The notes below the pieces were generated by a model that saw nothing but the letters and a program-made list of their open reading frames with translations, had not been told where the DNA came from and ran no database searches. Shown piece after piece: positions 1 through 64,000 of a stretch of 64,000 nt of DNA (position 1 is its first letter; every line of letters begins with the position of its first letter). The stretch covers positions 1 to 64,000 of the forward strand of contig JAIBEZ010000015.1 in assembly GCA_019459485.1 (NCBI GenBank), in the 5' to 3' direction. Made by a program: the position numbers and the translations under genes. The stretch is from Prolixibacteraceae bacterium (GTDB lineage: Bacteria > Bacteroidota > Bacteroidia > Bacteroidales > Prolixibacteraceae).

Positions 1-41
1 AAATGAATGACGTAATTGCAAACCAAACACAGATATTGGAT

Positions 42-2690
42 CTAATTATCGCGCCACGAACTTTGTTTCGAAATTTTGAGATCGCGCAACATTGCTGAAC
101 TGGCCGACAAACTAAAACTGTAACTTTTCCGGTCGCCAAAGGGCACAAAATTGAAAGACATACTCCAACAGTGCAATGTTCGGGTAATATTAACCGTAGT
201 AAAAGAGAATTTCATAGCCTGAATATCAAAATTGGTATTCATATCCATTTGCCAGTTTTCGGTTAAACTCAGCCGTCCACCAAAATTTAAACTCTGATTA
301 ATGGTTCCTTTCATTTTGCCATTACTGTCGGGCTTGTAAGGATTATTATAATAAAACGAATAATCAAACCTGAAACTCCAGGGAATATTAAAATCCATAT
401 ATTGTATTTCGTCATCCCGTTCAGATTCATCATTATTCTGCGATTCCTGTCCTTTTTTTTCTTCCTCTTTTTTATCCTTCTTCGATTCAAAATTCATCCC
501 AAACGACATATTGGCATTCGTTAACCTTCCTAATTTTTTGAATCCCTTCAAATGATTCCAAACATATTCATCGTAAACCTGACCCTTATTATCAACCATG
601 TATGGGTTCATATTTGCACCAAAATTAACACTAACGCCCTTGATCGTGGTACGAGCGTTTAACGAAATGGGCGTAAGTTTCATGGAATCGGCAATCATAT
701 TGTAAGAAGCACTCATCCCTAAATTATCTATGATTTTGACTTTTTTATATTTTGGTTTTTCGTCTTTCGAGGCCACACTATCGTTTACCTCTAAAACTTT
801 GGCTTCCAAATTATTACTCAAACTAAAAGAGATTGCTCCACTTTCGCCTCTTCCGGTATAACCAAATACACCCCTTTCAAAATGCGAATAAAATTGCTCT
901 TTACCTGTACCATCAAAGTACGAATCCCAGAATTTAAATTTCTTCTGTCCAAAGTCAGGAGTATAACTAAAACTTACCGAAGGTGTAATTTTATGTCGTA
1001 TTTGTTTAATCCTTGAATTTGGATTACGCATGATGTAATTTCCATAAATATTCGTTGAAGAACTTAAACTGTAAGAGTATTCGTAGTTTCTCCGAAATGA
1101 ATATATCGTATCAACCACCACATGGTCTTCTTCTCCCGATTTGGGATTAAGGTAATCCGGATCGTACCGTTTGTTGATGTAATTCGTGTACCAGCGTTCA
1201 GAATAGTTGAAACTCGGGCTCATATTTATGAATTTGAGAAGATTGAATGACGGAAGCGAGATCGGGATAGAATGCCTCCATCCATTTTGCCAGTCTTTAA
1301 TTATCGATTGATTTAGTATCTCCTTTTCCTTAACATTCGAAATCGAGTTTTTTATATTACCCGAATAACTAAAACTAATTTTTTCGTACCATTTCACCGC
1401 TCCCACCCTGTTTTTAACTTTAAACGGATTAACTTTTGACATGTTTACAGTTAATTCGGGCATGCTAAGCGAAATTGTGGTATCGCGCGAGTTTTGCGAA
1501 TGGCGCATATTCAAGGACATATTGAAAGGTGTGTTCTCGAATTTTTGAGAATACGAAATACTCGAAGATTTTTGCGTCTGGAGATAATTTCCTATCGACT
1601 GACTACTGTTCAGATACGAGTTTTCTTTATCAAAAGAGCTGGTTGATAAATTAACATTGGCTGAAAATGTCCGGTTGGGGTTTGCCTTTGAATCTTGCGA
1701 GTGCGACCAGGTTAAACTAAATCCTCTGCTTGTTGAAGCATCAGGGAGTGGCTCTTCCGACGTTTTATTCAGGTTATAGCTAAAATCGAAACTACCGCTA
1801 TATCGATATCTGACCTTATAATTGGTATGTACCTTGGTTGCCCATGACCCTTTTGAATAAATGTCACCTCTGACAGCCAAATCAAAATGATCATTTGCAG
1901 CCCAATAATAACCACCTTCCCGAAGAAAAAATCCGCGGCTCTGCTCTTCTCCGTATGTTGGAACCAATATTCCTGAAGTATAAGTTGTTGACGTTGGAAA
2001 GTATCCAAAGGGAATCCTTGGAAAATTAATTGGAAAATCTTCCAAAACCATATAGGCTGGCCCTGTAATGATTTTCTTATTCGATATGACTTTAGCCTTG
2101 GTTAAGTATAAATAAAAGTGGGGATGCTCTGCATCGCAGGTGGTGTATTTCCCATCTTTCAAAACAAAAGCATCTTTACTAATTTTTTTGGTAATCTGAC
2201 TATGTACAAAACCATCACCCTGGGCAGTTTTTACATCAGCAATTATCCCTTTTTGAGTTTCGAAATTGTACCGCAGCGTTTTCGATTCAAATTCTTCATC
2301 CCCATCCTTAAAAATCGGATTGCCAACTAATGTTCCGGTCGAATCGGGCAGCCCTTCAGCATAAACTTCCTTGTTAGCAAAGTCGAGCATGATATAATCG
2401 GCCTTAAGTTCAATGGATTGATAATTTACAACACCATTTTTATACATGTAAACCTTCTGATTCTCAAAATCGGCTATCGTTGAATCCTTCGCGGTATAAG
2501 TAATAACGGCCTCGAGCACCGGTTTGGAAACCGAATCTTGCTTAGCCTGAATTTGAGGTACAGCAAGGCTGTCGCCCTGAACTGGCATATTTGTTGTTGA
2601 AATCGTATCCGGTTTCAGGTTTAGCTGACCATAGGAAGACAAGGCAACTAAAAATAATATATTTGCAAGAAGATTTTTTATCAAAACCAC
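42..2690 (-). CDS. lptD: LptD-like LPS assembly outer-membrane protein
   Basis: Probable LptD, the outer-membrane beta-barrel that inserts lipopolysaccharide into the outer leaflet. A hydrophobic N-terminal signal (about residues 4-21) is followed by an OstA-type periplasmic domain (about 60-200, with repeated motifs such as VYMYKNGVVNYQ and ADYIMLDFANKEVYAEG) and a long region rich in alternating aromatic and polar residues that fits a barrel (about 220-882). At 882 aa the length is normal for the Bacteroidota form. The reading starts at a GTG at 2690; a TTG at 2684 is also possible, so the start is uncertain. A TAnnTTTG promoter lies about 40 nt upstream. The gene is divergent from the amidase. 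Fold and role are inferred from family resemblance. Confidence 0.8.
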   Translation of the reverse strand: MVLIKNLLANILFLVALSSYGQLNLKPDTISTTNMPVQGDSLAVPQIQAKQDSVSKPVLEAVITYTAKDSTIADFENQKVYMYKNGVVNYQSIELKADYIMLDFANKEVYAEGLPDSTGTLVGNPIFKDGDEEFESKTLRYNFETQKGIIADVKTAQGDGFVHSQITKKISKDAFVLKDGKYTTCDAEHPHFYLYLTKAKVISNKKIITGPAYMVLEDFPINFPRIPFGYFPTSTTYTSGILVPTYGEEQSRGFFLREGGYYWAANDHFDLAVRGDIYSKGSWATKVHTNYKVRYRYSGSFDFSYNLNKTSEEPLPDASTSRGFSLTWSHSQDSKANPNRTFSANVNLSTSSFDKENSYLNSSQSIGNYLQTQKSSSISYSQKFENTPFNMSLNMRHSQNSRDTTISLSMPELTVNMSKVNPFKVKNRVGAVKWYEKISFSYSGNIKNSISNVKEKEILNQSIIKDWQNGWRHSIPISLPSFNLLKFINMSPSFNYSERWYTNYINKRYDPDYLNPKSGEEDHVVVDTIYSFRRNYEYSYSLSSSTNIYGNYIMRNPNSRIKQIRHKITPSVSFSYTPDFGQKKFKFWDSYFDGTGKEQFYSHFERGVFGYTGRGESGAISFSLSNNLEAKVLEVNDSVASKDEKPKYKKVKIIDNLGMSASYNMIADSMKLTPISLNARTTIKGVSVNFGANMNPYMVDNKGQVYDEYVWNHLKGFKKLGRLTNANMSFGMNFESKKDKKEEEKKGQESQNNDESERDDEIQYMDFNIPWSFRFDYSFYYNNPYKPDSNGKMKGTINQSLNFGGRLSLTENWQMDMNTNFDIQAMKFSFTTVNITRTLHCWSMSFNFVPFGDRKSYSFSLSASSAMLRDLKISKQSSWRDN

Positions 2691-2726
2691 AGTTTATAAG
2701 ATATCCTAAAGTATCTGTTTGGTCTG

Positions 2727-2734
2727 CAAAAATA
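2727..2734 (-). promoter_or_regulatory. Bacteroidota -7 element for the lptD-like gene
   Basis: TATTTTTG on the minus strand matches TAnnTTTG exactly and lies 37 nt upstream of the proposed GTG start. The back-to-back amidase gene has its own copy about 55 bp away on the other strand. Confidence 0.6.
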
Positions 2735-2787
2735 TAAATAAGGCCTATACCTAAACGTCAAGAAATGTAAAATAATTTTAATATTTC

Positions 2788-2795
2788 TATTTTTG
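2788..2795 (+). promoter_or_regulatory. Bacteroidota -7 element for the amidase gene
   Basis: TATTTTTG matches TAnnTTTG. A transcript starting about 7 nt downstream would exclude the upstream in-frame GTG at 2795, which decides the start of the amidase gene in favour of the ATGs at 2816/2819. Confidence 0.65.
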
Positions 2796-2815
2796 TGACG
2801 AAATACAAGCTTATT

Positions 2816-4063
2816 ATGATGAAGTACTGCAATATCAAGTATTTTTTGCTCTTTAGTTTTTGCTTATTTCTTTCCGGAAATTCTTTTTCAGCGGATTTGG
2901 CCGATAAAAGCAAAAAACCAATGGTTGTAATCATTGATCCGGGTCATGGAGGAAAAGATCCGGGGGCAATAGGTTACGGGATTCGCGAAAAAGACGTTGT
3001 TCTCGGAATTGGGCTCAAATTAGGTCGATTAATGAACGAAAACTATCCAGAAGTTCATGTGGTGTTTACGCGTAGTACGGATGTTTTTGTGCCATTGATT
3101 GACAGATCCAAAATTGCCAATAAAAATAAAGCCGATTTATTTATATCCATTCATGCCAATTCGGGTGGCACACCGGCAACTACCGGAACAGAAACCTTTG
3201 TTCTGGGGCTCCACCGGTCGAAAGAAAACCTGGAAGTAGCAAAAAAAGAGAACTCGGTAATTTTATTGGAAGAAGATTACTCAAAAACGTACGAAGGGTT
3301 CGATCCCAATTCCTCAGAATCTTATATCATGTTTGAGTTGGTTCAGGATATTTATATGGACCAAAGTTTATCTTTTGCCGACGCCATTCAACATCAGTTT
3401 AAATCACGGCTTTCAACATCAAACCGGGGTGTAAAACAAGCCGGACTTCTTGTTTTGCGGCAATCATCGATGCCAAGTGTTTTGGTTGAAGCCGGTTTTT
3501 TAAGCAACCATGGTGAAGCAAATTACTTAAGCACTGAAGAAGGTCAGCGCACAATTGCCCTGTCAATATTTGAGGCTTTCAAGAAATTTAAGGCTAAAAA
3601 CGAAGGGAATCCTACAGCAATTGCCGATAAAAATCAACGTTCAGCCAATAATTCGCGAAACACAGAGCCTGAGCGTGTACAACAACCCAGAGATACTGTA
3701 AAACCCGAAAAGGCAGAAACAACAGAGCAGAAATCTGTTGAGCCAGATAAAACAGAACCACTACAGGAAACACCTCAAACAACAAAACCGGAGACTACAG
3801 ATACTGAAGTTCAAGGTACTACATATTACAGTGTGCAGATTGGAGCCAACACAACCCCAATTGAACCTGTACCCGGAAATTTTAAGGGACTTAAAAATGT
3901 AAGAAGAGAAAAAACAGATAAATATTACCGCTACTATATTGGAAAAGAAACCTCGGTAGAAGAAATAAAAGAAACCTGGAAGCAAATAAAACTAAAATTT
4001 CCACAATCTTTTATCGTTTCTTTTGTTGATGGTAAACGAATTATACTGGATAGTTCGAAATAA
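2816..4063 (+). CDS. N-acetylmuramoyl-L-alanine amidase (Amidase_3), SPOR-like tail
   Basis: Zinc-dependent cell-wall amidase that cleaves the amide between MurNAc and the stem peptide, probably in the periplasm during cell separation. A signal peptide ends near FSA (about residue 25). Zinc ligands are visible in DPGHGGKDPG, in REKD and in SIHANS, and the catalytic Glu in VEAGFLSN. A Pro/Glu/Thr/Lys-rich linker follows the catalytic domain. The last 75 residues (YYSVQIG to FVDGKRI) resemble a SPOR-type peptidoglycan-binding domain and also resemble the end of the next gene. An in-frame GTG at 2795 overlaps the promoter, so ATG 2816 (or 2819) is preferred. The gene is 95 nt upstream of the MCE gene, which has its own promoter. 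Confidence 0.88.
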   Translation: MMKYCNIKYFLLFSFCLFLSGNSFSADLADKSKKPMVVIIDPGHGGKDPGAIGYGIREKDVVLGIGLKLGRLMNENYPEVHVVFTRSTDVFVPLIDRSKIANKNKADLFISIHANSGGTPATTGTETFVLGLHRSKENLEVAKKENSVILLEEDYSKTYEGFDPNSSESYIMFELVQDIYMDQSLSFADAIQHQFKSRLSTSNRGVKQAGLLVLRQSSMPSVLVEAGFLSNHGEANYLSTEEGQRTIALSIFEAFKKFKAKNEGNPTAIADKNQRSANNSRNTEPERVQQPRDTVKPEKAETTEQKSVEPDKTEPLQETPQTTKPETTDTEVQGTTYYSVQIGANTTPIEPVPGNFKGLKNVRREKTDKYYRYYIGKETSVEEIKETWKQIKLKFPQSFIVSFVDGKRIILDSSK

Positions 4064-4098
4064 ATAGCAGACCAACTCCGGTTGAAAATAAAAATCAA

Positions 4099-4130
4099 TT
4101 TGGTTTACTGCCCAATGCTGTATAGCTTTG
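4099..4130 (+). promoter_or_regulatory. Promoter of the MCE gene (TTTG - 20 nt - TAGCTTTG)
   Basis: TTTG at 4099-4102 and TAGCTTTG at 4123-4130, 20 nt apart, match both the -33 and -7 elements of Bacteroidota promoters. The predicted transcript start is near 4137, about 22 nt before the ATG. Confidence 0.65.
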
Positions 4131-4158
4131 TATAGTAAAAACAGAAACATACCGAAAC

Positions 4159-5418
4159 ATGATTAAGATATCAAAATATACCAAACTTGGCTTTTTAGTT
4201 ATTGCCTGCCTGACCATTCTGATATGGGGCATAAATTACCTGAAAGGCATCGATCTGCTTAAGAAAAGCTCTAGCTACTATGTAATTTATGAGAAGATTG
4301 ATGGTTTGCTCGAATCGAGTACGGTAACGATTAACGGGTTTCAGGTCGGACAGGTTTCAGAAATCGGGTTTCTTGGCGACTATTCGGGCCGGCTTCTGGT
4401 AACCTTGTCGTTGGAAGGCGACTATAAAATTGCAAAAGGTTCTACCGCAAAAATTGTTTCCAGTGATATTATGGGAACCAAATCGATAAAACTGGAGATT
4501 GTTCATTCCGGAGAATATTATCAGCCGGAAGATACGATACCCGGCGCCACCGAAAGTGATTTGAAAGAGCAAGTCAGCATGCAGGTTCTGCCATTAAAAA
4601 AGAAAGCCGAGGAACTTATTGCTTCATTAGATTCAGCCCTTACCGTAGTTACCTACGTTTTCAATGAGCGAACTCGTGATAACCTGAGCCAAAGTTTTGA
4701 AAACATCAACCGGACAGTGGCCAATATAGAATCAGCATCGGCCGAATTGAAAAAAATTATGGGTGAAGGTAAAATCAATTCCATAATCACAAATATTGAC
4801 AGCATAAGTACAACGATAGAACAAAACTCTGGGCAAATAACAAATATCATCAAAAACCTGTCGTCGCTGTCCGACTCGCTTTCAAAATTGAATATTAGTC
4901 CGGTATTTGCAGAAATAAGTTCGTCTATTGCCGGACTAAATACCATTATCCAGAAATTGAATACAACAGAAAGTTCTGCCGGGCTATTAATTAACGACCC
5001 TGTTTTGTACCATAACCTGAACAACCTGGCCGGGAGCCTTGATTTACTACTGAAAGATGTAAGAAACAATCCGAAGCGTTACGTGCATTTCTCTGCCTTC
5101 AACATAGGGAAAGACGTATATATAACTTCAAAACCTGGCGCGCAGGAAGGAAAAGATCAGGTAATTTATAAGGTACACCTCATTTCAAGTCCGGCAAAAT
5201 TATCTACGGAATCGGTATTTTTTAAAGGGTTAGGACCCATTGAGGAAATGAAGGTGAGTGAAACGTTTAATTATATGGCCGGAAAAACATCCGAATTTGA
5301 GGCGATTTCCAAGCTTCTCGATACTGCACGGATCAGTTTTCCGGACGCAAGTATTGTTGCGTTTAGGAACGGGAAAAAGATAAAACTGGAGAAAGCGATC
5401 AAAAAACTAACAAATTAG
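4159..5418 (+). CDS. MlaD-like MCE domain protein
   Basis: Inner-membrane-anchored MCE protein, expected to be the periplasmic lipid-binding part of an ABC-type phospholipid transporter between the two membranes. One N-terminal membrane segment (about residues 10-27) precedes an MCE domain (about 38-115, with VTINGFQVGQVSEIGF and IMGTKSIKLEI). A long Ser/Asn/Ile-rich helical region follows (about 140-290), then a C-terminal domain that aligns with the C-terminus of the upstream amidase (FKGL near its start, SIVAFRNGKKI near its end). The usual MlaE permease and MlaF ATPase partners are not in this window. Confidence 0.82.
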   Translation: MIKISKYTKLGFLVIACLTILIWGINYLKGIDLLKKSSSYYVIYEKIDGLLESSTVTINGFQVGQVSEIGFLGDYSGRLLVTLSLEGDYKIAKGSTAKIVSSDIMGTKSIKLEIVHSGEYYQPEDTIPGATESDLKEQVSMQVLPLKKKAEELIASLDSALTVVTYVFNERTRDNLSQSFENINRTVANIESASAELKKIMGEGKINSIITNIDSISTTIEQNSGQITNIIKNLSSLSDSLSKLNISPVFAEISSSIAGLNTIIQKLNTTESSAGLLINDPVLYHNLNNLAGSLDLLLKDVRNNPKRYVHFSAFNIGKDVYITSKPGAQEGKDQVIYKVHLISSPAKLSTESVFFKGLGPIEEMKVSETFNYMAGKTSEFEAISKLLDTARISFPDASIVAFRNGKKIKLEKAIKKLTN

Positions 5419-5706
5419 TTTATGAACAATAATATATATTATTAAAACATACTCTATATCCCTTTATTGACAGGGATTTAATCCAAAGAAAGACACAAAA
5501 CACTGACAATCAGCAACTTAACTTTATTAAAAAAAGATTAAACTTTTTTTATTTTTTAAATGCCTGAGCCTTAAAGGCCTACTCTTTTTTTGTAAAAGTC
5601 AAGCGAAAATCAATTTTTTTGTTACATTTTTTTTCACAAAATTTGTTTCAAAGGAAAATATATCAGGAATACCGTTTGTCAAATTTTTTAAATATCCTGC
5701 TCCAAA
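5419..5706 (+). other. AT-rich intergenic region before dnaA
   Basis: This 288-bp gap is strongly AT-rich with runs of T. It holds a short inverted repeat ATCCCT/AGGGAT (about 5458-5477) and a small GCCT-TAA-AGGC hairpin near 5570 followed by T-rich sequence, either of which could end the upstream transcript. No exact DnaA box (TTATCCACA) and no run of iterons was found, so an origin is not supported here. No clear TAnnTTTG promoter for dnaA was found either. Confidence 0.5.
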
Positions 5707-7137
5707 ATGATTAATGATTATCGTTTGGTTTGGGATCGTTGTCTGTCAATAATTCGGGACAACGTTCCAAGCATTAGTTTTAAAACATGGTTTGAGCCAA
5801 TCGTTCCGGTAAATTTGGATGATGAAGTTCTAACAATTCAGGTTCCGAGTCCGTTTTTTTACGAATACCTCGAAGAACAGTACATTGATCTACTCCGAAA
5901 AACATTAAGGAAAGAACTTGGGCAGGGTGCAAAGCTGGAGTACGTAGTGGTTATGGGTAATAACCAAAGCAACTCACAACCTTATACGGTCAAATATCCT
6001 ACTAATAATAATAGTAAGATTCAGAATAAACCGATGAGCATTCCTTTAAAAACAGAAGGGAAACCATCGATTAAAAATCCATTTATTATTCCGGGGATCC
6101 AGAAAATCCAGATTGATCCTCAATTAAGACTCGATAATACCTTCGAAAACTTTGTTGAAGGCGAATGTAACCGTTTGGCCCGAAGCGCCGGATATGCAGT
6201 TGCCCAGAATCCTGGCGGCACGGCTTTTAATCCGCTCATGATTTATGGAAATTCAGGTTTAGGTAAAACACATCTGGCTCATGCTATTGGTATTGAGGTA
6301 AAAGAACGCCATCCTGACAAAGTGGTTTTATACGTGAACGCCAATAAATTCCAGACCCAGTTTACCGAAGCAACAAGAAATAATAACCGTAACGACTTTT
6401 TGAATTTCTACCAAATGGTCGATGTGCTGATACTGGACGATGTTCAGGAATTTGCCGGAAAAGAAAAAACACAGGAAACATTCTTCCATATTTTTAATCA
6501 TTTACATCAAAGCGGAAAGCAACTGATCCTGACGTCAGACAAACCACCGATTGAGTTAAAAGGATTGGAACAACGTTTGCTTTCCAGATTTAAATGGGGA
6601 TTAACTGCTGATTTACAACAACCAAGCTTCGAAACCCGGATGGATATCCTGAGACGAAAAATCTATAAAGATGGAATCGATATCTCGGAAGAAGTACTTG
6701 AATACATTGCATCGCACATTACCAACAACATCAGGGAACTCGAAGGAGCTTTGGTTTCGCTGCTGGCACAGTCAACCTTAAACCGAAAAGAAATTACCAT
6801 TGAATTGGCCAGCGAAATGATTAACAAGCTGGTGAAGAATTCGAAACGCGAATTATCTATCGACTATATAGCCAAAGTAGTTTGCGATTATTTTAACATG
6901 CCGGTTGATTCGCTTCAGGCAAAAACGAGAAAACGAGAAGTTGTTCAGGCCAGGCAATTGGCGATGTTTTTTTCGAAAAACATGACCAAATCATCACTCG
7001 CATCCATCGGATCGCAAATCGGGAACAAAGACCACGCGACGGTGCTTCATGCCTGTAAAACGGTGAACAACCTGAAGGAAACTGACAAAACATTTAAGAT
7101 TTGTGTTGACGAGATTGAAAAGAAATTAAAATTGTAA
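5707..7137 (+). CDS. dnaA: Chromosomal replication initiator DnaA
   Basis: DnaA binds origin DnaA boxes and melts the origin using ATP. The four usual domains are visible: an N-terminal oligomerisation domain (about 1-85), a variable Asn/Ser-rich linker, the AAA+ domain with Walker A GNSGLGKT (about 181-188) and Walker B LILDDVQ (about 241), and the C-terminal DNA-binding domain with SLASIGSQIGNKDHATVLHA, the family signature. At 476 aa it has the expected length. A strong terminator follows directly, so the gene is probably transcribed alone. Confidence 0.97.
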   Translation: MINDYRLVWDRCLSIIRDNVPSISFKTWFEPIVPVNLDDEVLTIQVPSPFFYEYLEEQYIDLLRKTLRKELGQGAKLEYVVVMGNNQSNSQPYTVKYPTNNNSKIQNKPMSIPLKTEGKPSIKNPFIIPGIQKIQIDPQLRLDNTFENFVEGECNRLARSAGYAVAQNPGGTAFNPLMIYGNSGLGKTHLAHAIGIEVKERHPDKVVLYVNANKFQTQFTEATRNNNRNDFLNFYQMVDVLILDDVQEFAGKEKTQETFFHIFNHLHQSGKQLILTSDKPPIELKGLEQRLLSRFKWGLTADLQQPSFETRMDILRRKIYKDGIDISEEVLEYIASHITNNIRELEGALVSLLAQSTLNRKEITIELASEMINKLVKNSKRELSIDYIAKVVCDYFNMPVDSLQAKTRKREVVQARQLAMFFSKNMTKSSLASIGSQIGNKDHATVLHACKTVNNLKETDKTFKICVDEIEKKLKL

Positions 7138-7142
7138 CATAT

Positions 7143-7172
7143 AAAAGCAGGTCAGTTCGATCTGCTTTTTTT
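7143..7172 (+). terminator. Intrinsic terminator after dnaA
   Basis: AAAAGCAG (7143-7150) pairs with CTGCTTTT (7162-7169) across an 11-nt loop and runs into seven Ts (7166-7172). It begins 5 nt after the dnaA stop. Confidence 0.8.
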
Positions 7173-7193
7173 ATGCCGGAAAAGTCTGATCCA

Positions 7194-8057
7194 ATGATTT
7201 ATCTTTTATTGAGCATTCTCTCATCATCAGTAATTTATATCACTTTCAAAATTACAGAACGGTTCAAAACCAATCTGGTCAAACTAATCACCGTAAATTA
7301 CCTGGTTGCCACCATCCTTGGGTTCAGTTTCAACCGCTACCCTATTTCCGTTTCTGGCATCATTACCGCCAACTGGTTACATTATGCCTTATTGGTCGGG
7401 CTTTCATTCATCCTGATGTTTTTCATGATTGGCTATTCCGTTCGTATTTCCGGAGTTGCGGTAACCACCATTGCCGGAAAAATGTCGATGGTAATCCCTG
7501 TTTTATTCTCCATTCTCTATTTTTCTGAAAAAACGCCACCGATAAAAATCGCCGGACTTATTTTAGCCACAGTTTCTGTTTTCCTTACCGTTTATCGCCC
7601 CATCTATAAAAAGAAAAACCTTTGGCCTGTGCTTTTACCGCTTACCATATTTTTGGGTTCTGGGGTAACCGATTCTATCGTGAAATATGCCCAAACATAT
7701 TTTGTTCCGAATAACATGAGTTTGCTTTTCTCGGCGATGGTTTTTCTTACCGCATTAGCTATCGGATTGATTTACATTCTCCTAAAACGGAAAACCATCA
7801 CGCAAAGCATTACTATTGCCGAACTTACCGGAGGAACCGTTCTCGGAATTGCCAATTTCGGATCGCTTTATTACTTTATTATGGCATTAAACAACAGTAA
7901 ATTAGACAGTTCTGTACTGTTTGGACTAAACAATATTTGCATTGTATTATTTTCGATACTGGTTGGCTCTTTTGTTTTCAAAGAAAAGCTTTCAAAGCTT
8001 AATTTTGCCGGGGTGATTATGGCTGTAACAGCCATCCTTATTTTAATGAATTACTGA
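7194..8057 (+). CDS. EamA/DMT-family membrane transporter
   Basis: Predicted ten-helix transporter of the drug/metabolite (EamA) superfamily; the substrate cannot be read from sequence. Hydrophobic segments run throughout, with the repeated halves typical of the family: the first contains AGKMSMVIPVLFSILYF, the second LFGLNNICIVLFSILVG. An in-frame ATG at 7173 abuts the dnaA terminator, so ATG 7194 (MIYLLLSILSSS) is the better start, giving 287 aa. The stop codon overlaps the start of the next gene by one base (TGATG), indicating cotranscription. Confidence 0.8.
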   Translation: MIYLLLSILSSSVIYITFKITERFKTNLVKLITVNYLVATILGFSFNRYPISVSGIITANWLHYALLVGLSFILMFFMIGYSVRISGVAVTTIAGKMSMVIPVLFSILYFSEKTPPIKIAGLILATVSVFLTVYRPIYKKKNLWPVLLPLTIFLGSGVTDSIVKYAQTYFVPNNMSLLFSAMVFLTALAIGLIYILLKRKTITQSITIAELTGGTVLGIANFGSLYYFIMALNNSKLDSSVLFGLNNICIVLFSILVGSFVFKEKLSKLNFAGVIMAVTAILILMNY

Positions 8058-8656
8058 TGGAAGATACTTACAAAACCATATCGAAAACTTCAGAAGGGCT
8101 TTTTAAAGATAAAGGCAGCAAATTCATTTCGTATGCTTTTCCGGTGGAGTCGGAAGACGAAATCAGAAACATTGTACTGACAATTAAAAAAGAGCACCAC
8201 TCGGCCCGGCATCATTGTTATGCGTGGCGGCTGGGGCATGAAAAATTAGTATTCAGGGCCAACGACGACGGAGAACCTTCGTCAACCGCCGGAAAACCAA
8301 TTTTAGGGCAAATACAGAGCTACGACCTGACCAATATCCTGATTGTTGTTGTCCGCTATTTTGGCGGTACTTTGCTTGGCGTAAGTGGTTTGATTAACGC
8401 CTACCGAAATGCCGCACAGGATGCCATTCTTCAGGCCGAAATCATTGAGAAACTGGTAGAAAAGCAACTCCTGATTGAATTTGATTATGGGGTGATGAAT
8501 GAAGTAATGAAAATATTCAAAGACGAAAAATTACCACAAAACGAGCCAAAATTCGATTTACGATGCCAGATCAAAACACAAATCAGGCTGAGTGAACTAA
8601 ACCGGATTGAAGATGGGTTAAAAAAGATTGAAGGACTTAAAATTTCGTATTTATAA
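8057..8656 (+). CDS. YigZ/IMPACT family protein
   Basis: Member of the UPF0029/IMPACT family; the bacterial role is not settled, and the eukaryotic relative regulates translation through GCN2. The N-terminal domain shows HHCYAWRLG, NDDGEPSSTAGKPI and VVRYFGGTLLG, which are conserved in the family. The C-terminal part (about 135-199) fits the accessory DUF1949-type domain. The length of 199 aa is normal. It overlaps the EamA transporter gene by one base. Confidence 0.85.
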   Translation: MEDTYKTISKTSEGLFKDKGSKFISYAFPVESEDEIRNIVLTIKKEHHSARHHCYAWRLGHEKLVFRANDDGEPSSTAGKPILGQIQSYDLTNILIVVVRYFGGTLLGVSGLINAYRNAAQDAILQAEIIEKLVEKQLLIEFDYGVMNEVMKIFKDEKLPQNEPKFDLRCQIKTQIRLSELNRIEDGLKKIEGLKISYL

Positions 8657-8745
8657 GGTAATCATTCGCTTACCGGCAAAAAGCGCTGTTAATAACGTAT
8701 TCATAACTAATAAACGGTATTCTAGTATAGCTCATAAAAACACGT

Positions 8746-8753
8746 TAATTTTG
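8746..8753 (+). promoter_or_regulatory. Candidate -7 element for the pyrB leader transcript
   Basis: TAATTTTG matches TAnnTTTG. The transcript would start near 8760, at or next to the ATG of the leader ORF at 8761. I see no TTTG at the -33 position, so this call is moderate. Confidence 0.45.
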
Positions 8754-8760
8754 GATTTTG

Positions 8761-8976
8761 ATGACACACCTGATCAAACGATATTCCTGCATTTTAAGTG
8801 AAATCATTCACACAGAACTATTTTTTCTGAATTCTACGTTTAGTTTTCCTTATTTAAGCCATCTGACTCAACAGTATTTTTACCCGGTATTTCCGGTTCA
8901 TTATAAAAACCAACAGGATAAAAGTTTCTGTTGGTTTTTTTTTGCCTCAAAACACATTAAAACACACATAAAATGA
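8761..8976 (+). CDS. Putative pyrB leader ORF (pyrL-like)
   Basis: A 71-codon ORF fills the gap upstream of pyrB, reads straight through the terminator hairpin at 8905-8943, and ends with a TGA that overlaps the pyrB start as ATGA (8973-8976). The peptide is rich in Phe, Tyr and Leu and its codons are U-rich (for example [14 protein letters not shown]), which does not look like a structured protein. The arrangement resembles the enterobacterial pyrBI leader, where ribosomes translating a leader through a U-rich pause region prevent attenuator formation when UTP is scarce. The start codon is almost at the predicted transcript start, so translation would be nearly leaderless; this weakens the call. 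It could also be a chance ORF. Confidence 0.4.
8905..8943 (+). terminator. Attenuator-type terminator upstream of pyrB
   Basis: AAAAACCAACAG (8905-8916) pairs perfectly with CTGTTGGTTTTT (8928-8939) across an 11-nt loop, followed by Ts to 8943. It sits only 29 nt before the pyrB ATG and about 150 nt downstream of the nearest candidate promoter, so it is better placed as an attenuator of pyrBI than as the terminator of yigZ, 250 nt upstream. Confidence 0.75.
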
Positions 8977-9884
8977 AGAAGAGAGATTTAATTTCGATTA
9001 CTGATTATTCAAAAGAAGATTACTTGCGAATACTTGAACTCGCGGCTGATTTTGAGAAAAATCCGAACCAGAGGCTACTTGAAGGGAAAGTAGTTGCTTC
9101 TTTGTTTTTTGAACCATCAACCCGTACCCGATTGAGTTTCGAAACAGCCATTAACCGGTTGGGCGGCCGGATTATTGGTTTCTCTGACGCCGGTTCATCC
9201 AGCGTTTCGAAAGGTGAAACGTTGCACGATACCACCAAGATGGTAAGCAATTATGTCGATTTAATCGTTATGCGCCACCCGTTGGAAGGTAGTGCCCGTT
9301 ATGCCGCCGAAGTGGCCGATGTTCCGGTAATTAACGCCGGCGACGGAGCTAACCAGCACCCGACTCAAACCTTGCTCGACATGTATTCGATACTGAAAAC
9401 GCAGGGAACTTTGGACAACATCAATATTTTCATGATTGGCGATTTGAAATATGGCCGCACGGTTCATTCCTTACTGATGGCCATGAGCGAATTTGAAAAC
9501 CCGATTTTTAACTTTATTGCACCCGAAGAACTGGCCATGCCCGAAGAATACAAACTATTCCTGAAAGAAAAGGGAATCCGCTATTTTGAACACTCCGAGA
9601 TTAACGAAAACATTAATCACGCAGATATTATTTACATGACCCGCGTTCAGAAGGAACGTTTTATGGATCCGATTGAATACGAGAAAGTAAAGAACGTGTA
9701 TATACTTCGTAACAGTATGCTGAAAAATACCAAACCCAACATGCGTATTCTGCATCCGCTACCCAGGGTCAACGAAATTCACCCGGATGTTGATGACAAC
9801 GAAAAAGCCTATTATTTTGAACAGGCCCGGAATGGGGTTTACGCCCGTCAGGCAATTATTTCACATATCCTCAAACTTAAATAA
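8973..9884 (+). CDS. pyrB: Aspartate carbamoyltransferase catalytic subunit
   Basis: Condenses carbamoyl phosphate with aspartate, the first committed step of pyrimidine synthesis. The carbamoyl-phosphate loop [44 protein letters not shown] and the HPLPRVNEI aspartate-site motif are all present. At 303 aa it has the length of a class B catalytic chain. The regulatory chain gene pyrI follows 8 nt downstream, so a c6r6-type holoenzyme with nucleotide control is expected. A leader ORF and terminator upstream suggest attenuation. Confidence 0.97.
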
Positions 9885-9892
9885 CAACTGTC

Positions 9893-10363
9893 ATGAGCGA
9901 TCAATTAAAAAAGAAACTAAAACTGAAAGTCAGTGCAATCAACAATGGCACAGTAATCGATCATATTCCTTCTGAAAATTTGTTTAAGGTTATTTCCATT
10001 TTGGGGCTTCAAAAAGTGAAAACGCAAATTACCTTTGGGGCAAATTTCGAAAGCGAAAAATTGGGAAGTAAGGCTATCATCAAACTTTCTGATGTATTTT
10101 TTGAAGACGATGAAATCAATAAAATCTCATTGATTGCCCGAAACGCCAAATTGAATATTATTCGTGATTACGAAGTGGTTGAAAAACGGGTGGTTGAAGT
10201 CCCGGATAAAGTTATCGGGATCGTTAAATGCTTCAATCCGAAGTGCATCACCAACAATGAAGAGATTACAACGTATTTCACCGTTATCTCGAAGAATCCG
10301 CTCGACCTGAAATGTAAATACTGCGAAAAAATTACGCACGAGCATCAAATGGTTATAAAATAA
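9893..10363 (+). CDS. pyrI: Aspartate carbamoyltransferase regulatory subunit
   Basis: Regulatory chain that binds CTP/ATP in its N-terminal domain and clamps to PyrB through a C-terminal zinc domain. The four zinc cysteines are visible as C-x4-C in CFNPKC and CxxC in CKYC. The N-terminal [15 protein letters not shown] matches the nucleotide-binding region. The length of 156 aa is normal. It lies 8 nt after pyrB and is clearly cotranscribed. Confidence 0.96.
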
Positions 10364-10381
10364 CACTATAAAAAGCATCAA

Positions 10382-10837
10382 ATGACACGACCAGATTTTT
10401 CGGCAACCTATCAGAAAATATCGGATTTGGTTGCTCTCAATCCGGATGATTTACTATTCCGGATTTGTGAACTACTGAAACAGGAAGTTTACCACTACGA
10501 CTGGGTTGGGTTTTATATCCTTGATACGGAAAAGAACGAATTGGTATTGGGGCCGTATGTCGGGAAGCCCACCCAGCATACTCATATTGCTGTAGGAAAA
10601 GGCATTTGCGGACAAGTAGCTGAAAGCGGCCAGACCATGGTCGTTCAGGATGTCACCCAGGTTGACAACTATATTTCGTGTGGTCTCGATGTACAATCGG
10701 AGATCGTTGTTCCGGTAATGAAAAATGGAAAGTTTGTAGCCGAACTGGATATCGACAGCCACTCGCCTGCCCCATTCGCAGCAGCCGACAGCGAATTTTT
10801 AAGCAAAATTTGTAATTTGTTGGTCGATCGTTTTTAG
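10382..10837 (+). CDS. GAF-domain free methionine-(R)-sulfoxide reductase-like
   Basis: A single GAF domain of the fRMsr (YebR/MsrC) type, which reduces free methionine-R-sulfoxide. Family motifs include DWVGFYILD, LVLGPYVGKP, VGKGICGQ, ISCG, SEIVVPV and ELDIDSHSP. Two of the three cysteines of the E. coli enzyme are kept (in GICG and ISCG); the first, located just before the GRG/GKG turn, is missing, and this stretch reads PTQHTHI. The catalytic cysteine of the family is thought to be the retained ISCG one, so activity is plausible. It starts 18 nt after pyrI and probably belongs to the pyr transcript. Confidence 0.82.
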   Translation: MTRPDFSATYQKISDLVALNPDDLLFRICELLKQEVYHYDWVGFYILDTEKNELVLGPYVGKPTQHTHIAVGKGICGQVAESGQTMVVQDVTQVDNYISCGLDVQSEIVVPVMKNGKFVAELDIDSHSPAPFAAADSEFLSKICNLLVDRF

Positions 10838-10949
10838 CATGATCTGTTTGATTCTAAAAATGATATAAAAAATGGAAAGGGCTCCGAATATTATTTTTCT
10901 GAAATAAATACACCTTTACCCAATATTTTACAGGTTTTGGTTGTTTTGA

Positions 10950-10999
10950 TAGTTTAATTTGCAGTAAATTGTATTACTGCCGATTAAACTATTTGTTTT
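10950..10999 (+). terminator. Large AT-rich stem-loop before dedA
   Basis: Two 18-nt arms (10950-10967 and 10974-10991) pair except at the TT/CG positions, with a 6-nt loop, and are followed by TTTGTTTTT. It most simply reads as the terminator of the pyrBI-fRMsr transcript. It could instead be an operator, because it lies only 34 bp before the dedA start. Confidence 0.5.
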
Positions 11000-11024
11000 T
11001 AAACGATTGTTTATATCAGAGACC

Positions 11025-11672
11025 ATGATGAACGAAATATTCGAAATACTCTTTCATACCAACGAGGCCATTTTCGCCATCGTTTCCGAAAATGTTTGGG
11101 AAGCTTACCTCGTTCTTTTTTTAATCATTTTTTTGGAAACCGGACTGATCGTATTCCCCTTTTTACCAGGCGATGGATTACTTTTTTCGGCCGGTGTAAT
11201 TGCCGCTTCTTCCGAAATGAGTATTTTTTTGTTGGTTCCTATATTAATTCTGGCCGCAATTTTTGGCAACCATTTTAACTACAGGATTGGAAAACAAATT
11301 GGCGATAAGATTGAAAAGAGCCAGAATAAACTGGTGCAGAAATACCTGGTGAAATCTATTATCCAGACCCGGAAATTCTACGAAAAACATGGCAAAAAAT
11401 CGATCATTATTGGCCGGTTTTTCCCTGTAATCCGTACTTATATTCCATTTTTTGCCGGAACAGTAAAGTTTGATTTTCAAATGTTTAAATCTTATACAAT
11501 TATCGGATCTGTAATCTGGGTCCCATTTTTTACATTAAGTGGCTATTTCCTTGGAGAACTACCTTGGATTAAGAATAATTTTGAAATCATCTTTCTCGGA
11601 TTGATCATTGTGACACTGATCCCGTTTTTTTATGCTGCAATTAAAACGTTTCTGTTTCAGAAAAAAGCATAA
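11025..11672 (+). CDS. DedA-family membrane protein
   Basis: Polytopic inner-membrane protein of the DedA/VTT family; members flip or move undecaprenyl phosphate and other lipids, but the substrate here cannot be told. The conserved elements are ETGLIVFPFLPGDGLLF near the N-terminus, GNHFNYRIGKQIGDKI, and the re-entrant region GRFFPVIRTYIPFFAG with its essential Arg residues. An upstream in-frame TTG (11007) exists, but ATG 11025 (or 11028) is the natural start, giving 215 aa. Confidence 0.85.
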   Translation: MMNEIFEILFHTNEAIFAIVSENVWEAYLVLFLIIFLETGLIVFPFLPGDGLLFSAGVIAASSEMSIFLLVPILILAAIFGNHFNYRIGKQIGDKIEKSQNKLVQKYLVKSIIQTRKFYEKHGKKSIIIGRFFPVIRTYIPFFAGTVKFDFQMFKSYTIIGSVIWVPFFTLSGYFLGELPWIKNNFEIIFLGLIIVTLIPFFYAAIKTFLFQKKA

Positions 11673-11718
11673 ATCTGCCATAATACATTCGTAAGCCTTA
11701 ATTATTCGACAAAAAAGC

Positions 11719-11726
11719 TATTTTTG
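11719..11726 (+). promoter_or_regulatory. -7 element for the amino-acid permease
   Basis: TATTTTTG matches TAnnTTTG exactly and lies 20 nt before the permease ATG. Confidence 0.6.
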
Positions 11727-11745
11727 GTACTTCAAAATTAGCCTT

Positions 11746-13263
11746 ATGTCAAAATTGTTTGAGATCAAACCATTGTCTGTCCTGCTCTCCGAATCCAAAT
11801 CAGATCAGGGATTACGAAAATCACTCAATGCACTGAATTTAACCACATTGGGAGTTGGAGCCGTAATTGGCGCAGGTATATTCGTGCTCACCGGTCAGGC
11901 TGCAGCCCAGTATGCCGGTCCTGCCATCGTAATATCGTTCCTGATATCCGGACTTGCCTGTTTGTTTGCAGGCTTGTGTTATGCCGAATTTGCATCGATG
12001 ATACCCATTTCGGGAAGCGCCTACACCTACGCATATGCAACCATGGGCGAATTTGTTGCCTGGATTATTGGTTGGGACCTGATTTTGGAATACCTGTTTG
12101 CCGCATCAACCGTTTCGGTTGGCTGGTCGGGCTATGTGGTTAGTTTCCTGAAGGATTTTGGATTAATTATTCCGGCCCAATTCACCGCCGCGTTGGGAAC
12201 TGTTCTGGTTGATATACCGCAGGTTGGCTGGAAAATGGTTACCCCCGAACTGACTAAAAATTTAGCTGAGACCGGAATTGCTATCGATAGTCTCCCACAC
12301 CTGACTGCAATTTTAAACTTACCGGCCATGTTTATTGTGGCCTTTATAACCATTTTATTGCTGGTCGGAATCCGCGAATCCGCACGATTCAACAACGTCA
12401 TGGTCATTATTAAGGTATTTGTAATTATACTCTTCATTGGTATTGGATTTATGTTTGTGAATAAAGCCAACTGGGTGCCGTTTATTCCTGAAAATACAGG
12501 AGAATGGGGCCATTTTGGATGGAGTGGGATATTCCGCGGGGCTGCAGTCATCTTTTTTGCCTACATCGGATTCGACGCCGTTTCGACTGCCGCACAGGAA
12601 GCTAAAAATCCTCAAAAAGATATGCCTATCGGAATTTTAGGATCATTGGGAATTTCAACTCTTTTATACATTTTGGTAGCTATTGTGCTCACCGGAATTG
12701 TAAGTTACACATTCCTGAATGTAGCCGACCCTATTGCAGTTGGTGTTGACGCGATGGGGCCAGGACTTTTCTGGTTGAGGCCAATTATCAAAATTGCAGC
12801 AATTGCCGGATTAAGTTCTGTGATTCTGGTCTTGTTAATGGGTCAACCCCGCATTTTTTATTCCATGTCGAAAGACGGATTGCTTCCTCCGGTCTTTTCA
12901 AAAATACACCCCCGCTTTAAAACGCCCTATGCAAGCACCATTATTACAGGTTCTGTTGCGTTAATTCTGGCTGGAGTACTTCCTATCAGTATTCTTGGTG
13001 AACTGGTTTCAATTGGCACTTTGCTGGCTTTTGCCATTGTTTGTGTGGGTATAATTGTTTTAAGGATAAAACGCCCCGATATTCCACGATCGTTCAAAAC
13101 ACCATTCGTTCCGCTTATTCCGATTCTTGGCGCCGGAATTTGTATCCTGCAGATGGCATCACTACCCTGGAAAACCTGGGAGCGTTTAATTATATGGATG
13201 GCTTTGGGTTTTGTGATCTATTTTACCTACGGGATCAGGAAAAGTAAATTGCGGAATCCTTAA
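11746..13263 (+). CDS. APC-family amino-acid permease
   Basis: Cationic/neutral amino-acid transporter of the APC superfamily. About 12-14 hydrophobic helices are visible. The helix-1 substrate motif GVGAVIGAGIFVLTG and the FFAYIGFDAVSTAAQEAKNPQKDMPIG region are typical of the YfnA/CAT branch. A 505-aa length fits. Substrate is not deducible. It has its own promoter and is flanked by genes of unrelated function. Confidence 0.88.
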   Translation: MSKLFEIKPLSVLLSESKSDQGLRKSLNALNLTTLGVGAVIGAGIFVLTGQAAAQYAGPAIVISFLISGLACLFAGLCYAEFASMIPISGSAYTYAYATMGEFVAWIIGWDLILEYLFAASTVSVGWSGYVVSFLKDFGLIIPAQFTAALGTVLVDIPQVGWKMVTPELTKNLAETGIAIDSLPHLTAILNLPAMFIVAFITILLLVGIRESARFNNVMVIIKVFVIILFIGIGFMFVNKANWVPFIPENTGEWGHFGWSGIFRGAAVIFFAYIGFDAVSTAAQEAKNPQKDMPIGILGSLGISTLLYILVAIVLTGIVSYTFLNVADPIAVGVDAMGPGLFWLRPIIKIAAIAGLSSVILVLLMGQPRIFYSMSKDGLLPPVFSKIHPRFKTPYASTIITGSVALILAGVLPISILGELVSIGTLLAFAIVCVGIIVLRIKRPDIPRSFKTPFVPLIPILGAGICILQMASLPWKTWERLIIWMALGFVIYFTYGIRKSKLRNP

Positions 13264-13398
13264 TCTGCACGCTGCCATTTCAGGAATATTACCTGATCGT
13301 TTCTTAAGCTGGTTTTAAATTCGTCAACAAATCAACGCATTCCGCTGTTTGAAAGTAAAATGTGTTTGACCACGAATCCGGATTTAAAATCTTCGACC

Positions 13399-14787
13399 AT
13401 GAAATTAATTCGCTACATTTTGGGCGTATTCGTCGCAATATGCACGTTTGACGAAGCACAATCACAAAATACCAATCAACTTATTCCGTTTGCCAGCGGA
13501 TTAACCAGCACTGTGTGTATTACCCATTCCGGAGACGACCGGCTTTTTGTTGCCAATCAGCGGGGAATCATAAATACAATCAGTTCTACCGGCGTAGTAA
13601 ATACCGTGCCCTTTCTCGACATCCGCGACCGGGTGGTTTATGGTGGTGAGCGCGGTTTGCTGGGGATCGCTTTTCATCCTCAATACCGAACAAACGGGTA
13701 TTTCTATGTCAATTATATTGGCGCGGGCGACAGCACCCGTATTTCAAGGTTCAGTGTTAACCCGGGAAACCCAGAAATAGCCAATCCTGGTAGTGAATAT
13801 AGACTGATGACGATCTTTCAGCCCTACGCTAACCATAACGGTGGCGACTTGAAATTTGGTCCTGACGGATATTTATACATTGGTTTAGGCGATGGCGGTT
13901 CGGGTGGCGATCCAGGAAATCGGGCTCAAAATCATAAAGAGCTCTTAGGTAAAATACTACGGATTGATATTGATCATGGAAACCCGTATGCCATACCGAC
14001 AACAAATCCTTTCTATAACAGTACCACAACCAAAGGCGAAATATGGGCAATCGGGCTGCGTAATCCCTGGCGATTTAGTTTTGACCGCATCACCAACGAC
14101 ATGTGGATAGCCGATGTTGGACAAAATTCATTTGAAGAAATCAACTTTCAGCCTGCTGCCAGCAAAGGAGGTGAAAACTACGGATGGCGCTGCTACGAAG
14201 GCAACCAGGCCTACAGTTCAAACGGATGCGCACCATTCTCTACCTTCACGTTTCCGGTTTACACCTATCCTTTGGGAGACGAATGCTCGGTAACCGGCGG
14301 GTACATTTACAGAGGTTCCGTTGCATCGCCGTTTTATGGTCGTTACTTTTTTGCTGATTATTGTTCCGACCGGATTTGGACCTTACAAAACGTATCAGGA
14401 AATTGGGTAAAAGCAGATTTTGGACAGTTCTCCGGAAATAATTTCAGCACATTTGGCGAAGATGTAAATGGCCAGCTTTATGTAGCCGGAATTTCTTCAG
14501 GAAAGATTTTCCGTATTGCGGATCAGGTAACCCAAGCCAACAGCCCTTTAAATACGCTGAATTTTAAGCTCATTCAGCATCCATCAACAAAAATATTCAG
14601 CATTGAAACCGATAAAATGGGGAATCAAATTCAAGTATCTGTTTACGATATTATGGGCAAGAAACAGTATCAAACGATTAAAAATGAGACCAATGCTGAA
14701 ATAGATCTTACGTTCCTGAAATCAGGTATGTATTTCTTAAAAGTGACTATTGATGATAAAAGTGAAGTAAAAAAAATAATGTTTTGA
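13399..14787 (+). CDS. Secreted glucose/sorbosone dehydrogenase-like protein with T9SS tail
   Basis: A PQQ-type sugar dehydrogenase (GSDH) beta-propeller. Motifs include GERGLLGIAFHP, NHNGGDLKFGPDGYLYIGLGDGG and GLRNPWRFSFD. A signal peptide covers about residues 1-22. The last ~75 residues (from NTLNFKLIQHPS, with VYDIMGKK and LKSGMYFLKV) are a Por-secretion-system type A sorting domain, so the protein is expected to be exported by the type IX system. An in-frame ATG at 13360 would place 13 polar residues before the signal; ATG 13399 is preferred (462 aa). Substrate and PQQ dependence are inference. Confidence 0.85.
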   Translation: MKLIRYILGVFVAICTFDEAQSQNTNQLIPFASGLTSTVCITHSGDDRLFVANQRGIINTISSTGVVNTVPFLDIRDRVVYGGERGLLGIAFHPQYRTNGYFYVNYIGAGDSTRISRFSVNPGNPEIANPGSEYRLMTIFQPYANHNGGDLKFGPDGYLYIGLGDGGSGGDPGNRAQNHKELLGKILRIDIDHGNPYAIPTTNPFYNSTTTKGEIWAIGLRNPWRFSFDRITNDMWIADVGQNSFEEINFQPAASKGGENYGWRCYEGNQAYSSNGCAPFSTFTFPVYTYPLGDECSVTGGYIYRGSVASPFYGRYFFADYCSDRIWTLQNVSGNWVKADFGQFSGNNFSTFGEDVNGQLYVAGISSGKIFRIADQVTQANSPLNTLNFKLIQHPSTKIFSIETDKMGNQIQVSVYDIMGKKQYQTIKNETNAEIDLTFLKSGMYFLKVTIDDKSEVKKIMF

Positions 14788-14850
14788 CAAATTCCCGTGG
14801 TTCTGAATGATTTATTTCAAAAACAGAATAGAAAGCATAATTTTAGCAAA

Positions 14851-14858
14851 TAATTTTG
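14851..14858 (+). promoter_or_regulatory. -7 element for the CDF transporter gene
   Basis: TAATTTTG matches TAnnTTTG, 40 nt before the ATG at 14898. Confidence 0.5.
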
Positions 14859-14897
14859 TTCAGGTATCACCGAATTTTATAAGCGTTACAATCAATC

Positions 14898-15803
14898 ATG
14901 TCACATCAAAACTCGTCAGTAAAATCAATCTTATTTGCCTTAGTTGCAAACCTCGGAATTGCCATTACTAAAACCGTAGCAGCAGTCATTACTGGTTCAG
15001 GAGCCATGCTTGCCGAATCAATCCACTCGTATGCCGACTGTGGTAACCAGGGACTTCTGTTTCTGGGATTAAAAGCCTCGAAAAAAGGTCCGGACCAAAA
15101 TCATCCTTTGGGATACGGAAAAGCCATCTTCTTCTGGTCGTTTATTGTTGCCCTGATTTTATTCAGCATGGGTGGTTTATTTTCAATTTACGAAGGGATT
15201 CATAAGCTAAGTTCGCACGAAGGATTAACCAGTCCGTATATTGCTATTGTGGTACTTTCAGTTAGCATTCTGCTCGAAGCGGCGTCGTTGTGGGGATGCC
15301 TTACGCAAATCAATAAAGTACGCCACGACGAAAGTTTATGGAAATGGTTTTTAAACAGCCGCCAAAGTGAACTGGTGGTTGTGCTGGGTGAAGACATTGC
15401 CGCATTACTTGGGCTCGTATTTGCCCTGATTTCGGTAATTCTTTCGATGGTAACCGGCAACCCGTTGTTCGACGCTATCGGAAGTATTGGAATTGGCGTG
15501 TTGCTAATCGTTATCTCCTTGTTTCTGGGTATAAAAATTAAAGGATTGCTTATCGGACAAAGTGTCGATCCTGAAGTCAGTCAGGAGATAACAACCTTTC
15601 TGGAAGGCCAGCCCGAAATAAATAAAGTTCTGAATTTAATCACCCTGCAATTAGGCGCCCAGGTAATGGTTGCAGTAAAAGTAAAGATGGCTAAAGTTGA
15701 AACAGTTGATCAACTGATTGGAAACATTAACAGTTGCGAAGCTGCGCTGAAAAAACAAAATCCGGCCATTCAATGGGTTTTCTTTGAACCGGATGTGGAA
15801 TAA
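14898..15803 (+). CDS. Cation diffusion facilitator (ZnT9-like branch)
   Basis: Inner-membrane proton-coupled divalent cation exporter. Six helices are visible; the helix-2 metal motif is HSYAD. In helix 5 the usual HxxxD is replaced by an acidic pair (GEDIAALLG), a feature I associate with the SLC30A9/ZnT9-type branch, so metal choice may differ from zinc. A C-terminal cytosolic domain is present (about 215-301). It is convergent with the siroheme operon, whose last gene ends 7 nt away. Confidence 0.82.
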   Translation: MSHQNSSVKSILFALVANLGIAITKTVAAVITGSGAMLAESIHSYADCGNQGLLFLGLKASKKGPDQNHPLGYGKAIFFWSFIVALILFSMGGLFSIYEGIHKLSSHEGLTSPYIAIVVLSVSILLEAASLWGCLTQINKVRHDESLWKWFLNSRQSELVVVLGEDIAALLGLVFALISVILSMVTGNPLFDAIGSIGIGVLLIVISLFLGIKIKGLLIGQSVDPEVSQEITTFLEGQPEINKVLNLITLQLGAQVMVAVKVKMAKVETVDQLIGNINSCEAALKKQNPAIQWVFFEPDVE

Positions 15804-15809
15804 AATTTT

Positions 15810-16547
15810 CTACCTGCTCAGCCGTTCTATATTTTCACCAATAATTACCAATGCCGGCATCGCAGGTTTTTCCGTTTCGAGTATTTGTGCGATTGTTCCG
15901 AGCGTACCTTCCAATGCACTTGAATCGGGCTGCGAAACTTTGCTAAGTATCTGAACTTTAATTTCCGGAGAAACTTCGAGATCGATTAACCGTTGTGCCA
16001 GCTTAACTAATTTATTGAGGCCCATAAAGAAAATAATGGGGGAACCCGATTTCAATACAGAAACAAAAGTCTGTAAATCACAAAAATCACCTTCGCAATA
16101 ATGGCCCGTACCAAATAACACCATGCTGTTTTTTCCGCGTTCCGTAAGTGGAATACCGTACAAAGAAGCAGCGCCAAGCGCAGAAGTTACTCCGGGAATG
16201 GCTTCGTAATGGAGCCCGTTTTCGATACAAAAGCGGATTTCCTCGGCACCGCGTCCAAAAATCATCGGATCACCTGATTTCAACCGCACTACTTTTTGTC
16301 CCTTTGCGGCAAGTTCAATAATCAACTGGTTAATCCAATCCTGACGATCGGTTTGGTCCTGTCCATCCTGATAGATTTTCCCAACATAAATGCGTTGAGC
16401 TTCGGGCTTAGCCAGGTTCAGGATTTCTTCGCTCACCAGCGCATCATGCAGAATGCAATCGGCCTCCTGAATACGTTTTAGCGCCTTGATGGTCAGCAAT
16501 TCCGGATCGCCCGGACCAGCGCCTACTATAGAAATGAGTGAATTCAT
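15810..16547 (-). CDS. cobA: Uroporphyrinogen-III C-methyltransferase (SUMT)
   Basis: SAM-dependent enzyme that methylates uroporphyrinogen III twice to precorrin-2, the entry to siroheme. The family motifs VGAGPGDPELLT at the N-terminus and VRLKSGDPMIFGRGAEE are intact. The open frame extends to 16616, but ATG 16547 (MNSLISIVGAGPG) gives the canonical 245-aa enzyme. It is the last gene of the sulfite/siroheme operon and feeds the precorrin-2 dehydrogenase encoded near the operon's 5' end. Confidence 0.93.
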   Translation of the reverse strand: MNSLISIVGAGPGDPELLTIKALKRIQEADCILHDALVSEEILNLAKPEAQRIYVGKIYQDGQDQTDRQDWINQLIIELAAKGQKVVRLKSGDPMIFGRGAEEIRFCIENGLHYEAIPGVTSALGAASLYGIPLTERGKNSMVLFGTGHYCEGDFCDLQTFVSVLKSGSPIIFFMGLNKLVKLAQRLIDLEVSPEIKVQILSKVSQPDSSALEGTLGTIAQILETEKPAMPALVIIGENIERLSR

Positions 16548-16618
16548 AGCTAATAACTGAAGGATTGAACCTCTGAATGAAGAGTTAAAAAATAAAGTAT
16601 TCGCTGATTTTTGCACGT

Positions 16619-17458
16619 TTACTTATTCACCTGCTCCAGACTTTCCAGGTAATTTATCGGGCTTTGGTATTTAAACCGATAATTTAGTAAACGTATTAAT
16701 TTGCTGCTATCGACTATTTTGTAGGCCTCCGGTTTCTCCGAAATAAGAGGTTCCGGCAAACCAGAAATTTGCGCTGCCCGGCTATAAAAATCCTTCTTCA
16801 AAGGGTGCTCCGGACTACTGGCATTTAAAGTCTCTCCCCAAAGATCCTGTTCTATAATTGCCGAAATAATTCCTATGCAATCGTCCTGATGAATTAAGTT
16901 CACGGGCGAATTGGGGACCGGAACTGTGGATTTCTGAAGGAACCTGGCCGGATTTCTGTCAGCCCCGATTAATCCTCCAAAACGAAGGATGGTTGTTTGA
17001 AAATCAGTCAGATTATTCAACAAATTTTCAGCCAGCAACAAGGCCCTTCCACTTTCTTTATCCGGAACCAACGTATCTTCTTCCTTTGCCAGTTGATTTT
17101 TATCCGGATAAACCGATGTTGACGATATAAAAAGTACTTTTGATAAACCACTTTCTAAAATAAAGGGTATTAGTTGAGTAATTTTCGCCGGGAATATTCT
17201 TTCAATATGACTGGTTCTGCGAGGCGGAATAGAAATAATCAGCACATCGCAATCAAAGAATGTTTGATCAACCACTATGGCAACAGTTTCGTTTAGAACA
17301 ATACGGTAAGGTGATATTCCTGCATCGCTAAGAATTTCAAACTTATTGGTATCAGTCACCGAACCTTTTACCGAAAATCCTTTACTAATCAAGAATTTAC
17401 CGAGCGGCAGACCTAACCAACCGCAACCTAATATCGAAATTGTTCCCTTATTCATCAA
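16619..17458 (-). CDS. NAD(P)-binding SDR/epimerase-like protein
   Basis: Extended short-chain dehydrogenase fold with an N-terminal dinucleotide site ILGCGWLGLPLG and a downstream FISSTSVYP segment typical of the epimerase group (YeeZ-like). The substrate is unknown. It lies between hemD and cobA in the siroheme operon, with 5 nt to hemD, so it is cotranscribed with tetrapyrrole genes. A direct role in siroheme synthesis is not established. ATG 17455 is an equally good start. Confidence 0.75.
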   Translation of the reverse strand: MMNKGTISILGCGWLGLPLGKFLISKGFSVKGSVTDTNKFEILSDAGISPYRIVLNETVAIVVDQTFFDCDVLIISIPPRRTSHIERIFPAKITQLIPFILESGLSKVLFISSTSVYPDKNQLAKEEDTLVPDKESGRALLLAENLLNNLTDFQTTILRFGGLIGADRNPARFLQKSTVPVPNSPVNLIHQDDCIGIISAIIEQDLWGETLNASSPEHPLKKDFYSRAAQISGLPEPLISEKPEAYKIVDSSKLIRLLNYRFKYQSPINYLESLEQVNK

Positions 17459-17463
17459 ATCGT

Positions 17464-18174
17464 TTACTTTTCATTCTCTTCCATCCACCTGGAAATAGAA
17501 TATTGAACAAACAATAATTCTTCAGGTTCAGGAGATAGGCAGACTTTATTTGTAAAAACCCTCCACGCAGCCCGTGCAGTTGAGTTTTCGTTGGCCAGAA
17601 TTAATGAGTCCGGATGAGGAAAATTTCCTGAAGCCTTAAAGCTGTCGATCCCTGCTGAGCTAAAAAACAGGTACGCATCAAAAATACCGTTAACTATTTT
17701 TTCAACCGGAGTATTCTTGTACGCTTCAAATGCCAAAAAAGGTATGTTTGAACCTAAAAATATGGAATTAATTTCAGAATGAAGTTGATCGCCATGTAAA
17801 AACAAAATGGTTTCACCCCGGTTTTGAGCCATTACCATGCCAGCAATTTCCTGGTGGTTTCCAAATGACGAAACAACGATAGGCAAATCAATGTTCCGTA
17901 AAATCGCTGCTTGTTTTTCCGACCAGCAAAATACCGTATCGGAGCCTGATAATCCCAATTGAGAATGAAAACGAACCAGCCAATGGGCTGCATATGAACT
18001 CGTAATTACCCATTGTTTGCTTTTATGAGCCACTGCTTTGAAGAGTTTTAAATCTGGTTTTTTATAGTCAATTTTAAAAAATGGCTCTTCAATGTATTGT
18101 ATATGTTGCTTTTTCAGCCATTGCCTTGTTTTTCCCGACAATTCTTCACCGATAAAAAATACTGGAGTTTTCAT
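17464..18174 (-). CDS. hemD: Uroporphyrinogen-III synthase (HemD-like)
   Basis: Closes hydroxymethylbilane to uroporphyrinogen III with inversion of ring D. Sequence conservation in this family is weak, but the two-lobed pattern and the loops WVITSSYAAHWL, DAYLFFSSAGIDSF and the NSTA segment near the C-terminus match. Its position between cysI and cobA makes the assignment strong, since it supplies the CobA substrate. The length is 236 aa. Confidence 0.82.
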   Translation of the reverse strand: MKTPVFFIGEELSGKTRQWLKKQHIQYIEEPFFKIDYKKPDLKLFKAVAHKSKQWVITSSYAAHWLVRFHSQLGLSGSDTVFCWSEKQAAILRNIDLPIVVSSFGNHQEIAGMVMAQNRGETILFLHGDQLHSEINSIFLGSNIPFLAFEAYKNTPVEKIVNGIFDAYLFFSSAGIDSFKASGNFPHPDSLILANENSTARAAWRVFTNKVCLSPEPEELLFVQYSISRWMEENEK

Positions 18175-18178
18175 GATA

Positions 18179-19879
18179 TTAGTGTTTAAAATCGCTTCCT
18201 TTTAATGTTGCTTTAACGTATTGCTTCCGAATAACAAAATCTCCAAATTTTTCACCATCCGTGCGGTTTTGCGCGTAATCGGCAATGATGGGTTTTAATT
18301 CTGCGAGAATTTCATCTTCGGTAAGCGTTTCTTTATAGAGTGTATTCAGGCGGGTTCCGTTAAAGTTTCCGCCCAGGTAGAGATTATAATGACCTTCCGA
18401 TTTACCAACAAAACCGATCTCGGCCAGGTAAGGCCTTCCGCAGCCATTGGGGCAGCCGGTCATGCGGATAACAATTTCTTCTTTAAAAAGGCCATGCTGA
18501 TCCAATATCGATTCGATTTTGGTTATCATCGAAGGCAGGTATCTTTCTGCTTCGGCAAAAGCCAAACCACAGGTATTCAGCGCTACACAAGCAATAGAAT
18601 TCTGGCGAAGTCCTGAAATTTCGCCTGGCAACACACTGAATTTCTTCAAAATATCGCTTACTTTCATCTTATCTGATTCTGAAACATTGGCAACTATCAG
18701 GTTCTGATTTCCGGTGAGGATAAACTGACCATCAATATGTTGTGCAATTTCACGAAGTGCTGACTTTAGTTTAAAATCGCCCCGGTTGGCGACGCGGCCA
18801 CCTTCAACAAATAAGGTCAGGCTCCACTTCGAATCTGTGCCTTTTTTCCAACCCAGCCGATCTCCATTCCGGGTGAACGAATACGGTTTGGGTTCCTGAA
18901 GGCTATATCCAAGGTATTTTTCCACCTCATTCTTAAACCAGTCGAGGCCACGATGATCGATGGTATATTTTAATCGAGAAAGTTTCCGGTTCTTACGGTT
19001 GCCATTGTCACGCTGAACCAAAACTACCTTTTCTGCCACATCAACCACCTGTTCCGGGTTACAATAGCCAATCATTTCGGCCAACCGTGGATACGTTTCA
19101 GGCATTCCGAAAGTGGTACCCATCCCCCCACCTACAACTATGTTATATCCTACAATTTGGTTGTTTTCGACAATAGCAATAAAACCTAAATCCTGAGAAA
19201 AAATATCCGAATCGTTATAAGGAGGAATTGCTACCGAAATTTTGAACTTACGAGGCAGATAACGGTCGCCATAAATGGGTTCAACATCGGTTTTGCTATC
19301 GGCAACCAGTTTCTCGTCGAGCCAGATTTCATGATAGGCTCGTGTTGAGGGCAACAAATGCTCGCTAATCCGGCGTGCGGTATCATAAACTTCGGCATGC
19401 AATTCCGACTCTGCCGGATTTGGATGGCACATCACATTGCGGTTTACATCCCCGCAGGCGGCAATGGTATCCATCAGGGCAGCGTTCATTCCCTGAATGG
19501 TTTTCTTCAGATTCGTTTTGATAACACCGTGCAGCTGGAAAGCTTGCCGGGTCGTCAATTTCAACGTATGATTGGCATATTGCTCCGATAAATCGTCCAT
19601 CTGTAGCCATTGTTTTGGAGTAACTACCCCACCCGGGATTCGCACCCGGATAAGAAAGGAATACGCCGGTTCGAGCTTTTGCCGTTTGCGTTCCTTTTCC
19701 AAATCGCGGTCGAACTGTTGGTACATCCCATGAAATTTGGATATTTGCGTATCGCCGGGCGCAATTGATCCCGTTATGGGATTGGCCAGGCTTTCCACCA
19801 GTGTTCCACGCAGGTAATTGCTATCGTATTTTAGCTTTTCTACTTCCGAGAGTTCGTTCCAGTTTATTGTATCGCTCAT
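18179..19879 (-). CDS. cysI: Assimilatory sulfite reductase hemoprotein (beta) subunit
   Basis: Reduces sulfite to sulfide by six electrons at a coupled siroheme-[4Fe-4S] centre. The four cluster cysteines are visible: two in IACVALNTCG (about residues 430 and 436) and two in TGCPNGCG (about 475 and 479), the last also bridging to siroheme. The N-terminal NYLRGTL motif and 566-aa length agree with E. coli CysI. It follows cysJ after a 126-nt gap that carries a 13-bp inverted repeat, and it is 4 nt from hemD. Confidence 0.95.
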   Translation of the reverse strand: MSDTINWNELSEVEKLKYDSNYLRGTLVESLANPITGSIAPGDTQISKFHGMYQQFDRDLEKERKRQKLEPAYSFLIRVRIPGGVVTPKQWLQMDDLSEQYANHTLKLTTRQAFQLHGVIKTNLKKTIQGMNAALMDTIAACGDVNRNVMCHPNPAESELHAEVYDTARRISEHLLPSTRAYHEIWLDEKLVADSKTDVEPIYGDRYLPRKFKISVAIPPYNDSDIFSQDLGFIAIVENNQIVGYNIVVGGGMGTTFGMPETYPRLAEMIGYCNPEQVVDVAEKVVLVQRDNGNRKNRKLSRLKYTIDHRGLDWFKNEVEKYLGYSLQEPKPYSFTRNGDRLGWKKGTDSKWSLTLFVEGGRVANRGDFKLKSALREIAQHIDGQFILTGNQNLIVANVSESDKMKVSDILKKFSVLPGEISGLRQNSIACVALNTCGLAFAEAERYLPSMITKIESILDQHGLFKEEIVIRMTGCPNGCGRPYLAEIGFVGKSEGHYNLYLGGNFNGTRLNTLYKETLTEDEILAELKPIIADYAQNRTDGEKFGDFVIRKQYVKATLKGSDFKH

Positions 19880-19903
19880 TTTTTTGTTTTTTAGTAAGCG
19901 AAC

Positions 19904-19946
19904 TAGTAAGTATTTATACTACCAAGATACGTTTAAATACTTACTA
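19904..19946 (-). repeat. 13-bp inverted repeat between cysJ and cysI
   Basis: TAGTAAGTATTTA (19904-19916) and its exact complement TAAATACTTACTA (19934-19946) are separated by 17 nt. A third partial copy, TAGTAAG, lies at 19892-19898, 12 nt from the first. The dyad could be an operator for a dimeric regulator at an internal promoter, or an mRNA stem-loop tuning cysI relative to cysJ. A weak -7-like TATCTTGG lies in the spacer. Confidence 0.55.
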
Positions 19947-20005
19947 TGTTCACGGAAATTCTATTTTATTGATTCAGTTTTAAATTTCTTAACATTTCCT
20001 CTTCT

Positions 20006-21784
20006 CTAATACACATCTGTTTGAAACCGTTTTTCTTTTTTCAGTGTTTTCAGGTATTCCAGAGCTTTTTCTTCACTCATGCCACCTTCAGTTTCAAAAA
20101 TCCGGAGCAATGTTTTTTGCACATCGCGGGCCATTTGTTTCATATCGCCGCAAAGGTAAATAGCAGCACCTTCGTTCAGCCAGTCAAATATTTCTTTCTG
20201 ATGTTCAATCAGGCGATGTTGCACATATACTTTTTCTTCCTGATCGCGTGAGAAAGCCACATCAATCTTTTCCAGGTAACCATCTTTCAGCAACTTCTGC
20301 CATTCAACCTGGTATAAAAAGTCGGAATGGAAGCGGCGTTCACCAAAGAACAACCAGGTTTTACCTTTCTGGTTATTGGCTTCGCGATGCTGTAAAAATG
20401 CACGATAAGGAGCAACACCTGTTCCCGCCCCTACCAATATCACCGGGGTTTGCTCATTTTCAGGAAGTTTAAATGCCGGGTTCTTTTCAATAAATACAGA
20501 AACCTGAGAGTCGATGTCAATCCTGTCAGCCAGGTAAGTAGAACAAGCGCCGGCACGTTGGCGTCCATTGTATGAATAACGAACAGTGGCAACGGTTACA
20601 TGTACTTCATCGCTAACAGCCGCCTGGCTCGACGAAATAGAGTACAGCCGGGGCGGGAAACTTCGCAGTATATCAGCAAATTCCTGCACTGAGAATTTGA
20701 ACGGGAAATCTTCCAGCAAGTCGAGCACATCGTGTCCATACAAATATAGGTCAAGCAAAACTTCATTTTCCAAAATTTCCTGAAGTTTTGTATTTCCGGT
20801 TCTTTCCTGATATTTCTGAATCACTTCACGATTTAATACCGTGATTTCCAGTCGGTTGACCAAGGCCTCCTGAAGTGAAAATTCGCCTTCCTTCACAGTT
20901 ACCAACTCGGTTCCGTTGAACCCAGTTTGTTTGAGAATATTTTCGACCAAAGCGGGTGGATTGTTAGCCAGAATTCCTACAGAATCGCCAGGCTCATAAG
21001 TAATTCCGGAACCTTCAAGCGAAAGTTCAACATGGTAAACCTCTTTATCCGAATCGCGTCCGGTAATCTTTACTTTATCAATTACGGTAGCGTGGAATGG
21101 ATTTTTGCGGGTATAATCAACACTTTTCAGCGAATTATCTACCGTAGTATTTCCCTGAGACAAATTTGCAGGAATTTCAGCAAAAACATCAGTAAACTGA
21201 TTGATCCATCGATCAACTTCATCCTCAAAATCAACATCAAGCGTAAGTATAGGAAGAATGGATTTAGCGCCGGCTTTGACTAATGCCTGATCGATGTCGA
21301 TTCCGGTTTTACAGAAGAGTTTGTAACTTTTATCGCCTAAAGCCACCACCGAATAATTAAGATTTGGCAATTGAGGTGAGCGTTTCCCGGTTATAAAACC
21401 ATGAAAATCTTCGGCCATCGCAGGTGGTTCGCCCTCTCCATGCGTGCTGACAATAAAAACCAGGTTGGTTTCCGATGTTAATTGTCTGATTTTGTACTCA
21501 TCCAGCGCAACCGACTGCACTTCAACTCCCCTTCCTGCAAGCTTTTCAGCTAATTTACCGGCAATAGTCTTACTCCGCCCGGTGTGCGTACCATACAGAA
21601 TTTTCAGTTGCTTGCTACTTTTCGCCTGAATGGGTGTGTTTGTTGTTGTTGAGTTTCCGGAAGATACCAGTAAACCCTGAAAATAGCCGTTAATCCAAAG
21701 CAGTTGCTCCCGGCTTAATCCAGCAGAAAGACCTGATAAAGCGCTTAGCTGCTGCTCGTTTAAAGGATTGAATTGAATACTCAT
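20006..21784 (-). CDS. cysJ: Sulfite reductase flavoprotein (alpha) subunit
   Basis: NADPH-dependent diflavin reductase that feeds electrons to CysI. Domain order: flavodoxin-like FMN domain (about 65-205, with LYGTHTGRSKTIAGKLA), FAD domain with PRLYSISSS, and NADPH domain with GAGTGVAPYRAFLQ, ending with the LKKEKRFQTDVY C-terminus typical of CysJ. At 592 aa it has full length. Its ATG overlaps the stop of the upstream precorrin-2 dehydrogenase gene (ATGA). Confidence 0.95.
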   Translation of the reverse strand: MSIQFNPLNEQQLSALSGLSAGLSREQLLWINGYFQGLLVSSGNSTTTNTPIQAKSSKQLKILYGTHTGRSKTIAGKLAEKLAGRGVEVQSVALDEYKIRQLTSETNLVFIVSTHGEGEPPAMAEDFHGFITGKRSPQLPNLNYSVVALGDKSYKLFCKTGIDIDQALVKAGAKSILPILTLDVDFEDEVDRWINQFTDVFAEIPANLSQGNTTVDNSLKSVDYTRKNPFHATVIDKVKITGRDSDKEVYHVELSLEGSGITYEPGDSVGILANNPPALVENILKQTGFNGTELVTVKEGEFSLQEALVNRLEITVLNREVIQKYQERTGNTKLQEILENEVLLDLYLYGHDVLDLLEDFPFKFSVQEFADILRSFPPRLYSISSSQAAVSDEVHVTVATVRYSYNGRQRAGACSTYLADRIDIDSQVSVFIEKNPAFKLPENEQTPVILVGAGTGVAPYRAFLQHREANNQKGKTWLFFGERRFHSDFLYQVEWQKLLKDGYLEKIDVAFSRDQEEKVYVQHRLIEHQKEIFDWLNEGAAIYLCGDMKQMARDVQKTLLRIFETEGGMSEEKALEYLKTLKKEKRFQTDVY

Positions 21785-22242
21785 ATTTGTGTGTTTTTAA
21801 GATTTTCTAAATAGTCCTGAATCAGGTTGCGAATGCGGATCGATTCATAAACATTCTCGGCATTTGAACTTACCGCCACAGAAATATTACCATCCTGATA
21901 AATGGCCGGCGAAACAAACTGGCAAAGTGCCGGATGGTCATGAATATTAACCAAAACACCAGTTTCCCTCCCGTCCTGCAAAATCTGTCGATCAAGGTCT
22001 TCATTATTGGTACACGAATAAAGCATCAGGTAACCTTTCAGATCGCTTTTTTCATATTTTTTCTGAAAACAAACTACTCCGGAAGCATAAACTTCGTCTG
22101 TAATATTTTCGGCTAACACTTCAATGTTGGCCCCGAACCGCTGTAAAATCCTGATTTTCTTGAAGGCGCTTTGTCCACCACCAATCACCAGTATTTTCCG
22201 GTCCGAAATATCGATGGATATGGGCAAAAATTTACGGGTCAT
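21781..22242 (-). CDS. Precorrin-2 dehydrogenase / sirohydrochlorin ferrochelatase domain protein
   Basis: Stand-alone equivalent of the CysG N-terminal module, which oxidises precorrin-2 with NAD and may insert iron to make siroheme. The Rossmann motif ILVIGGGQSAFKKIRIL and the family features DHPALCQFVSPA and ISVAVSSN are present. At 153 aa it lacks the extra C-terminal dimerisation part of yeast Met8-type proteins. The methyltransferase is encoded separately as cobA at the end of the same operon. It overlaps cysJ by 4 nt. Confidence 0.9.
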   Translation of the reverse strand: MTRKFLPISIDISDRKILVIGGGQSAFKKIRILQRFGANIEVLAENITDEVYASGVVCFQKKYEKSDLKGYLMLYSCTNNEDLDRQILQDGRETGVLVNIHDHPALCQFVSPAIYQDGNISVAVSSNAENVYESIRIRNLIQDYLENLKNTQI

Positions 22243-22254
22243 GTTGTTCTGTTT

Positions 22255-22485
22255 TTAAATCTGATAATCAGAATCTATACTTTTTAACCGTCCGAAATTG
22301 ATTTTGTTCCAGGTACGTTCGTGAAAATAATAAAGAATCATTTTGGTAAACACTTCTACTCCTCCAATTGATATGGCCATTTCTGGTTTTCCGGTAATGA
22401 TCAGGGAAATTATAATGGTATCAAGTGTTCCGATTGTTCGCCACGATATAGATTTCACCACGCTTCGGTACGATTTTTCACTCAT
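22255..22485 (-). CDS. DUF2061 small membrane protein
   Basis: A 76-aa protein with two hydrophobic segments and the SYRSVVKSISWRTIGTLDT start characteristic of DUF2061. Function is unknown. It is the first structural gene after the Cys/Met attenuator and is 12 nt from the siroheme gene, so its expression should follow sulfur demand, which suggests a role in sulfur assimilation. Confidence 0.85.
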   Translation of the reverse strand: MSEKSYRSVVKSISWRTIGTLDTIIISLIITGKPEMAISIGGVEVFTKMILYYFHERTWNKINFGRLKSIDSDYQI

Positions 22486-22509
22486 GTTGTAATTGTTAAC
22501 GTTAATAAT

Positions 22510-22541
22510 AAAAAAAGCCCCTCTGGGTTCCAGAAGGGCTT
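22510..22541 (-). terminator. Attenuator terminator of the sulfite/siroheme operon
   Basis: On the minus strand AAGCCCTTCTGG (22541-22530) pairs with CCAGAGGGGCTT (22526-22515) over 12 bp with one G-U pair and a 3-nt loop, followed by seven Us (22516-22510). It ends 24 nt before the DUF2061 start and lies downstream of the leader peptide, within the operon's own leader. Confidence 0.88.
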
Positions 22542-22566
22542 AAATATATTTTGGCAAATGACTTAC

Positions 22567-22680
22567 CTATATCCTGTTAACCTTCTGAAATGACAAATGA
22601 GAACACATACACATATACATGTTGGCGCACATGGCAGAATCCGAATTCATCAATACTATTTCAGAAGAAAATTGGCTCAT
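22567..22680 (-). CDS. Cys/Met-rich leader peptide of the sulfite/siroheme operon
   Basis: A 37-codon ORF in the operon leader encodes a peptide whose middle is MCANMYMCMCSH: three Cys and four Met in 12 residues. It lies between a TAnnTTTG promoter and an intrinsic terminator. The end of the ORF contains TTTCAGAAGG (22590-22581), which can pair with CCTTCTG of the terminator's 5' arm (22537-22531), so the terminator and this antiterminator are mutually exclusive. TTTCAGAAG can also pair with CTTCTGAAA near the ORF start (22667-22659). Ribosome stalling at Cys (or Met) codons would free the antiterminator. Starts at ATG 22650 or 22632 are also possible. Attenuation by sulfur amino acids is inference from this architecture. 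Confidence 0.82.
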   Translation of the reverse strand: MSQFSSEIVLMNSDSAMCANMYMCMCSHLSFQKVNRI

Positions 22681-22719
22681 CAATAAAAAGATTTAATGAT
22701 CTGTAATTATTCAATACTG

Positions 22720-22749
22720 CAAAAGTAAATTCTAATTCCACATTTCAAA
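22720..22749 (-). promoter_or_regulatory. Promoter of the sulfite/siroheme operon
   Basis: Minus-strand TTTG (22749-22746) and TACTTTTG (22727-22720), separated by 18 nt, match the -33/-7 pattern. The transcript would start near 22712, about 32 nt before the leader peptide ATG. Confidence 0.7.
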
Positions 22750-22802
22750 GCAAAAACCTGTTTATTTTTCGTTAATTCAGCAAAATGATAAAAAACGGGT
22801 TC

Positions 22803-22810
22803 TATATTTG
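22803..22810 (+). promoter_or_regulatory. -7 element for the ATP-grasp gene
   Basis: TATATTTG matches TAnnTTTG, 23 nt before the ATG at 22834. It is divergent from the sulfite operon promoter. Confidence 0.6.
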
Positions 22811-22833
22811 CCAACTGACTGCAACAATACCCT

Positions 22834-24060
22834 ATGGCCAAAGCGAATGTTTTCTATTTTAATCCAACCTGCGAGCTGGCTGTTGCCAATGGGTCTTTCA
22901 GCTACATGCCACCGCTTTTGCTTCAGGAAATGGAGCGTGATTTAGCTACGCTTCCTTTTGTTTTTGCCACTAAAACTGATTTTGTCCTTACGGATAACGC
23001 TCCATCAGAAGAATTTAAACAACAATTAATTAAAGCAGGATTTGAACTTCCGGCTTTTTGCAGCCTTGCAGAGCTGGAATCACTCCCACCAGATTCTTTT
23101 AATGCTATTCATCCATGGGGATGGAGCCCTGCTGCTCATTTTAAACTGAGAAACCTGAAAGAAAAGTGCGGCGAGGAATTTAAAGCCAGTCCCGCTTTTA
23201 ATTGGACAAACAGGCATAAAACGCTTTTTGAACGTTCCACTTCACTTGATTTTTTAATGGATCTACTCGATAAATACCCTCACGACGGATTTATTGATCG
23301 GTCAATGATCGGGGTTCGGGTTTCCGATACGGAAGAAATAGAGTCGCTATTGCTGAAAAATCGGGCATTGGTATTAAAAGCCCCGCTAAGTTCGTCGGGA
23401 AGAGGTATTCAGATCATCCGTAAAGAAGTGCTGAACAACTCGAACAAACAATGGATTTCAGGTGTACTGAAACAACAAAACTATTTGATTGCAGAACCTT
23501 TTCTGGATAAACTCATTGATTTTTCGTTTCAGTTCAATTTTAAAAAATCGGGTATCGACTATTTGGGTACTTCTTTTTTTGAAACGAACACGAACGGTCA
23601 ATATCAAGCCACATTAATTCGTCCTGATTTAAAGCAGATGTTGGCTGGAATTGAATTACAAAAACTGGAAACAAGGATTAACGCCATTGGTACAAGTATT
23701 CTGGAAGCTTTGCGTGATTCGGCATACGCCAAACTGCACCGGGGTTATTTAGGCGTTGATGCCATGATTTTTAATCATCAGAACCAGATAAGGATACAGC
23801 CATGTATTGAAATTAATTGCCGTATGAATATGGGTATCCTCAGTATGGTGGCAGCAACAAACATCCATGCAGGAAGTACAGGCTATTTCAGACTTTTTTA
23901 TGGGCAGCAAGGGAAGTATGAACGCTTTGCAACGGATCAGAATCAACTAAATCCATGGAAAGTTTACGACGGCAAGCCATATTCCGGATTTTTACCACTA
24001 GTGGAACCAAGCCCTCAAAAAAAGTTCGGAGCTTACATCTCTTTAGCTACAGCAAGATAG
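22834..24060 (+). CDS. ATP-grasp-like protein of unknown substrate
   Basis: A 408-aa protein with features of the ATP-grasp fold: a lysine-bearing nucleotide segment LVLKAPLSSSGRGIQI (about residues 178-193), GYLGVDAMIF, and a late metal-binding segment IEINCRMNMG. The N-terminal FNPTCELAVANGSFSY does not point to a known ligase. ATP-grasp enzymes join a carboxylate to an amine or thiol; the substrate here is unknown. It has its own promoter, and its 3' end overlaps the convergent receiver gene by 28 bp. Confidence 0.6.
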   Translation: MAKANVFYFNPTCELAVANGSFSYMPPLLLQEMERDLATLPFVFATKTDFVLTDNAPSEEFKQQLIKAGFELPAFCSLAELESLPPDSFNAIHPWGWSPAAHFKLRNLKEKCGEEFKASPAFNWTNRHKTLFERSTSLDFLMDLLDKYPHDGFIDRSMIGVRVSDTEEIESLLLKNRALVLKAPLSSSGRGIQIIRKEVLNNSNKQWISGVLKQQNYLIAEPFLDKLIDFSFQFNFKKSGIDYLGTSFFETNTNGQYQATLIRPDLKQMLAGIELQKLETRINAIGTSILEALRDSAYAKLHRGYLGVDAMIFNHQNQIRIQPCIEINCRMNMGILSMVAATNIHAGSTGYFRLFYGQQGKYERFATDQNQLNPWKVYDGKPYSGFLPLVEPSPQKKFGAYISLATAR

Positions 24061-24440
24061 CGGTTAATGGTATCAAGCAAATACTTCAACCGAATAGGCT
24101 TGGTAATAAACTCATCACAGCCTGCATCCATGCATAATCTTTCTTCACCCGAAAGAACAAATGCAGTTTGAACTACAATAATGGTTTCAGGACGAAGCTT
24201 TTTAATGATCCGGGTTGCTTCAATGCCATCCATCTTAGGCATATTAATATCCATCAGGATCAAATCAATCTTTTCGGATTGTTTGACAATATCAACGGCA
24301 TCCATCCCGTTTTTTGCCCAAATCAGGCTGGCCTTGGTTTTTCTTAGCGCAGCCTCGAAATAAATATTACTTGTTTCATTATCTTCTACGATTAAAACCG
24401 ATTTCCCTTCCCAGGAATAAGTAGCATCAGTGAAGTCCAT
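24033..24440 (-). CDS. Single-domain response regulator
   Basis: Receiver domain only (135 aa), with acidic residues in LIVEDNE, phospho-acceptor Asp 64 in LMDINMPKMDG, and the conserved Lys in FITKPIR. It follows the hybrid kinase by 14 nt and is the last gene of the chemosensory operon, so it may receive phosphate from that kinase or from CheA. Its 3' end overlaps the convergent ATP-grasp gene by 28 bp. Confidence 0.88.
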   Translation of the reverse strand: MDFTDATYSWEGKSVLIVEDNETSNIYFEAALRKTKASLIWAKNGMDAVDIVKQSEKIDLILMDINMPKMDGIEATRIIKKLRPETIIVVQTAFVLSGEERLCMDAGCDEFITKPIRLKYLLDTINRYLAVAKEM

Positions 24441-24454
24441 TTTGTATGTATTAG

Positions 24455-26038
24455 TTATATATTTTTACGTTCAAGTTGTTTGTGTAACCGGTTCAACACC
24501 CGAATTAATTCGTCTGCAATAAAGGGTTTACTCAAATAATCGTCCATTCCTGAAGTGATAAATAATTCTTTATCACTCTTTAAGGTATTCGCAGTCATGG
24601 CAACAATTGGAATGCGAACTTGCACATTATTTTTCAATTCCCATTCTCTTATTTTTGCTGTGGCCTCTACCCCATCCATATCGGGCATCTGAATGTCCAT
24701 AAAAATCAAATCAGGTTGTTCGCTGATATATTTTTCTACTGCCAGAATACCATTTTCAACCAGAATAACCGTATGCCCGAGTTTTTCGAGATTTAATTTA
24801 GCAACTTTTTGGTTAATGACATTATCCTCAGCCAGTAAAATTCGTAATTTTTTATCAATCTTAACAGATTCTTCCAATTTGTTTATGTCATCGACTGAAA
24901 GTTCCTGCGATGAAACACCAAATTCGCAGCTAAAGTGAAAAATTGAACCTTTCCCTTCTTCGCTGATGATACCAATAGTACCATTCATTAACTGAACCAG
25001 ATTTTTTGAAATAGCAAGTCCGAGCCCGGTTCCCCCAAATTTACGGGTGGTTGAGGCATCCGCTTGCGAAAAGGACTTGAACAATTTCGTCTGATTTTCA
25101 GCCGAAATGCCGATTCCAGTATCCTGTATTTCAAAACTGAGGCGTACTGTGGCATCTACAATATCAATCAACTTAATCCGGACATGAACATATCCTTCAT
25201 TCGTAAATTTAATAGCATTGTTGCACAAATTGATCAGAACCTGTTTCAGCCTCAACGGATCGCCAACGACCAATTCAGGTACTTCCGGATCAAATTTAAA
25301 CGAAAAATCAAGCTGCTTTTGTGCGGCTTTGTAGCCCAAAATCTTGACAACTTCACCGACCTCATCAGCTAAATTAAACCGAATATGTTCGAAAGTAATC
25401 TGTCCAGCCTCTATTTTTGAAAAATCGAGCACATCATTAATAATCATCAAGAGGTTTTCGCCTGATATGTCAATAATATCAAGATATTCCAACTGTTCTT
25501 CGGTTAATGGAGTCTTTTTCAAAATATCGATCATCCCAATTATGCCATTCATGGGAGTCCTGATTTCATGAGATATATTGGCTAAAAAAATAGCTTTGGC
25601 CTTGGCTGCAGCTTCTGCCATTTCCTTGGAATAAATAAGCTCGTCCTGGGTTTTCCTCAGTGTAAGATGTAAATTAACCCTTGCCAGCAACTCCTCTTTA
25701 CTGAAGGGTTTAGAGATATAATCTACAGCGCCTAGCTGAAAACCTTTAACAATACTGTCTTTTTCCCTTTGTGCAGTCAGAAATATAATTGGGATATCCT
25801 GAGTTAACAGATTTGATTTCAGATGTGTACACACTTCAAAACCGTCGATATCAGGCAAAATGACATCCAAAAGAATTAAATCGAATTTATGAGCTTTGGC
25901 CTTAGCAATAGCAGATTTACCATTAACGGCTGTTGCAATCTGGTAGTTATGATCTGATAAGATATCCTTCATCAAATCAAGATTTAATTGTACATCGTCA
26001 ACAATTAGTATTTTGGAAGTAGAGATAGCTGTAGCCAT
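24455..26038 (-). CDS. Hybrid histidine kinase (REC-HisKA-HATPase-REC)
   Basis: Soluble multi-domain phosphorelay protein. A first receiver (about 8-125, Asp 58 in LLDVILPDIDG), a short coiled coil, a HisKA domain with His 157 in NISHEIRTPM, a HATPase with DTGIGI and GTGLGLAIS, and a second receiver (about 400-520, with FMDIQMPDMDG). No membrane or sensor domain is visible, so input probably comes through the first receiver. It lies in the chemosensory operon, 3 nt from cheB. Confidence 0.93.
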   Translation of the reverse strand: MATAISTSKILIVDDVQLNLDLMKDILSDHNYQIATAVNGKSAIAKAKAHKFDLILLDVILPDIDGFEVCTHLKSNLLTQDIPIIFLTAQREKDSIVKGFQLGAVDYISKPFSKEELLARVNLHLTLRKTQDELIYSKEMAEAAAKAKAIFLANISHEIRTPMNGIIGMIDILKKTPLTEEQLEYLDIIDISGENLLMIINDVLDFSKIEAGQITFEHIRFNLADEVGEVVKILGYKAAQKQLDFSFKFDPEVPELVVGDPLRLKQVLINLCNNAIKFTNEGYVHVRIKLIDIVDATVRLSFEIQDTGIGISAENQTKLFKSFSQADASTTRKFGGTGLGLAISKNLVQLMNGTIGIISEEGKGSIFHFSCEFGVSSQELSVDDINKLEESVKIDKKLRILLAEDNVINQKVAKLNLEKLGHTVILVENGILAVEKYISEQPDLIFMDIQMPDMDGVEATAKIREWELKNNVQVRIPIVAMTANTLKSDKELFITSGMDDYLSKPFIADELIRVLNRLHKQLERKNI

Positions 26039-26041
26039 TTT

Positions 26042-27106
26042 TTAGTGAAACGTTGTATTTAACCAATTAATCAGTTCATCCGGATTTCCAATCATTTTTG
26101 CGGCATTGAGTTTAATCGCTTCTCTAGGCATGCCAAAAATTACAGCCGACTTTTCGTCCTGGGCAAATGTCATTGCCCCATTCTCCGAAAGCTCAAGCAT
26201 ACCACGCGCTCCATCAGCTCCCATTCCGGTAAGGAGGATGGCTGTTATATTGTTTCCATTAAATTTAGTTGCCGAATGAAACAGCACATCAATTGAAGGT
26301 CGATGGCGGTTAACCAACGGCCCCGACTCTAGCTTACACTTAAATTGACCATTTTCTTTGATTAATTGTAAATGATTGAATCCGTTGGCAATATAAACAA
26401 AACCTTGTTGAATCACATCACCGTCCTCTGCTTCTTTCACATTTAACCGGCATTCGGTGTTCAGCCTGTTAGCAAAGGCTCCGGTAAACTCACCGGGCAT
26501 GTGTTGTACAATTAAAATTCCGGGTAAATCATTCCGGAGATTTTTCAAAACCCTGGAAATAACTTCTGTACCTCCGGTTGAAGCCCCAATCAGAATTATT
26601 TTTTCGGAATATAGATGACCAAACGGAGATGGAACAGAGACTTTTTCAGTCAGATTCATTTCATCATTTTCATCAGCTTTTGCTGGTTTTAACCGGATTT
26701 TTTCGGTTAACGCAGCAGCTTTTATCGCATCGGTAATCCTGATGCTGTATTCATCGAGTTGTTCCTGGCTAGCTAATTTGGGTTTGGTAATGATTTCACT
26801 GGCCCCAAGTTTCAGCGCTCTGATTCCTTTATAGGAACCCTCCGCCGCAACCGAAGAAATTACAACAACCGGGATTGGATGCTGCCTCATCAGCTTACTT
26901 AAAAATGTAAGCCCATCCATCCGGGGCATTTCAATATCCAGGGTTATTACATCCGGTAAATTCTCAGCAATTTTCGCAACTGCTTCGTAAGGATCATGGG
27001 CGACTCCAATAACTTCTATATCGGTGTCGTTACCCAATATTTGGGTAAGGATATTTAACACCGAAGCCGAATCATCAACGACAAGCACTTTAATTTTTTT
27101 GCTCAT
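26042..27106 (-). CDS. cheB: Chemotaxis methylesterase/deamidase CheB
   Basis: Receiver-controlled glutamate methylesterase acting on chemoreceptors. The receiver has Asp 57 in TLDIEMPRMDG. The C-terminal catalytic domain has Ser 176 (IGASTGG), His 202 (VQHMPGEF) and Asp 298 (LTGMGADGARG), the expected triad. At 354 aa it is full length. It pairs with CheR and CheD encoded immediately upstream in the operon. Confidence 0.96.
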   Translation of the reverse strand: MSKKIKVLVVDDSASVLNILTQILGNDTDIEVIGVAHDPYEAVAKIAENLPDVITLDIEMPRMDGLTFLSKLMRQHPIPVVVISSVAAEGSYKGIRALKLGASEIITKPKLASQEQLDEYSIRITDAIKAAALTEKIRLKPAKADENDEMNLTEKVSVPSPFGHLYSEKIILIGASTGGTEVISRVLKNLRNDLPGILIVQHMPGEFTGAFANRLNTECRLNVKEAEDGDVIQQGFVYIANGFNHLQLIKENGQFKCKLESGPLVNRHRPSIDVLFHSATKFNGNNITAILLTGMGADGARGMLELSENGAMTFAQDEKSAVIFGMPREAIKLNAAKMIGNPDELINWLNTTFH

Positions 27107-27108
27107 TT

Positions 27109-27591
27109 TTATTCGTTTTGAGTTATACTCGTCAGGTATTTTTGAAATACCTCGCCAGTTCCCGTATGGTAATGAATCTTCCGGCCTTGTTTTCCTCCTG
27201 TACTTGAACCGATTATGGCTATATTCATTTCGTTTACCATCTTAAACGCTAATTCAACATTCCGTTGCCCTACGTGAAATACGGAAGTCTGTTCGCCAAG
27301 TACCTGGGCTCCTCCAAATATTTTACATACCAGATCTTCCTTCATGGCACCCGACTCAAGCATCTTCTGAAACAATTGTTTGATAGCAATGTTCCCATAT
27401 TTAATTGTTTCCAGCCCATCACCATTCCAATACGGAAGCATATAATGGTTGATCCCTCCAATTTTTCTTTTCCGATCATAAAAGCACACAGCAACACAGG
27501 AGCCCAAAACAGTGGTAATCCATTGTGAATCGTTGCAAACATACATGGTTGACGGATGCAAAAAATGATGAACCGGGCCAAATCTATTCAT
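27109..27591 (-). CDS. cheD: Chemoreceptor glutamine deamidase CheD
   Basis: Deamidates receptor glutamines, and in other bacteria interacts with CheC/CheX-type phosphatases. Catalytic Cys 32 in VLGSCVAVC and His 49 in GGINHYMLP are present, as is the late KIFGGAQVLG motif. The length is 160 aa. Its ATG shares one base with the stop of the kinase-like gene upstream and it is 2 nt from cheB. Confidence 0.95.
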   Translation of the reverse strand: MNRFGPVHHFLHPSTMYVCNDSQWITTVLGSCVAVCFYDRKRKIGGINHYMLPYWNGDGLETIKYGNIAIKQLFQKMLESGAMKEDLVCKIFGGAQVLGEQTSVFHVGQRNVELAFKMVNEMNIAIIGSSTGGKQGRKIHYHTGTGEVFQKYLTSITQNE

Positions 27592-28478
27592 TAAAACCGT
27601 TCTTTATTATCAAGTAAAAAATCCTCCAGATCATCCCAATCTTCAGCATTCACACTTTCGGGTATCGCAACCATTATCCGTACACCACCCGGAGAATTCT
27701 CGGTCAGATTTATTTTCCCACCTAACAATTCGGTGTAAGCCTGAACGATAGATAAACCTAAACCGTGTCCGGTGTTTATGGAATTAATTTTCTCATCGAG
27801 TTGTTTAAAACGGTCAAAAATTATTTCCCGGTTATCAGCCTGAATTCCTTTTCCCTGATCGGTAACCTCAATGAATAGTTTTCCATTTTCAAAAATAAAT
27901 TCCAAATGAATTTCAGAATCATTCGGGCTGTATTTTATCGAGTTGCTAACCAAGTTCTTAACTATCATTTCCAGTTTCTCACGATCTGAAAGGAATACGA
28001 TATTTGTTTCAGGAACAACCTGATTGCTATAAGTTACAGCCAGTTTAATTTTCCTTTTCTCTAACTGAGAGCTGAAATAATTCAGCATATAATTACCCAG
28101 TAAATTAACACGCACTTCACCTATTTTGGGCACTTCGGTTCCTGCTTCAATAAGGGCCGCCGCAAAAATATTTTTTAACTGAAAATCAAGATGAAAAGCT
28201 TCTTCATAAATCAGTTCAGCCATCCGGTGAGCTTTTCCCATCTCATCCGTCTTTAACTGTTTTATATTCTCGGCCAAAGCGAGCACGCTGGCAAATGGAT
28301 TTACAATCTCGTTGGTTATATTACTAATAAAATGACCTTTAAGCGTTTCCGAATCATGGAGTTTCTCGTTAACCTTATATAGATTCCGGGCCAAATCTTC
28401 ATTTTCACTATTTAACTCCGCTATTTGTTTCCGGAGTAATTCAATTTCATTATCAGGCTGATTTTTATAATAATCCAT
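27591..28478 (-). CDS. Histidine-kinase-like protein lacking the phospho-acceptor His
   Basis: A soluble 295-aa protein: N-terminal coiled coil (about 10-45), a HisKA-like dimerisation helix, and a HATPase domain with intact ATP-lid motifs (VKNLVSNSIKYS, TDQGKGI, GHGLGLSIVQ). At the position of the conserved His in the H box the sequence is SNITNEIVNP, with Asn 56 (codon AAC) in place of His. The kinase may therefore be unable to autophosphorylate at the usual site and may act on another substrate or as a scaffold. It is tightly packed between cheR and cheD. Confidence 0.85.
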   Translation of the reverse strand: MDYYKNQPDNEIELLRKQIAELNSENEDLARNLYKVNEKLHDSETLKGHFISNITNEIVNPFASVLALAENIKQLKTDEMGKAHRMAELIYEEAFHLDFQLKNIFAAALIEAGTEVPKIGEVRVNLLGNYMLNYFSSQLEKRKIKLAVTYSNQVVPETNIVFLSDREKLEMIVKNLVSNSIKYSPNDSEIHLEFIFENGKLFIEVTDQGKGIQADNREIIFDRFKQLDEKINSINTGHGLGLSIVQAYTELLGGKINLTENSPGGVRIMVAIPESVNAEDWDDLEDFLLDNKERF

Positions 28479-28482
28479 AACC

Positions 28483-29337
28483 TTAAGTATTAATTTTCAC
28501 ATATACACTCGGCGCAATTGATCTGATAGGTAAATTCATATTAATCAACGACTCGGAATGACCAATAAACAAATAACCACCAATCTTTAATTTATCCAGA
28601 ATTTTCGTCAGCACTTGCTGCTGAATCTGATGTTCAAAATAAATGAGCGTATTCCGAAGAAAAATCAAATCAAATTGGGTATCCAATACATACACATTGT
28701 CCATAAGATTCAGATAGGCAGGCTTAACTCTGTCTCTCAAATTTTTAACAATTCTCACCTTTTTATCTATCAAACTTTTACTTTTCAGAAAGTACCGCTT
28801 TTTGATCTCAAGCGGAATTTCCTCAACCTGCGACATCGGATATACCGCTTGTCGGGCTGTTTTAAGCATTCTGCCTGAAATATCTGTTGCAACAATGGAA
28901 TAATCGAAGCGAAAATTTCGTGATTGCATAAATTCCTCTAAAGTTATTGCCATAGAATACGCTTCCTGTCCACTGGAACAACCAGCACTCCATAATTTCA
29001 ACTGAAAAAAAGAGTTCGTTTGCTTTTCGCAGAATATTTCCGGAAGTACGTGATCGGTAATAAACTGAAAATGCTCCTTCTCCCGAAAAAAATCAGTTTT
29101 ATTCGTTGAAATGTAATCAGCCAGAATCGATATTTCCACAGAATCATGCTCGGTGGTAAACAATCGCCTGGCATACTCGTCAAACGATTTGATATCCAAC
29201 TCCCGCAATCGCCGCTGAAGCCGCGCCTGAAACATGATTTTCTTTTCGGCAGACATTTTTATGCCATACTTTTCGGTAATCATTCTGCCCAGCTTCAGGA
29301 AAAGTTCGTCAGATATTTGTATAAGTTCCGATTTCAA
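28483..29337 (-). CDS. cheR: Chemoreceptor methyltransferase CheR
   Basis: SAM-dependent glutamate methyltransferase of chemoreceptors. The N-terminal helical domain (about 1-80, with RLQRRLRELDI) and the catalytic domain with KTDFFREKEHF, LWSAGCSSGQEAYS and LIFLRNTLIYF match the family. The 284-aa length is normal. It has a neighbouring MCP ending in a possible CheR-docking pentapeptide. Confidence 0.95.
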   Translation of the reverse strand: MKSELIQISDELFLKLGRMITEKYGIKMSAEKKIMFQARLQRRLRELDIKSFDEYARRLFTTEHDSVEISILADYISTNKTDFFREKEHFQFITDHVLPEIFCEKQTNSFFQLKLWSAGCSSGQEAYSMAITLEEFMQSRNFRFDYSIVATDISGRMLKTARQAVYPMSQVEEIPLEIKKRYFLKSKSLIDKKVRIVKNLRDRVKPAYLNLMDNVYVLDTQFDLIFLRNTLIYFEHQIQQQVLTKILDKLKIGGYLFIGHSESLINMNLPIRSIAPSVYVKINT

Positions 29338-29358
29338 GAAAAATAAATTTTAAGCATA

Positions 29359-31374
29359 TTAAAACCGTTCAAAATCATCGTCTGAACTATCCGGAATATC
29401 CAAATCGATCACAACTCCACTTTTAGTTTCCTGTTGAGTCAGCTCAACAGGAGGTTCGGGATTTGTGTATTGACTTTCTACAGAACCAATACCTGCTGCA
29501 TTTTTATCCGTTTTAAAAAACGCGATAATGCCCTGCAACTTTTTGGCATGTGTCGATAATTCAGAGGCATTGGTCGATAACTCTTCAGCCGTAGCGGCAT
29601 TTTGCTGAGTAACCATATTCAATTGCTGAATAGCTTGATTAATTTGGTCGGCTCCGGCGCTTTGCTCGTAGTTTGCCGAAGATATCTCCTGAATCAAATG
29701 CGATGTTTTCTGAATGTCAGGCACAATTTCCTTCATAAGTTTTCCGGCCTCTTCTGCATTAAAGACACTCGATTTGGTCAACTGATCGATTTCTGATGCT
29801 GCCAGTTTGCTTCGGTCTGCCAGTTTTCCAACTTCGGCGGCAACCACACCAAAACCCCGCCCGTGTTCTCCTGCCCTTGCCGCTTCAACCGCGGCATTTA
29901 GTGCCAGGATGTTGGTTTGAAAAGCGATGTCGCCAATGATCGAAATCTTGTTCGCAATTTCGCGCATGGCATCCACTGTCTGAATAACTTTATCGCTTCC
30001 CTGACAAATATCGTTTTCTGCCTTTACTGCAATTTTTTCGGTTTGCTTCGCATTTTCATTGTTCTGCTGAATATTTGCAGCCATTTCTTCAATAGCAGCC
30101 GAAACTTCTTCGGCAGATGCAGCCTGTGTTGACGCTCCATGAGATACCAACTGCGATGAAGAACTCAGCTCAAGGCTTGCTACAGCCAAATTTTCTGCTG
30201 TTTCTGAAATGTATGCAATAATCTCCCGAATACGATTATTCATAAGCTGAAGATTATGAGCCAAGATTCCGATTTCGTCCTTTTGTACAATATCCAACTC
30301 GGCAGTTAAATCACCCTTCGCCAGTTTTTGGGCAAATTCGATACCTTTCATCATTGGGTCTGTAATTTTTCTCGACATATAAACGGCAGTCCAGGTAGCT
30401 ACAACCAATGAAATCAACACCAATAAAATCTTAATGAAAATGGAAGCCATAATTGACTGGTCAAATCCGCGGGCAATCTCAGAAGTATAGTTTATCGACG
30501 AATTTCTCAAATTGGTGAAATTCTGCACCAGTTTCTCAGAAATGGCTGTATCGGTTTGTTTATACTCCTGAAGTTTCCCCAACTTGTCAGAGAGTTCGAT
30601 TAAAGCAGCTTTGTAATCGAGTGAAGCTTTTTCGATCTGGTTGATTAAGTCGATATCGGCTTTCATCCTTAGTGTTGATTTCAGGAAAGCAATATGCTCA
30701 TTAATTACATCAAAACCTTTAATGGATTTGTTTAGCGCTGTATTTTCGCGGGTGGATAAGGCCTGAAATGCTACATTTTGAACAGCATGTGCCGTATCGA
30801 TTATGGTTGTTATGCTGCCGATTTTTCGGAGGCGCAAATCAGCAGCCAGTCCATAGGAAATTTCGCGTCGCAACGATTGGCTTTGAGTTCGTTGAAGTGT
30901 CCGGCAGCTATTGGCAAAAATAGCCGAATTTTGAGTAATCCGGTCTTTCAACACATTAACGTCCTGAATCGTCTTAAACGCCAGCATGATCATTTGTTCA
31001 TACTGCGGAATCTGAATCCGTGCTTCACTCAGATTCTGCTCCAGCTCAGTCAGGTTGGGTGACCGTTCAAGCAAAAGTTCGCCATCGGTTAATGCCTGCT
31101 TAAGCGAATCAAGTTCAATTCGGGCCGATTTATAATAGTTCGATTTTCCGGTTAAATAATAACCTTCCGTGTAAAATGCGACCTCATGAGTACGGAGACT
31201 TAATTTAGACGCAAGCTCCAGTTGCGGAAGAAATTCTTTGGAAAACGATTTCATATCCCTTTTAAACAAAAGCAGGGTAACAATAGTGCTGGCAGCCAGA
31301 ATAAAACCTAACACTATTAAAATACCAAAGGCCCCAAGTAGTTTTGTCCGTATTTTTAAATCAGCAAATCTCAT
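29359..31374 (-). CDS. Methyl-accepting chemotaxis protein
   Basis: Chemoreceptor with one membrane segment at about 10-32, a periplasmic all-helical sensor (about 35-305, four-helix-bundle type), a second segment at about 308-330, a HAMP domain (about 330-385) and a signalling domain with the hairpin tip around [30 protein letters not shown]. The C-terminal tail is acidic and ends DFERF, which fits the aromatic-x-x-aromatic pattern of CheR/CheB docking peptides. It is the only receptor gene in the operon. The ligand is unknown. Confidence 0.94.
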
Positions 31375-31392
31375 AGTCAGAATTTTATTCGT

Positions 31393-31875
31393 TTAATCTA
31401 CGGTGTTTATAATACTTATTTCTTCTTCAGAGAAAATCTTTTCCAGATTTAAAATGATCAGAAACTCATCATTCACATTCGAAATCCCATAAATAAATTC
31501 ATTGTTAAAACCCTTGCCAACTGAAGGCGGGGATTTTATTTGATCCCGGTCAAGAACAACAACTTTCTCAACCGAATCGACAATAATACCTGAGCTTAAC
31601 ACCTGTCCGTCCAATTCAAAAACAAGTATCAGGATACAAGTATTCCGGGTATTTTCCACTTCCTGAAACCCAAATTTTAAACGGCCGTCGAAAACCGGCA
31701 ATACTTCTCCAAAATGGTTAATAATACCTTTAAAATACCGAGGAGAATTGGGTACCCTGGTTACACTAACTAAACCCAGTATTTTAGTAACATGGCCTAT
31801 ATTTACCCCGAAATACTCCGAGCCCAGCCTGAAGGTAAGATACGAATCCAGTCCATGAATGATTTCAGCAGCCAT
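31393..31875 (-). CDS. cheW: Chemotaxis adaptor CheW
   Basis: Single CheW domain (160 aa) that couples the receptor to CheA. The YLTFRLGSEYFGVNI start, the VTRVPNSPRYFKGIINHFGEVLPVFDGR core and the VVLDRD segment are typical. It lies between cheA (4 nt) and the MCP gene (18 nt). Confidence 0.93.
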   Translation of the reverse strand: MAAEIIHGLDSYLTFRLGSEYFGVNIGHVTKILGLVSVTRVPNSPRYFKGIINHFGEVLPVFDGRLKFGFQEVENTRNTCILILVFELDGQVLSSGIIVDSVEKVVVLDRDQIKSPPSVGKGFNNEFIYGISNVNDEFLIILNLEKIFSEEEISIINTVD

Positions 31876-31879
31876 TTTA

Positions 31880-33943
31880 TTACGAGTATTTTTTTATGAT
31901 TTTATTTGTGTCAACAACCAATGCCAATTGTCCTGTTCCCAAAATACTGGCCCCCGAAAATATATCGTGGCCTTTCAGTAATTTTCCCAAGGGTTTAATA
32001 ACCGCCTGGTATTCCCGGATTACTTCATCAACAACTAATCCAAAAAGCTGATTATCAAATCCTACCACAACTACATACTGTTCTTCGGGTAAGCTGTTCT
32101 GGCCAAAAAATTCTTCGTGCATATTCAAATAAGGAAACTGTATTCCCTCAATTTCAACGACTTGCCTGAAATCATTTTTCAACGAACTACGGCTGATTGT
32201 ATAAATCTTTTTTATAACTGCCGAAGCTATAACAAAAGAACTATCCATAACCGACACCAGTAACCCATCGATAATGGATAAAGATAAGGGCAATTGTATC
32301 GAAAATCGGGTGTAACGATCTTTTTCAGTATAAATTTCAATTGAACCACGCATTTCCTGAATTCTCTTCCGCGCCACATCCATACCAATTCCTCTGCCCG
32401 ACACATCAGTAACCACTTCGGATGTTGAAAAGCCCGGCTCCAGAATTAACAAGGCAGTTTCTTCGCTGGTCAATCGGGCTTGCCCGGTAATGATTCCTTT
32501 TTCTATCGCTTTTTGTCTAATTTTTTCAATATCAAGGCCTGCTCCGTCATCTTCAATATCAATACGAACAGAACTACCAACGGTATAAGCTTTTATCGAT
32601 ATTGTACCAACAAGCTCCTTCTTTTTTTCTTGTCGTATTTTACTGCTTTCAATACCATGATCGAGCGAATTTCGAATAATATGCAGCATCGGCTCAGTTA
32701 GTTTCTCGATGATGTTTTTATCCAGTTCCGTTTCCATCCCTTCGGTTACCAAAACAACCTCCTTGCCTAATGATTTCGATAAATCGTGTACCAATCGCTT
32801 AAAACGTGTACCAATACTTTGTAATGGTATCAAACTCATATCAAAAGCATTGTCGCGAAGCTGGCGGCCTAATTTCCCGAATGTTTCTGAAATAGCATCC
32901 AGTTCGGGTACTTTGAGCGTAGAAGAAATTTGTTCCAAACGCGACTGGGCGGTTATCAACTCACTGACCAAATTCATATATTGGTCAATCTTAACCGAAT
33001 CAACCCGAATTGAATCGACAGTTGCAGGAGCAAAAACAGCGTTTTTCGCTATCTCCCCCGCCGACTTTGTTGAAATGTTATCCTCTTCAGACACCTCCGG
33101 AAGAGATGCCCCCGGCTCGGTTAATGCTTTAAAAATTTCGAGTTCAGCCGGTTCCCATTTTTCCTGATTTTGCTGAGCATTGAGAAAATCGGCCAAAACA
33201 CGCTCGTTACGAACGGAGTTACCTGAAGAAACTTTGACGATCTCAATTTGCGCCTGATCGGCTACAAAAATAAAAACGTCCTGAAGGGTTTCCATTTGCT
33301 CCGATGTAGCGATAAACAGGTTCCAGGAAACATAGCAAAGAGAAGGATTTATCTCGCCCAGCTTTGGCAAACGATCCAGCAAAACCTGTACGTTGCATTC
33401 TCCCAGGGCATTCAGCTCATCAATCAGGTAAAGCGGGTTTGTTCCGTTATTAAATATTTTTTCGTCAGGAATAAACGAAATATACCAGGTTGTCTGGGCG
33501 GTTGCAGGTACTGGCGATGGCGATGAAGTTGTTGGTCGGTCTTCGGTTTCTGTGCTTATTTCTGATGCGGTGAACCTGGCAATCTGAAGCAACGTATCCG
33601 CCTTCATTTTTTTTGCCTGCAAAAGATGTTCTTTCTTTGGTTTTTGTATCATCAGGTTAAGCAAACCATCAAGAGAATTTAAGGTAAAGCTGATGACCTC
33701 AGAATCAATCTTATGCCTTTTCGATTTAAAAATCTCGAATAATGATTCCAAATCGTGGGTAACATCGCTTAAAAGATCGAATCCGAACATGCCACCGCTC
33801 CCTTTCATGGTATGCATGATACGAAATATTTCTCCAATTACCTGTTCATTTTCAGGATCTTGTTCCAGAAGAAGTAATCCGGATTCTAACCGTTCGCAGT
33901 ACTCACGGACTTCACCTTTAAATTTCCCGACAAATGAATTCAT
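31880..33943 (-). CDS. cheA: Chemotaxis histidine kinase CheA
   Basis: Core kinase of the array. The Hpt domain carries His 44 in IMHTMKGSGGMFG. A linker region holds a possible response-regulator-binding domain (about 150-245). The dimerisation domain is followed by the HATPase with HIIRNSLDHGIES, DDGAGLD and DVSGRGIGMDV, and then a CheW-like regulatory domain (about 550-687). At 687 aa the architecture P1 to P5 appears complete. Its ATG shares one base with the CheY stop (TGATG). Confidence 0.96.
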   Translation of the reverse strand: MNSFVGKFKGEVREYCERLESGLLLLEQDPENEQVIGEIFRIMHTMKGSGGMFGFDLLSDVTHDLESLFEIFKSKRHKIDSEVISFTLNSLDGLLNLMIQKPKKEHLLQAKKMKADTLLQIARFTASEISTETEDRPTTSSPSPVPATAQTTWYISFIPDEKIFNNGTNPLYLIDELNALGECNVQVLLDRLPKLGEINPSLCYVSWNLFIATSEQMETLQDVFIFVADQAQIEIVKVSSGNSVRNERVLADFLNAQQNQEKWEPAELEIFKALTEPGASLPEVSEEDNISTKSAGEIAKNAVFAPATVDSIRVDSVKIDQYMNLVSELITAQSRLEQISSTLKVPELDAISETFGKLGRQLRDNAFDMSLIPLQSIGTRFKRLVHDLSKSLGKEVVLVTEGMETELDKNIIEKLTEPMLHIIRNSLDHGIESSKIRQEKKKELVGTISIKAYTVGSSVRIDIEDDGAGLDIEKIRQKAIEKGIITGQARLTSEETALLILEPGFSTSEVVTDVSGRGIGMDVARKRIQEMRGSIEIYTEKDRYTRFSIQLPLSLSIIDGLLVSVMDSSFVIASAVIKKIYTISRSSLKNDFRQVVEIEGIQFPYLNMHEEFFGQNSLPEEQYVVVVGFDNQLFGLVVDEVIREYQAVIKPLGKLLKGHDIFSGASILGTGQLALVVDTNKIIKKYS

Positions 33944-34308
33944 CAGCGAATTACTTTGTGTAATGTTTGTAAAAGTTTTTGTGTATTGAATGGTTTCATA
34001 AGCCAGCCTGTTGCACCTGACTCCCGAGCCTCTTTAACCATATCTATTTGATTTTCAGTAGTTAAAACTAAAATAGGAATAAATTTATAACTATCCATAC
34101 TTCTTACCTTTAAAATCAGTTCCAAGCCATTTAAATTGGGCATATGGTAATCTGTAAGCAATAAATCAATAGTCCTTCCGTCAAAATATTGCAATGCATC
34201 CATCCCATCCTGGGCCACAAGAACCTCATAGCCTTCATTCCTCAGACTAAAAGCCAATACTTCACGTATGCTTTCAGAATCGTCAACAACTAAAATTTGT
34301 TTCGACAT
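33943..34308 (-). CDS. cheY: CheY-like response regulator
   Basis: Stand-alone receiver of 121 aa with VVDDSES, phospho-acceptor Asp 53 in LLTDYHMPNLNG, a Thr in VLTTENQ and Lys in WLMKPFN. It lies directly before cheA, so it is the likely CheA substrate. No flagellar motor genes are present in the window, so its output (gliding, pili or a non-motility response) is unknown. Confidence 0.9.
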   Translation of the reverse strand: MSKQILVVDDSESIREVLAFSLRNEGYEVLVAQDGMDALQYFDGRTIDLLLTDYHMPNLNGLELILKVRSMDSYKFIPILVLTTENQIDMVKEARESGATGWLMKPFNTQKLLQTLHKVIR

Positions 34309-34309
34309 A

Positions 34310-34633
34310 TCAATTGTTCAATTCTATTTCGTTACCCAATCCTACATTTTCCAACAGTGTTTTTTGATCGTCATTCAAATTCCAGAAAACCTGGTAATGC
34401 ACCTTTAGTTCATCCATTCGCTGGATAAAAGCCACGAATAATTGAATAAAAGTAAGATCAAAATCAACCACATTTTCAATTGTAATTGTTACTGATTTCC
34501 CTAATCGTTCCGCCACCCCAACAAACTCTTTATGAATATATTGCGAATTATCAATAATTAGTTTACCACTGATCGACAAACCAACAGCAAGACGATTTTC
34601 ATCAGCTTTTACCTGAAACTTTATACCATCCAT
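34310..34633 (-). CDS. STAS-domain-like protein at head of chemosensory operon
   Basis: A 107-aa protein with the alternating pattern of a STAS/anti-anti-sigma domain (LSISGKLIIDNSQYIHKEF, SVTITIENVVDFDLTFIQLF). The usual phosphorylatable Ser in the DxSG motif is not evident; the sequence there reads DFDLTFIQ. It is the first gene of the operon, 1 nt before cheY. Similar small STAS genes accompany chemosensory clusters elsewhere; the role here is unknown. Confidence 0.65.
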   Translation of the reverse strand: MDGIKFQVKADENRLAVGLSISGKLIIDNSQYIHKEFVGVAERLGKSVTITIENVVDFDLTFIQLFVAFIQRMDELKVHYQVFWNLNDDQKTLLENVGLGNEIELNN

Positions 34634-34769
34634 TTTTGCTTTTTGAAAAAATTAAAGATAATCGAATTTCTGATACCAATTCGCAAATAATAAAAATGAA
34701 AAGCTTGAATATTCTGATTTTTTATCATGTTTTAAGAATTTTTAAAACTCCATTTCCGACAATCGTAAT

Positions 34770-34777
34770 TATTTTTG
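34770..34777 (+). promoter_or_regulatory. -7 element for the gene at 34801
   Basis: TATTTTTG matches TAnnTTTG and lies 23 nt before ATG 34801. It supports that start against an upstream in-frame ATG at 34636. Confidence 0.6.
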
Positions 34778-34800
34778 AGCAAATCTTAAATTCTACAGCT

Positions 34801-35400
34801 ATGAAACAACATTCAATACTTATTACACTGTTAATGTGCATTATAGCTACAACTCATGCACAGCAGACCGATCGAAAATCCAAAACCCCAAAAGAAGACA
34901 TTAAGGTTAACCGCGAGTATGACGAAAATGGCAATCTGATCCGATTTGATTCGCTTTACACCTATAGCTGGTCAGGTGATACAACATTACTGAAATCATT
35001 TTCCCCAGCCGATTTTCCAGATCCGTTTAGTTTCTTTTCCGACAGCACTTTTCGGGGTAATTCCTTTTTCGATGGATTCGACCAATTGTTCTCAACTCCG
35101 TTCAGTACCAAAAGAGATTCCCTTTTGCTCCAAAAATTTGGCATGCTCCAACCCTTTAACAACTTCGGATTAAATAACGATTCCGTGATTTCGAACAGGA
35201 ATAATTTTGAACTGTTCTTCGATGAACTTCAATCCGAAAAGAAAGATAGCATTTCATCTAAAACGCCTGGTAACAACCCAAATTCCAAACAACCCAAATC
35301 GGTTGACGATATGATAAAAATGCTTCAGCAACACATGCAGGAAATGGAAGAACAACAGCGAAAATTCTTTAAAGAGCAACCCAAATGGGAGGAATTCTAG
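34801..35400 (+). CDS. Secreted protein of unknown function
   Basis: A 199-aa protein with a clear signal peptide (MKQHSILITLLM to THAQ). The mature part is rich in Phe, Asp and Ser (FPDPFSFFSDSTFRG) and ends with a Gln/Glu/Met-rich helix (QQHMQEMEEQQRKFF). I recognise no domain. A longer in-frame reading from 34636 would put 55 unlikely residues before the signal and starts upstream of the promoter, so it is rejected. It is divergent from the chemosensory operon. Confidence 0.7.
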   Translation: MKQHSILITLLMCIIATTHAQQTDRKSKTPKEDIKVNREYDENGNLIRFDSLYTYSWSGDTTLLKSFSPADFPDPFSFFSDSTFRGNSFFDGFDQLFSTPFSTKRDSLLLQKFGMLQPFNNFGLNNDSVISNRNNFELFFDELQSEKKDSISSKTPGNNPNSKQPKSVDDMIKMLQQHMQEMEEQQRKFFKEQPKWEEF

Positions 35401-35510
35401 CTGCCAATTTTGTTAATATTTCTAAATCAAATCGTTGAATAGATTCGACCAATAAAAATTACCATACCTTTAGAAAACATTTTTTCAATTATTTGCGTTT
35501 AAATAACTGA

Positions 35511-35930
35511 ATGAAAAAACTGTTTTCCATATCATTGGCGTTTCTCATGCTGCTTTCGGGCATGCAACTCACCATTTCCAGGCATTACTGCGGTGGCGAA
35601 TTGGCTGATTCCCAAGTTTCAGTTTGGGGGCACGTTGCTTCGTGTGAAATGGAAACTGAAACTGATAATTGTACTCCTGCCAATACTATCGAAGAATCAG
35701 ATTGCTGTAAAAACAAGGTCTCCATTTATGCGATAGATCACAACTATTCGCCTTCTTTTACCGAATTCAAAGCATTCTCGCAAACAGTTTTGCAGGTGTT
35801 TGCAATTCCTGAAAACATTACACTTCATTCATCAACTCCTGCAAGCCAGCTTTATACAGATATTTATCCGCCGGGATTCTTGCCAACCAGCACTGTAAGC
35901 TTGCCCAAAATCTGCGTTTTCCGTATTTGA
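35511..35930 (+). CDS. HYC_CC_PP-family secreted protein
   Basis: A 139-aa exported protein with the three signature motifs of the HYC_CC_PP family: RHYCGG after the signal peptide, DCCKN in the middle and YPPG near the end. Such proteins occur in Bacteroidota beside heavy-metal efflux genes, as here. The Cys/His residues suggest metal binding in the periplasm; this is inference. It is the first gene of the metal locus. Confidence 0.85.
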   Translation: MKKLFSISLAFLMLLSGMQLTISRHYCGGELADSQVSVWGHVASCEMETETDNCTPANTIEESDCCKNKVSIYAIDHNYSPSFTEFKAFSQTVLQVFAIPENITLHSSTPASQLYTDIYPPGFLPTSTVSLPKICVFRI

Positions 35931-36044
35931 TTTTTTGTATTGAAATTCAGGTAGAAAACATTTCACCTGACAATCTTTTATCGTGTCTTGATACTTGTAT
36001 CCTGATACTATTATTAAATACATTAACATCAAATACCTAATAGC

Positions 36045-36398
36045 ATGAAAACTGTAAAAATTAGTATAGTAGCCTTGCTGACAATTGTTTTGGGCGCAAA
36101 CTCTTATGCCCAAACGCACAATCATTCCCAAACAACTTCTACAAAAACTGAAACATTGAAAGTTTCAGGAAACTGCGACATGTGCAAAACGCGCATCGAA
36201 AAGGCCGCAAAGCTTGATGGAATAAACAAAGCCGAATGGAGTACCAAAACAAAAACACTTTCGGTAACCTACGATCCGGCCAAAACAAACATGGAACAAG
36301 TTGGTAAAAAAGTAGCCGCCGCAGGCCACGACAACGAAAAGGCAAAAGCAACCGACATAGTTTACGACAAACTGCCAGGCTGCTGCCAATACCGGTAA
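36045..36398 (+). CDS. Periplasmic HMA-domain protein with CC-x-Y tail
   Basis: A 117-aa protein with signal peptide (to about residue 23), a short His-containing stretch (THNHSQ) and a heavy-metal-associated domain whose metal loop is GNCDMCKTRIEKAA. The domain is followed by an extra tail AAAGHDNEKAKATDIVYDKL and ends GCCQYR. The same HMA plus CC-x-Y tail occurs at the end of the CusB-like protein and in the gene at 43798. It is probably a periplasmic Cu(I)/Ag(I) carrier for the adjacent efflux pump. Confidence 0.87.
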   Translation: MKTVKISIVALLTIVLGANSYAQTHNHSQTTSTKTETLKVSGNCDMCKTRIEKAAKLDGINKAEWSTKTKTLSVTYDPAKTNMEQVGKKVAAAGHDNEKAKATDIVYDKLPGCCQYR

Positions 36399-36417
36399 TT
36401 CAATTCAACAATTATTC

Positions 36418-36475
36418 GATTCGACAATTTGATAATGGAAGAATCAAAACTTCTGTTTTTTTTCATTGTCGAATC
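36418..36475 (+). repeat. Inverted repeat in the gap before the CusA-like gene
   Basis: GATTCGACAAT (36418-36428) and ATTGTCGAATC (36465-36475) are exact complements separated by 36 nt that include a run of eight Ts. It resembles the dispersed palindromic intergenic repeats seen elsewhere in this window. An in-frame ATG at 36432 lies within it and is not a credible start for the pump gene. Confidence 0.65.
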
Positions 36476-36506
36476 ATCGAATTCTCACATTTTCAAATTA
36501 CTCAAC

Positions 36507-39500
36507 ATGTTTAACAGGCTTGTCAAATATTTTCTCGAAAACCGGCTGGTTACGTTCTTATTCCTGATTGTTTTTGTCGTCTATGGGGCTGTAACCATGC
36601 CTTTCAATTGGCAAACAGGCGTTTTGCCACGCGATCCGGTTCCTGTCGATGCCATTCCGGATATCGGCGACAACCAGCAAATTGTAGCTACCGAATGGAT
36701 GGGCCGTTCGCCGAAAGACATTCAGGATCAGGTAACTTATCCGCTTACCACAGCACTGCTCGGTATTCCGGGCGTTCAGACCATTCGCAGCACATCCATG
36801 TTCGGGATGTCGTTTATTTACATCATTTTCAAGGATGATGTTGAATTCTATTGGAGTCGTTCGCGTATCCTCGAAAAACTCAGTTCTTTGCCCTCCGGAA
36901 CTTTACCTCAAGGCGCACAGCCAACGCTGGGGCCTGATGCAACGGCGCTCGGACAAATCTATTGGTACACACTTGAAGGCCGGAATCCGGAAACAGGTGA
37001 ACCCAATGGAGGCTGGGATCCGCAGGAGTTACGCACCATTCAGGATTTCTATGTCAAATACGGACTTTCAACCGCCGAAGGGGTTTCTGAAGTAGCATCT
37101 GTTGGCGGTTTCATCAAGGAATACCAGGTCGATCTTAATCCTGAAGCACTTAAAGCATATGGTGTTACTGTGATGGACGTGATGAATACTGTACGCAAAA
37201 GCAACCTCGATATTGGCGCCGAAACCGTCGAACTGAACAATGTGGAATACATCATCCGTGGTTTAGGGTATATCAAGAACCTTGACGACCTTGACGCTTC
37301 AGTGGTGGCGGTTCGCAACAATGTTCCGGTGCGTATAAAGGATGTGGCCCACACTTCTTTTGGCCCGGCTACCAGGCGCGGCGGTCTCGACAAAGCTGGA
37401 GCTGAAGCTGTTGGTGCGGTAGTTGTTGCCCGTTATGGCTCCAATCCAATGGAGGTGATCAACAATGTTAAAGAAAAGATCAGGGAAATTGAAGCTGGAT
37501 TACCGCAAAAAACGTTGCCTGACGGAACAGTTTCAAAGGTGACGATCGTACCATTTTACGATCGTACAGGTCTGATAAAAGAAACAATCGGCACACTCGA
37601 ATCAGCGCTTTCGCACGAAATTCTGATCAGTATCATTGTAATAATCGTACTTGTACTGAACCTGAGGGCTTCGATAATTGTGGCTGGCTTGCTGCCCATC
37701 GGAGTATTGATGACCTTCATTTTAATGCGCTTTTTCGGTGTCGATGCCAACGTGGTAGCCTTGTCGGGTATTGCCATTGCCATCGGCGTGATGGTCGATA
37801 TTGGGATTGTGGATGTGGAAAACATTCTCAGGCATCTGGAAATGCCTGAAAACAAAGGCATTCGAGGCAAAAAACTGATGACGGTCATCTACAATGCAAC
37901 AACCGAAGTTCGTGATGCGGTTGTCACTTCTATTGCCACTACCATCGTTAGTTTTCTCCCAGTATTTGCAATGGAAGCCGCTGAAGGAAAGCTTTTTCAT
38001 CCACTAGCCCTGACCAAAACATTTGCTCTTTTATCGGCATTTATCCTTGGCATTGTGGTATTGCCAACACTGGTGCATATATTCTTCCATGTGCGTTTCG
38101 ATACAAAAAAGATCCGGAAGGTTTGGAATGCTTGCCTTATTGTAGCTGGTGTTTTGATTGTTGTTTTCTGGCAAATCTGGCCTGCACTGGCATTAATTGC
38201 CATTGGTTTGAATAATCTGTCAGACCATCGCTGGCCCGAAAATCGCAGGGAATTTCCCAACTACATCAACATTGCCATTACGGTGCTGGTAGCCGTATTT
38301 TTCCTGTCGGAAGAATGGCTGCCACTGGGTGCGCACAATAGCCTGATTGTAAACTTCTTATTTGTTGCAGGTATCATTACAGTTATTCTTGCTCTTTTAA
38401 TGTCGATGGTTCATTTTTACGAACCCATATTGAGGTGGGGTTTACGAAACAAATGGAAATTTTTGATGCTTCCGGCATTTACTTTGCTTTTCGGAATGCT
38501 GGCCTGGCTGGGAGCCGAAGGTATTTTTGGGTTTGCTGCCAACGGTTTCGAAAAATTGGGTTGGAGCAGTTTCAGGCAAACTTCAGTATGGCAGGGAGCT
38601 TCAAAATCCTTTCCGGGAACCGGCAAAGAATTTATGCCTTCGCTCAACGAGGGTTCCTTCCTGCTGATGCCGACCAGCATGCCACATTCGAGCATCGAAA
38701 AAAACCTTCAGTATGTCGAAACACTCGATAAACGGCTTTCGGCCATTCCTGAAGTTGAGATTGCCGTTGGTAAATGGGGACGTGTCAATTCGGCGCTCGA
38801 CCCGGCACCGGTGCAGATGTTCGAGAATGTGATCAATTATCGTTCGGAGTATATTCTGGATGAAAATGGACATCGGATGCGTTTTAAAGTAGATCGTGAT
38901 GACAACTATATTTTTAGGAGTGGCAATAAGTATCATCCTGAAAAAGAGACATTCAGGGTAATTTCTGCCGATAGCCTGATACCCGATTCAAATGGCGAAT
39001 ATTTTCGTCAATGGCGGCCTCAGATTAAAAATCCGAATGACATCTGGAACGAAATCGTGAAAGTGACCAATATCCCAGGATTGACTTCCGCACCTAAGTT
39101 ACAGCCTATCGAAGCCCGCCTGGTGATGCTTTCCACAGGAATGCGGGCACCAATGGGATTGAAAGTGTATGGCCCCGATTTGGCAAGCATTGAAGAAGCC
39201 GGTTTGCAATTTGAACAGGCTTTAAAGGAAGTTCCGTCGGTAAAAGCTACCTCGGTTTTCTATGATCGTGCTGTGGGCGCACCTTACATTGAGATTAAAC
39301 TTAAACGCGAAGAAATGGCCCGTTATGGAATGAGCGTCAGCGATGTGCAGGAAATTCTGGCAGTAGCTGTAGGCGGCATGTCGCTGAGCAATTCGGTGGA
39401 AGGACGCGAACGTTTCCCGATACGTGCGCGTTACGCCCGAGAACTGCGTGACAACCCTGAAGATTTGAAACGCATCCTTATTCCGGCAATGAACGGCGTT

Positions 39501-40361
39501 CAAATTCCATTGGGCGAAATTGCCGATCTTGATTATACGCGTGGCGCACAAATGATCCGTAGTGAAAATACATTTCTGGTTGGCTATGTCATTTTCGACA
39601 AGCTGGAAGGCAAAGCCGAGGTAGATGTGGTAGAAGAAGCCTCCAAAATTTTACAGCAAAAAACAGCTTCCGGAGAGTTAAAATTAAAGGCGGGTGTATC
39701 TTACAAATTCGCTGGGAATTACGAACAGCAAATGCGCGCCACGAAGCGGCTGTCCATTGTAATTCCGATCAGCCTGCTCCTCATATTGCTTTTGTTGTAT
39801 TTCCAGTTTAAAACGGTAACAGCCTCATTTATTCATTTTTCAGGTGTTTTTGTAGCCTTTGCCGGTGGATTTATCATGCTGTGGCTATACGGTCAGGGTT
39901 GGTTCATGAACTTCGATATTGCCGGAATTAACCTCCGCGACATGTTCCAGATGCACACCATTAATCTGAGTGTTGCGGTGTGGGTCGGTTTCATTGCCTT
40001 GTTTGGGATCGCCACCAACGATGGGGTAATTATGGGGACATATATTCATCAGGTTTTTGAACAGCGGCATCCATCAACTGTACACCAAGTCCGTGAAGCA
40101 GTGGTCGCCGCCGGGCTGAAACGGGTACGCCCAGCCATGATGACTACCGCAGTTGCAGTTATTGCGCTTTTGCCTGTGCTTACTTCAACCGGAAAAGGAG
40201 CCGACATCATGATTCCGATGGCCATTCCAACTTTCGGCGGAATGATTATCCAGGTGATGACCGTTTTTGTAGTTCCCCTGTTTCAATCGATGTGGCGCGA
40301 GAATGCAGTGAAAAAAGGAAATACCTACTTAGACACAAAAAATAACCACATAGGCACATAG
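36507..40361 (+). CDS. cusA: CusA/CzcA-type heavy-metal RND efflux permease
   Basis: Proton-driven inner-membrane pump of the heavy-metal efflux RND group, taking Cu(I)/Ag(I) or divalent ions from periplasm to outside through the TolC- and CusB-like partners encoded downstream. Recognisable parts: N-terminal helix, VDAIPDIGDNQ, LRASIIVAGLLPIGVLMTF, the proton-relay helix GIAIAIGVMVDIGIVDVEN, and the C-terminal half with FGIATNDGVIMGTY. With 1284 aa it is longer than E. coli CusA (about 1050): roughly 110 extra residues with three or four hydrophobic helices lie between helices 6 and 7 (about residues 535-650). The last nine codons lie inside an intergenic palindromic repeat. ATG 36507 is chosen over an upstream frame extension inside a repeat. 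Confidence 0.9.
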   Translation: MFNRLVKYFLENRLVTFLFLIVFVVYGAVTMPFNWQTGVLPRDPVPVDAIPDIGDNQQIVATEWMGRSPKDIQDQVTYPLTTALLGIPGVQTIRSTSMFGMSFIYIIFKDDVEFYWSRSRILEKLSSLPSGTLPQGAQPTLGPDATALGQIYWYTLEGRNPETGEPNGGWDPQELRTIQDFYVKYGLSTAEGVSEVASVGGFIKEYQVDLNPEALKAYGVTVMDVMNTVRKSNLDIGAETVELNNVEYIIRGLGYIKNLDDLDASVVAVRNNVPVRIKDVAHTSFGPATRRGGLDKAGAEAVGAVVVARYGSNPMEVINNVKEKIREIEAGLPQKTLPDGTVSKVTIVPFYDRTGLIKETIGTLESALSHEILISIIVIIVLVLNLRASIIVAGLLPIGVLMTFILMRFFGVDANVVALSGIAIAIGVMVDIGIVDVENILRHLEMPENKGIRGKKLMTVIYNATTEVRDAVVTSIATTIVSFLPVFAMEAAEGKLFHPLALTKTFALLSAFILGIVVLPTLVHIFFHVRFDTKKIRKVWNACLIVAGVLIVVFWQIWPALALIAIGLNNLSDHRWPENRREFPNYINIAITVLVAVFFLSEEWLPLGAHNSLIVNFLFVAGIITVILALLMSMVHFYEPILRWGLRNKWKFLMLPAFTLLFGMLAWLGAEGIFGFAANGFEKLGWSSFRQTSVWQGASKSFPGTGKEFMPSLNEGSFLLMPTSMPHSSIEKNLQYVETLDKRLSAIPEVEIAVGKWGRVNSALDPAPVQMFENVINYRSEYILDENGHRMRFKVDRDDNYIFRSGNKYHPEKETFRVISADSLIPDSNGEYFRQWRPQIKNPNDIWNEIVKVTNIPGLTSAPKLQPIEARLVMLSTGMRAPMGLKVYGPDLASIEEAGLQFEQALKEVPSVKATSVFYDRAVGAPYIEIKLKREEMARYGMSVSDVQEILAVAVGGMSLSNSVEGRERFPIRARYARELRDNPEDLKRILIPAMNGVQIPLGEIADLDYTRGAQMIRSENTFLVGYVIFDKLEGKAEVDVVEEASKILQQKTASGELKLKAGVSYKFAGNYEQQMRATKRLSIVIPISLLLILLLLYFQFKTVTASFIHFSGVFVAFAGGFIMLWLYGQGWFMNFDIAGINLRDMFQMHTINLSVAVWVGFIALFGIATNDGVIMGTYIHQVFEQRHPSTVHQVREAVVAAGLKRVRPAMMTTAVAVIALLPVLTSTGKGADIMIPMAIPTFGGMIIQVMTVFVVPLFQSMWRENAVKKGNTYLDTKNNHIGT

Positions 40362-40399
40362 AACACATAGTTTTTATTTTTCAATGTGTCTATGTGGTT
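40344..40399 (+). repeat. Palindromic repeat overlapping the 3' end of the CusA-like gene
   Basis: AACCACATAG (40344-40353) pairs with CTATGTGGTT (40390-40399), and the stem continues after one mismatch with CACAT/ATGTG. The left arm supplies the last codons and stop of the pump gene (NNHIGT then TAG), so the repeat appears to have inserted into, or rewritten, the gene's end. It could act as an mRNA stem between the pump and outer-membrane genes. Confidence 0.7.
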
Positions 40400-40413
40400 T
40401 TAAAATATAACAG

Positions 40414-41817
40414 ATGAATAAACTAATAATATTTACCGGCATACTTTTACTCAGCTTATCTTCATATTCTCAGGATTCGCTGATGGTTTATCTGGAGATT
40501 GCGGCCAAAAACAACCCGTCCGTCCAGCAAAAATTTACAGAATATCAGGCCGCACTTCAAAAAGTGCCACAGGTAGGCAGTTTACCCGATCCTGAATTAA
40601 GCCTGGGCATATTTCTTAGTCCGATGGAATTGGTTGGTGGCAACCAGGTGGCCGATATCCGCCTGATGCAAATGCTTCCATGGTTTGGTGTACTGAAAAA
40701 TGCCAAAGATGAGATGGGACTAATGGCAAAAGCCAAATTCGAATCGTTCCGTGACACTAAATTGCAGGTATTCTTCGATTTGCAGCAAACCTGGTACGAA
40801 CTGTATAAAACACAGCAAGCCATTCAGATTTCAGAAAAGAATCTCAAGCTTCTGCGCACATTGGAGAGACTTTCTCTGGTTAAATTTAAAGTTGCTTCAT
40901 CCGGCAGAAACAGTGCTTCGTCTTCAGGTGGAGCAATGCCATCAGAAACTGCGACTTCGGGCGCTTCTGGAATGCAAGCGATGGGTGGAGCTTCTGGAGG
41001 TAATTCAGGAAATGCCTCAGTTAGCACCTCGCCATCCATGCCAAGCAGTCCGATGGCAACCTCAGGAAGTTCGGGTTTGGCTGATTTATATCGCATTCAG
41101 ATGGAAATTGGTGAACTTGAAAACAACATTACTTTGCTGAAAGACCAACAGAACACGATTGTCGCAAGATTCAATGGTTACTTGAACAGACCGATGCAAT
41201 CAGCAGTTTCATTGCCTGATACGCTAAAACAGGATACATTGAATATCCCACTATTGGCCGTTTCCGACAGTATGCTCGTCAACCATCCGATGTTGGGAAT
41301 GCTGAAATTCGAAGGGCAATCGTTCGAGGCACGCAAACAAATGGTCTCACGAATGAGTTACCCGATGGTTGGTCTGGGTTTGAATTATTCGCTAATCAAC
41401 AAAAATCCGATGTCAACTTCAGAAATGAATGGTGGCGACATGGTTATGCCGATGGTGACAGTTACTTTGCCCATTTACCGGAAGAAGTACAAAGCCATGC
41501 AGGACGAAGCCGACCTGATGAAAACTGCGACTAAACAAGGATTTCAGGCAACGGCTAATTCGTTGCAAACCGAATATTACGAAGCCATACAAAATTATCA
41601 GGATGCGGATCGCAGAATCTCACTTTATTCAAGGCAAAATCAATTGGCCAATCAGTCATTGAACATCCTGATGAAAAGCTTTTCTGCTTCCGGGGCAGGA
41701 TTGACCGATCTTCTTCGTATCCGTCAGCAAACGCTCGACTACGAGCTGAAACAGGTGGAAGCAGTGGCTGACTTTAACACAGCAACAGCCAAACTAAAAC
41801 GTTTAATGGCTTATTAA
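40414..41817 (+). CDS. TolC-like outer-membrane efflux protein with Met-rich insert
   Basis: Outer-membrane channel of the tripartite metal pump (OEP family). Signal peptide to about residue 19, then the paired helical repeats of the family (AAKNNPSVQQKFTEYQAAL and, near the end, QADRRISLYSRQNQLA-type segments). Between two helices, about residues 164-223 form a Ser/Gly/Met-rich low-complexity insert (for example GMQAMGGASGG and SMPSSPMATSG). Met clusters are common Cu(I)/Ag(I) ligands, so the insert may hold metal at the periplasmic side; this is inference. It lies between cusA- and cusB-like genes. Confidence 0.87.
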   Translation: MNKLIIFTGILLLSLSSYSQDSLMVYLEIAAKNNPSVQQKFTEYQAALQKVPQVGSLPDPELSLGIFLSPMELVGGNQVADIRLMQMLPWFGVLKNAKDEMGLMAKAKFESFRDTKLQVFFDLQQTWYELYKTQQAIQISEKNLKLLRTLERLSLVKFKVASSGRNSASSSGGAMPSETATSGASGMQAMGGASGGNSGNASVSTSPSMPSSPMATSGSSGLADLYRIQMEIGELENNITLLKDQQNTIVARFNGYLNRPMQSAVSLPDTLKQDTLNIPLLAVSDSMLVNHPMLGMLKFEGQSFEARKQMVSRMSYPMVGLGLNYSLINKNPMSTSEMNGGDMVMPMVTVTLPIYRKKYKAMQDEADLMKTATKQGFQATANSLQTEYYEAIQNYQDADRRISLYSRQNQLANQSLNILMKSFSASGAGLTDLLRIRQQTLDYELKQVEAVADFNTATAKLKRLMAY

Positions 41818-41840
41818 AAACTACAGTAAATTAAGTAATT

Positions 41841-43403
41841 ATGAAAAATATATTTTCAAACCAATTTACCCGATACGGGTTATTCGCTGTTATTGGATTG
41901 TTTATCGGATGGGCGGTTTTTCATTCGCCTGAAAAAGCTGAGGAAAAGCACAATCATTCCGAAGAGGAAGCAAAATCCGAAATATGGACCTGTTCCATGC
42001 ACCCGCAAATACGGATGGATAAACCCGGAAAATGCCCGATTTGCGCGATGGATCTGATTACAGTCAATCAGAGTGGAGATGTGTCAGTTGATCCTTCGGC
42101 CATACACTTTACCAAAGAAGCCGCACAGCTCGCCAATGTGCTTACTTCGGTAGTTTCGAGCCAAAAGCCGGTAAAAGAAGTGCGGCTGTACGGAAAAGTG
42201 CAAGCCGACGAACGTTTGCTGCAAAGCCAGGTTGCCTATATTTCCGGACGCATCGAAAAATTGCTGGTCAACTTTACCGGAGAGACAGTTCGGAAAGGCC
42301 AGACACTGGCGGTTATCTATTCGCCTGAACTGGTTACCGCCCAGCAGGAATTACTGGAAGCGGCAAAAACCAAACAGCAAGAACCCGAAATTTACGAAGC
42401 GTCCAAAGAAAAACTACGTCAATGGAAACTAACAGATAAGCAAATCTCGGAAATCGAAAATTCGGGTAAAGTGCAGGCCAACATGGAAGTGGAATCTACT
42501 GCCAGCGGCATTGTTACAGCCAGGCGCGTAAACAACGGCGACTATGTCAGTCAGGGTTCTGTGCTGTACGAAGTCTCCGACCTCTCGCGCGTTTGGGTGC
42601 TATTCGACGCGTACGAAAGCGATCTTCCATTCCTGAAAAAGGGCGACAAGGTGGAATTCACGATCCAGGCATTGCCGGGCTCCAGCTACTCCGGAAATAT
42701 AATTTTTATCGACCCCATGATTGATCCGGTGAACCGCGTGGCCAAAGTTCGTGTTGAAATCAGCAATTCGGGCGGCAAGCTAAAGCCTGAAATGTTTGCA
42801 ACCGGCTCGGTAAAATCGAACCTCGATGAATACAATGACATGCTGGTTATTCCGCGCTCGGCTGTATTGTGGACTGGCAAACGCTCCATCGTGTATGTGA
42901 AGCAGCCCGGCAACGACCCGATTTTCAAAATGAGGGAAATAGGAATAGGCCCCATGCTGGGGAACAGTTATGTGGTAACAGATGGATTATCTGAAGGCGA
43001 GGAAATTGTTACTGAAGGAACATTCAGCGTTGATGCTGCTGCTCAATTGGAAGGCAAACCCAGCATGATGAACTCTATATCAGATACTCAGGGGCTGACT
43101 TCAAGTCAAACACTGAGCAAAACAACTCAAAGTGAAAACCTCACTAAACTACAGGTGAAGGTTTCGGGCAATTGCGACATGTGCAAAAACCGGATTGAAA
43201 CTGCCGCGAAATCGGTTTCCGGAGTAGTTTCTGCCGAATGGAATCCCGCAGATAAGCTGCTACGTTTACAGATTGATGCCACCAAAACCAATTCGGACAC
43301 GGTACAGAAAACAATAGCAAAAGCTGGTCACGACACCGAAAAACACAAAGCTCCGGACAATATTTATAAGGAACTTCCGGAGTGTTGCCTATACCGGAAA
43401 TAG
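41841..43403 (+). CDS. CusB-like membrane fusion protein fused to an HMA-CC domain
   Basis: Periplasmic adaptor of the RND pump. An N-terminal membrane anchor and His-rich stretch (KHNHSEEE) precede a heavy-metal-binding domain TCSMHPQIRMDKPGKCPICAMDL (given here as TCSMHP ... CPICAMDL, about residues 50-70). The barrel-sandwich and beta-barrel adaptor domains follow (about 95-400). The C-terminal ~80 residues are an added HMA domain (GNCDMCKNRIETAAK) with the CC-x-Y tail ending ECCLYRK. This fusion would keep a metal carrier attached to the pump. It is 23 nt after the TolC-like gene. Confidence 0.88.
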   Translation: MKNIFSNQFTRYGLFAVIGLFIGWAVFHSPEKAEEKHNHSEEEAKSEIWTCSMHPQIRMDKPGKCPICAMDLITVNQSGDVSVDPSAIHFTKEAAQLANVLTSVVSSQKPVKEVRLYGKVQADERLLQSQVAYISGRIEKLLVNFTGETVRKGQTLAVIYSPELVTAQQELLEAAKTKQQEPEIYEASKEKLRQWKLTDKQISEIENSGKVQANMEVESTASGIVTARRVNNGDYVSQGSVLYEVSDLSRVWVLFDAYESDLPFLKKGDKVEFTIQALPGSSYSGNIIFIDPMIDPVNRVAKVRVEISNSGGKLKPEMFATGSVKSNLDEYNDMLVIPRSAVLWTGKRSIVYVKQPGNDPIFKMREIGIGPMLGNSYVVTDGLSEGEEIVTEGTFSVDAAAQLEGKPSMMNSISDTQGLTSSQTLSKTTQSENLTKLQVKVSGNCDMCKNRIETAAKSVSGVVSAEWNPADKLLRLQIDATKTNSDTVQKTIAKAGHDTEKHKAPDNIYKELPECCLYRK

Positions 43404-43561
43404 CAATAAACGTTCTTATTCAAGGTCATACACCAAACAGGCTGTATTCTAAAATGTGAGATTCATGTAATTTATTCACGAAATTGTGTAAAGCTTTTAG
43501 TTTTCATGGTGGTCATATTTGTATGCTGATAAATTGAATGTTTAATCTTAAAACAGAAATC

Positions 43562-43702
43562 ATGAAACCAATTGATTTTTTATTCAATGGACTTGGAAAC
43601 AATGTAGTAAGCGATCAAATGGATTCTCACCATAGCGTGAGCAAAGGCAAGCATCCTGAAGCTAGCTTACAACAGGCGAACTACAATGTAATTAATCTCT
43701 AA
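43562..43702 (+). CDS. Small ORF of 46 aa in the metal locus
   Basis: ATG 43562 to TAA 43702 encodes a polar peptide with a central HHSVSKGKHPEASLQQ stretch. No domain is recognised. It starts after a 158-nt gap holding a near-match to the -7 element (CATATTTG, 43514-43521, one mismatch) and precedes the HMA gene by about 95 nt. It may be a small metal-locus protein or a leader ORF, or it may be chance. Confidence 0.4.
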   Translation: MKPIDFLFNGLGNNVVSDQMDSHHSVSKGKHPEASLQQANYNVINL

Positions 43703-43797
43703 TGCTTTATAATTAAAGAGCAACGAACGTCATTCACAAAGTGTATTTGACGAATTATCGGGATCGAAAGGTCCAATTAAATTATCACATTGTAAAA

Positions 43798-44187
43798 ATG
43801 AATAAAATGAAAACTAGAATTTTAAGTATTGTTACCCTGTTTATGTTTGGAGTAATGGCAGTTTCTGCCTCAAATAAAACAGAAAATTTCAAAGTTTATG
43901 GAAACTGCGAAATGTGTAAAGCGCGAATCGAAAAAGCGGCTAAGTCGGTTGATGGCGTATCAGTTGCTGACTGGAATGCAGAAACCAAAATGATTGCACT
44001 GACTTTTGATGATTCAAAAACAGACGTGAATAAAGTTCAGCAAGCCATTGCAAAAGTTGGTCACGATACCGACATGCACAAAGCTACTGATGAAGCTTAC
44101 AACAAAATAGCAGATTGTTGCAAGTACGAAAGAGTAAAAACTGAAACTAAAAAAGTTGAAAAACTGAAAGTGGAACCCCTGAAATAA
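43798..44187 (+). CDS. Periplasmic HMA-domain protein with CC-x-Y tail (second copy)
   Basis: Signal peptide (to about VSA), then an HMA domain with GNCEMCKARIEKAAK and a tail containing KVGHDTDMHKATDEAY and DCCKYE, followed by a Lys/Glu/Val-rich extension. It is a paralogue of the gene at 36045 and of the C-terminus of the CusB-like protein. ATG 43798 (or 43807) gives a normal signal; the upstream in-frame start at 43741 does not. It is followed by a strong terminator and two decayed tail copies. Confidence 0.85.
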   Translation: MNKMKTRILSIVTLFMFGVMAVSASNKTENFKVYGNCEMCKARIEKAAKSVDGVSVADWNAETKMIALTFDDSKTDVNKVQQAIAKVGHDTDMHKATDEAYNKIADCCKYERVKTETKKVEKLKVEPLK

Positions 44188-44219
44188 GGAAAATCAGGTT
44201 GAGAATAATTTTTATTCTA

Positions 44220-44258
44220 CAGATCCGGTGATTTGAAATCATCGGATCTGTTTGTTTT
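44220..44258 (+). terminator. Terminator after the second HMA gene
   Basis: CAGATCCGGTGATTT (44220-44234) pairs with AAATCATCGGATCTG (44236-44250), 15 bp with one G-U pair, followed by TTTGTTTT. Confidence 0.75.
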
Positions 44259-44264
44259 AGCCCA

Positions 44265-44344
44265 AGACATAAACTGGAAAGATTCGAAGCTCCTGACAAT
44301 GTTTACAGCAGACTTCAGGGATGTTTTGTTTATACCAAAATAAA
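44265..44344 (+). pseudogene. Decayed HMA-CC tail fragment, copy 1
   Basis: Reading from 44265 gives RHKLERFEAPDNVYSRLQ, then GCFVYTK and a stop two codons later. This aligns residue by residue with the tail of the CusB-like protein (GHDTEKHKAPDNIYKEL, then PECCLYRK); one of the two Cys is lost and no HMA core precedes it. It is best read as the remnant of a partial duplication. Confidence 0.6.
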
Positions 44345-44367
44345 GCCTCATAAAATTCTGCGGGCTG

Positions 44368-44463
44368 ATGAACAAATCTATCGGGCCTGTTTGTTTAAAT
44401 GCCGGAACTTACTCCGAAAACTTTAAAGCTCCTGATGATGTTTATAGTGAGCTTCGGGAATAA
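44368..44463 (+). pseudogene. Decayed HMA-CC tail fragment, copy 2
   Basis: A 31-codon frame whose C-terminal part reads AGTYSENFKAPDDVYSELRE before the stop. It aligns with AGHDTEKHKAPDNIYKELPE of the CusB-like tail at 12 of 20 positions by eye, then ends where the CC motif should be. The HMA core is missing. Remnant rather than a working gene. Confidence 0.6.
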
Positions 44464-44553
44464 TGGTCGTAACGTAAATAATATATTCCTGAAACATAAA
44501 CTTTCTTCGTTTAAATCGTAAAAGAGAATTCACCATTTAAAACTCATAAAAAA

Positions 44554-44970
44554 ATGAAGTACTACATCAGTAAAAAAATAGACGCCACCTTCGAGCAGGC
44601 TATTGATCGGGTCAAAGAATCGTTGATGAACGAAGGCTTTGGCGTATTGTCCGAAATTAACATACACGATAAACTGAAAGAAAAACTGGATGTTAATTTT
44701 AGAAGATATACCATTCTTGGCGCATGTAATCCGGCGTACGCCTACAAAGCGCTTCAAAATGAAGACAAGGTTGGCACCATGCTCCCTTGTAATGTAATCG
44801 TACAGGAACTGAAGAAAAATGAAATTGAAGTAGCTGCCATTGATCCGGTTGCATCGATGATGGCTGTTGACAACCCCAAACTGGCCAAACTTGCCGGTGA
44901 AATCAAAGTAAAACTCGAACGGGTTATCGAAACCTTGCATACCGGAGTTGAATCGTTCGGATTGGTTTAA
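44554..44970 (+). CDS. DUF302 domain protein
   Basis: A 138-aa cytoplasmic protein matching DUF302 (YYISKKIDATFEQAIDRVKESL start, RYTILGACNPAYAYKAL core, MLPCNVIV). Function is unknown; members often lie beside metal and redox genes. The single CNP and MLPC cysteines might bind metal or thiol. It starts a four-gene run on the plus strand that continues through the AraC regulator. Confidence 0.85.
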   Translation: MKYYISKKIDATFEQAIDRVKESLMNEGFGVLSEINIHDKLKEKLDVNFRRYTILGACNPAYAYKALQNEDKVGTMLPCNVIVQELKKNEIEVAAIDPVASMMAVDNPKLAKLAGEIKVKLERVIETLHTGVESFGLV

Positions 44971-45007
44971 TTTCAGCAATGGAATGAGACTTTAACAAAA
45001 AAAAGCA

Positions 45008-45649
45008 ATGGAATTTTCGGAAGAAAAACTTTATAAAAAGGCCTATCTACTCAGCTTGTTTACCATTTTTTACAACCTTGTAGAAGGCCTTGTCTCTATG
45101 TTTTTGGGTTACGAAGACGAAACTTTAGCTTTGTTCGGATTTGGGGTCGATAGTTTTATCGAAGTCATGTCGGGCATTGGTATTGCCATCATGATCCGGC
45201 GAATCCGGCAAAATCCGGCAAGTTCAAAAAGTGAGTTCGAAATTAAGGCTTTAAAAATAACAGGCACTGCGTTTTACATCCTTTCTGTCGGTTTATTGGT
45301 GGGCATTGTTTTATCACTCGTTAGCAATCACAAGCCCGAAACCACGCTTTGGGGCGTAATTATTTCGTTAATATCCATTGCCGTAATGGTTTGGCTGATG
45401 AATGCCAAAAAGGCCACCGGGAAAAAACTTCATTCCGACCCCATTATTTCTGATGCCAATTGCACCAGGGTTTGCGTGTATATGTCGGTTGTATTGCTGG
45501 TTTCAAGCCTGATCTATGAATTCACCGGTTTTGCCTATGCCGATGTTATTGGAGCAGCCGGATTGATTTACTTCTCGGTTTCGGAAGGGAAAGAGGCCTT
45601 TGAAAAAGCAAAGGGGAAAAGCTGTTGCTGTAGTTGTGAGCACGATTAA
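45008..45649 (+). CDS. Short CDF-like cation transporter with Cys-rich tail
   Basis: A 213-aa membrane protein with five or six hydrophobic helices resembling the membrane half of cation diffusion facilitators (FGVDSFIEVMSGIG for the helix-2 metal site; SDPIISDANCTRVCVYMS for the second site, which contains Cys). The usual cytosolic C-terminal domain is absent; the protein ends KGKSCCCSCEHD, four Cys plus His, a likely soft-metal site. It lies between DUF302 and the regulator gene, and probably exports the metal sensed by that regulator. Confidence 0.72.
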   Translation: MEFSEEKLYKKAYLLSLFTIFYNLVEGLVSMFLGYEDETLALFGFGVDSFIEVMSGIGIAIMIRRIRQNPASSKSEFEIKALKITGTAFYILSVGLLVGIVLSLVSNHKPETTLWGVIISLISIAVMVWLMNAKKATGKKLHSDPIISDANCTRVCVYMSVVLLVSSLIYEFTGFAYADVIGAAGLIYFSVSEGKEAFEKAKGKSCCCSCEHD

Positions 45650-45660
45650 TATTCAATAGT

Positions 45661-46221
45661 ATGCGTTATTTTATCAGGAATATGGTTTGTAACCGCTGTA
45701 TCATGGCTGTGCAACAGGTTTTCGAAAGTTTGAACAACCCGCCAGTCCGGATTTCGCTGGGCGAAGTGGAGACCGCCCACCCCATTCAGGAAAATGAACT
45801 GGAGAGACTCCGCAAAGCGCTTGTAAGTTATGGTTTTGAACTAATCGACGATATGAAAAGTCAGTTGATCGAAAAAATCAAAAATACCATTGTTCAATCC
45901 ATTCACCATAGCAACGAAGATCTGAAAATAAACTATTCTGAATACATCGAATCGCATCTAAACCGGGATTACGCTTATTTAAGCAGTCTTTTTTCAGAAG
46001 TTGAGGGAACTACCATCGAAAAATACATCATCCTTCAGAAAATAGAGCGGGTTAAAGAATTGCTGGTGTACGACGAACTCACCCTGAGTGAAATTGCCTA
46101 CCAAATGGGATACAGCAACGTGGCTTATTTATCGAACCAGTTTAAAAAGGTGACCGGATTGACGCCTAGTCATTTCAAACAGGTAAAAGAAAATAAGCGA
46201 AAACCTCTGGATAAAATATAA
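45661..46221 (+). CDS. AraC-family regulator with HMA-like N-terminus
   Basis: The N-terminus (about residues 1-65) starts MRYFIRNMVCNRCIMAVQQ, with a CxxC in the position of an HMA metal loop. The C-terminal half (about 100-186) is an AraC-type double helix-turn-helix (ELTLSEIAYQMGYSNVAYLSNQFKKVTGLTPSHFK). A metal-binding input domain joined to AraC DNA binding suggests a direct Cu/Ag sensor controlling the locus. It lies 11 nt after the CDF-like gene and 84 nt before the copA-like gene. Confidence 0.82.
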   Translation: MRYFIRNMVCNRCIMAVQQVFESLNNPPVRISLGEVETAHPIQENELERLRKALVSYGFELIDDMKSQLIEKIKNTIVQSIHHSNEDLKINYSEYIESHLNRDYAYLSSLFSEVEGTTIEKYIILQKIERVKELLVYDELTLSEIAYQMGYSNVAYLSNQFKKVTGLTPSHFKQVKENKRKPLDKI

Positions 46222-46240
46222 CCTGAAAATCTTATAAACA

Positions 46241-46288
46241 GTTACGGGAATATCGTAACAAGCACCCGGTTTCCGGAGTTTATCTTTG
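46241..46288 (+). promoter_or_regulatory. Promoter and dyad upstream of the copA-like gene
   Basis: TATCTTTG (46281-46288) matches TAnnTTTG, 17 nt before the ATG. The inverted repeat GTTACG-7 nt-CGTAAC (46241-46259) overlaps the expected -33 region, where a regulator would contact polymerase. The adjacent AraC-type gene is the obvious candidate regulator; this is inference. Confidence 0.55.
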
Positions 46289-46305
46289 ATGAAAAAAATA
46301 AAGAC

Positions 46306-48534
46306 ATGGAAACTTCAGTAAAAAAGAACTTCCCGGTTACCGGATTAAGCTGCGCATCATGCGCCATCAGTGTCGAGAGCATGCTTAAAGCTCAAAAAGG
46401 GGTGCTCGATGCATCCGTTAACTATGCAAACTCTTCAGCATGGGTCGAATACACGCCTGAAACAGCCTCAGTCAGCGACTTCAAATCAGCCATTCAGTCG
46501 ATTGGTTACGACTTATTGATTGAAGAAGAAGGCCATGACCATCAGGAGGAAATGCAGCACATCCATTACAAAAAGCTAAAAACCAATACGCTTTGGGCAT
46601 CGATACTGTCATTTCCGGTGGTAGTAATTGCCATGTTCATGATGAATATCCCCTATGCCAACTGGATCATGTTGGTTCTGGCAACGCCTGTAATTGGTTG
46701 GTTTGGCCGGAGTTTTTTCATCAATGCCTTTAATCAGGGCAAATACGGCAAGGCAAACATGGATACGCTGGTTTCTTTAAGTACCGGAATCGCCTGGTTA
46801 TTCAGCACCTTCAGCACCATTTTTCCTGAATTCTGGCACGATCGCGGCCAACATGCCCACGTTTATTTTGAGGCTTCTGCCGTGATAATCGCATTCATTC
46901 TGCTGGGCAAAGTGCTGGAAGAACGGGCAAAATCGAATACTTCATCTGCTATTAAAAAGCTGATTGGATTACAGCCGAATACCGTTAATCTGATTCAGGA
47001 AAATGGTGAGGAAATGAAAATAGCCATCTCGCAGGTCGTTATTGGTGATAAAATTCGGGTTAAGCCCGGCGACAAAATCCCCGTGGACGGCGAAATTATT
47101 TCAGGGTCATCCTTTATCGACGAAAGTACAATTACCGGAGAATCACTTCCGGTTGAAAAGGAAAAGGGCGGAAAAGTCTTTGCCGGAACCATCAACCAGA
47201 AGGGAAGTTTTGTTTTTGTAGCTCAAAAAGTGGGTGGCGAAACCATTTTGGCTCAGATCATTAAAATGGTTCAGCAGGCGCAGGGAAGTAAACCTCCCGT
47301 TCAAAAGCTGGTCGATAAAATCGCCGGAATATTTGTTCCGGTGGTGCTGGTGATTTCCGCAGTAACCTTTGCAGTCTGGATGATTTTAGGCGGTGAAGAT
47401 GCCATCACGCAAGCATTATTGGCGATGGTTTCGGTGTTGGTAATTGCTTGTCCGTGTGCGCTGGGACTTGCAACACCTACAGCCATCATGGTTGGCATGG
47501 GCAAAGGCGCCGAAAACGGAATCCTGATTAAAGATGCCGAAAGCCTTGAATTGGCGCACAAAGTCAATGCGATTGTTCTCGATAAAACCGGTACCATTAC
47601 CGAAGGTAAACCTGCCGTAACCGACATCGTTTGGAATCTTCCTGAAGCAGATCAGGCAGAACTGGAACAAATCCTTTTTGCCATCGAATCGCAATCGGAA
47701 CATCCATTGGCAGAGGCCGTAACTGCTACTTTGAAAAGCAATTCAGGCAAACAAATTGCCCTCGACAAATTTGAGAGTATTACAGGCAAAGGAGTTGTAG
47801 CCAATTTCGGTGAGCATGTTTTTCTGGTGGGCAATCAAAAGCTGTTGGATGATCATAAGGTAAATCTTCCGGAAGAAAGTTCAGCCAAAATCAAAACCTG
47901 GCAGAATGAAGCAAAAACAGTGGTGTGTTTTTCACGCGATACTGAACTTCTGGCAATCATTGCGATTGCCGATAAAATTAAAGATACATCGGCAAAAGCC
48001 ATTGCTGACCTTCAAAATCAAGGCATTGAGGTTTATATGCTTACCGGAGATAATATACAAACCGCAAAAGCGGTGGCACAAAAAGTCGGCTTGAAGAACT
48101 TCAAAGCCGAAGTGATGCCCTCCGACAAAGCTGATTTTATCAAAGAATTGCAAAATCAGGGGAAAGTGGTGGCGATGGTTGGCGACGGCATCAACGATTC
48201 TCACGCGCTGGCGCAGGCTGATGTGAGCATCGCTATGGGCAAAGGCTCCGACATTGCGATGGATGTAGCCAAAATGACGATCATTTCCTCCGATCTTCAG
48301 CTTATTTCAAAAGCCATCCGGCTATCAAAACTGACGGTGAATACCATTCATCAGAATTTGTTCTGGGCTTTCATTTACAACCTGATCGGCATTCCCGTTG
48401 CTGCCGGAATTTTATTCCCTATTTGGGGTTTCATGCTCAACCCGATGATTGCCGGAGCTGCGATGGCGCTGAGTTCGGTGTCGGTGGTAAGCAACAGCTT
48501 ACGGTTAAAATTAAGGAAGCTGGATAAAATATAG
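46306..48534 (+). CDS. copA: P1B-type Cu(I)/Ag(I)-exporting ATPase
   Basis: Inner-membrane ATPase that pumps monovalent copper or silver out of the cytoplasm. One N-terminal HMA domain (GLSCASCAISVESML), a His-rich linker (GHDHQEEMQHIH), then the transmembrane metal site CPCALG (about 382-387), phosphorylation site DKTGT (about 426), TGE in ITGES, GDGINDS and late-helix motifs. At 742 aa it is complete. It has its own promoter with a nearby dyad, and the CopZ-like chaperone gene follows. Confidence 0.95.
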   Translation: METSVKKNFPVTGLSCASCAISVESMLKAQKGVLDASVNYANSSAWVEYTPETASVSDFKSAIQSIGYDLLIEEEGHDHQEEMQHIHYKKLKTNTLWASILSFPVVVIAMFMMNIPYANWIMLVLATPVIGWFGRSFFINAFNQGKYGKANMDTLVSLSTGIAWLFSTFSTIFPEFWHDRGQHAHVYFEASAVIIAFILLGKVLEERAKSNTSSAIKKLIGLQPNTVNLIQENGEEMKIAISQVVIGDKIRVKPGDKIPVDGEIISGSSFIDESTITGESLPVEKEKGGKVFAGTINQKGSFVFVAQKVGGETILAQIIKMVQQAQGSKPPVQKLVDKIAGIFVPVVLVISAVTFAVWMILGGEDAITQALLAMVSVLVIACPCALGLATPTAIMVGMGKGAENGILIKDAESLELAHKVNAIVLDKTGTITEGKPAVTDIVWNLPEADQAELEQILFAIESQSEHPLAEAVTATLKSNSGKQIALDKFESITGKGVVANFGEHVFLVGNQKLLDDHKVNLPEESSAKIKTWQNEAKTVVCFSRDTELLAIIAIADKIKDTSAKAIADLQNQGIEVYMLTGDNIQTAKAVAQKVGLKNFKAEVMPSDKADFIKELQNQGKVVAMVGDGINDSHALAQADVSIAMGKGSDIAMDVAKMTIISSDLQLISKAIRLSKLTVNTIHQNLFWAFIYNLIGIPVAAGILFPIWGFMLNPMIAGAAMALSSVSVVSNSLRLKLRKLDKI

Positions 48535-48641
48535 TTGTCATGGTTGTCATTGTTATCATGGTTTTCGACGTGTTGGTGTTTTCAAAACATAGGTACTTTG
48601 GAGCTCAGGCGCATTAAAAATAATCTCAAAAACTCAAAAAA

Positions 48642-48860
48642 ATGGAAACTTTAAAATTCAAAACCAATGTAAATTGTGGCGGATGTATTGCCACTGTAAC
48701 TCCTCACCTGAATCAGGTAAAAGGTATTGTGAAATGGAGTGTCGATACTTCAAATCCAATGAAAATACTGACTGTTGAAACTTCTGAACTTGATCCTGAC
48801 GTGATTGTTGAAACGCTGAAAAGCGCAGGTTATAAAGCGGATCTGATGGCTTCGGAATAG
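48642..48860 (+). CDS. CopZ-like metallochaperone
   Basis: A single cytosolic HMA domain of 72 aa with metal loop NCGGC and a C-terminal ETLKSAGYKADLM typical of the fold. The gene lies 107 nt after copA and would hand Cu(I) to that ATPase. The loop lacks the usual Met before the first Cys (NVNCGGC). Confidence 0.86.
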   Translation: METLKFKTNVNCGGCIATVTPHLNQVKGIVKWSVDTSNPMKILTVETSELDPDVIVETLKSAGYKADLMASE

Positions 48861-48919
48861 ATTCGGCTATATGATGTCCGTTTGTATACCTATTTGGCAT
48901 TTTGCGTCAGTCATTTGTT

Positions 48920-48976
48920 GTCATTCGGTTGTCGTTTCTTGGCAACTTATTGACTACCAAATGACAATTGAATGAC
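48920..48976 (+). repeat. Imperfect inverted repeat before pdxH
   Basis: GTCATTCGGTTGTCGTTT (48920-48937) pairs with AAATGACAATTGAATGAC (48959-48976). All three differences are G opposite T, so an RNA stem would keep G-U pairs throughout. Part of the dispersed palindromic repeats of this window; the 210-bp gap holds nothing else I can name. Confidence 0.6.
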
Positions 48977-49069
48977 TTTTATGACATTGGGTAACATCAC
49001 GGACATTCGTTTTAGGCAACCAACAAAACGGCCCAAAGCTTGTTTAACTGAAAAACAAACGATTTAAAC

Positions 49070-49702
49070 ATGTTGCGCGATATCCGTACCAATTATCAGA
49101 AATTTGAACTGACAGAACAAACGGTTGATAAAGATCCGATCCGGCAATTAAATTTATGGCTGCAAGATGCCATTGCCGGCCAGAAACCTGATCCAACTGC
49201 GATGGTTGTATCTACCTTGGATCAGGAAGGAAATCCTGATTCGAGAGTGGTGCTTTTAAAAGAACTGACTCCTGAAGGGTTAGTTTTTTTTACGAATTAC
49301 AACAGCAAAAAGGGACAGCAAATAACAGCCAATCAACACGTTTCAGTTGTATTCTTTTGGGCTGAGCTGGAAAGGCAGGTTCGGATGAAGGGCAAAGCCG
49401 AAAAGATCAGCGAAGAGGATTCTGAATTGTATTTTCATTCAAGGCCATTGGAGAGTCAGTTGGGTGCCTGGGCCTCTCCGCAAAGCGAAATCATTGAAAG
49501 CCGCAACGTTCTCGATGAAAACTACAACCATTTCAGGCAATATTTTGAAACCAATGAAATAAAAAAACCACCTCATTGGGGTGGTTTCCTTATTCGTCCT
49601 GAATATTTTGAATTCTGGCAAGGGCGATCGAACCGGCTGCACGACCGAATTGAATTCTGCAAAGAGGATCAATCATGGACGATCCACCGTCTTGCTCCCT
49701 GA
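49070..49702 (+). CDS. pdxH: Pyridoxamine 5'-phosphate oxidase
   Basis: FMN enzyme that oxidises pyridoxamine/pyridoxine phosphate to pyridoxal phosphate. Typical segments: MVVSTLDQEGNPDSRVVLLKE, FFTNYNSKKGQQ, VSVVFFWAELERQVRMKG and the C-terminal FWQGRSNRLHDRIEF and IHRLAP. At 210 aa it is complete. It stands alone between the metal locus and the ECF sigma operon, with which it is convergent. Confidence 0.95.
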   Translation: MLRDIRTNYQKFELTEQTVDKDPIRQLNLWLQDAIAGQKPDPTAMVVSTLDQEGNPDSRVVLLKELTPEGLVFFTNYNSKKGQQITANQHVSVVFFWAELERQVRMKGKAEKISEEDSELYFHSRPLESQLGAWASPQSEIIESRNVLDENYNHFRQYFETNEIKKPPHWGGFLIRPEYFEFWQGRSNRLHDRIEFCKEDQSWTIHRLAP

Positions 49703-49712
49703 CAATTGTTGC

Positions 49713-50162
49713 TTAGCCAATCTGAACTTCAGAGGTTGAATGTCTGAACCGGGACAGAAATAAATCCAAAGTCCACAATGCCAGAGATGCCGTTAGAATC
49801 AGGTAAGCCATTGCGGGAATGGAGGCAAACAAACCAGTAACTGATTGCCACATACCTGAAGCTCCGCTTGTATTAATTTTTTGCAATGATCCGGAGATGG
49901 CTGACCAAATCCCCGGCTCCTTTATCTCAGTTGTTTCAGGGCTCGAAACTGTAATATACACCATCAGGAAAATAAAGACAGCAAACAGGATGATCCAGGT
50001 TCGTTTGCTGATAACCGGCTGGTAATCTTCCACCAAAGAGTGTTTCCGAACAACGACTTCGGCCTGAATCCGTTCCATTACTTTAAGCGAGAAACCTTGT
50101 GACGGGGAATCAATATTGATTCCTTTCATCATCTGTTCGAATTGTTTATCAAGCTTGTTCAT
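49713..50162 (-). CDS. Membrane protein downstream of ECF sigma (possible anti-sigma)
   Basis: A 149-aa protein with a soluble N-terminus (about 1-60), a membrane segment at about 65-82 and a second near 120-140. It follows an ECF sigma gene in the same direction, the normal place for an anti-sigma factor, but no ZAS/zinc motif is visible. The frame continues upstream to 50192 only through a repeat region; ATG 50162 (MNKLDKQF) is the better start. Confidence 0.6.
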   Translation of the reverse strand: MNKLDKQFEQMMKGINIDSPSQGFSLKVMERIQAEVVVRKHSLVEDYQPVISKRTWIILFAVFIFLMVYITVSSPETTEIKEPGIWSAISGSLQKINTSGASGMWQSVTGLFASIPAMAYLILTASLALWTLDLFLSRFRHSTSEVQIG

Positions 50163-50177
50163 ATCTTTAAAGTTTAA

Positions 50178-50235
50178 AATTCCAAATTCCAAATTCCAAG
50201 TCTTTTACTCCACGCCCCATGCTCCATGCCCCATG
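50178..50235 (-). repeat. Two heptamer tandem repeat tracts
   Basis: AATTCCA repeated three times (50178-50198), and CYCCAYG repeated four times (50208-50235: CTCCACG, CCCCATG, CTCCATG, CCCCATG). The second tract abuts the stop codon of the ECF sigma gene. Both have period 7 and fill the gap between sigma gene and its downstream partner. Confidence 0.8.
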
Positions 50236-50811
50236 CTATAAAAGCGAATATACTTCTTCTTTCAGCATCTCGTGCAAAAGCGAATACATTCGTTTTCGCG
50301 CCCGGTGAATTTTTACTTTTATATTACTGACAGTAAGTCCGGTAATTACACTTATCTCATCCATCGATTGACTTTCGTAATAATAAAGTGTAACCAAAAC
50401 CTGATCGTCTTCGGGCAATTTCGACAGTGCAAGGTTAAGGTATTTTTCCTGATCTTCCTTCTTTGTTTCCCTGTAATAATCATGCATTTTCTGTTCATCC
50501 TGATCAGATATCTGCCGATCGTCGAGCGATTTAAATTCAATCCGGCGCTTCCGTAATTCAGAAATACACGCATTGTAAGTTATACTGTACAGCCAGGTCG
50601 AAAACTTCGATTTACCTTCGTAAGTATTCAGCTTTTGATAGGCTTTTACGAAAGTGTCCTGAGCCATTTCTTCAGCTTCTTCGGGCTTTTTCAGTAATTT
50701 CAATGCCAATGAATACACCATGTTTTGGTATCGTTCAACCAGAACAGAAAACGCAGCAACATTTCCCTTTCTAACTGCCTCAATATAAAATATGTCATCG
50801 GTTTTATCCAT
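50236..50811 (-). CDS. ECF-type RNA polymerase sigma factor
   Basis: Region 2 (FSVLVERYQNMVYSLALKLL, EEAEEMAQDTFVKAYQKL, FSTWLYSITYNACISELRK) and region 4 (LSKLPEDDQVLVTLYYYE, SMDEISVITGLTVSNIKVKIHRARKRM) are intact; region 3 is absent as in all ECF factors. The frame extends to 50832, but those codons overlap the -10 of its own promoter; ATG 50811 gives 191 aa. A promoter of the same architecture drives the divergent gene at 50962, indicating autoregulation plus at least one target. Confidence 0.93.
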   Translation of the reverse strand: MDKTDDIFYIEAVRKGNVAAFSVLVERYQNMVYSLALKLLKKPEEAEEMAQDTFVKAYQKLNTYEGKSKFSTWLYSITYNACISELRKRRIEFKSLDDRQISDQDEQKMHDYYRETKKEDQEKYLNLALSKLPEDDQVLVTLYYYESQSMDEISVITGLTVSNIKVKIHRARKRMYSLLHEMLKEEVYSLL

Positions 50812-50821
50812 CTGTTTACAA

Positions 50822-50851
50822 TAGACGAACATTTTACAATCCGGTTACAAA
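50822..50851 (-). promoter_or_regulatory. ECF-type promoter of the sigma gene
   Basis: Minus-strand TTTGTAACC (50851-50843), 15-nt spacer, CGTCTA (50827-50822). -35 AAC and -10 CGTC cores are typical of ECF promoters. The transcript would begin only a few bases before ATG 50811. Confidence 0.65.
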
Positions 50852-50888
50852 TCCGAAAATAAAATTACAAAAAAGTTTTTCAATTTTA

Positions 50889-50918
50889 TTTGTAACCGCG
50901 AAGAAACACTTGCGTCAT
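50889..50918 (+). promoter_or_regulatory. ECF-type promoter of the DUF6249-like gene
   Basis: TTTGTAACC (50889-50897), 15-nt spacer, CGTCAT (50913-50918). The -35 and spacing are identical to those of the divergent sigma gene promoter, so both are probably read by the same ECF factor. Confidence 0.65.
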
Positions 50919-50961
50919 AGCAGCAGAAACAAAAACAATTAAACACTTAAAATTTAATATC

Positions 50962-51297
50962 ATGCAAGTAGAAATTTTAATCCCCTTAGGTTTTTTCGCA
51001 GTGGTTTTCGCATCACTGTATGTTTTTCTAACGACACGAAATAAAGAACGTTTGGCTTTAATTGAAAAAGGAGCCAGTCCCGAACTGTTCAAAACAAAAT
51101 CAAATAATGGCAATGGTTTTGGCAACTTTAAACTTGGATTGTTCTTTATCGGTGTTGCACTTGGCATTGTTACCGGGTATTTCCTTGACGAAGCCGGGAT
51201 GGATGGTACGGCTGCGTATTTTTCAATGATCTTTCTCTTCGGTGGAATCGGATTGGTAGTTTCATATCTGCTTCAGAAAAAATTAGAGAAAAATTAA
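50962..51297 (+). CDS. DUF6249-like small membrane protein
   Basis: A 111-aa protein with an N-terminal helix (about 5-24), a cytosolic KERLALIEKGASPELF stretch and two C-terminal helices (about 55-75 and 85-104). This layout fits the Bacteroidota DUF6249 family, function unknown. It is divergent from the ECF sigma gene, carries the same promoter type, and ends in a strong terminator. Confidence 0.75.
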   Translation: MQVEILIPLGFFAVVFASLYVFLTTRNKERLALIEKGASPELFKTKSNNGNGFGNFKLGLFFIGVALGIVTGYFLDEAGMDGTAAYFSMIFLFGGIGLVVSYLLQKKLEKN

Positions 51298-51318
51298 TTT
51301 CTTAGCCATTTTCCTGAT

Positions 51319-53479
<2,161 letters not shown>

Positions 53480-53565
53480 AAGTAACAGATTATTAATTTA
53501 TCGTGCATATTAGTATCAATCTAAAACTTTTAGCAATTTCAAACAGCGTAAAACAAACGAATTGT

Positions 53566-53573
53566 TATTTTTG
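53566..53573 (+). promoter_or_regulatory. -7 element for the DUF6913-like/dapA operon
   Basis: TATTTTTG matches TAnnTTTG. The transcript would start near 53580, so ATG 53583 is nearly leaderless and the upstream in-frame TTG at 53562 is excluded. Confidence 0.6.
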
Positions 53574-53582
53574 CAGAATATT

Positions 53583-54104
53583 ATGGGTTTAAAATTAAAA
53601 ATTGCCAACAAATTATTGAGTTCCCAGCTAGCCTCAATTTCCAGAGAGAAAAAGGTTTTCAATATAGATACGGCCAAAACAGCCGGAATACTTTGGGAAT
53701 TTGATCAGAAAGAATCATTCGACCTGATTAAAAAAGAACTCACAACTGCAGGCATAAAAACGGTCGGATTGTGCTATTTTCCCCGTAGAAATGCAGTTAT
53801 TCCTGACGGAATCAATGGTTTTACGAAAAAACAAACCACCTGGAGCGAAATTCCGAAAACAGATTTGGCCGAGGAATTTATAGAACAGAAATTTGACATT
53901 TTGATTGATTTAACGGGGCAAAGGAACTTGCCAATCTTATATTTGACAGCGCTGTCGGCAGCTTCTTTTAAAATTGGATATGCAGGCAGTTCACAGAATA
54001 ATTTCGATTTTAATATTGAATTTCAGCAAAAGCCCGAAACAAGCCAGTTGACCGAACAAATTTTGTATTATTTAAAAAGAATTAACAAAACGACTTTAGA
54101 ATGA
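53583..54104 (+). CDS. DUF6913-like protein
   Basis: A 173-aa cytosolic protein of a family common in Bacteroidota and of unknown function. Visible features are an alpha/beta pattern with KTAGILWEFDQKESFD, VGLCYFPRRNAV and FDILIDLTGQRNLPILYL. Its stop overlaps the dapA start (ATGA), so the two are translationally coupled. Confidence 0.7.
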   Translation: MGLKLKIANKLLSSQLASISREKKVFNIDTAKTAGILWEFDQKESFDLIKKELTTAGIKTVGLCYFPRRNAVIPDGINGFTKKQTTWSEIPKTDLAEEFIEQKFDILIDLTGQRNLPILYLTALSAASFKIGYAGSSQNNFDFNIEFQQKPETSQLTEQILYYLKRINKTTLE

Positions 54105-54982
54105 CACATGCATTTACAGGAGCCGGAGTTGCATTGATCACTCCTTTCAATGAAGATAAAAGCATTGATTACAGCGCATTGGAAAGATTAATTGAAAGTC
54201 AGATTTCAGGAGGAATTAATTATTTGGTGGTGCTTGGAACAACTGGCGAAACCCCCACCCTTTCAGAAATTGAAAAGAAAGAAATTGTACGTTTTGTGAT
54301 CGAAAAGAATGCCGGACGTCTGAAAATTGTCGTTGGTATGGGCAGCAACAATACCCTTAGTTTGGTTGAGACCATAAAAAATGCCGATTTTAATGGTATT
54401 GACGCCATTCTTTCGGTAACTCCGTATTACAACAAACCAACACAAGAAGGCCTTTTTCAGCATTTTAAAATGGTGGTTGAAGCTAGTCCTGTCCCTGTAA
54501 TACTTTACAATGTTCCCGGTCGTACCGGCGTAAATATGGATGCTGACACTACCCTTCGCATTGCACGTCTTTCGGAGAAAGTGGTTGCCATCAAAGAAGC
54601 TTCGGGTGATCTGGGCCAGTTCGCAAAAATAATAGCCAACGCACCCGGCTATTTTAAAGTAATTTCTGGTGACGATAGTTTGACCTTGCCTTCAGTAACA
54701 ATGGGTTCCATTGGAGTTATTTCTGTTATTGCCAATGCTTTGCCTGAAAAATTAAGCCAACTTACATACGCCTCACTTAACGGAAACATTGCACTTGCAA
54801 GCCAGCTTCATTTGCAGATGGCCGAAATGCTGAAACTGATTTTCAGGGAAGGAAATCCGGGAGGTGTAAAAGCCTTGATGGAAATGTTGGGAACGGTTAA
54901 AAATCAACTTCGGTTGCCATTGGTTCCGGTTTCATCAGCAACTTACACACTGATAGAAAATGAGTTAAACAAAATCAGCTAA
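54101..54982 (+). CDS. dapA: 4-hydroxy-tetrahydrodipicolinate synthase
   Basis: Condenses pyruvate with aspartate semialdehyde, the first lysine/diaminopimelate-specific step. Motifs: GTTGETPTLSEIEKKEI, the catalytic Tyr in PYYNKPTQEGLFQHF, and Schiff-base Lys in AIKEASGDL (about 162). At 293 aa it is normal. It overlaps the DUF6913-like gene by 4 nt; no lysine riboswitch is seen upstream. Confidence 0.96.
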   Translation: MTHAFTGAGVALITPFNEDKSIDYSALERLIESQISGGINYLVVLGTTGETPTLSEIEKKEIVRFVIEKNAGRLKIVVGMGSNNTLSLVETIKNADFNGIDAILSVTPYYNKPTQEGLFQHFKMVVEASPVPVILYNVPGRTGVNMDADTTLRIARLSEKVVAIKEASGDLGQFAKIIANAPGYFKVISGDDSLTLPSVTMGSIGVISVIANALPEKLSQLTYASLNGNIALASQLHLQMAEMLKLIFREGNPGGVKALMEMLGTVKNQLRLPLVPVSSATYTLIENELNKIS

Positions 54983-55025
54983 TATTGGATTATTTCTGAT
55001 TGACTATATTTTTCACATTTGCCCC

Positions 55026-55433
55026 ATGTACTACATTTTAGGAATTATCATTATAGCAGTTGTCGCTCTGGTAGTTATCAGGTTCAGAAAAAGAGAACAG
55101 ACAAATAGTACCGGGGTTGAGGCCATGAAAGAACCGGAAACTGAACCAAGGCAGATAGCTTCTGATTGCTGCGGGGCGCATGAAATTTGCGAATTCGACG
55201 AGTCGGAGTTTAATGAGGAAATAATTACCTATTTCGATGATGAAGAACTGGACGAATTGAGAAACGTACGCGAAAGCGACCTGACCACTGAAAACATTGA
55301 CGATTTGCGCGAAGTTCTGTACACCCTCCGAACCGAAGAAATCGGCAAATGGCTGATCAGCATTGGCCGCCGGCACATTCACTTACCGGCAATTTTACAG
55401 CAGGAAGCAAGACAATTGATGACGGAGAGATAG
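55026..55433 (+). CDS. Membrane-anchored acidic protein of unknown function
   Basis: A 135-aa protein with one N-terminal helix (about 3-20) and an acidic cytosolic part containing SDCCGAHEICEFDE and a conserved-looking EIGKWLISIGRRHIHLPAI. The Cys/His cluster could bind metal. I recognise no named domain. It stands alone after dapA, 43 nt away, and ends just before a long palindrome. Confidence 0.6.
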   Translation: MYYILGIIIIAVVALVVIRFRKREQTNSTGVEAMKEPETEPRQIASDCCGAHEICEFDESEFNEEIITYFDDEELDELRNVRESDLTTENIDDLREVLYTLRTEEIGKWLISIGRRHIHLPAILQQEARQLMTER

Positions 55434-55442
55434 TTGTAAGCT

Positions 55443-55479
55443 ATACTCAGCAGGTGACTTGAAGTCACCTGCTGAGTAT
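55443..55479 (+). repeat. Perfect 37-bp palindrome, repeat family A
   Basis: ATACTCAGCAGGTGACTT (55443-55460) and its exact complement (55462-55479) flank a single central G. It lies between two convergent stop codons. A related imperfect copy at 56877-56916 shares CTCAGC and AGTCACCTG cores. Confidence 0.85.
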
Positions 55480-55480
55480 C

Positions 55481-56719
55481 TCAATTTACAGTAATAATTC
55501 TTGTTCTGGTCGCCACCAAATCATTGTTTTCAAAATAGCTTATACGGATTTTGACACCATTGCCAACCATAAATACCATCCTTAAATTGCAGGCTTTACC
55601 ACTTTCAACCACCTCAAAAGTTTGAGAATTGTTGACAAAATTATAATCACTAACTTTCCAGTTTATATTACTACTGGGATTATAGCCCCAATAACCGGAA
55701 ATTGAATCACCTCCCTCAACATACTCCAGTTTTATCTTTAGGCTTAGACCTTTGATTGTAGTTACTGAAAGATATGAATATGGTGTAACACTGGGCGGAG
55801 GTCCACCAAGTCCTGAAGGAAAAACTAAATTTTCATCATTTAGTATATTTAAACCATCATCCACAGTTTTCGGATAGGAAAATAAACTGACTGCATTAAA
55901 TGTTGAATTATTCACAAACGAAATAATGTATTTTTCAAATTCAGGAACCTGAGCGGTTGTTCCGATTTCCTGATACCTTTTTTCAAGGTTTTCCCTTATT
56001 TTCAACGGGTTCAGTATTTTTGCGTGACTGATCAATGAAGTTCCCAGCACTGTATTATCCAATCTTCCATCTGTACTGATATCTGCACTCAGGTTTGCCA
56101 AAAGTTCGGACAATTCGGCTTCTGTGCGAAAACCTTGCAAAATGGAGGAAATGGCCAGCAAAATGGCATTGTCGTCTCCACTTTTGTTAATATCCAACAA
56201 TTCAGAACTTTGGATATCACTTTTGCTCAAACTAAAAATGGCCAGAATTTCATTAAGCGCTTTTTTCTTGGCATCCGCAAATGAAAGTCCACCGGCAACA
56301 AGATTCTCCACCCTTGCTTTTTCCAAAGTTGACAATACATTCACATTTAACGTATTGATACTGGTAACATCTGCCAAAGCAAGCAATGTGATTTGTGATT
56401 TTGAGGTTTCGCCGGTTACTTCATTGAAGTAAAATCCGTCGGCTTTTAACTCCACAAAAGGTGACGATAATTGAACATTGGCGAGCTCAAAAGTTCCCTG
56501 ATTGTCTTTTATCTGAGAATTAAAAGATTTTCCCGTTTGCGACAAATCAGTTTTTAGTTCTGAAATTGAAATAGACGTGCCATTAAGGAATGGACCTTTT
56601 TGAATAAAGCCTGTTATTTTTTCTTTGGTAAGAACTTCCGGACTATCATCATCGTTACAGGAAGACAATAACAATAAACAAATAACAGAAATACAGACAA
56701 TTAGATAGGTGTTTTTCAT
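55481..56719 (-). CDS. Lipoprotein of unknown function
   Basis: A 412-aa protein with a lipoprotein signal (LLLLSSC followed by an acidic NDDD) and a region (about 35-210) with GFIQKGPFLNGTSISI, DNQGTFELANV and NVNVLSTLEKARVENLVAGG, suggesting a beta-sandwich followed by helices. The Asp residues after the Cys favour outer-membrane export in this phylum. Function unknown. The gene is flanked on both sides by related palindromes and has its own -7 element. Confidence 0.7.
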   Translation of the reverse strand: MKNTYLIVCISVICLLLLSSCNDDDSPEVLTKEKITGFIQKGPFLNGTSISISELKTDLSQTGKSFNSQIKDNQGTFELANVQLSSPFVELKADGFYFNEVTGETSKSQITLLALADVTSINTLNVNVLSTLEKARVENLVAGGLSFADAKKKALNEILAIFSLSKSDIQSSELLDINKSGDDNAILLAISSILQGFRTEAELSELLANLSADISTDGRLDNTVLGTSLISHAKILNPLKIRENLEKRYQEIGTTAQVPEFEKYIISFVNNSTFNAVSLFSYPKTVDDGLNILNDENLVFPSGLGGPPPSVTPYSYLSVTTIKGLSLKIKLEYVEGGDSISGYWGYNPSSNINWKVSDYNFVNNSQTFEVVESGKACNLRMVFMVGNGVKIRISYFENNDLVATRTRIITVN

Positions 56720-56744
56720 AGCTGATTGATTTTTTATGGTAAAA

Positions 56745-56752
56745 CAAAACTA
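56745..56752 (-). promoter_or_regulatory. -7 element for the lipoprotein gene
   Basis: Minus-strand TAGTTTTG matches TAnnTTTG, 25 nt before the ATG at 56719. Confidence 0.5.
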
Positions 56753-56812
56753 CTAAATTTGAAACGATGTTTAATATAAAAAGCATAAGAATTTCCTGAA
56801 TCACCCAAAAAT

Positions 56813-56850
56813 AAATGGCTCAAGGATGAATTCAAATCCTTGAGCCATTT
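56813..56850 (-). repeat. 15-bp inverted repeat in the lipoprotein/GH36 gap
   Basis: AAATGGCTCAAGGAT (56813-56827) and ATCCTTGAGCCATTT (56836-56850) are exact complements with an 8-nt loop containing GAATTC. It may serve as the terminator of the galactosidase transcript, but no strong T-run follows. Confidence 0.75.
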
Positions 56851-56876
56851 ACAATATCTTTGATAATGAGGTTTTA

Positions 56877-56916
56877 GTTTGCTCAGCGGATGACTCAAGT
56901 CACCTGTTGAGTAAAC
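56877..56916. repeat. Imperfect palindrome, repeat family A second copy
   Basis: Left arm 56877-56896 and right arm 56897-56916 match at 15 of 20 positions; most differences are G opposite T, which would still pair in RNA. Its core resembles the perfect palindrome at 55443-55479 on the other side of the lipoprotein gene. Confidence 0.7.
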
Positions 56917-56927
56917 TTCGAGATAAA

Positions 56928-59096
56928 TTATTTCACCTCAATTATTTCAATCACTGCGCTTGTAAGTTCGTTGTTGTTTGGCAGCAACAAACCAACTTTC
57001 ATCAGGTAATCGCCTGAAAAGGTTTTACCATCCGAAGAAAATGAACTCCAAACGCCTTTCATCTTGTTAATTTCCTGCACTTTGTATGTTTTAGCCGCAT
57101 CCAAACCATTTAAACGAACCGGACTAAACTGGCCAAATGCACGTGGGTGCAATGCATAAGAGAAAAGTAACGACTTTGATTTATCCTGACTGGCAAACAT
57201 TAAAACAGCCCTTTCTTCCTCGTAAGGCGAAATTAGCCGGTACATATCCCCGCTCCAGATTAACTCCTTCAGCCGATTATAATTTTGTACAGCCATTTTA
57301 CTGAATTCCAATTCCTCGGCTGTCATTTCGTTTACACGGATATCGTATCCCATTTTTCCCATCATGGCCACATCTGTCCTGTATTTTAGCGATTGTTTGC
57401 CCATGGTGGTAATGTGGTTGCACGAGGTAATGCTCGGAAAAAAATAAGAATATCCCCATTGTATAAATACCCGCTCAACCGCATCAGTATTGTCGCTTGG
57501 CCAGAATTCGGTAAAGTATTTCAGAGCGCCATAATCGGTGCGTCCACCGCCACCCGAGCAAAGCATGATGGGCAAATCTGGATATTTCTTGCGTAAACGC
57601 TCCATTACATTGTAAAAACTGCGCACATATTCAATCTGAACGTGCGACTGCTTGTCTTTCAGATATGGCGAGTAAGTATTGGTCATTATACGATTACAAT
57701 CCCATTTAATGAACGCAATGTTTGGATTTTTGGTCATTATTTCATCCACCACATTGTAAACAAAATCCTGCACTTCGGGATTTGTCAAATCCAAAACCAA
57801 CTGGTTGCGGTAATAATTCTCCGCGCGATTCGGCAATTTCAGAATCCAATCAGGATGTTTTTCATACAATTCACTTTTCGGGTTCACCATTTCCGGCTCA
57901 ATCCAGATACCGAATTTTACACCTTTTGCCTCGGCCTGTTCAACCAGATATCCCAGTCCATGAGGTAATTTGGTTTTAGTTTCCTGCCAGTCGCCCAAAC
58001 CGGCGCCATCATTTGCCCTGGGGTATTTATTTCCAAACCAGCCATCGTCCAGCAGAAAAACATCAACGCCCAGTTCTTTGGCGCCACCGAACAAATCAGT
58101 CAGTATTTTTTCATCAAAATCGAAATAAGTTGCTTCCCAGTTGTTCAGCAAGGTCAGGCGGCTTCCGTTTCCGTCCATCACACCGTAATTGCGTGCCCAC
58201 TGGTGAAAGTTGCGACTGGCCAGTCCTTTTCCCTGTGCGCTGAAAGTGAAAATAAATTCAGGAGTTACAAAATTCTCATTGGGTTTCAGGTGATATTCCG
58301 AAGCAAACGGGTTCATTCCCGAAATCATCCTTAGAGAATTGTAATTGTCGATTTCGAACAACATTTGAAAACTGCCTGTCCAGCCCAATGTTCCGGCAAT
58401 CACTTCTCCTGAATTTTCACTGGCAGGCTTGTCTTTTGCCAGAAAAAATACCGGCGTCTGGAAAATGTTCGCCCGGGTGCCCAGTTTGCTGTCGATTGTT
58501 TTTATTCCACTTGTCAACTGGCTTTCTTCCATACGCATTTCCTCAGCCCAATCTCCATGAAACTGAGTCAACCAATAACGGTCGGCATTCAGATGGATCA
58601 TCGAAGAAGCGAAATTGCTCATAACCACCGGATTCTTTTCCTGATGGCTGATTTCCGTCCATGTTTTTACGATGTCCTCTTCAAAGTAGGCAACGAAAAT
58701 CAGCTTCACAGTTACCGGATATACCGGGTCTTTCAGAATGATTGTCGTGGTGGTAACATTGCCTTCGAACAACATTTTATCTTCAGAAAAAAGCAATTCC
58801 AGCGAAGGATTTCCATCGTTGTGAAGCATTTTAATGGCCGGTTCAAACAGATTGTCTGTTCCTGAAGGAATATAAGCTTCGTGCGTATTTCGCTGTAGTA
58901 AATAGTCAGAAGTATTGTTCAGCTTTTCGCCCAGATAAGCCTGATAAAGTTTTTTATTTTTCCCAACTGAATAAACCACTGCCGCATGTTTGGTTTCGAT
59001 AACAATTTGCTTTTCGGTTTCAACAGGTGGCACAGACTGTGCAAATACCTGAATGATAATAAATAACGATAAAATTAAGAGTAGATTTTTTTTCAT
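56928..59096 (-). CDS. Secreted GH36 alpha-galactosidase
   Basis: Glycoside hydrolase that removes terminal alpha-galactose. Signal peptide to about residue 20; N-terminal beta-sandwich; (beta/alpha)8 barrel with LLNNWEATYFDFDE, LLDDGWFG, GIWIEPEMVNP, the nucleophile Asp in IKWDCNR (about 465), CSGGGGRTDYGAL and acid/base Asp in SDNTDAVER (about 535); C-terminal all-beta domain. At 722 aa it is a complete GH36. No SusC/SusD or other carbohydrate genes lie next to it, so it does not form an obvious utilization locus. Confidence 0.92.
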   Translation of the reverse strand: MKKNLLLILSLFIIIQVFAQSVPPVETEKQIVIETKHAAVVYSVGKNKKLYQAYLGEKLNNTSDYLLQRNTHEAYIPSGTDNLFEPAIKMLHNDGNPSLELLFSEDKMLFEGNVTTTTIILKDPVYPVTVKLIFVAYFEEDIVKTWTEISHQEKNPVVMSNFASSMIHLNADRYWLTQFHGDWAEEMRMEESQLTSGIKTIDSKLGTRANIFQTPVFFLAKDKPASENSGEVIAGTLGWTGSFQMLFEIDNYNSLRMISGMNPFASEYHLKPNENFVTPEFIFTFSAQGKGLASRNFHQWARNYGVMDGNGSRLTLLNNWEATYFDFDEKILTDLFGGAKELGVDVFLLDDGWFGNKYPRANDGAGLGDWQETKTKLPHGLGYLVEQAEAKGVKFGIWIEPEMVNPKSELYEKHPDWILKLPNRAENYYRNQLVLDLTNPEVQDFVYNVVDEIMTKNPNIAFIKWDCNRIMTNTYSPYLKDKQSHVQIEYVRSFYNVMERLRKKYPDLPIMLCSGGGGRTDYGALKYFTEFWPSDNTDAVERVFIQWGYSYFFPSITSCNHITTMGKQSLKYRTDVAMMGKMGYDIRVNEMTAEELEFSKMAVQNYNRLKELIWSGDMYRLISPYEEERAVLMFASQDKSKSLLFSYALHPRAFGQFSPVRLNGLDAAKTYKVQEINKMKGVWSSFSSDGKTFSGDYLMKVGLLLPNNNELTSAVIEIIEVK

Positions 59097-59148
59097 AGTA
59101 ATACACTGTTAATGATGAATAAATTGGCAAGGCGAAAGGTATGATTTA

Positions 59149-59156
59149 CAAAACTA
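59149..59156 (-). promoter_or_regulatory. -7 element for the GH36 gene
   Basis: Minus-strand TAGTTTTG matches TAnnTTTG, about 53 nt before the GH36 ATG. Confidence 0.5.
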
Positions 59157-59278
59157 CCGACCAAATTAAAGTAAACTATCATTCGTTAAGTATTAATAAA
59201 TTTCTTCCTGAAAAAGCGATAAGTTTAAAACAATCGTCTAAATTCGTTCAGCAAAAAATAAAGTAAAATTTAAGAATC

Positions 59279-60025
59279 ATGAAGCTAAAAGCATTTCATA
59301 AATTAAGCTACGGATTGTATCTGGTAGCTTCCGAATATCAGGGCAAAAAGGCCGGATACATTGCAAATACTACTTTTCAGGTGACTTCGCAACCCGAGCA
59401 ACTTGCAATTTCGTGCCACAAGAAAAACCAGACAACACAGGTAATTCTCGATTCCGGCATATTTTCAGTTTCAGTATTGAAAAAAGACGTGAATATGAAA
59501 ATCATCGGCGATTTTGGTTTTATGTCGTCATCCGATCTGGACAAATTCAGCAGTGTAAAAACCATCACCGCCATCACCGGCGCACCCATTGTACTCGACA
59601 GCGCAGTGGCCTGGTTCGATTGTAAAGTCACCAATTCCATCGACCTCGGATCGCACTACCTGATTGTTGGTGAAGTACTTGATGCCGATGAAATTTCGGA
59701 TGAAGAACCGTTGACTTACAAGTATTACCGCGAAAAGTACAAAATGCTTTCGCCAAAGAATTCACCAACCTACATCGAAAAATCGGTGCTTGATGCAGAA
59801 ACAGACGCGACTGTCGTAGAAGAAAAAGAGCCGGAACACGATCATGAACATGAATACATATTCGACGGTCAGAGCTGGGTTTGTGTGATCTGCGGGTTTA
59901 CCTATAATCCTGAAGAAGGCGACCCGTCGATGGGAATTCCACCAGGAACACCTTTCGAAGACCTGCCTGAAGATTACAAATGCCCGATCTGCAACGCCAG
60001 CAAGGAATATTTTAAGAAGGTGTAG
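59279..60025 (+). CDS. Flavin reductase-like protein fused to rubredoxin
   Basis: Residues 1-155 are a flavin-reductase-like FMN-binding domain (KLSYGLYLVASEYQGKKAGYIANTTFQ); after an acidic, His-containing linker, residues 195-248 form a rubredoxin with WVCVICGFTYNPEEGDP and KCPICNASKEYF, four iron-binding Cys. This matches the high-molecular-weight rubredoxin layout, which passes electrons to oxygen- or NO-reducing flavodiiron proteins in anaerobes. No flavodiiron gene lies in the window. It ends at a palindromic repeat. Confidence 0.9.
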   Translation: MKLKAFHKLSYGLYLVASEYQGKKAGYIANTTFQVTSQPEQLAISCHKKNQTTQVILDSGIFSVSVLKKDVNMKIIGDFGFMSSSDLDKFSSVKTITAITGAPIVLDSAVAWFDCKVTNSIDLGSHYLIVGEVLDADEISDEEPLTYKYYREKYKMLSPKNSPTYIEKSVLDAETDATVVEEKEPEHDHEHEYIFDGQSWVCVICGFTYNPEEGDPSMGIPPGTPFEDLPEDYKCPICNASKEYFKKV

Positions 60026-60084
60026 AGACAAGGCACGCCTTGTCTCTTTTCTATTCAATTACAGAGACAGGGCATGCCCTGTCT
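60025..60084 (+). repeat. Tandem pair of GC-rich palindromes
   Basis: Palindrome 1 (60025-60046) has arms GAGACAAGGC and GCCTTGTCTC around AC. Palindrome 2 (60065-60084) is AGACAGGGCATGCCCTGTCT, a perfect 20-bp dyad. They are variants of one element separated by 18 nt, starting at the last base of the upstream stop codon. They resemble dispersed REP-like repeats. Confidence 0.85.
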
Positions 60085-60105
60085 TTACGCTGTCCATATT
60101 TTCAT

Positions 60106-60113
60106 TATTTTTG
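60106..60113 (+). promoter_or_regulatory. -7 element for the amidohydrolase gene
   Basis: TATTTTTG matches TAnnTTTG, 23 nt before ATG 60136, and supports that start over an in-frame reading from 60040. Confidence 0.6.
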
Positions 60114-60135
60114 CTGTTTAAACTATAAAAGCACC

Positions 60136-61023
60136 ATGAAGAACAAGAACTACAATATTGCGTTGACCCAGATTTCACTGGATGCAACTCCGGAAGTTAA
60201 CCTGAAGAAGTGTCTGGAATGGATCAGAAAAGCCGCCAAACAGGGAGCCGATGTGGTTTGTCTGCCTGAATTATACAGTTCGTTCTATTTTTGCCAGAGC
60301 GAAAATCATGATTATTTTGATCTGGCCGAACCCCTGCACAACGATTCATACAAAGCTTTCAGTGCTTTGGCTGCTGAGTTGGGAGTTGTGCTGATCGTTC
60401 CATTTTTCGAAAGACGCGCTTCAGGATTGTATCACAATTCGGCTTACATCATCGACACCGATGGTTCGCAGGCCGGTTTGTACCGCAAAATGCACATTCC
60501 AGATGATCCGAGCTACTACGAAAAATTTTATTTCACTCCGGGCGACATCGGCTTCAAAGCATTTGATACCAAAGTTGGAAAAATCGGAACGTTGATTTGC
60601 TGGGATCAGTGGTATCCTGAAGGAGCAAGAATTACTGCTCTGCAAGGCGCGGAAGTACTCTTTTACCCGACTGCCATTGGATGGCATCCGGCAGAAAAAG
60701 CGCAATACGGCGAAAAGCAACACGACGCCTGGCGCACCGTTCAGCGTGGACACGCCGTGGCCAACGGTATTTTTGTAGCTGCTTGTAACCGGGTAGGTTT
60801 GGAAAAACCTGTTGAAACAACGGCCGGAATCGAATTCTGGGGAGCCTCGTTTATTGCCGGCCCACAAGGGGAAATACTGGCCGAAGCCTCGCACGACAAG
60901 GAAGAAATCATCATGGCTGAAGTTGACCTCACTCTGATGGAAGATGTCCGCCGCAACTGGCCTTTCCTCCGCGACCGACGAATTGACGCATATGGAGATA
61001 TTACGAAACGGTTTATTGATTAA
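60136..61023 (+). CDS. aguB: N-carbamoylputrescine amidase-like nitrilase
   Basis: Carbon-nitrogen hydrolase that converts N-carbamoylputrescine to putrescine in arginine-derived polyamine synthesis. The catalytic triad is visible: Glu in CLPELYSS, Lys in YRKMHIPDDP and Cys in LICWDQWYPE. The PDDPSYYEKFYFTPGD stretch is typical of AguB. The usual partner agmatine deiminase is not in the window. An upstream frame extension crosses the palindromic repeat and the promoter; ATG 60136 gives 295 aa. Confidence 0.9.
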   Translation: MKNKNYNIALTQISLDATPEVNLKKCLEWIRKAAKQGADVVCLPELYSSFYFCQSENHDYFDLAEPLHNDSYKAFSALAAELGVVLIVPFFERRASGLYHNSAYIIDTDGSQAGLYRKMHIPDDPSYYEKFYFTPGDIGFKAFDTKVGKIGTLICWDQWYPEGARITALQGAEVLFYPTAIGWHPAEKAQYGEKQHDAWRTVQRGHAVANGIFVAACNRVGLEKPVETTAGIEFWGASFIAGPQGEILAEASHDKEEIIMAEVDLTLMEDVRRNWPFLRDRRIDAYGDITKRFID

Positions 61024-61079
61024 AGCTGAGTTACCTTCTTGCTAAATTAGATATCGGTATTATTACCTATTTTTGATTT

Positions 61080-61481
61080 ATGGAAAATGGAAAGATTGAT
61101 ATAGAAAAAATTTTTAATCATTGGATTACAACGTCTGATAAGGATTATACGACCATGATTCATCTTTATGAAGTGAAAGATTACCATTGGTCTTTATTTA
61201 TTGGACATATCGTAATTGAAAGATTATTGAAAGCCAAAATAGTAAAAACGACGGGAGATCACGCTCCCTTTACACACGATTTAAGACGACTTGCAAAGCT
61301 TTCAAAAATAGATTTTCAAAGTATTCAATTTGGTTGGCTTGATACAATAACAACTTTTAATCTGAATGCCCGATACGACAGCTACAAACAGGCTTTTTAT
61401 GAAAAATGCACATCCGAATTTACATCTGAATGGATTTCAAATATTAAAGAACTAAGATCATGGATAAAGCAGGCGCTATAA
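61080..61481 (+). CDS. HEPN-domain protein paired with MNT
   Basis: An all-helical 133-aa HEPN protein, with HIVIERLLKAKIV and FNLNARYDSYKQAF typical of HEPN proteins paired with small nucleotidyltransferases. The catalytic RNase motif RX4-6H of toxic HEPN proteins is not seen. It overlaps the MNT gene by 22 nt, so the two form a unit, possibly a type VII toxin-antitoxin pair or a non-toxic variant. Its base composition is more AT-rich than its neighbours. Confidence 0.8.
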   Translation: MENGKIDIEKIFNHWITTSDKDYTTMIHLYEVKDYHWSLFIGHIVIERLLKAKIVKTTGDHAPFTHDLRRLAKLSKIDFQSIQFGWLDTITTFNLNARYDSYKQAFYEKCTSEFTSEWISNIKELRSWIKQAL

Positions 61482-61777
61482 AAATTGCTGAACGATACAT
61501 CTCTCTAGTTAGCAAGAAGTATAAAATTGAAAATGCCATATTATTTGGCTCGTTTGCTAAAGGGACAAATCATATTGACAGCGATATTGATCTGGCAATT
61601 ATTTTTAAATCAATCGATGATATCATAGATCTACAAATAGAACTCATGAAAATGAGAACTGACGATGACCTTTTAATTGAACCGCATCCATTCAGAGTGA
61701 TTGATTTTCAAATATCCAATCCTGTTGTATCTGAAATATTAAAAACCGGAATTGAAATTGTTGATTATGCAGCCTGA
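61460..61777 (+). CDS. MNT minimal nucleotidyltransferase
   Basis: A 105-aa nucleotidyltransferase with the active-site signature LFGSFAKGTNHIDSDIDLAI (GS followed by D-x-D) and a later Asp in RVIDFQIS. In HEPN/MNT pairs, MNT proteins AMPylate or otherwise neutralise the HEPN partner. It overlaps the HEPN gene. Confidence 0.88.
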   Translation: MDKAGAIKIAERYISLVSKKYKIENAILFGSFAKGTNHIDSDIDLAIIFKSIDDIIDLQIELMKMRTDDDLLIEPHPFRVIDFQISNPVVSEILKTGIEIVDYAA

Positions 61778-61923
61778 CAACTCAGGAACAAAATCAAAAA
61801 CATTATGAAAATATCCGATCTGTTTTTCTTCTGATTGCTGTCAAATTTCAGGAAAAATATTTTATCGACACTTTTGCTGGTAAATAATCGAGCATTTAAA
61901 ACGATCATTAATAAAGCTATAAA

Positions 61924-62676
61924 TTGGAAAACTATTTCGACAAACAATTTGAGTTAAGATACTTCGAAATGAATAAGTTCGGAGAAGCTTCATCGTCTTC
62001 TATTTTAACTTTATTGGAAGAAACTGCTGCAGATCATTGCTATTCAATCAATCACAGTTTGTATGTTCTTGAAAAACAAAATATTGGATGGGTATTACTT
62101 TCCGGAGTAATGGAAATGTTTCAATATCCAAAATACAAGGAAAAGATCACTATCAGGACCTGGCTATCAAGCTATTCAACGGTTAAAGGGATCAGAGAAA
62201 ATATTATTTATAATGAACTGGGGAAAATAATTGGAAAAGCAAAAGGTCTATGGGTTTTCTTTGATATTCAAAGAAGAAGGCCTATTCAGATTTTTGATGC
62301 CATAAAAGAGAAATGGTCCTTTTATAAGGAAGAATGCATGAATCACGATATTACTAAAAAAATTGAACCGGTTGATTCAATAAATCACATTAAGGAATTT
62401 AATATCAACCGGTTTGATGTAGATACCAATCAGCACGTCAACAATATCAGGTATTTGCAATGGCTAATGGAGTCAGTTTCAGAAGACATTATTGATAATT
62501 TCTATTTGCACTCTATTGATGGTCGTTTTATTGCAGAAGCTCAATTGGGTGATACAATCATGTCGTTCACTGAGCGGGATATTCATGACAATTCGTATAT
62601 CCACATGATTAAAACCAAGAGTAATAATAAAGTTTGTGCCATAGCAAAAACGCTTTGGAAGAAAAGAATAAAGTAA
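61924..62676 (+). CDS. Acyl-ACP thioesterase (FatA-like)
   Basis: Two hotdog folds of the acyl-ACP thioesterase family. The first contains FELRYFEMNKFGEASSSSILTLLEETAADH and WVLLSGVMEMFQYPKYKEKITIRTW; the second contains FNINRFDVDTNQHVNNIRYLQWLMES with the catalytic Asn/His region. It releases free fatty acid from ACP. The start is a TTG at 61924, needed to include the first strand; the next ATG (61969) would cut into it. The length of 250 aa is normal. Confidence 0.87.
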   Translation: MENYFDKQFELRYFEMNKFGEASSSSILTLLEETAADHCYSINHSLYVLEKQNIGWVLLSGVMEMFQYPKYKEKITIRTWLSSYSTVKGIRENIIYNELGKIIGKAKGLWVFFDIQRRRPIQIFDAIKEKWSFYKEECMNHDITKKIEPVDSINHIKEFNINRFDVDTNQHVNNIRYLQWLMESVSEDIIDNFYLHSIDGRFIAEAQLGDTIMSFTERDIHDNSYIHMIKTKSNNKVCAIAKTLWKKRIK

Positions 62677-62694
62677 TACAAATACAGAAATACC

Positions 62695-63747
62695 ATGAAC
62701 ATTTTATATCGAAGTTTTTCCGGTGAATGTGAATTATCATTTCAGGCGAAAGCAAGCCGATGTTTCATTCTGATCAGTTTATTCAGTCTTTTTTTACCGT
62801 TGATTTCACAATCGCAGATAAAAGAAATGGATCTGAATCTGGAAAATTATGAATATCCCTTTCCTGTGAAAATCATTTCGCTCTCCATTCAAAAACATCA
62901 ATATGAAATGGCCTATATGGATGTTTTGCCAGATAAACCAAATGGCAAAACAGTTCTGCTGTTTCATGGGAAAAATTTTAACGGAGCCTACTGGAAGCAA
63001 ACAGCGGATGTATTGCTGAAGAATGGGTACAGGGTTGTTATTCCCGATCAGATTGGATTTGGGAAGTCGTCTAAACCTGAAAATTTTCAGTATTCATTTC
63101 AGCAACTGGCAACCAATACCAAAACCCTTCTTGATACCCTGGATATAAAAAAGATAGCAGTACTCGGCCATTCAATGGGTGGAATGCTGGCAATCAGATT
63201 CACATTGATGTATCCTGAAACTACCACAAAACTTATTCTGGAAAATCCAATCGGATTAGAGGATTACAAGCTAAAAGTTCCGTATCAGCCAGTCGATGTT
63301 TTATTTCAGAAAGAACTAAAACAGAATTATGAAGCCATGAAAAAATACCAGCTCGTGTTTTATTACGACAACAAATGGAAACCAGAATACGACGAATGGC
63401 TGAATATCATTGCCGGGTTGACCTTAAATAAAAATTATCCGTTAATTGCATGGAATCAGGCACTAACAACGGATATGATCATGACTCAACCGATAGTTTA
63501 CGAGTTGGAGAACATCAAGGCCCCCACTTTGCTAATCATCGGACAACGTGACAGAACCGCATTGGGTAAAGATCTGGCAGCGCCGGAAATGAGGAAAACC
63601 ATGGGCAATTATCCCGAACTCGGAATACTGACACAAGGAAAAATTGCGAATAGTAAACTTGTAAAACTTGATGGAATAGGACATCTTCCGCACATCGAGG
63701 CATTTGAACAATTTATAGCACCTGTATTGCAGTTTCTGGAGAAATAA
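62695..63747 (+). CDS. Secreted alpha/beta hydrolase
   Basis: Alpha/beta-hydrolase fold with a hydrophobic segment at about residues 23-40 that may be a signal or anchor. The nucleophile Ser is in VLGHSMGGMLAI, an oxyanion-type HGKNFNG lies upstream, and the catalytic His is in GIGHLPHIEAF; an Asp is likely in IIGQRDRTALG. Substrate is unknown. It starts 18 nt after the thioesterase gene and may share its transcript. Confidence 0.82.
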   Translation: MNILYRSFSGECELSFQAKASRCFILISLFSLFLPLISQSQIKEMDLNLENYEYPFPVKIISLSIQKHQYEMAYMDVLPDKPNGKTVLLFHGKNFNGAYWKQTADVLLKNGYRVVIPDQIGFGKSSKPENFQYSFQQLATNTKTLLDTLDIKKIAVLGHSMGGMLAIRFTLMYPETTTKLILENPIGLEDYKLKVPYQPVDVLFQKELKQNYEAMKKYQLVFYYDNKWKPEYDEWLNIIAGLTLNKNYPLIAWNQALTTDMIMTQPIVYELENIKAPTLLIIGQRDRTALGKDLAAPEMRKTMGNYPELGILTQGKIANSKLVKLDGIGHLPHIEAFEQFIAPVLQFLEK

Positions 63748-63831
63748 AAAACTTACCGCTGCCTGCGGACAAGGAAAATAGCGAAAATTCAATAACAGGA
63801 CTTCAAATAACACGATATTCAGATTAAGAAA

Positions 63832-64000
63832 ATGAGAAAAGCATTCGGCATTTTGCTGCTGTTAACACAATTTTCGTGCAGCGTCCCCAAACCCGAAGGA
63901 TTAATCCTGAAAGTGCAGTTCCAGCCAGAAAAGACTTACAGCATATCTACCATAAGAGGAACTGAAACGGTGATTACTTACTCGGGACAGGAGATTGCAA
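63832..64000 (+). CDS. Lipoprotein, truncated by window end
   Basis: The first 56 codons are present: a short signal with a lipobox-like LLLTQFSCS followed by SVPKPEG and a beta-rich LILKVQFQPEKTY. The rest lies beyond position 64000. Function cannot be assigned. Confidence 0.65.
   Translation, partial: MRKAFGILLLLTQFSCSVPKPEGLILKVQFQPEKTYSISTIRGTETVITYSGQEIA

Follow-up and report, generated by a model that had tools for sequence, protein, structure and literature searches.

A putative leader-peptide attenuator with methionine and cysteine codons upstream of the sulfite-reduction operon of a Prolixibacteraceae bacterium

The window analysed in this work is a stretch of 64,000 nucleotides from a Prolixibacteraceae bacterium (assembly GCA_019459485.1, contig JAIBEZ010000015.1), and it carries an operon for siroheme synthesis and sulfite reduction on its minus strand. 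The genes and the domain models that they matched are the following:

22255..22485, minus strand: DUF2061 membrane protein, first gene of the operon (Pfam PF09834, E 2.2e-22)
21781..22242, minus strand: siroheme synthase resembling the CysG N-terminal domain, cysG(N) (TIGR01470, above cut-off)
20006..21784, minus strand: cysJ, NADPH sulfite reductase flavoprotein (TIGR01931, above cut-off)
18179..19879, minus strand: cysI, NADPH sulfite reductase hemoprotein (TIGR02041, above cut-off)
17464..18174, minus strand: HemD-like uroporphyrinogen-III synthase (PF02602, just above cut-off, 29.2 versus 27.5 bits)

The gene upstream of the leader (22834-24060, plus strand, 408 aa) is divergent and had no Pfam match at E 0.001; it also adjoins the leader in a second copy of the region, described below. 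DUF2061 is a small membrane protein that often comes first in siroheme/sulfite reductase operons, and its relatives were seen in 38 IMG/VR loci. Nothing useful was found in the literature on DUF2061, and a candidate role for it in sulfur assimilation is worth testing.

Between the divergent gene and DUF2061 we recognised, by sequence, these elements:

22720..22749, minus strand: Bacteroidota-type promoter, TTTG at 22749-22746 and TACTTTTG at 22727-22720, spacing 18
22680 to 22567, minus strand: leader ORF of 37 codons, from ATG 22680 to TAG 22567, MSQFSSEIVLMNSDSAMCANMYMCMCSHLSFQKVNRI
22658..22668, minus strand: region 1, TCTTCTGAAAT, near the ORF start; predicted partner of region 2 when the ribosome is absent
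22603..22632, minus strand: putative control codons ATG TGC ... ATG TAT ATG TGT ATG TGT (MCANMYMCMC)
22581..22590, minus strand: region 2, TTTCAGAAGG, towards the ORF end; common to the 1:2 and 2:3 helices
22530..22541, minus strand: region 3, the terminator 5' arm, AAGCCCTTCTGG, also a partner of region 2
22510..22526, minus strand: region 4, the terminator 3' arm (22526-22515) and the U run to 22510

TTTG / TAnnTTTG is the promoter consensus of the Bacteroidota, and a 5' UTR of about 35 nt before the leader ORF is expected from the promoter position. The terminator (22541-22515, minus strand) has a 12-bp stem with one G-U pair, a 3-nt loop and then the U run to 22510, from which 24 nt separate it from the ATG of DUF2061 (22485). 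Because the gene at 22834-24060 is divergent, this hairpin does not terminate a gene lying upstream. The promoter, the 37-codon Met/Cys-rich ORF and the 12-bp terminator 24 nt before the first gene had all been described in an earlier note on this DNA, and all are present, as a single leader-terminator unit in the window. The same note had proposed that region 2 pairs both with the terminator 5' arm and with the start of the ORF, and both pairings were found: region 2 pairs with CCTTCTGGAA in the terminator 5' arm at 10 of 10 positions, one of them G-U, and it is also able to pair with region 1 (22668-22658). The folding energies are -26.8 kcal/mol for 1:2, -17.3 kcal/mol for 2:3 and -19.7 kcal/mol for 3:4. 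For the window leader alone, 2 of 100 shuffles did as well as the observed 2:3 pairing, and 0 of 100 as well as the observed 1:2 pairing. The occurrence of at least 8 Met plus Cys in 36 residues has P = 1.6e-5 given the composition of the window genes.

A small hairpin (AGAT/ATCT, 22702-22689, minus strand) lies directly before the leader start. At the same position some genus mates carry AGAC/GTCT and Draconibacterium-type loci carry GTGACaaaaGTCAC, and given these variants the 5' hairpin may be kept.

A riboswitch or a known leader family (Rfam leaders, T-box, SAM) was considered and rejected, since there was no Rfam leader match: the window gave 0 Rfam matches at gathering score, and 13 relatives gave one tRNA above gathering score, three sub-threshold matches and nothing else. 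A search of NCBIfam with the leader peptides returned one chance match (E 0.83).

We then looked at the corresponding loci of the family, Prolixibacteraceae, as delimited by the names of the relatives, and with a covariance model (R1). Of 140 family genomes, 68 have DUF2061; 80 places were listed, and 71 of these were examined (L002-L032, L071-L110). A Met/Cys-rich leader ORF with a terminator was present at 54 of these 71 (53 by script and L019 by eye), and all 54 have TAnnTTTG no more than 420 nt upstream of the gene. The earlier note had said that its reading would fall if Cys/Met codons or hairpins were not conserved in relatives; in the 54 of 71 DUF2061 loci the codons, the hairpins and the spacing are kept, with compensatory changes. 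The other 17 loci have no terminator within 300 nt upstream. Five of them carry a leader farther upstream, before a hemA-like gene or cysD (L031, L071, L074, L098 and L099, which are the same as L186, L201, L198, L202 and L170), and L073 has an R1 match in the corresponding place farther upstream of the operon. Another eight loci (L103-L110) carry distant paralogs of DUF2061, and in L083, L100 and L101 no leader was seen, with weak R1 matches about 6.3 kb upstream of L083 and L101. Alignment A1 holds 47 of the 54 leaders, L088, L089, L091, L092, L095 and L102 being omitted as near-duplicates and L093, in which region 2 is not recognisable, as unalignable. Within the ATGTGTATGTG block no base is conserved in fewer than 90% of these 47.

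Codons were counted in 52 of the 54 leaders, L020 and L084 being absent because the motif search missed them. Among 1646 non-start residues there are 206 Cys (12.5%) and 269 Met (16.3%), compared with 0.73% Cys and 2.5% Met in the 17467 codons of the window genes (43 ORFs). Together Cys and Met make up 29% of leader residues versus 3.2% in window genes, so that Cys is enriched about 17-fold and Met 6.5-fold. The Cys codons of the leaders are TGT 177 times and TGC 29 times, and those of the window genes 60 and 67 times. The order of the residues varies (MCANMYMCMC, MCMCMCMC, TMMCMCC, CCSCTFMCMMCCCCC) and the composition is kept, but L013 retains just one Cys codon. Frame 0 was open in 52 of 52 leaders and the other frames in 0 and 5, a test that is partly circular because the ORFs were delimited in frame 0.

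The spacing of these codons is also regular. In the window leader the Cys codons lie 40, 22 and 16 nt upstream of region 2, and all 51 leaders having region 2 place a Cys codon 13-25 nt before it. Of 197 Cys codon positions, 128 fall at 13-25 nt and 44 at 28-34 nt, and the stop codon comes 12-24 nt after the start of the region 2 core. Taking the size of the ribosome footprint into account, region 2 would stay free with a ribosome at the Cys codons and be covered by one at the stop.

The pairings were examined by several approaches. When no pattern was imposed, 38 of 53 leaders had a best 2:3 pairing that 5 or fewer of 100 shuffles could reach; 33 of 53 had a best 1:2 pairing of this rarity, which does not always lie at region 1. 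For an anchored pair test the three segments were aligned on their cores in 53 loci (52 distinct, L093 omitted). Over nine pairs, 457 of 468 cells of 2:3 paired in register versus 177-268 of 468 when slid by 1-3, and for 1:2 the figures are 400 of 468 in register versus 198-291 of 468 slid. The cores had been located by pattern, so that core pairs are partly built in and the pairs outside the cores are the informative test.

Such pairs were found on both sides of the 2:3 core. The shuffle statistics for them ignore relatedness, which the slid and swapped controls correct only in part. At r2 -1, just before CAG, there is T with G or A in the window's genus and G with C or T elsewhere; this position is paired in 50 of 52 loci (shuffle mean 28.5, reached by 0 of 500), and 96% of own partners pair versus 3% in 1190 between-genus swaps. 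The position just after CAGAAG is paired in 49 of 52 (shuffle mean 41.2, 0 of 500). Farther out, r2 -3 pairs in 28 of 52, slightly above the shuffle mean of 23.0, and r2 -4 in 20 of 52, which is shuffle level (mean 18.6). In the 1:2 helix, the fifth core base changes from A-T to G-C in 5 Draconibacterium-type loci and is paired in 46 of 52 (shuffle mean 41.8, 0 of 500), with a change of like type at the adjoining pair in L010. The core C-G pair of 1:2 is intact in 42 of 52 loci and broken in 10, and r2 -1 pairs with region 1 in 30 of 52 (58% own versus 31% swapped). The 1:2 helix is weaker than 2:3 and is degenerate in Draconibacterium-type loci. In the terminator, 4 of 11 pairs are kept through two-sided changes. 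RNAalifold on A1 found the terminator as the only structure, because some rows have region 2 shifted out of alignment by 3 columns. These results point to 2:3 as a predicted antiterminator mutually exclusive with the terminator, with compensatory changes at two flanking pairs, and to 1:2 as a predicted protector helix. The case for an attenuator rests on the pairs outside the cores, on the codon content and on the other operons described next.

R1 matched 88 of 140 family genomes at E <= 0.01, the weak matches including plain terminators. From the listed matches we picked 40 family loci by hand, mostly away from DUF2061 and so a non-random sample, and the same leader architecture was found before other genes:

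cysD-cysN: L170, L202
cysK: L184, L192, L193, L194, L197, L203, L204 (L191 has another leader type)
OsmC with cysK or thiS-thiF-like genes: L180, L182, L183, L189, L190, L195, L196, L199, L200
hemA-like GluTR with DUF2061: L186, L198, L201
carbonic anhydrase with OsmC: L171, L172
metY-metX-aspartokinase: L177, L181, L188

The gene families were tested for one member of each kind (L170, L177, L182, L186, L192, L196, L172) and the others were named by eye. Seven cysK leaders hold Cys and Met at 27:18, versus 5:49 in six metY leaders (Fisher P = 7e-8, uncorrected for relatedness and with some peptides cut to an internal ATG), and the cysK leader L204 has no internal Met. All 6 metY leaders, all 7 cysK leaders and 7 of 9 OsmC-type leaders had a 2:3 pairing better than that of at least 57 of 60 shuffles. 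The composition of the predicted leaders follows the pathway that they would control, with Cys runs before cysK and Met runs before metY-metX. Similar leaders were also seen before carbonic anhydrase plus OsmC, DUF4395 and peroxiredoxin genes (L171, L172, L175, L178, L179, L137), hinting at a wider thiol or sulfur-stress regulon. Attenuators as a general feature of metY were rejected, for 51 of 60 fetched MetY loci (30 from the family and 30 from the class) have no unit within 420 nt and 9 have one; L248 had 62 nt upstream.

In the window's own assembly, a second colinear copy of the leader, DUF2061 and cysG was seen on another contig (L002, G000:C3:15006-18475; also L389 and L391), with 84% identity to the window in cysI and 75% in cheB. 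Its leader resembles those of the genus mates G017-G019, therefore a co-binned relative is likelier than a duplication. R1 found 21 matches in the own genome when E values up to 10 were admitted, among them the leader and its second copy. Eleven of the others were inspected and no clear leader was found in any, although one of the eleven, L217, contains a short ORF with 3 Cys that starts at TTG; on these 11 matches, a wider leader regulon in the own genome was rejected. With the pattern ATGTGYATGTGY there were 6 matches in the own genome versus 3 for the reversed control, and in L112, the one inspected of the five other matches, a leader was not evident. The own metY (L280) and cysK (L214) have no leader upstream; a second, distant metY relative was also noted (L281).

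Beyond the family, R1 matched 111 of 395 genomes of the class at E <= 0.01. Inspection of 29 class loci gave 18 with a Met/Cys leader, 1 borderline case and 10 plain terminators. The genes behind the 18 leaders include nitrite/sulfite-reductase-like genes, OAH sulfhydrylase, cysH and peroxiredoxin. These 18 loci hold 31 leaders; 20 of them have a 2:3 pairing that outdid 57 or more of 60 shuffles, and 17 have region 2 at the ORF end. In the phylum, 10 of 296 genomes matched at E <= 3e-5, and 8 of the 10 are not of this class. All eight carry Met- or Met/Cys-rich ORFs. Judged by eye, seven of them are followed by a sulfite-reductase-like gene or by a metY-like gene, the latter either directly next or after one intervening gene; the eighth is L386.

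Named relatives were covered by a DUF2061 scan, from which the best 80 of 144 loci were taken. By name, the kin of the window are Draconibacterium, Sunxiuqinia, Mangrovibacterium, Maribellus, Gaoshiqia and Prolixibacter (Prolixibacteraceae). A leader with terminator within 650 nt was found at 47 of the best 80 of 144 loci. As 38 of these 80 duplicate loci of the family set above, 42 are new, and 13 of the 42 have the unit: all 12 records under the names Marinifilum, Labilibaculum or Marinifilaceae, and L359. Within the same best 80 of 144, records of Labilibacter, Saccharicrinis, Lutimonas and Robiginitalea, as well as of Winogradskyella, Joostella, Hanstruepera and Crocinitomix, showed no unit within 650 nt, nor did the Flavobacteriia DUF2061 loci examined show a unit. 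A leader was seen at L373, a named locus. When 1500 nt upstream were considered, 52 of the best 80 of 144 loci held 64 leaders, with 2:3 beating at least 57 of 60 shuffles in 45 and region 2 at the ORF end in 62. Other terminators in the best 80 of 144 loci lacked a Met/Cys-rich ORF in 57 of 62 cases; the five with such an ORF share the strand of DUF2061 and are found 0.9-2.3 kb upstream of it, and four are the leaders of longer operons. DUF2061 contigs close to those of Bacteroidota were also seen under the names Sulfurovum, Babeliaceae, Sulfurospirillum and Gammaproteobacteria (L309, L341, L358, L371), and these are probably misbinned metagenome contigs.

Several loci outside the family carry two units in tandem, upstream of sulfur genes. 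Tandem units were found at 12 Marinifilaceae loci (L334, L336-L338, L346-L353), before metY-metX at L220-L222, where the first leader is without Cys, at 13 of the 18 class loci (L138-L141, L143-L145, L147-L149, L155, L161, L163) and at L387.

Taken together, the leader is very probably a ribosome-mediated transcription attenuator of the trp/his type for the sulfite-reduction operon, and the 1:2, 2:3, 3:4 scheme put forward in the earlier note gains support from the conserved codons, hairpins and spacing and from the compensatory changes. RNA polymerase would start near 22714 and the leader ORF would be translated behind it, the start site, the translation and the coupling all being predicted. 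With Cys-tRNA (and probably Met-tRNA) plentiful, the ribosome would reach the stop codon and cover region 2, the 3:4 terminator would form and transcription would stop. A ribosome stalled on the Met/Cys codons shortly before region 2 would keep region 1 off region 2, and the free region 2 would take the terminator arm (2:3) and allow DUF2061-cysG(N)-cysJ-cysI to be transcribed. If the leader were left untranslated, 1:2 would form and tie up region 2, and the terminator would form. We infer the stalling on uncharged tRNA, the signal and the direction of control. The signal read would be Cys-tRNA and probably also Met-tRNA; that Met is read as well as Cys in the window leader is likely because Met is constant here and the metY leaders are nearly pure Met.

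Might the peptide itself act as the sensor? The nascent chain could bind a metal or a thiol reagent through its Cys, Met or His side chains and stall the ribosome, and copper- or stress-sensing leader peptides are a precedent for stalling that depends on side chains. Alternating Met and Cys could bind Cu(I), and genes for peroxiredoxin, OsmC or carbonic anhydrase follow some of the leaders. However, the arrangement is free (MCMC, CCC, CCCCC, MMMM) and the composition follows the pathway, with 5 Cys to 49 Met in the six leaders before metY-metX; the named target genes are mostly for sulfur assimilation; and the TGT preference, 177:29 versus 60:67 in the window genes, is a bias at the level of codons. 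We regard a side-chain sensor as very improbable. A leader that reads mainly Met-tRNA, with the Cys codons adding little, is unlikely, though a less distant prospect: the operon product is sulfide, which is first used for Cys, the cysK leaders carry Cys runs (L204 without internal Met), and the enrichment is about 17-fold for Cys versus 6.5-fold for Met. This has to be set against the greater number of Met than Cys in the leaders (269 versus 206), the conservation of the central-block ATG codons in 90% or more of 47 leaders, and the existence of Cys-free leaders before metY.

An ordinary terminator preceded by a chance ORF, with no regulation, is scarcely credible. It is true that R1 also matches plain terminators and that 10 of 29 class loci are without a leader ORF, but the window hairpin stands between the operon's own promoter and its first gene, with the upstream gene divergent, and the conservation of leader and region 2, with compensatory changes, already contradicts a chance ORF. 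It was rejected on the composition (P = 1.6e-5) and on the 57 of 62 other terminators without such an ORF in the best 80 of 144 named loci.

The attenuator reading may extend beyond this operon. We lean, with some reserve, towards leader-peptide attenuators for sulfur amino acids across the Bacteroidota, often in tandem, with a codon mix tuned to the pathway and a Met version that reads elongator Met-tRNA. Cys runs would serve cysK, a mixed content sulfite reduction, and nearly pure Met some metY-metX operons, while stacking in tandem would put several starvation checks in series. We know of no ribosome-mediated attenuator that reads elongator Met-tRNA, and a literature search for one found none.

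Ribosome-mediated transcription attenuators of the trp/his/thr/ilv type are those of enterobacteria. The likeness lies in a short ORF with codons of the pathway, in the 1:2, 2:3 and 3:4 helices and in an intrinsic terminator before the first gene. In contrast, the codons here are for Cys and Met, the control codons lie between regions 1 and 2, region 2 is inside the ORF and the phylum is different. Mycobacterial polycysteine leaders have reportedly been studied as well (Canestrari 2020). That type, as characterised in the text available, has a leaderless Cys ORF and no conserved terminator hairpin, whereas here there are a 5' UTR of about 35 nt and a terminator. The accessible part of one report terms the control by the mycobacterial polycysteine leader translation attenuation (PMC13236596). 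In Actinobacteria, cys operons have leader peptides with Cys codons, for which no conserved terminator hairpin was found according to the portion consulted (PMC1262725); a Cys-rich leader before sulfur-assimilation genes is common to both, but the present leaders add an intrinsic terminator, competing helices and an enrichment of Met.

uORFC-8-2, before cysS in Rhodobacterales, is described in the text seen as having tandem Cys codons and an intrinsic terminator and is predicted to act by ribosome-mediated attenuation (PMC8632094), in all of which it resembles the present leader. Its target is cysteinyl-tRNA synthetase, its two Cys codons are mostly UGC, it belongs to alphaproteobacteria and Met enrichment is unmentioned in that part of the paper (PMC8632094); here the leader precedes not cysS but DUF2061, and then siroheme and sulfite reductase genes. 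Cys-codon attenuators are thus already known or predicted in Mycobacteria and Rhodobacterales, as far as these partial sources go, and the one here would work like the trp/his attenuators. For the tandem units of the relatives (not of the window) the mgtCBR leader of Salmonella offers a comparison, with two ORF-based attenuators in series in one leader that respond to ATP and proline in the part of the report consulted (PMC3641672); the series arrangement is alike, but both of the relatives' leaders are Met/Cys-rich. Within the Bacteroidota, the full-text literature, with most subscription papers and all supplements outside the search, gave no description beyond general remarks, in the passages seen, on leader-peptide attenuation before amino-acid operons in Flavobacterium psychrophilum (PMC9723704) and on short ORFs and leader peptides in Bacteroides thetaiotaomicron (PMC7366714). 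As far as the authors of a 2010 paper knew, leader peptides had by then been demonstrated in no groups other than Proteobacteria and Actinobacteria (PMC2965389).

The control of sulfur assimilation in Bacteroidota is little described in the sources searched, and a shared class of attenuators before cysJI, cysDN, cysK, nitrite/sulfite-reductase-like genes and some metY would be a directly testable answer. Such a class would imply transcription-translation coupling in Bacteroidota and would name a candidate sensor of Cys and Met. The tandem attenuators with related codon content may also provide a natural system for studies of signal integration.
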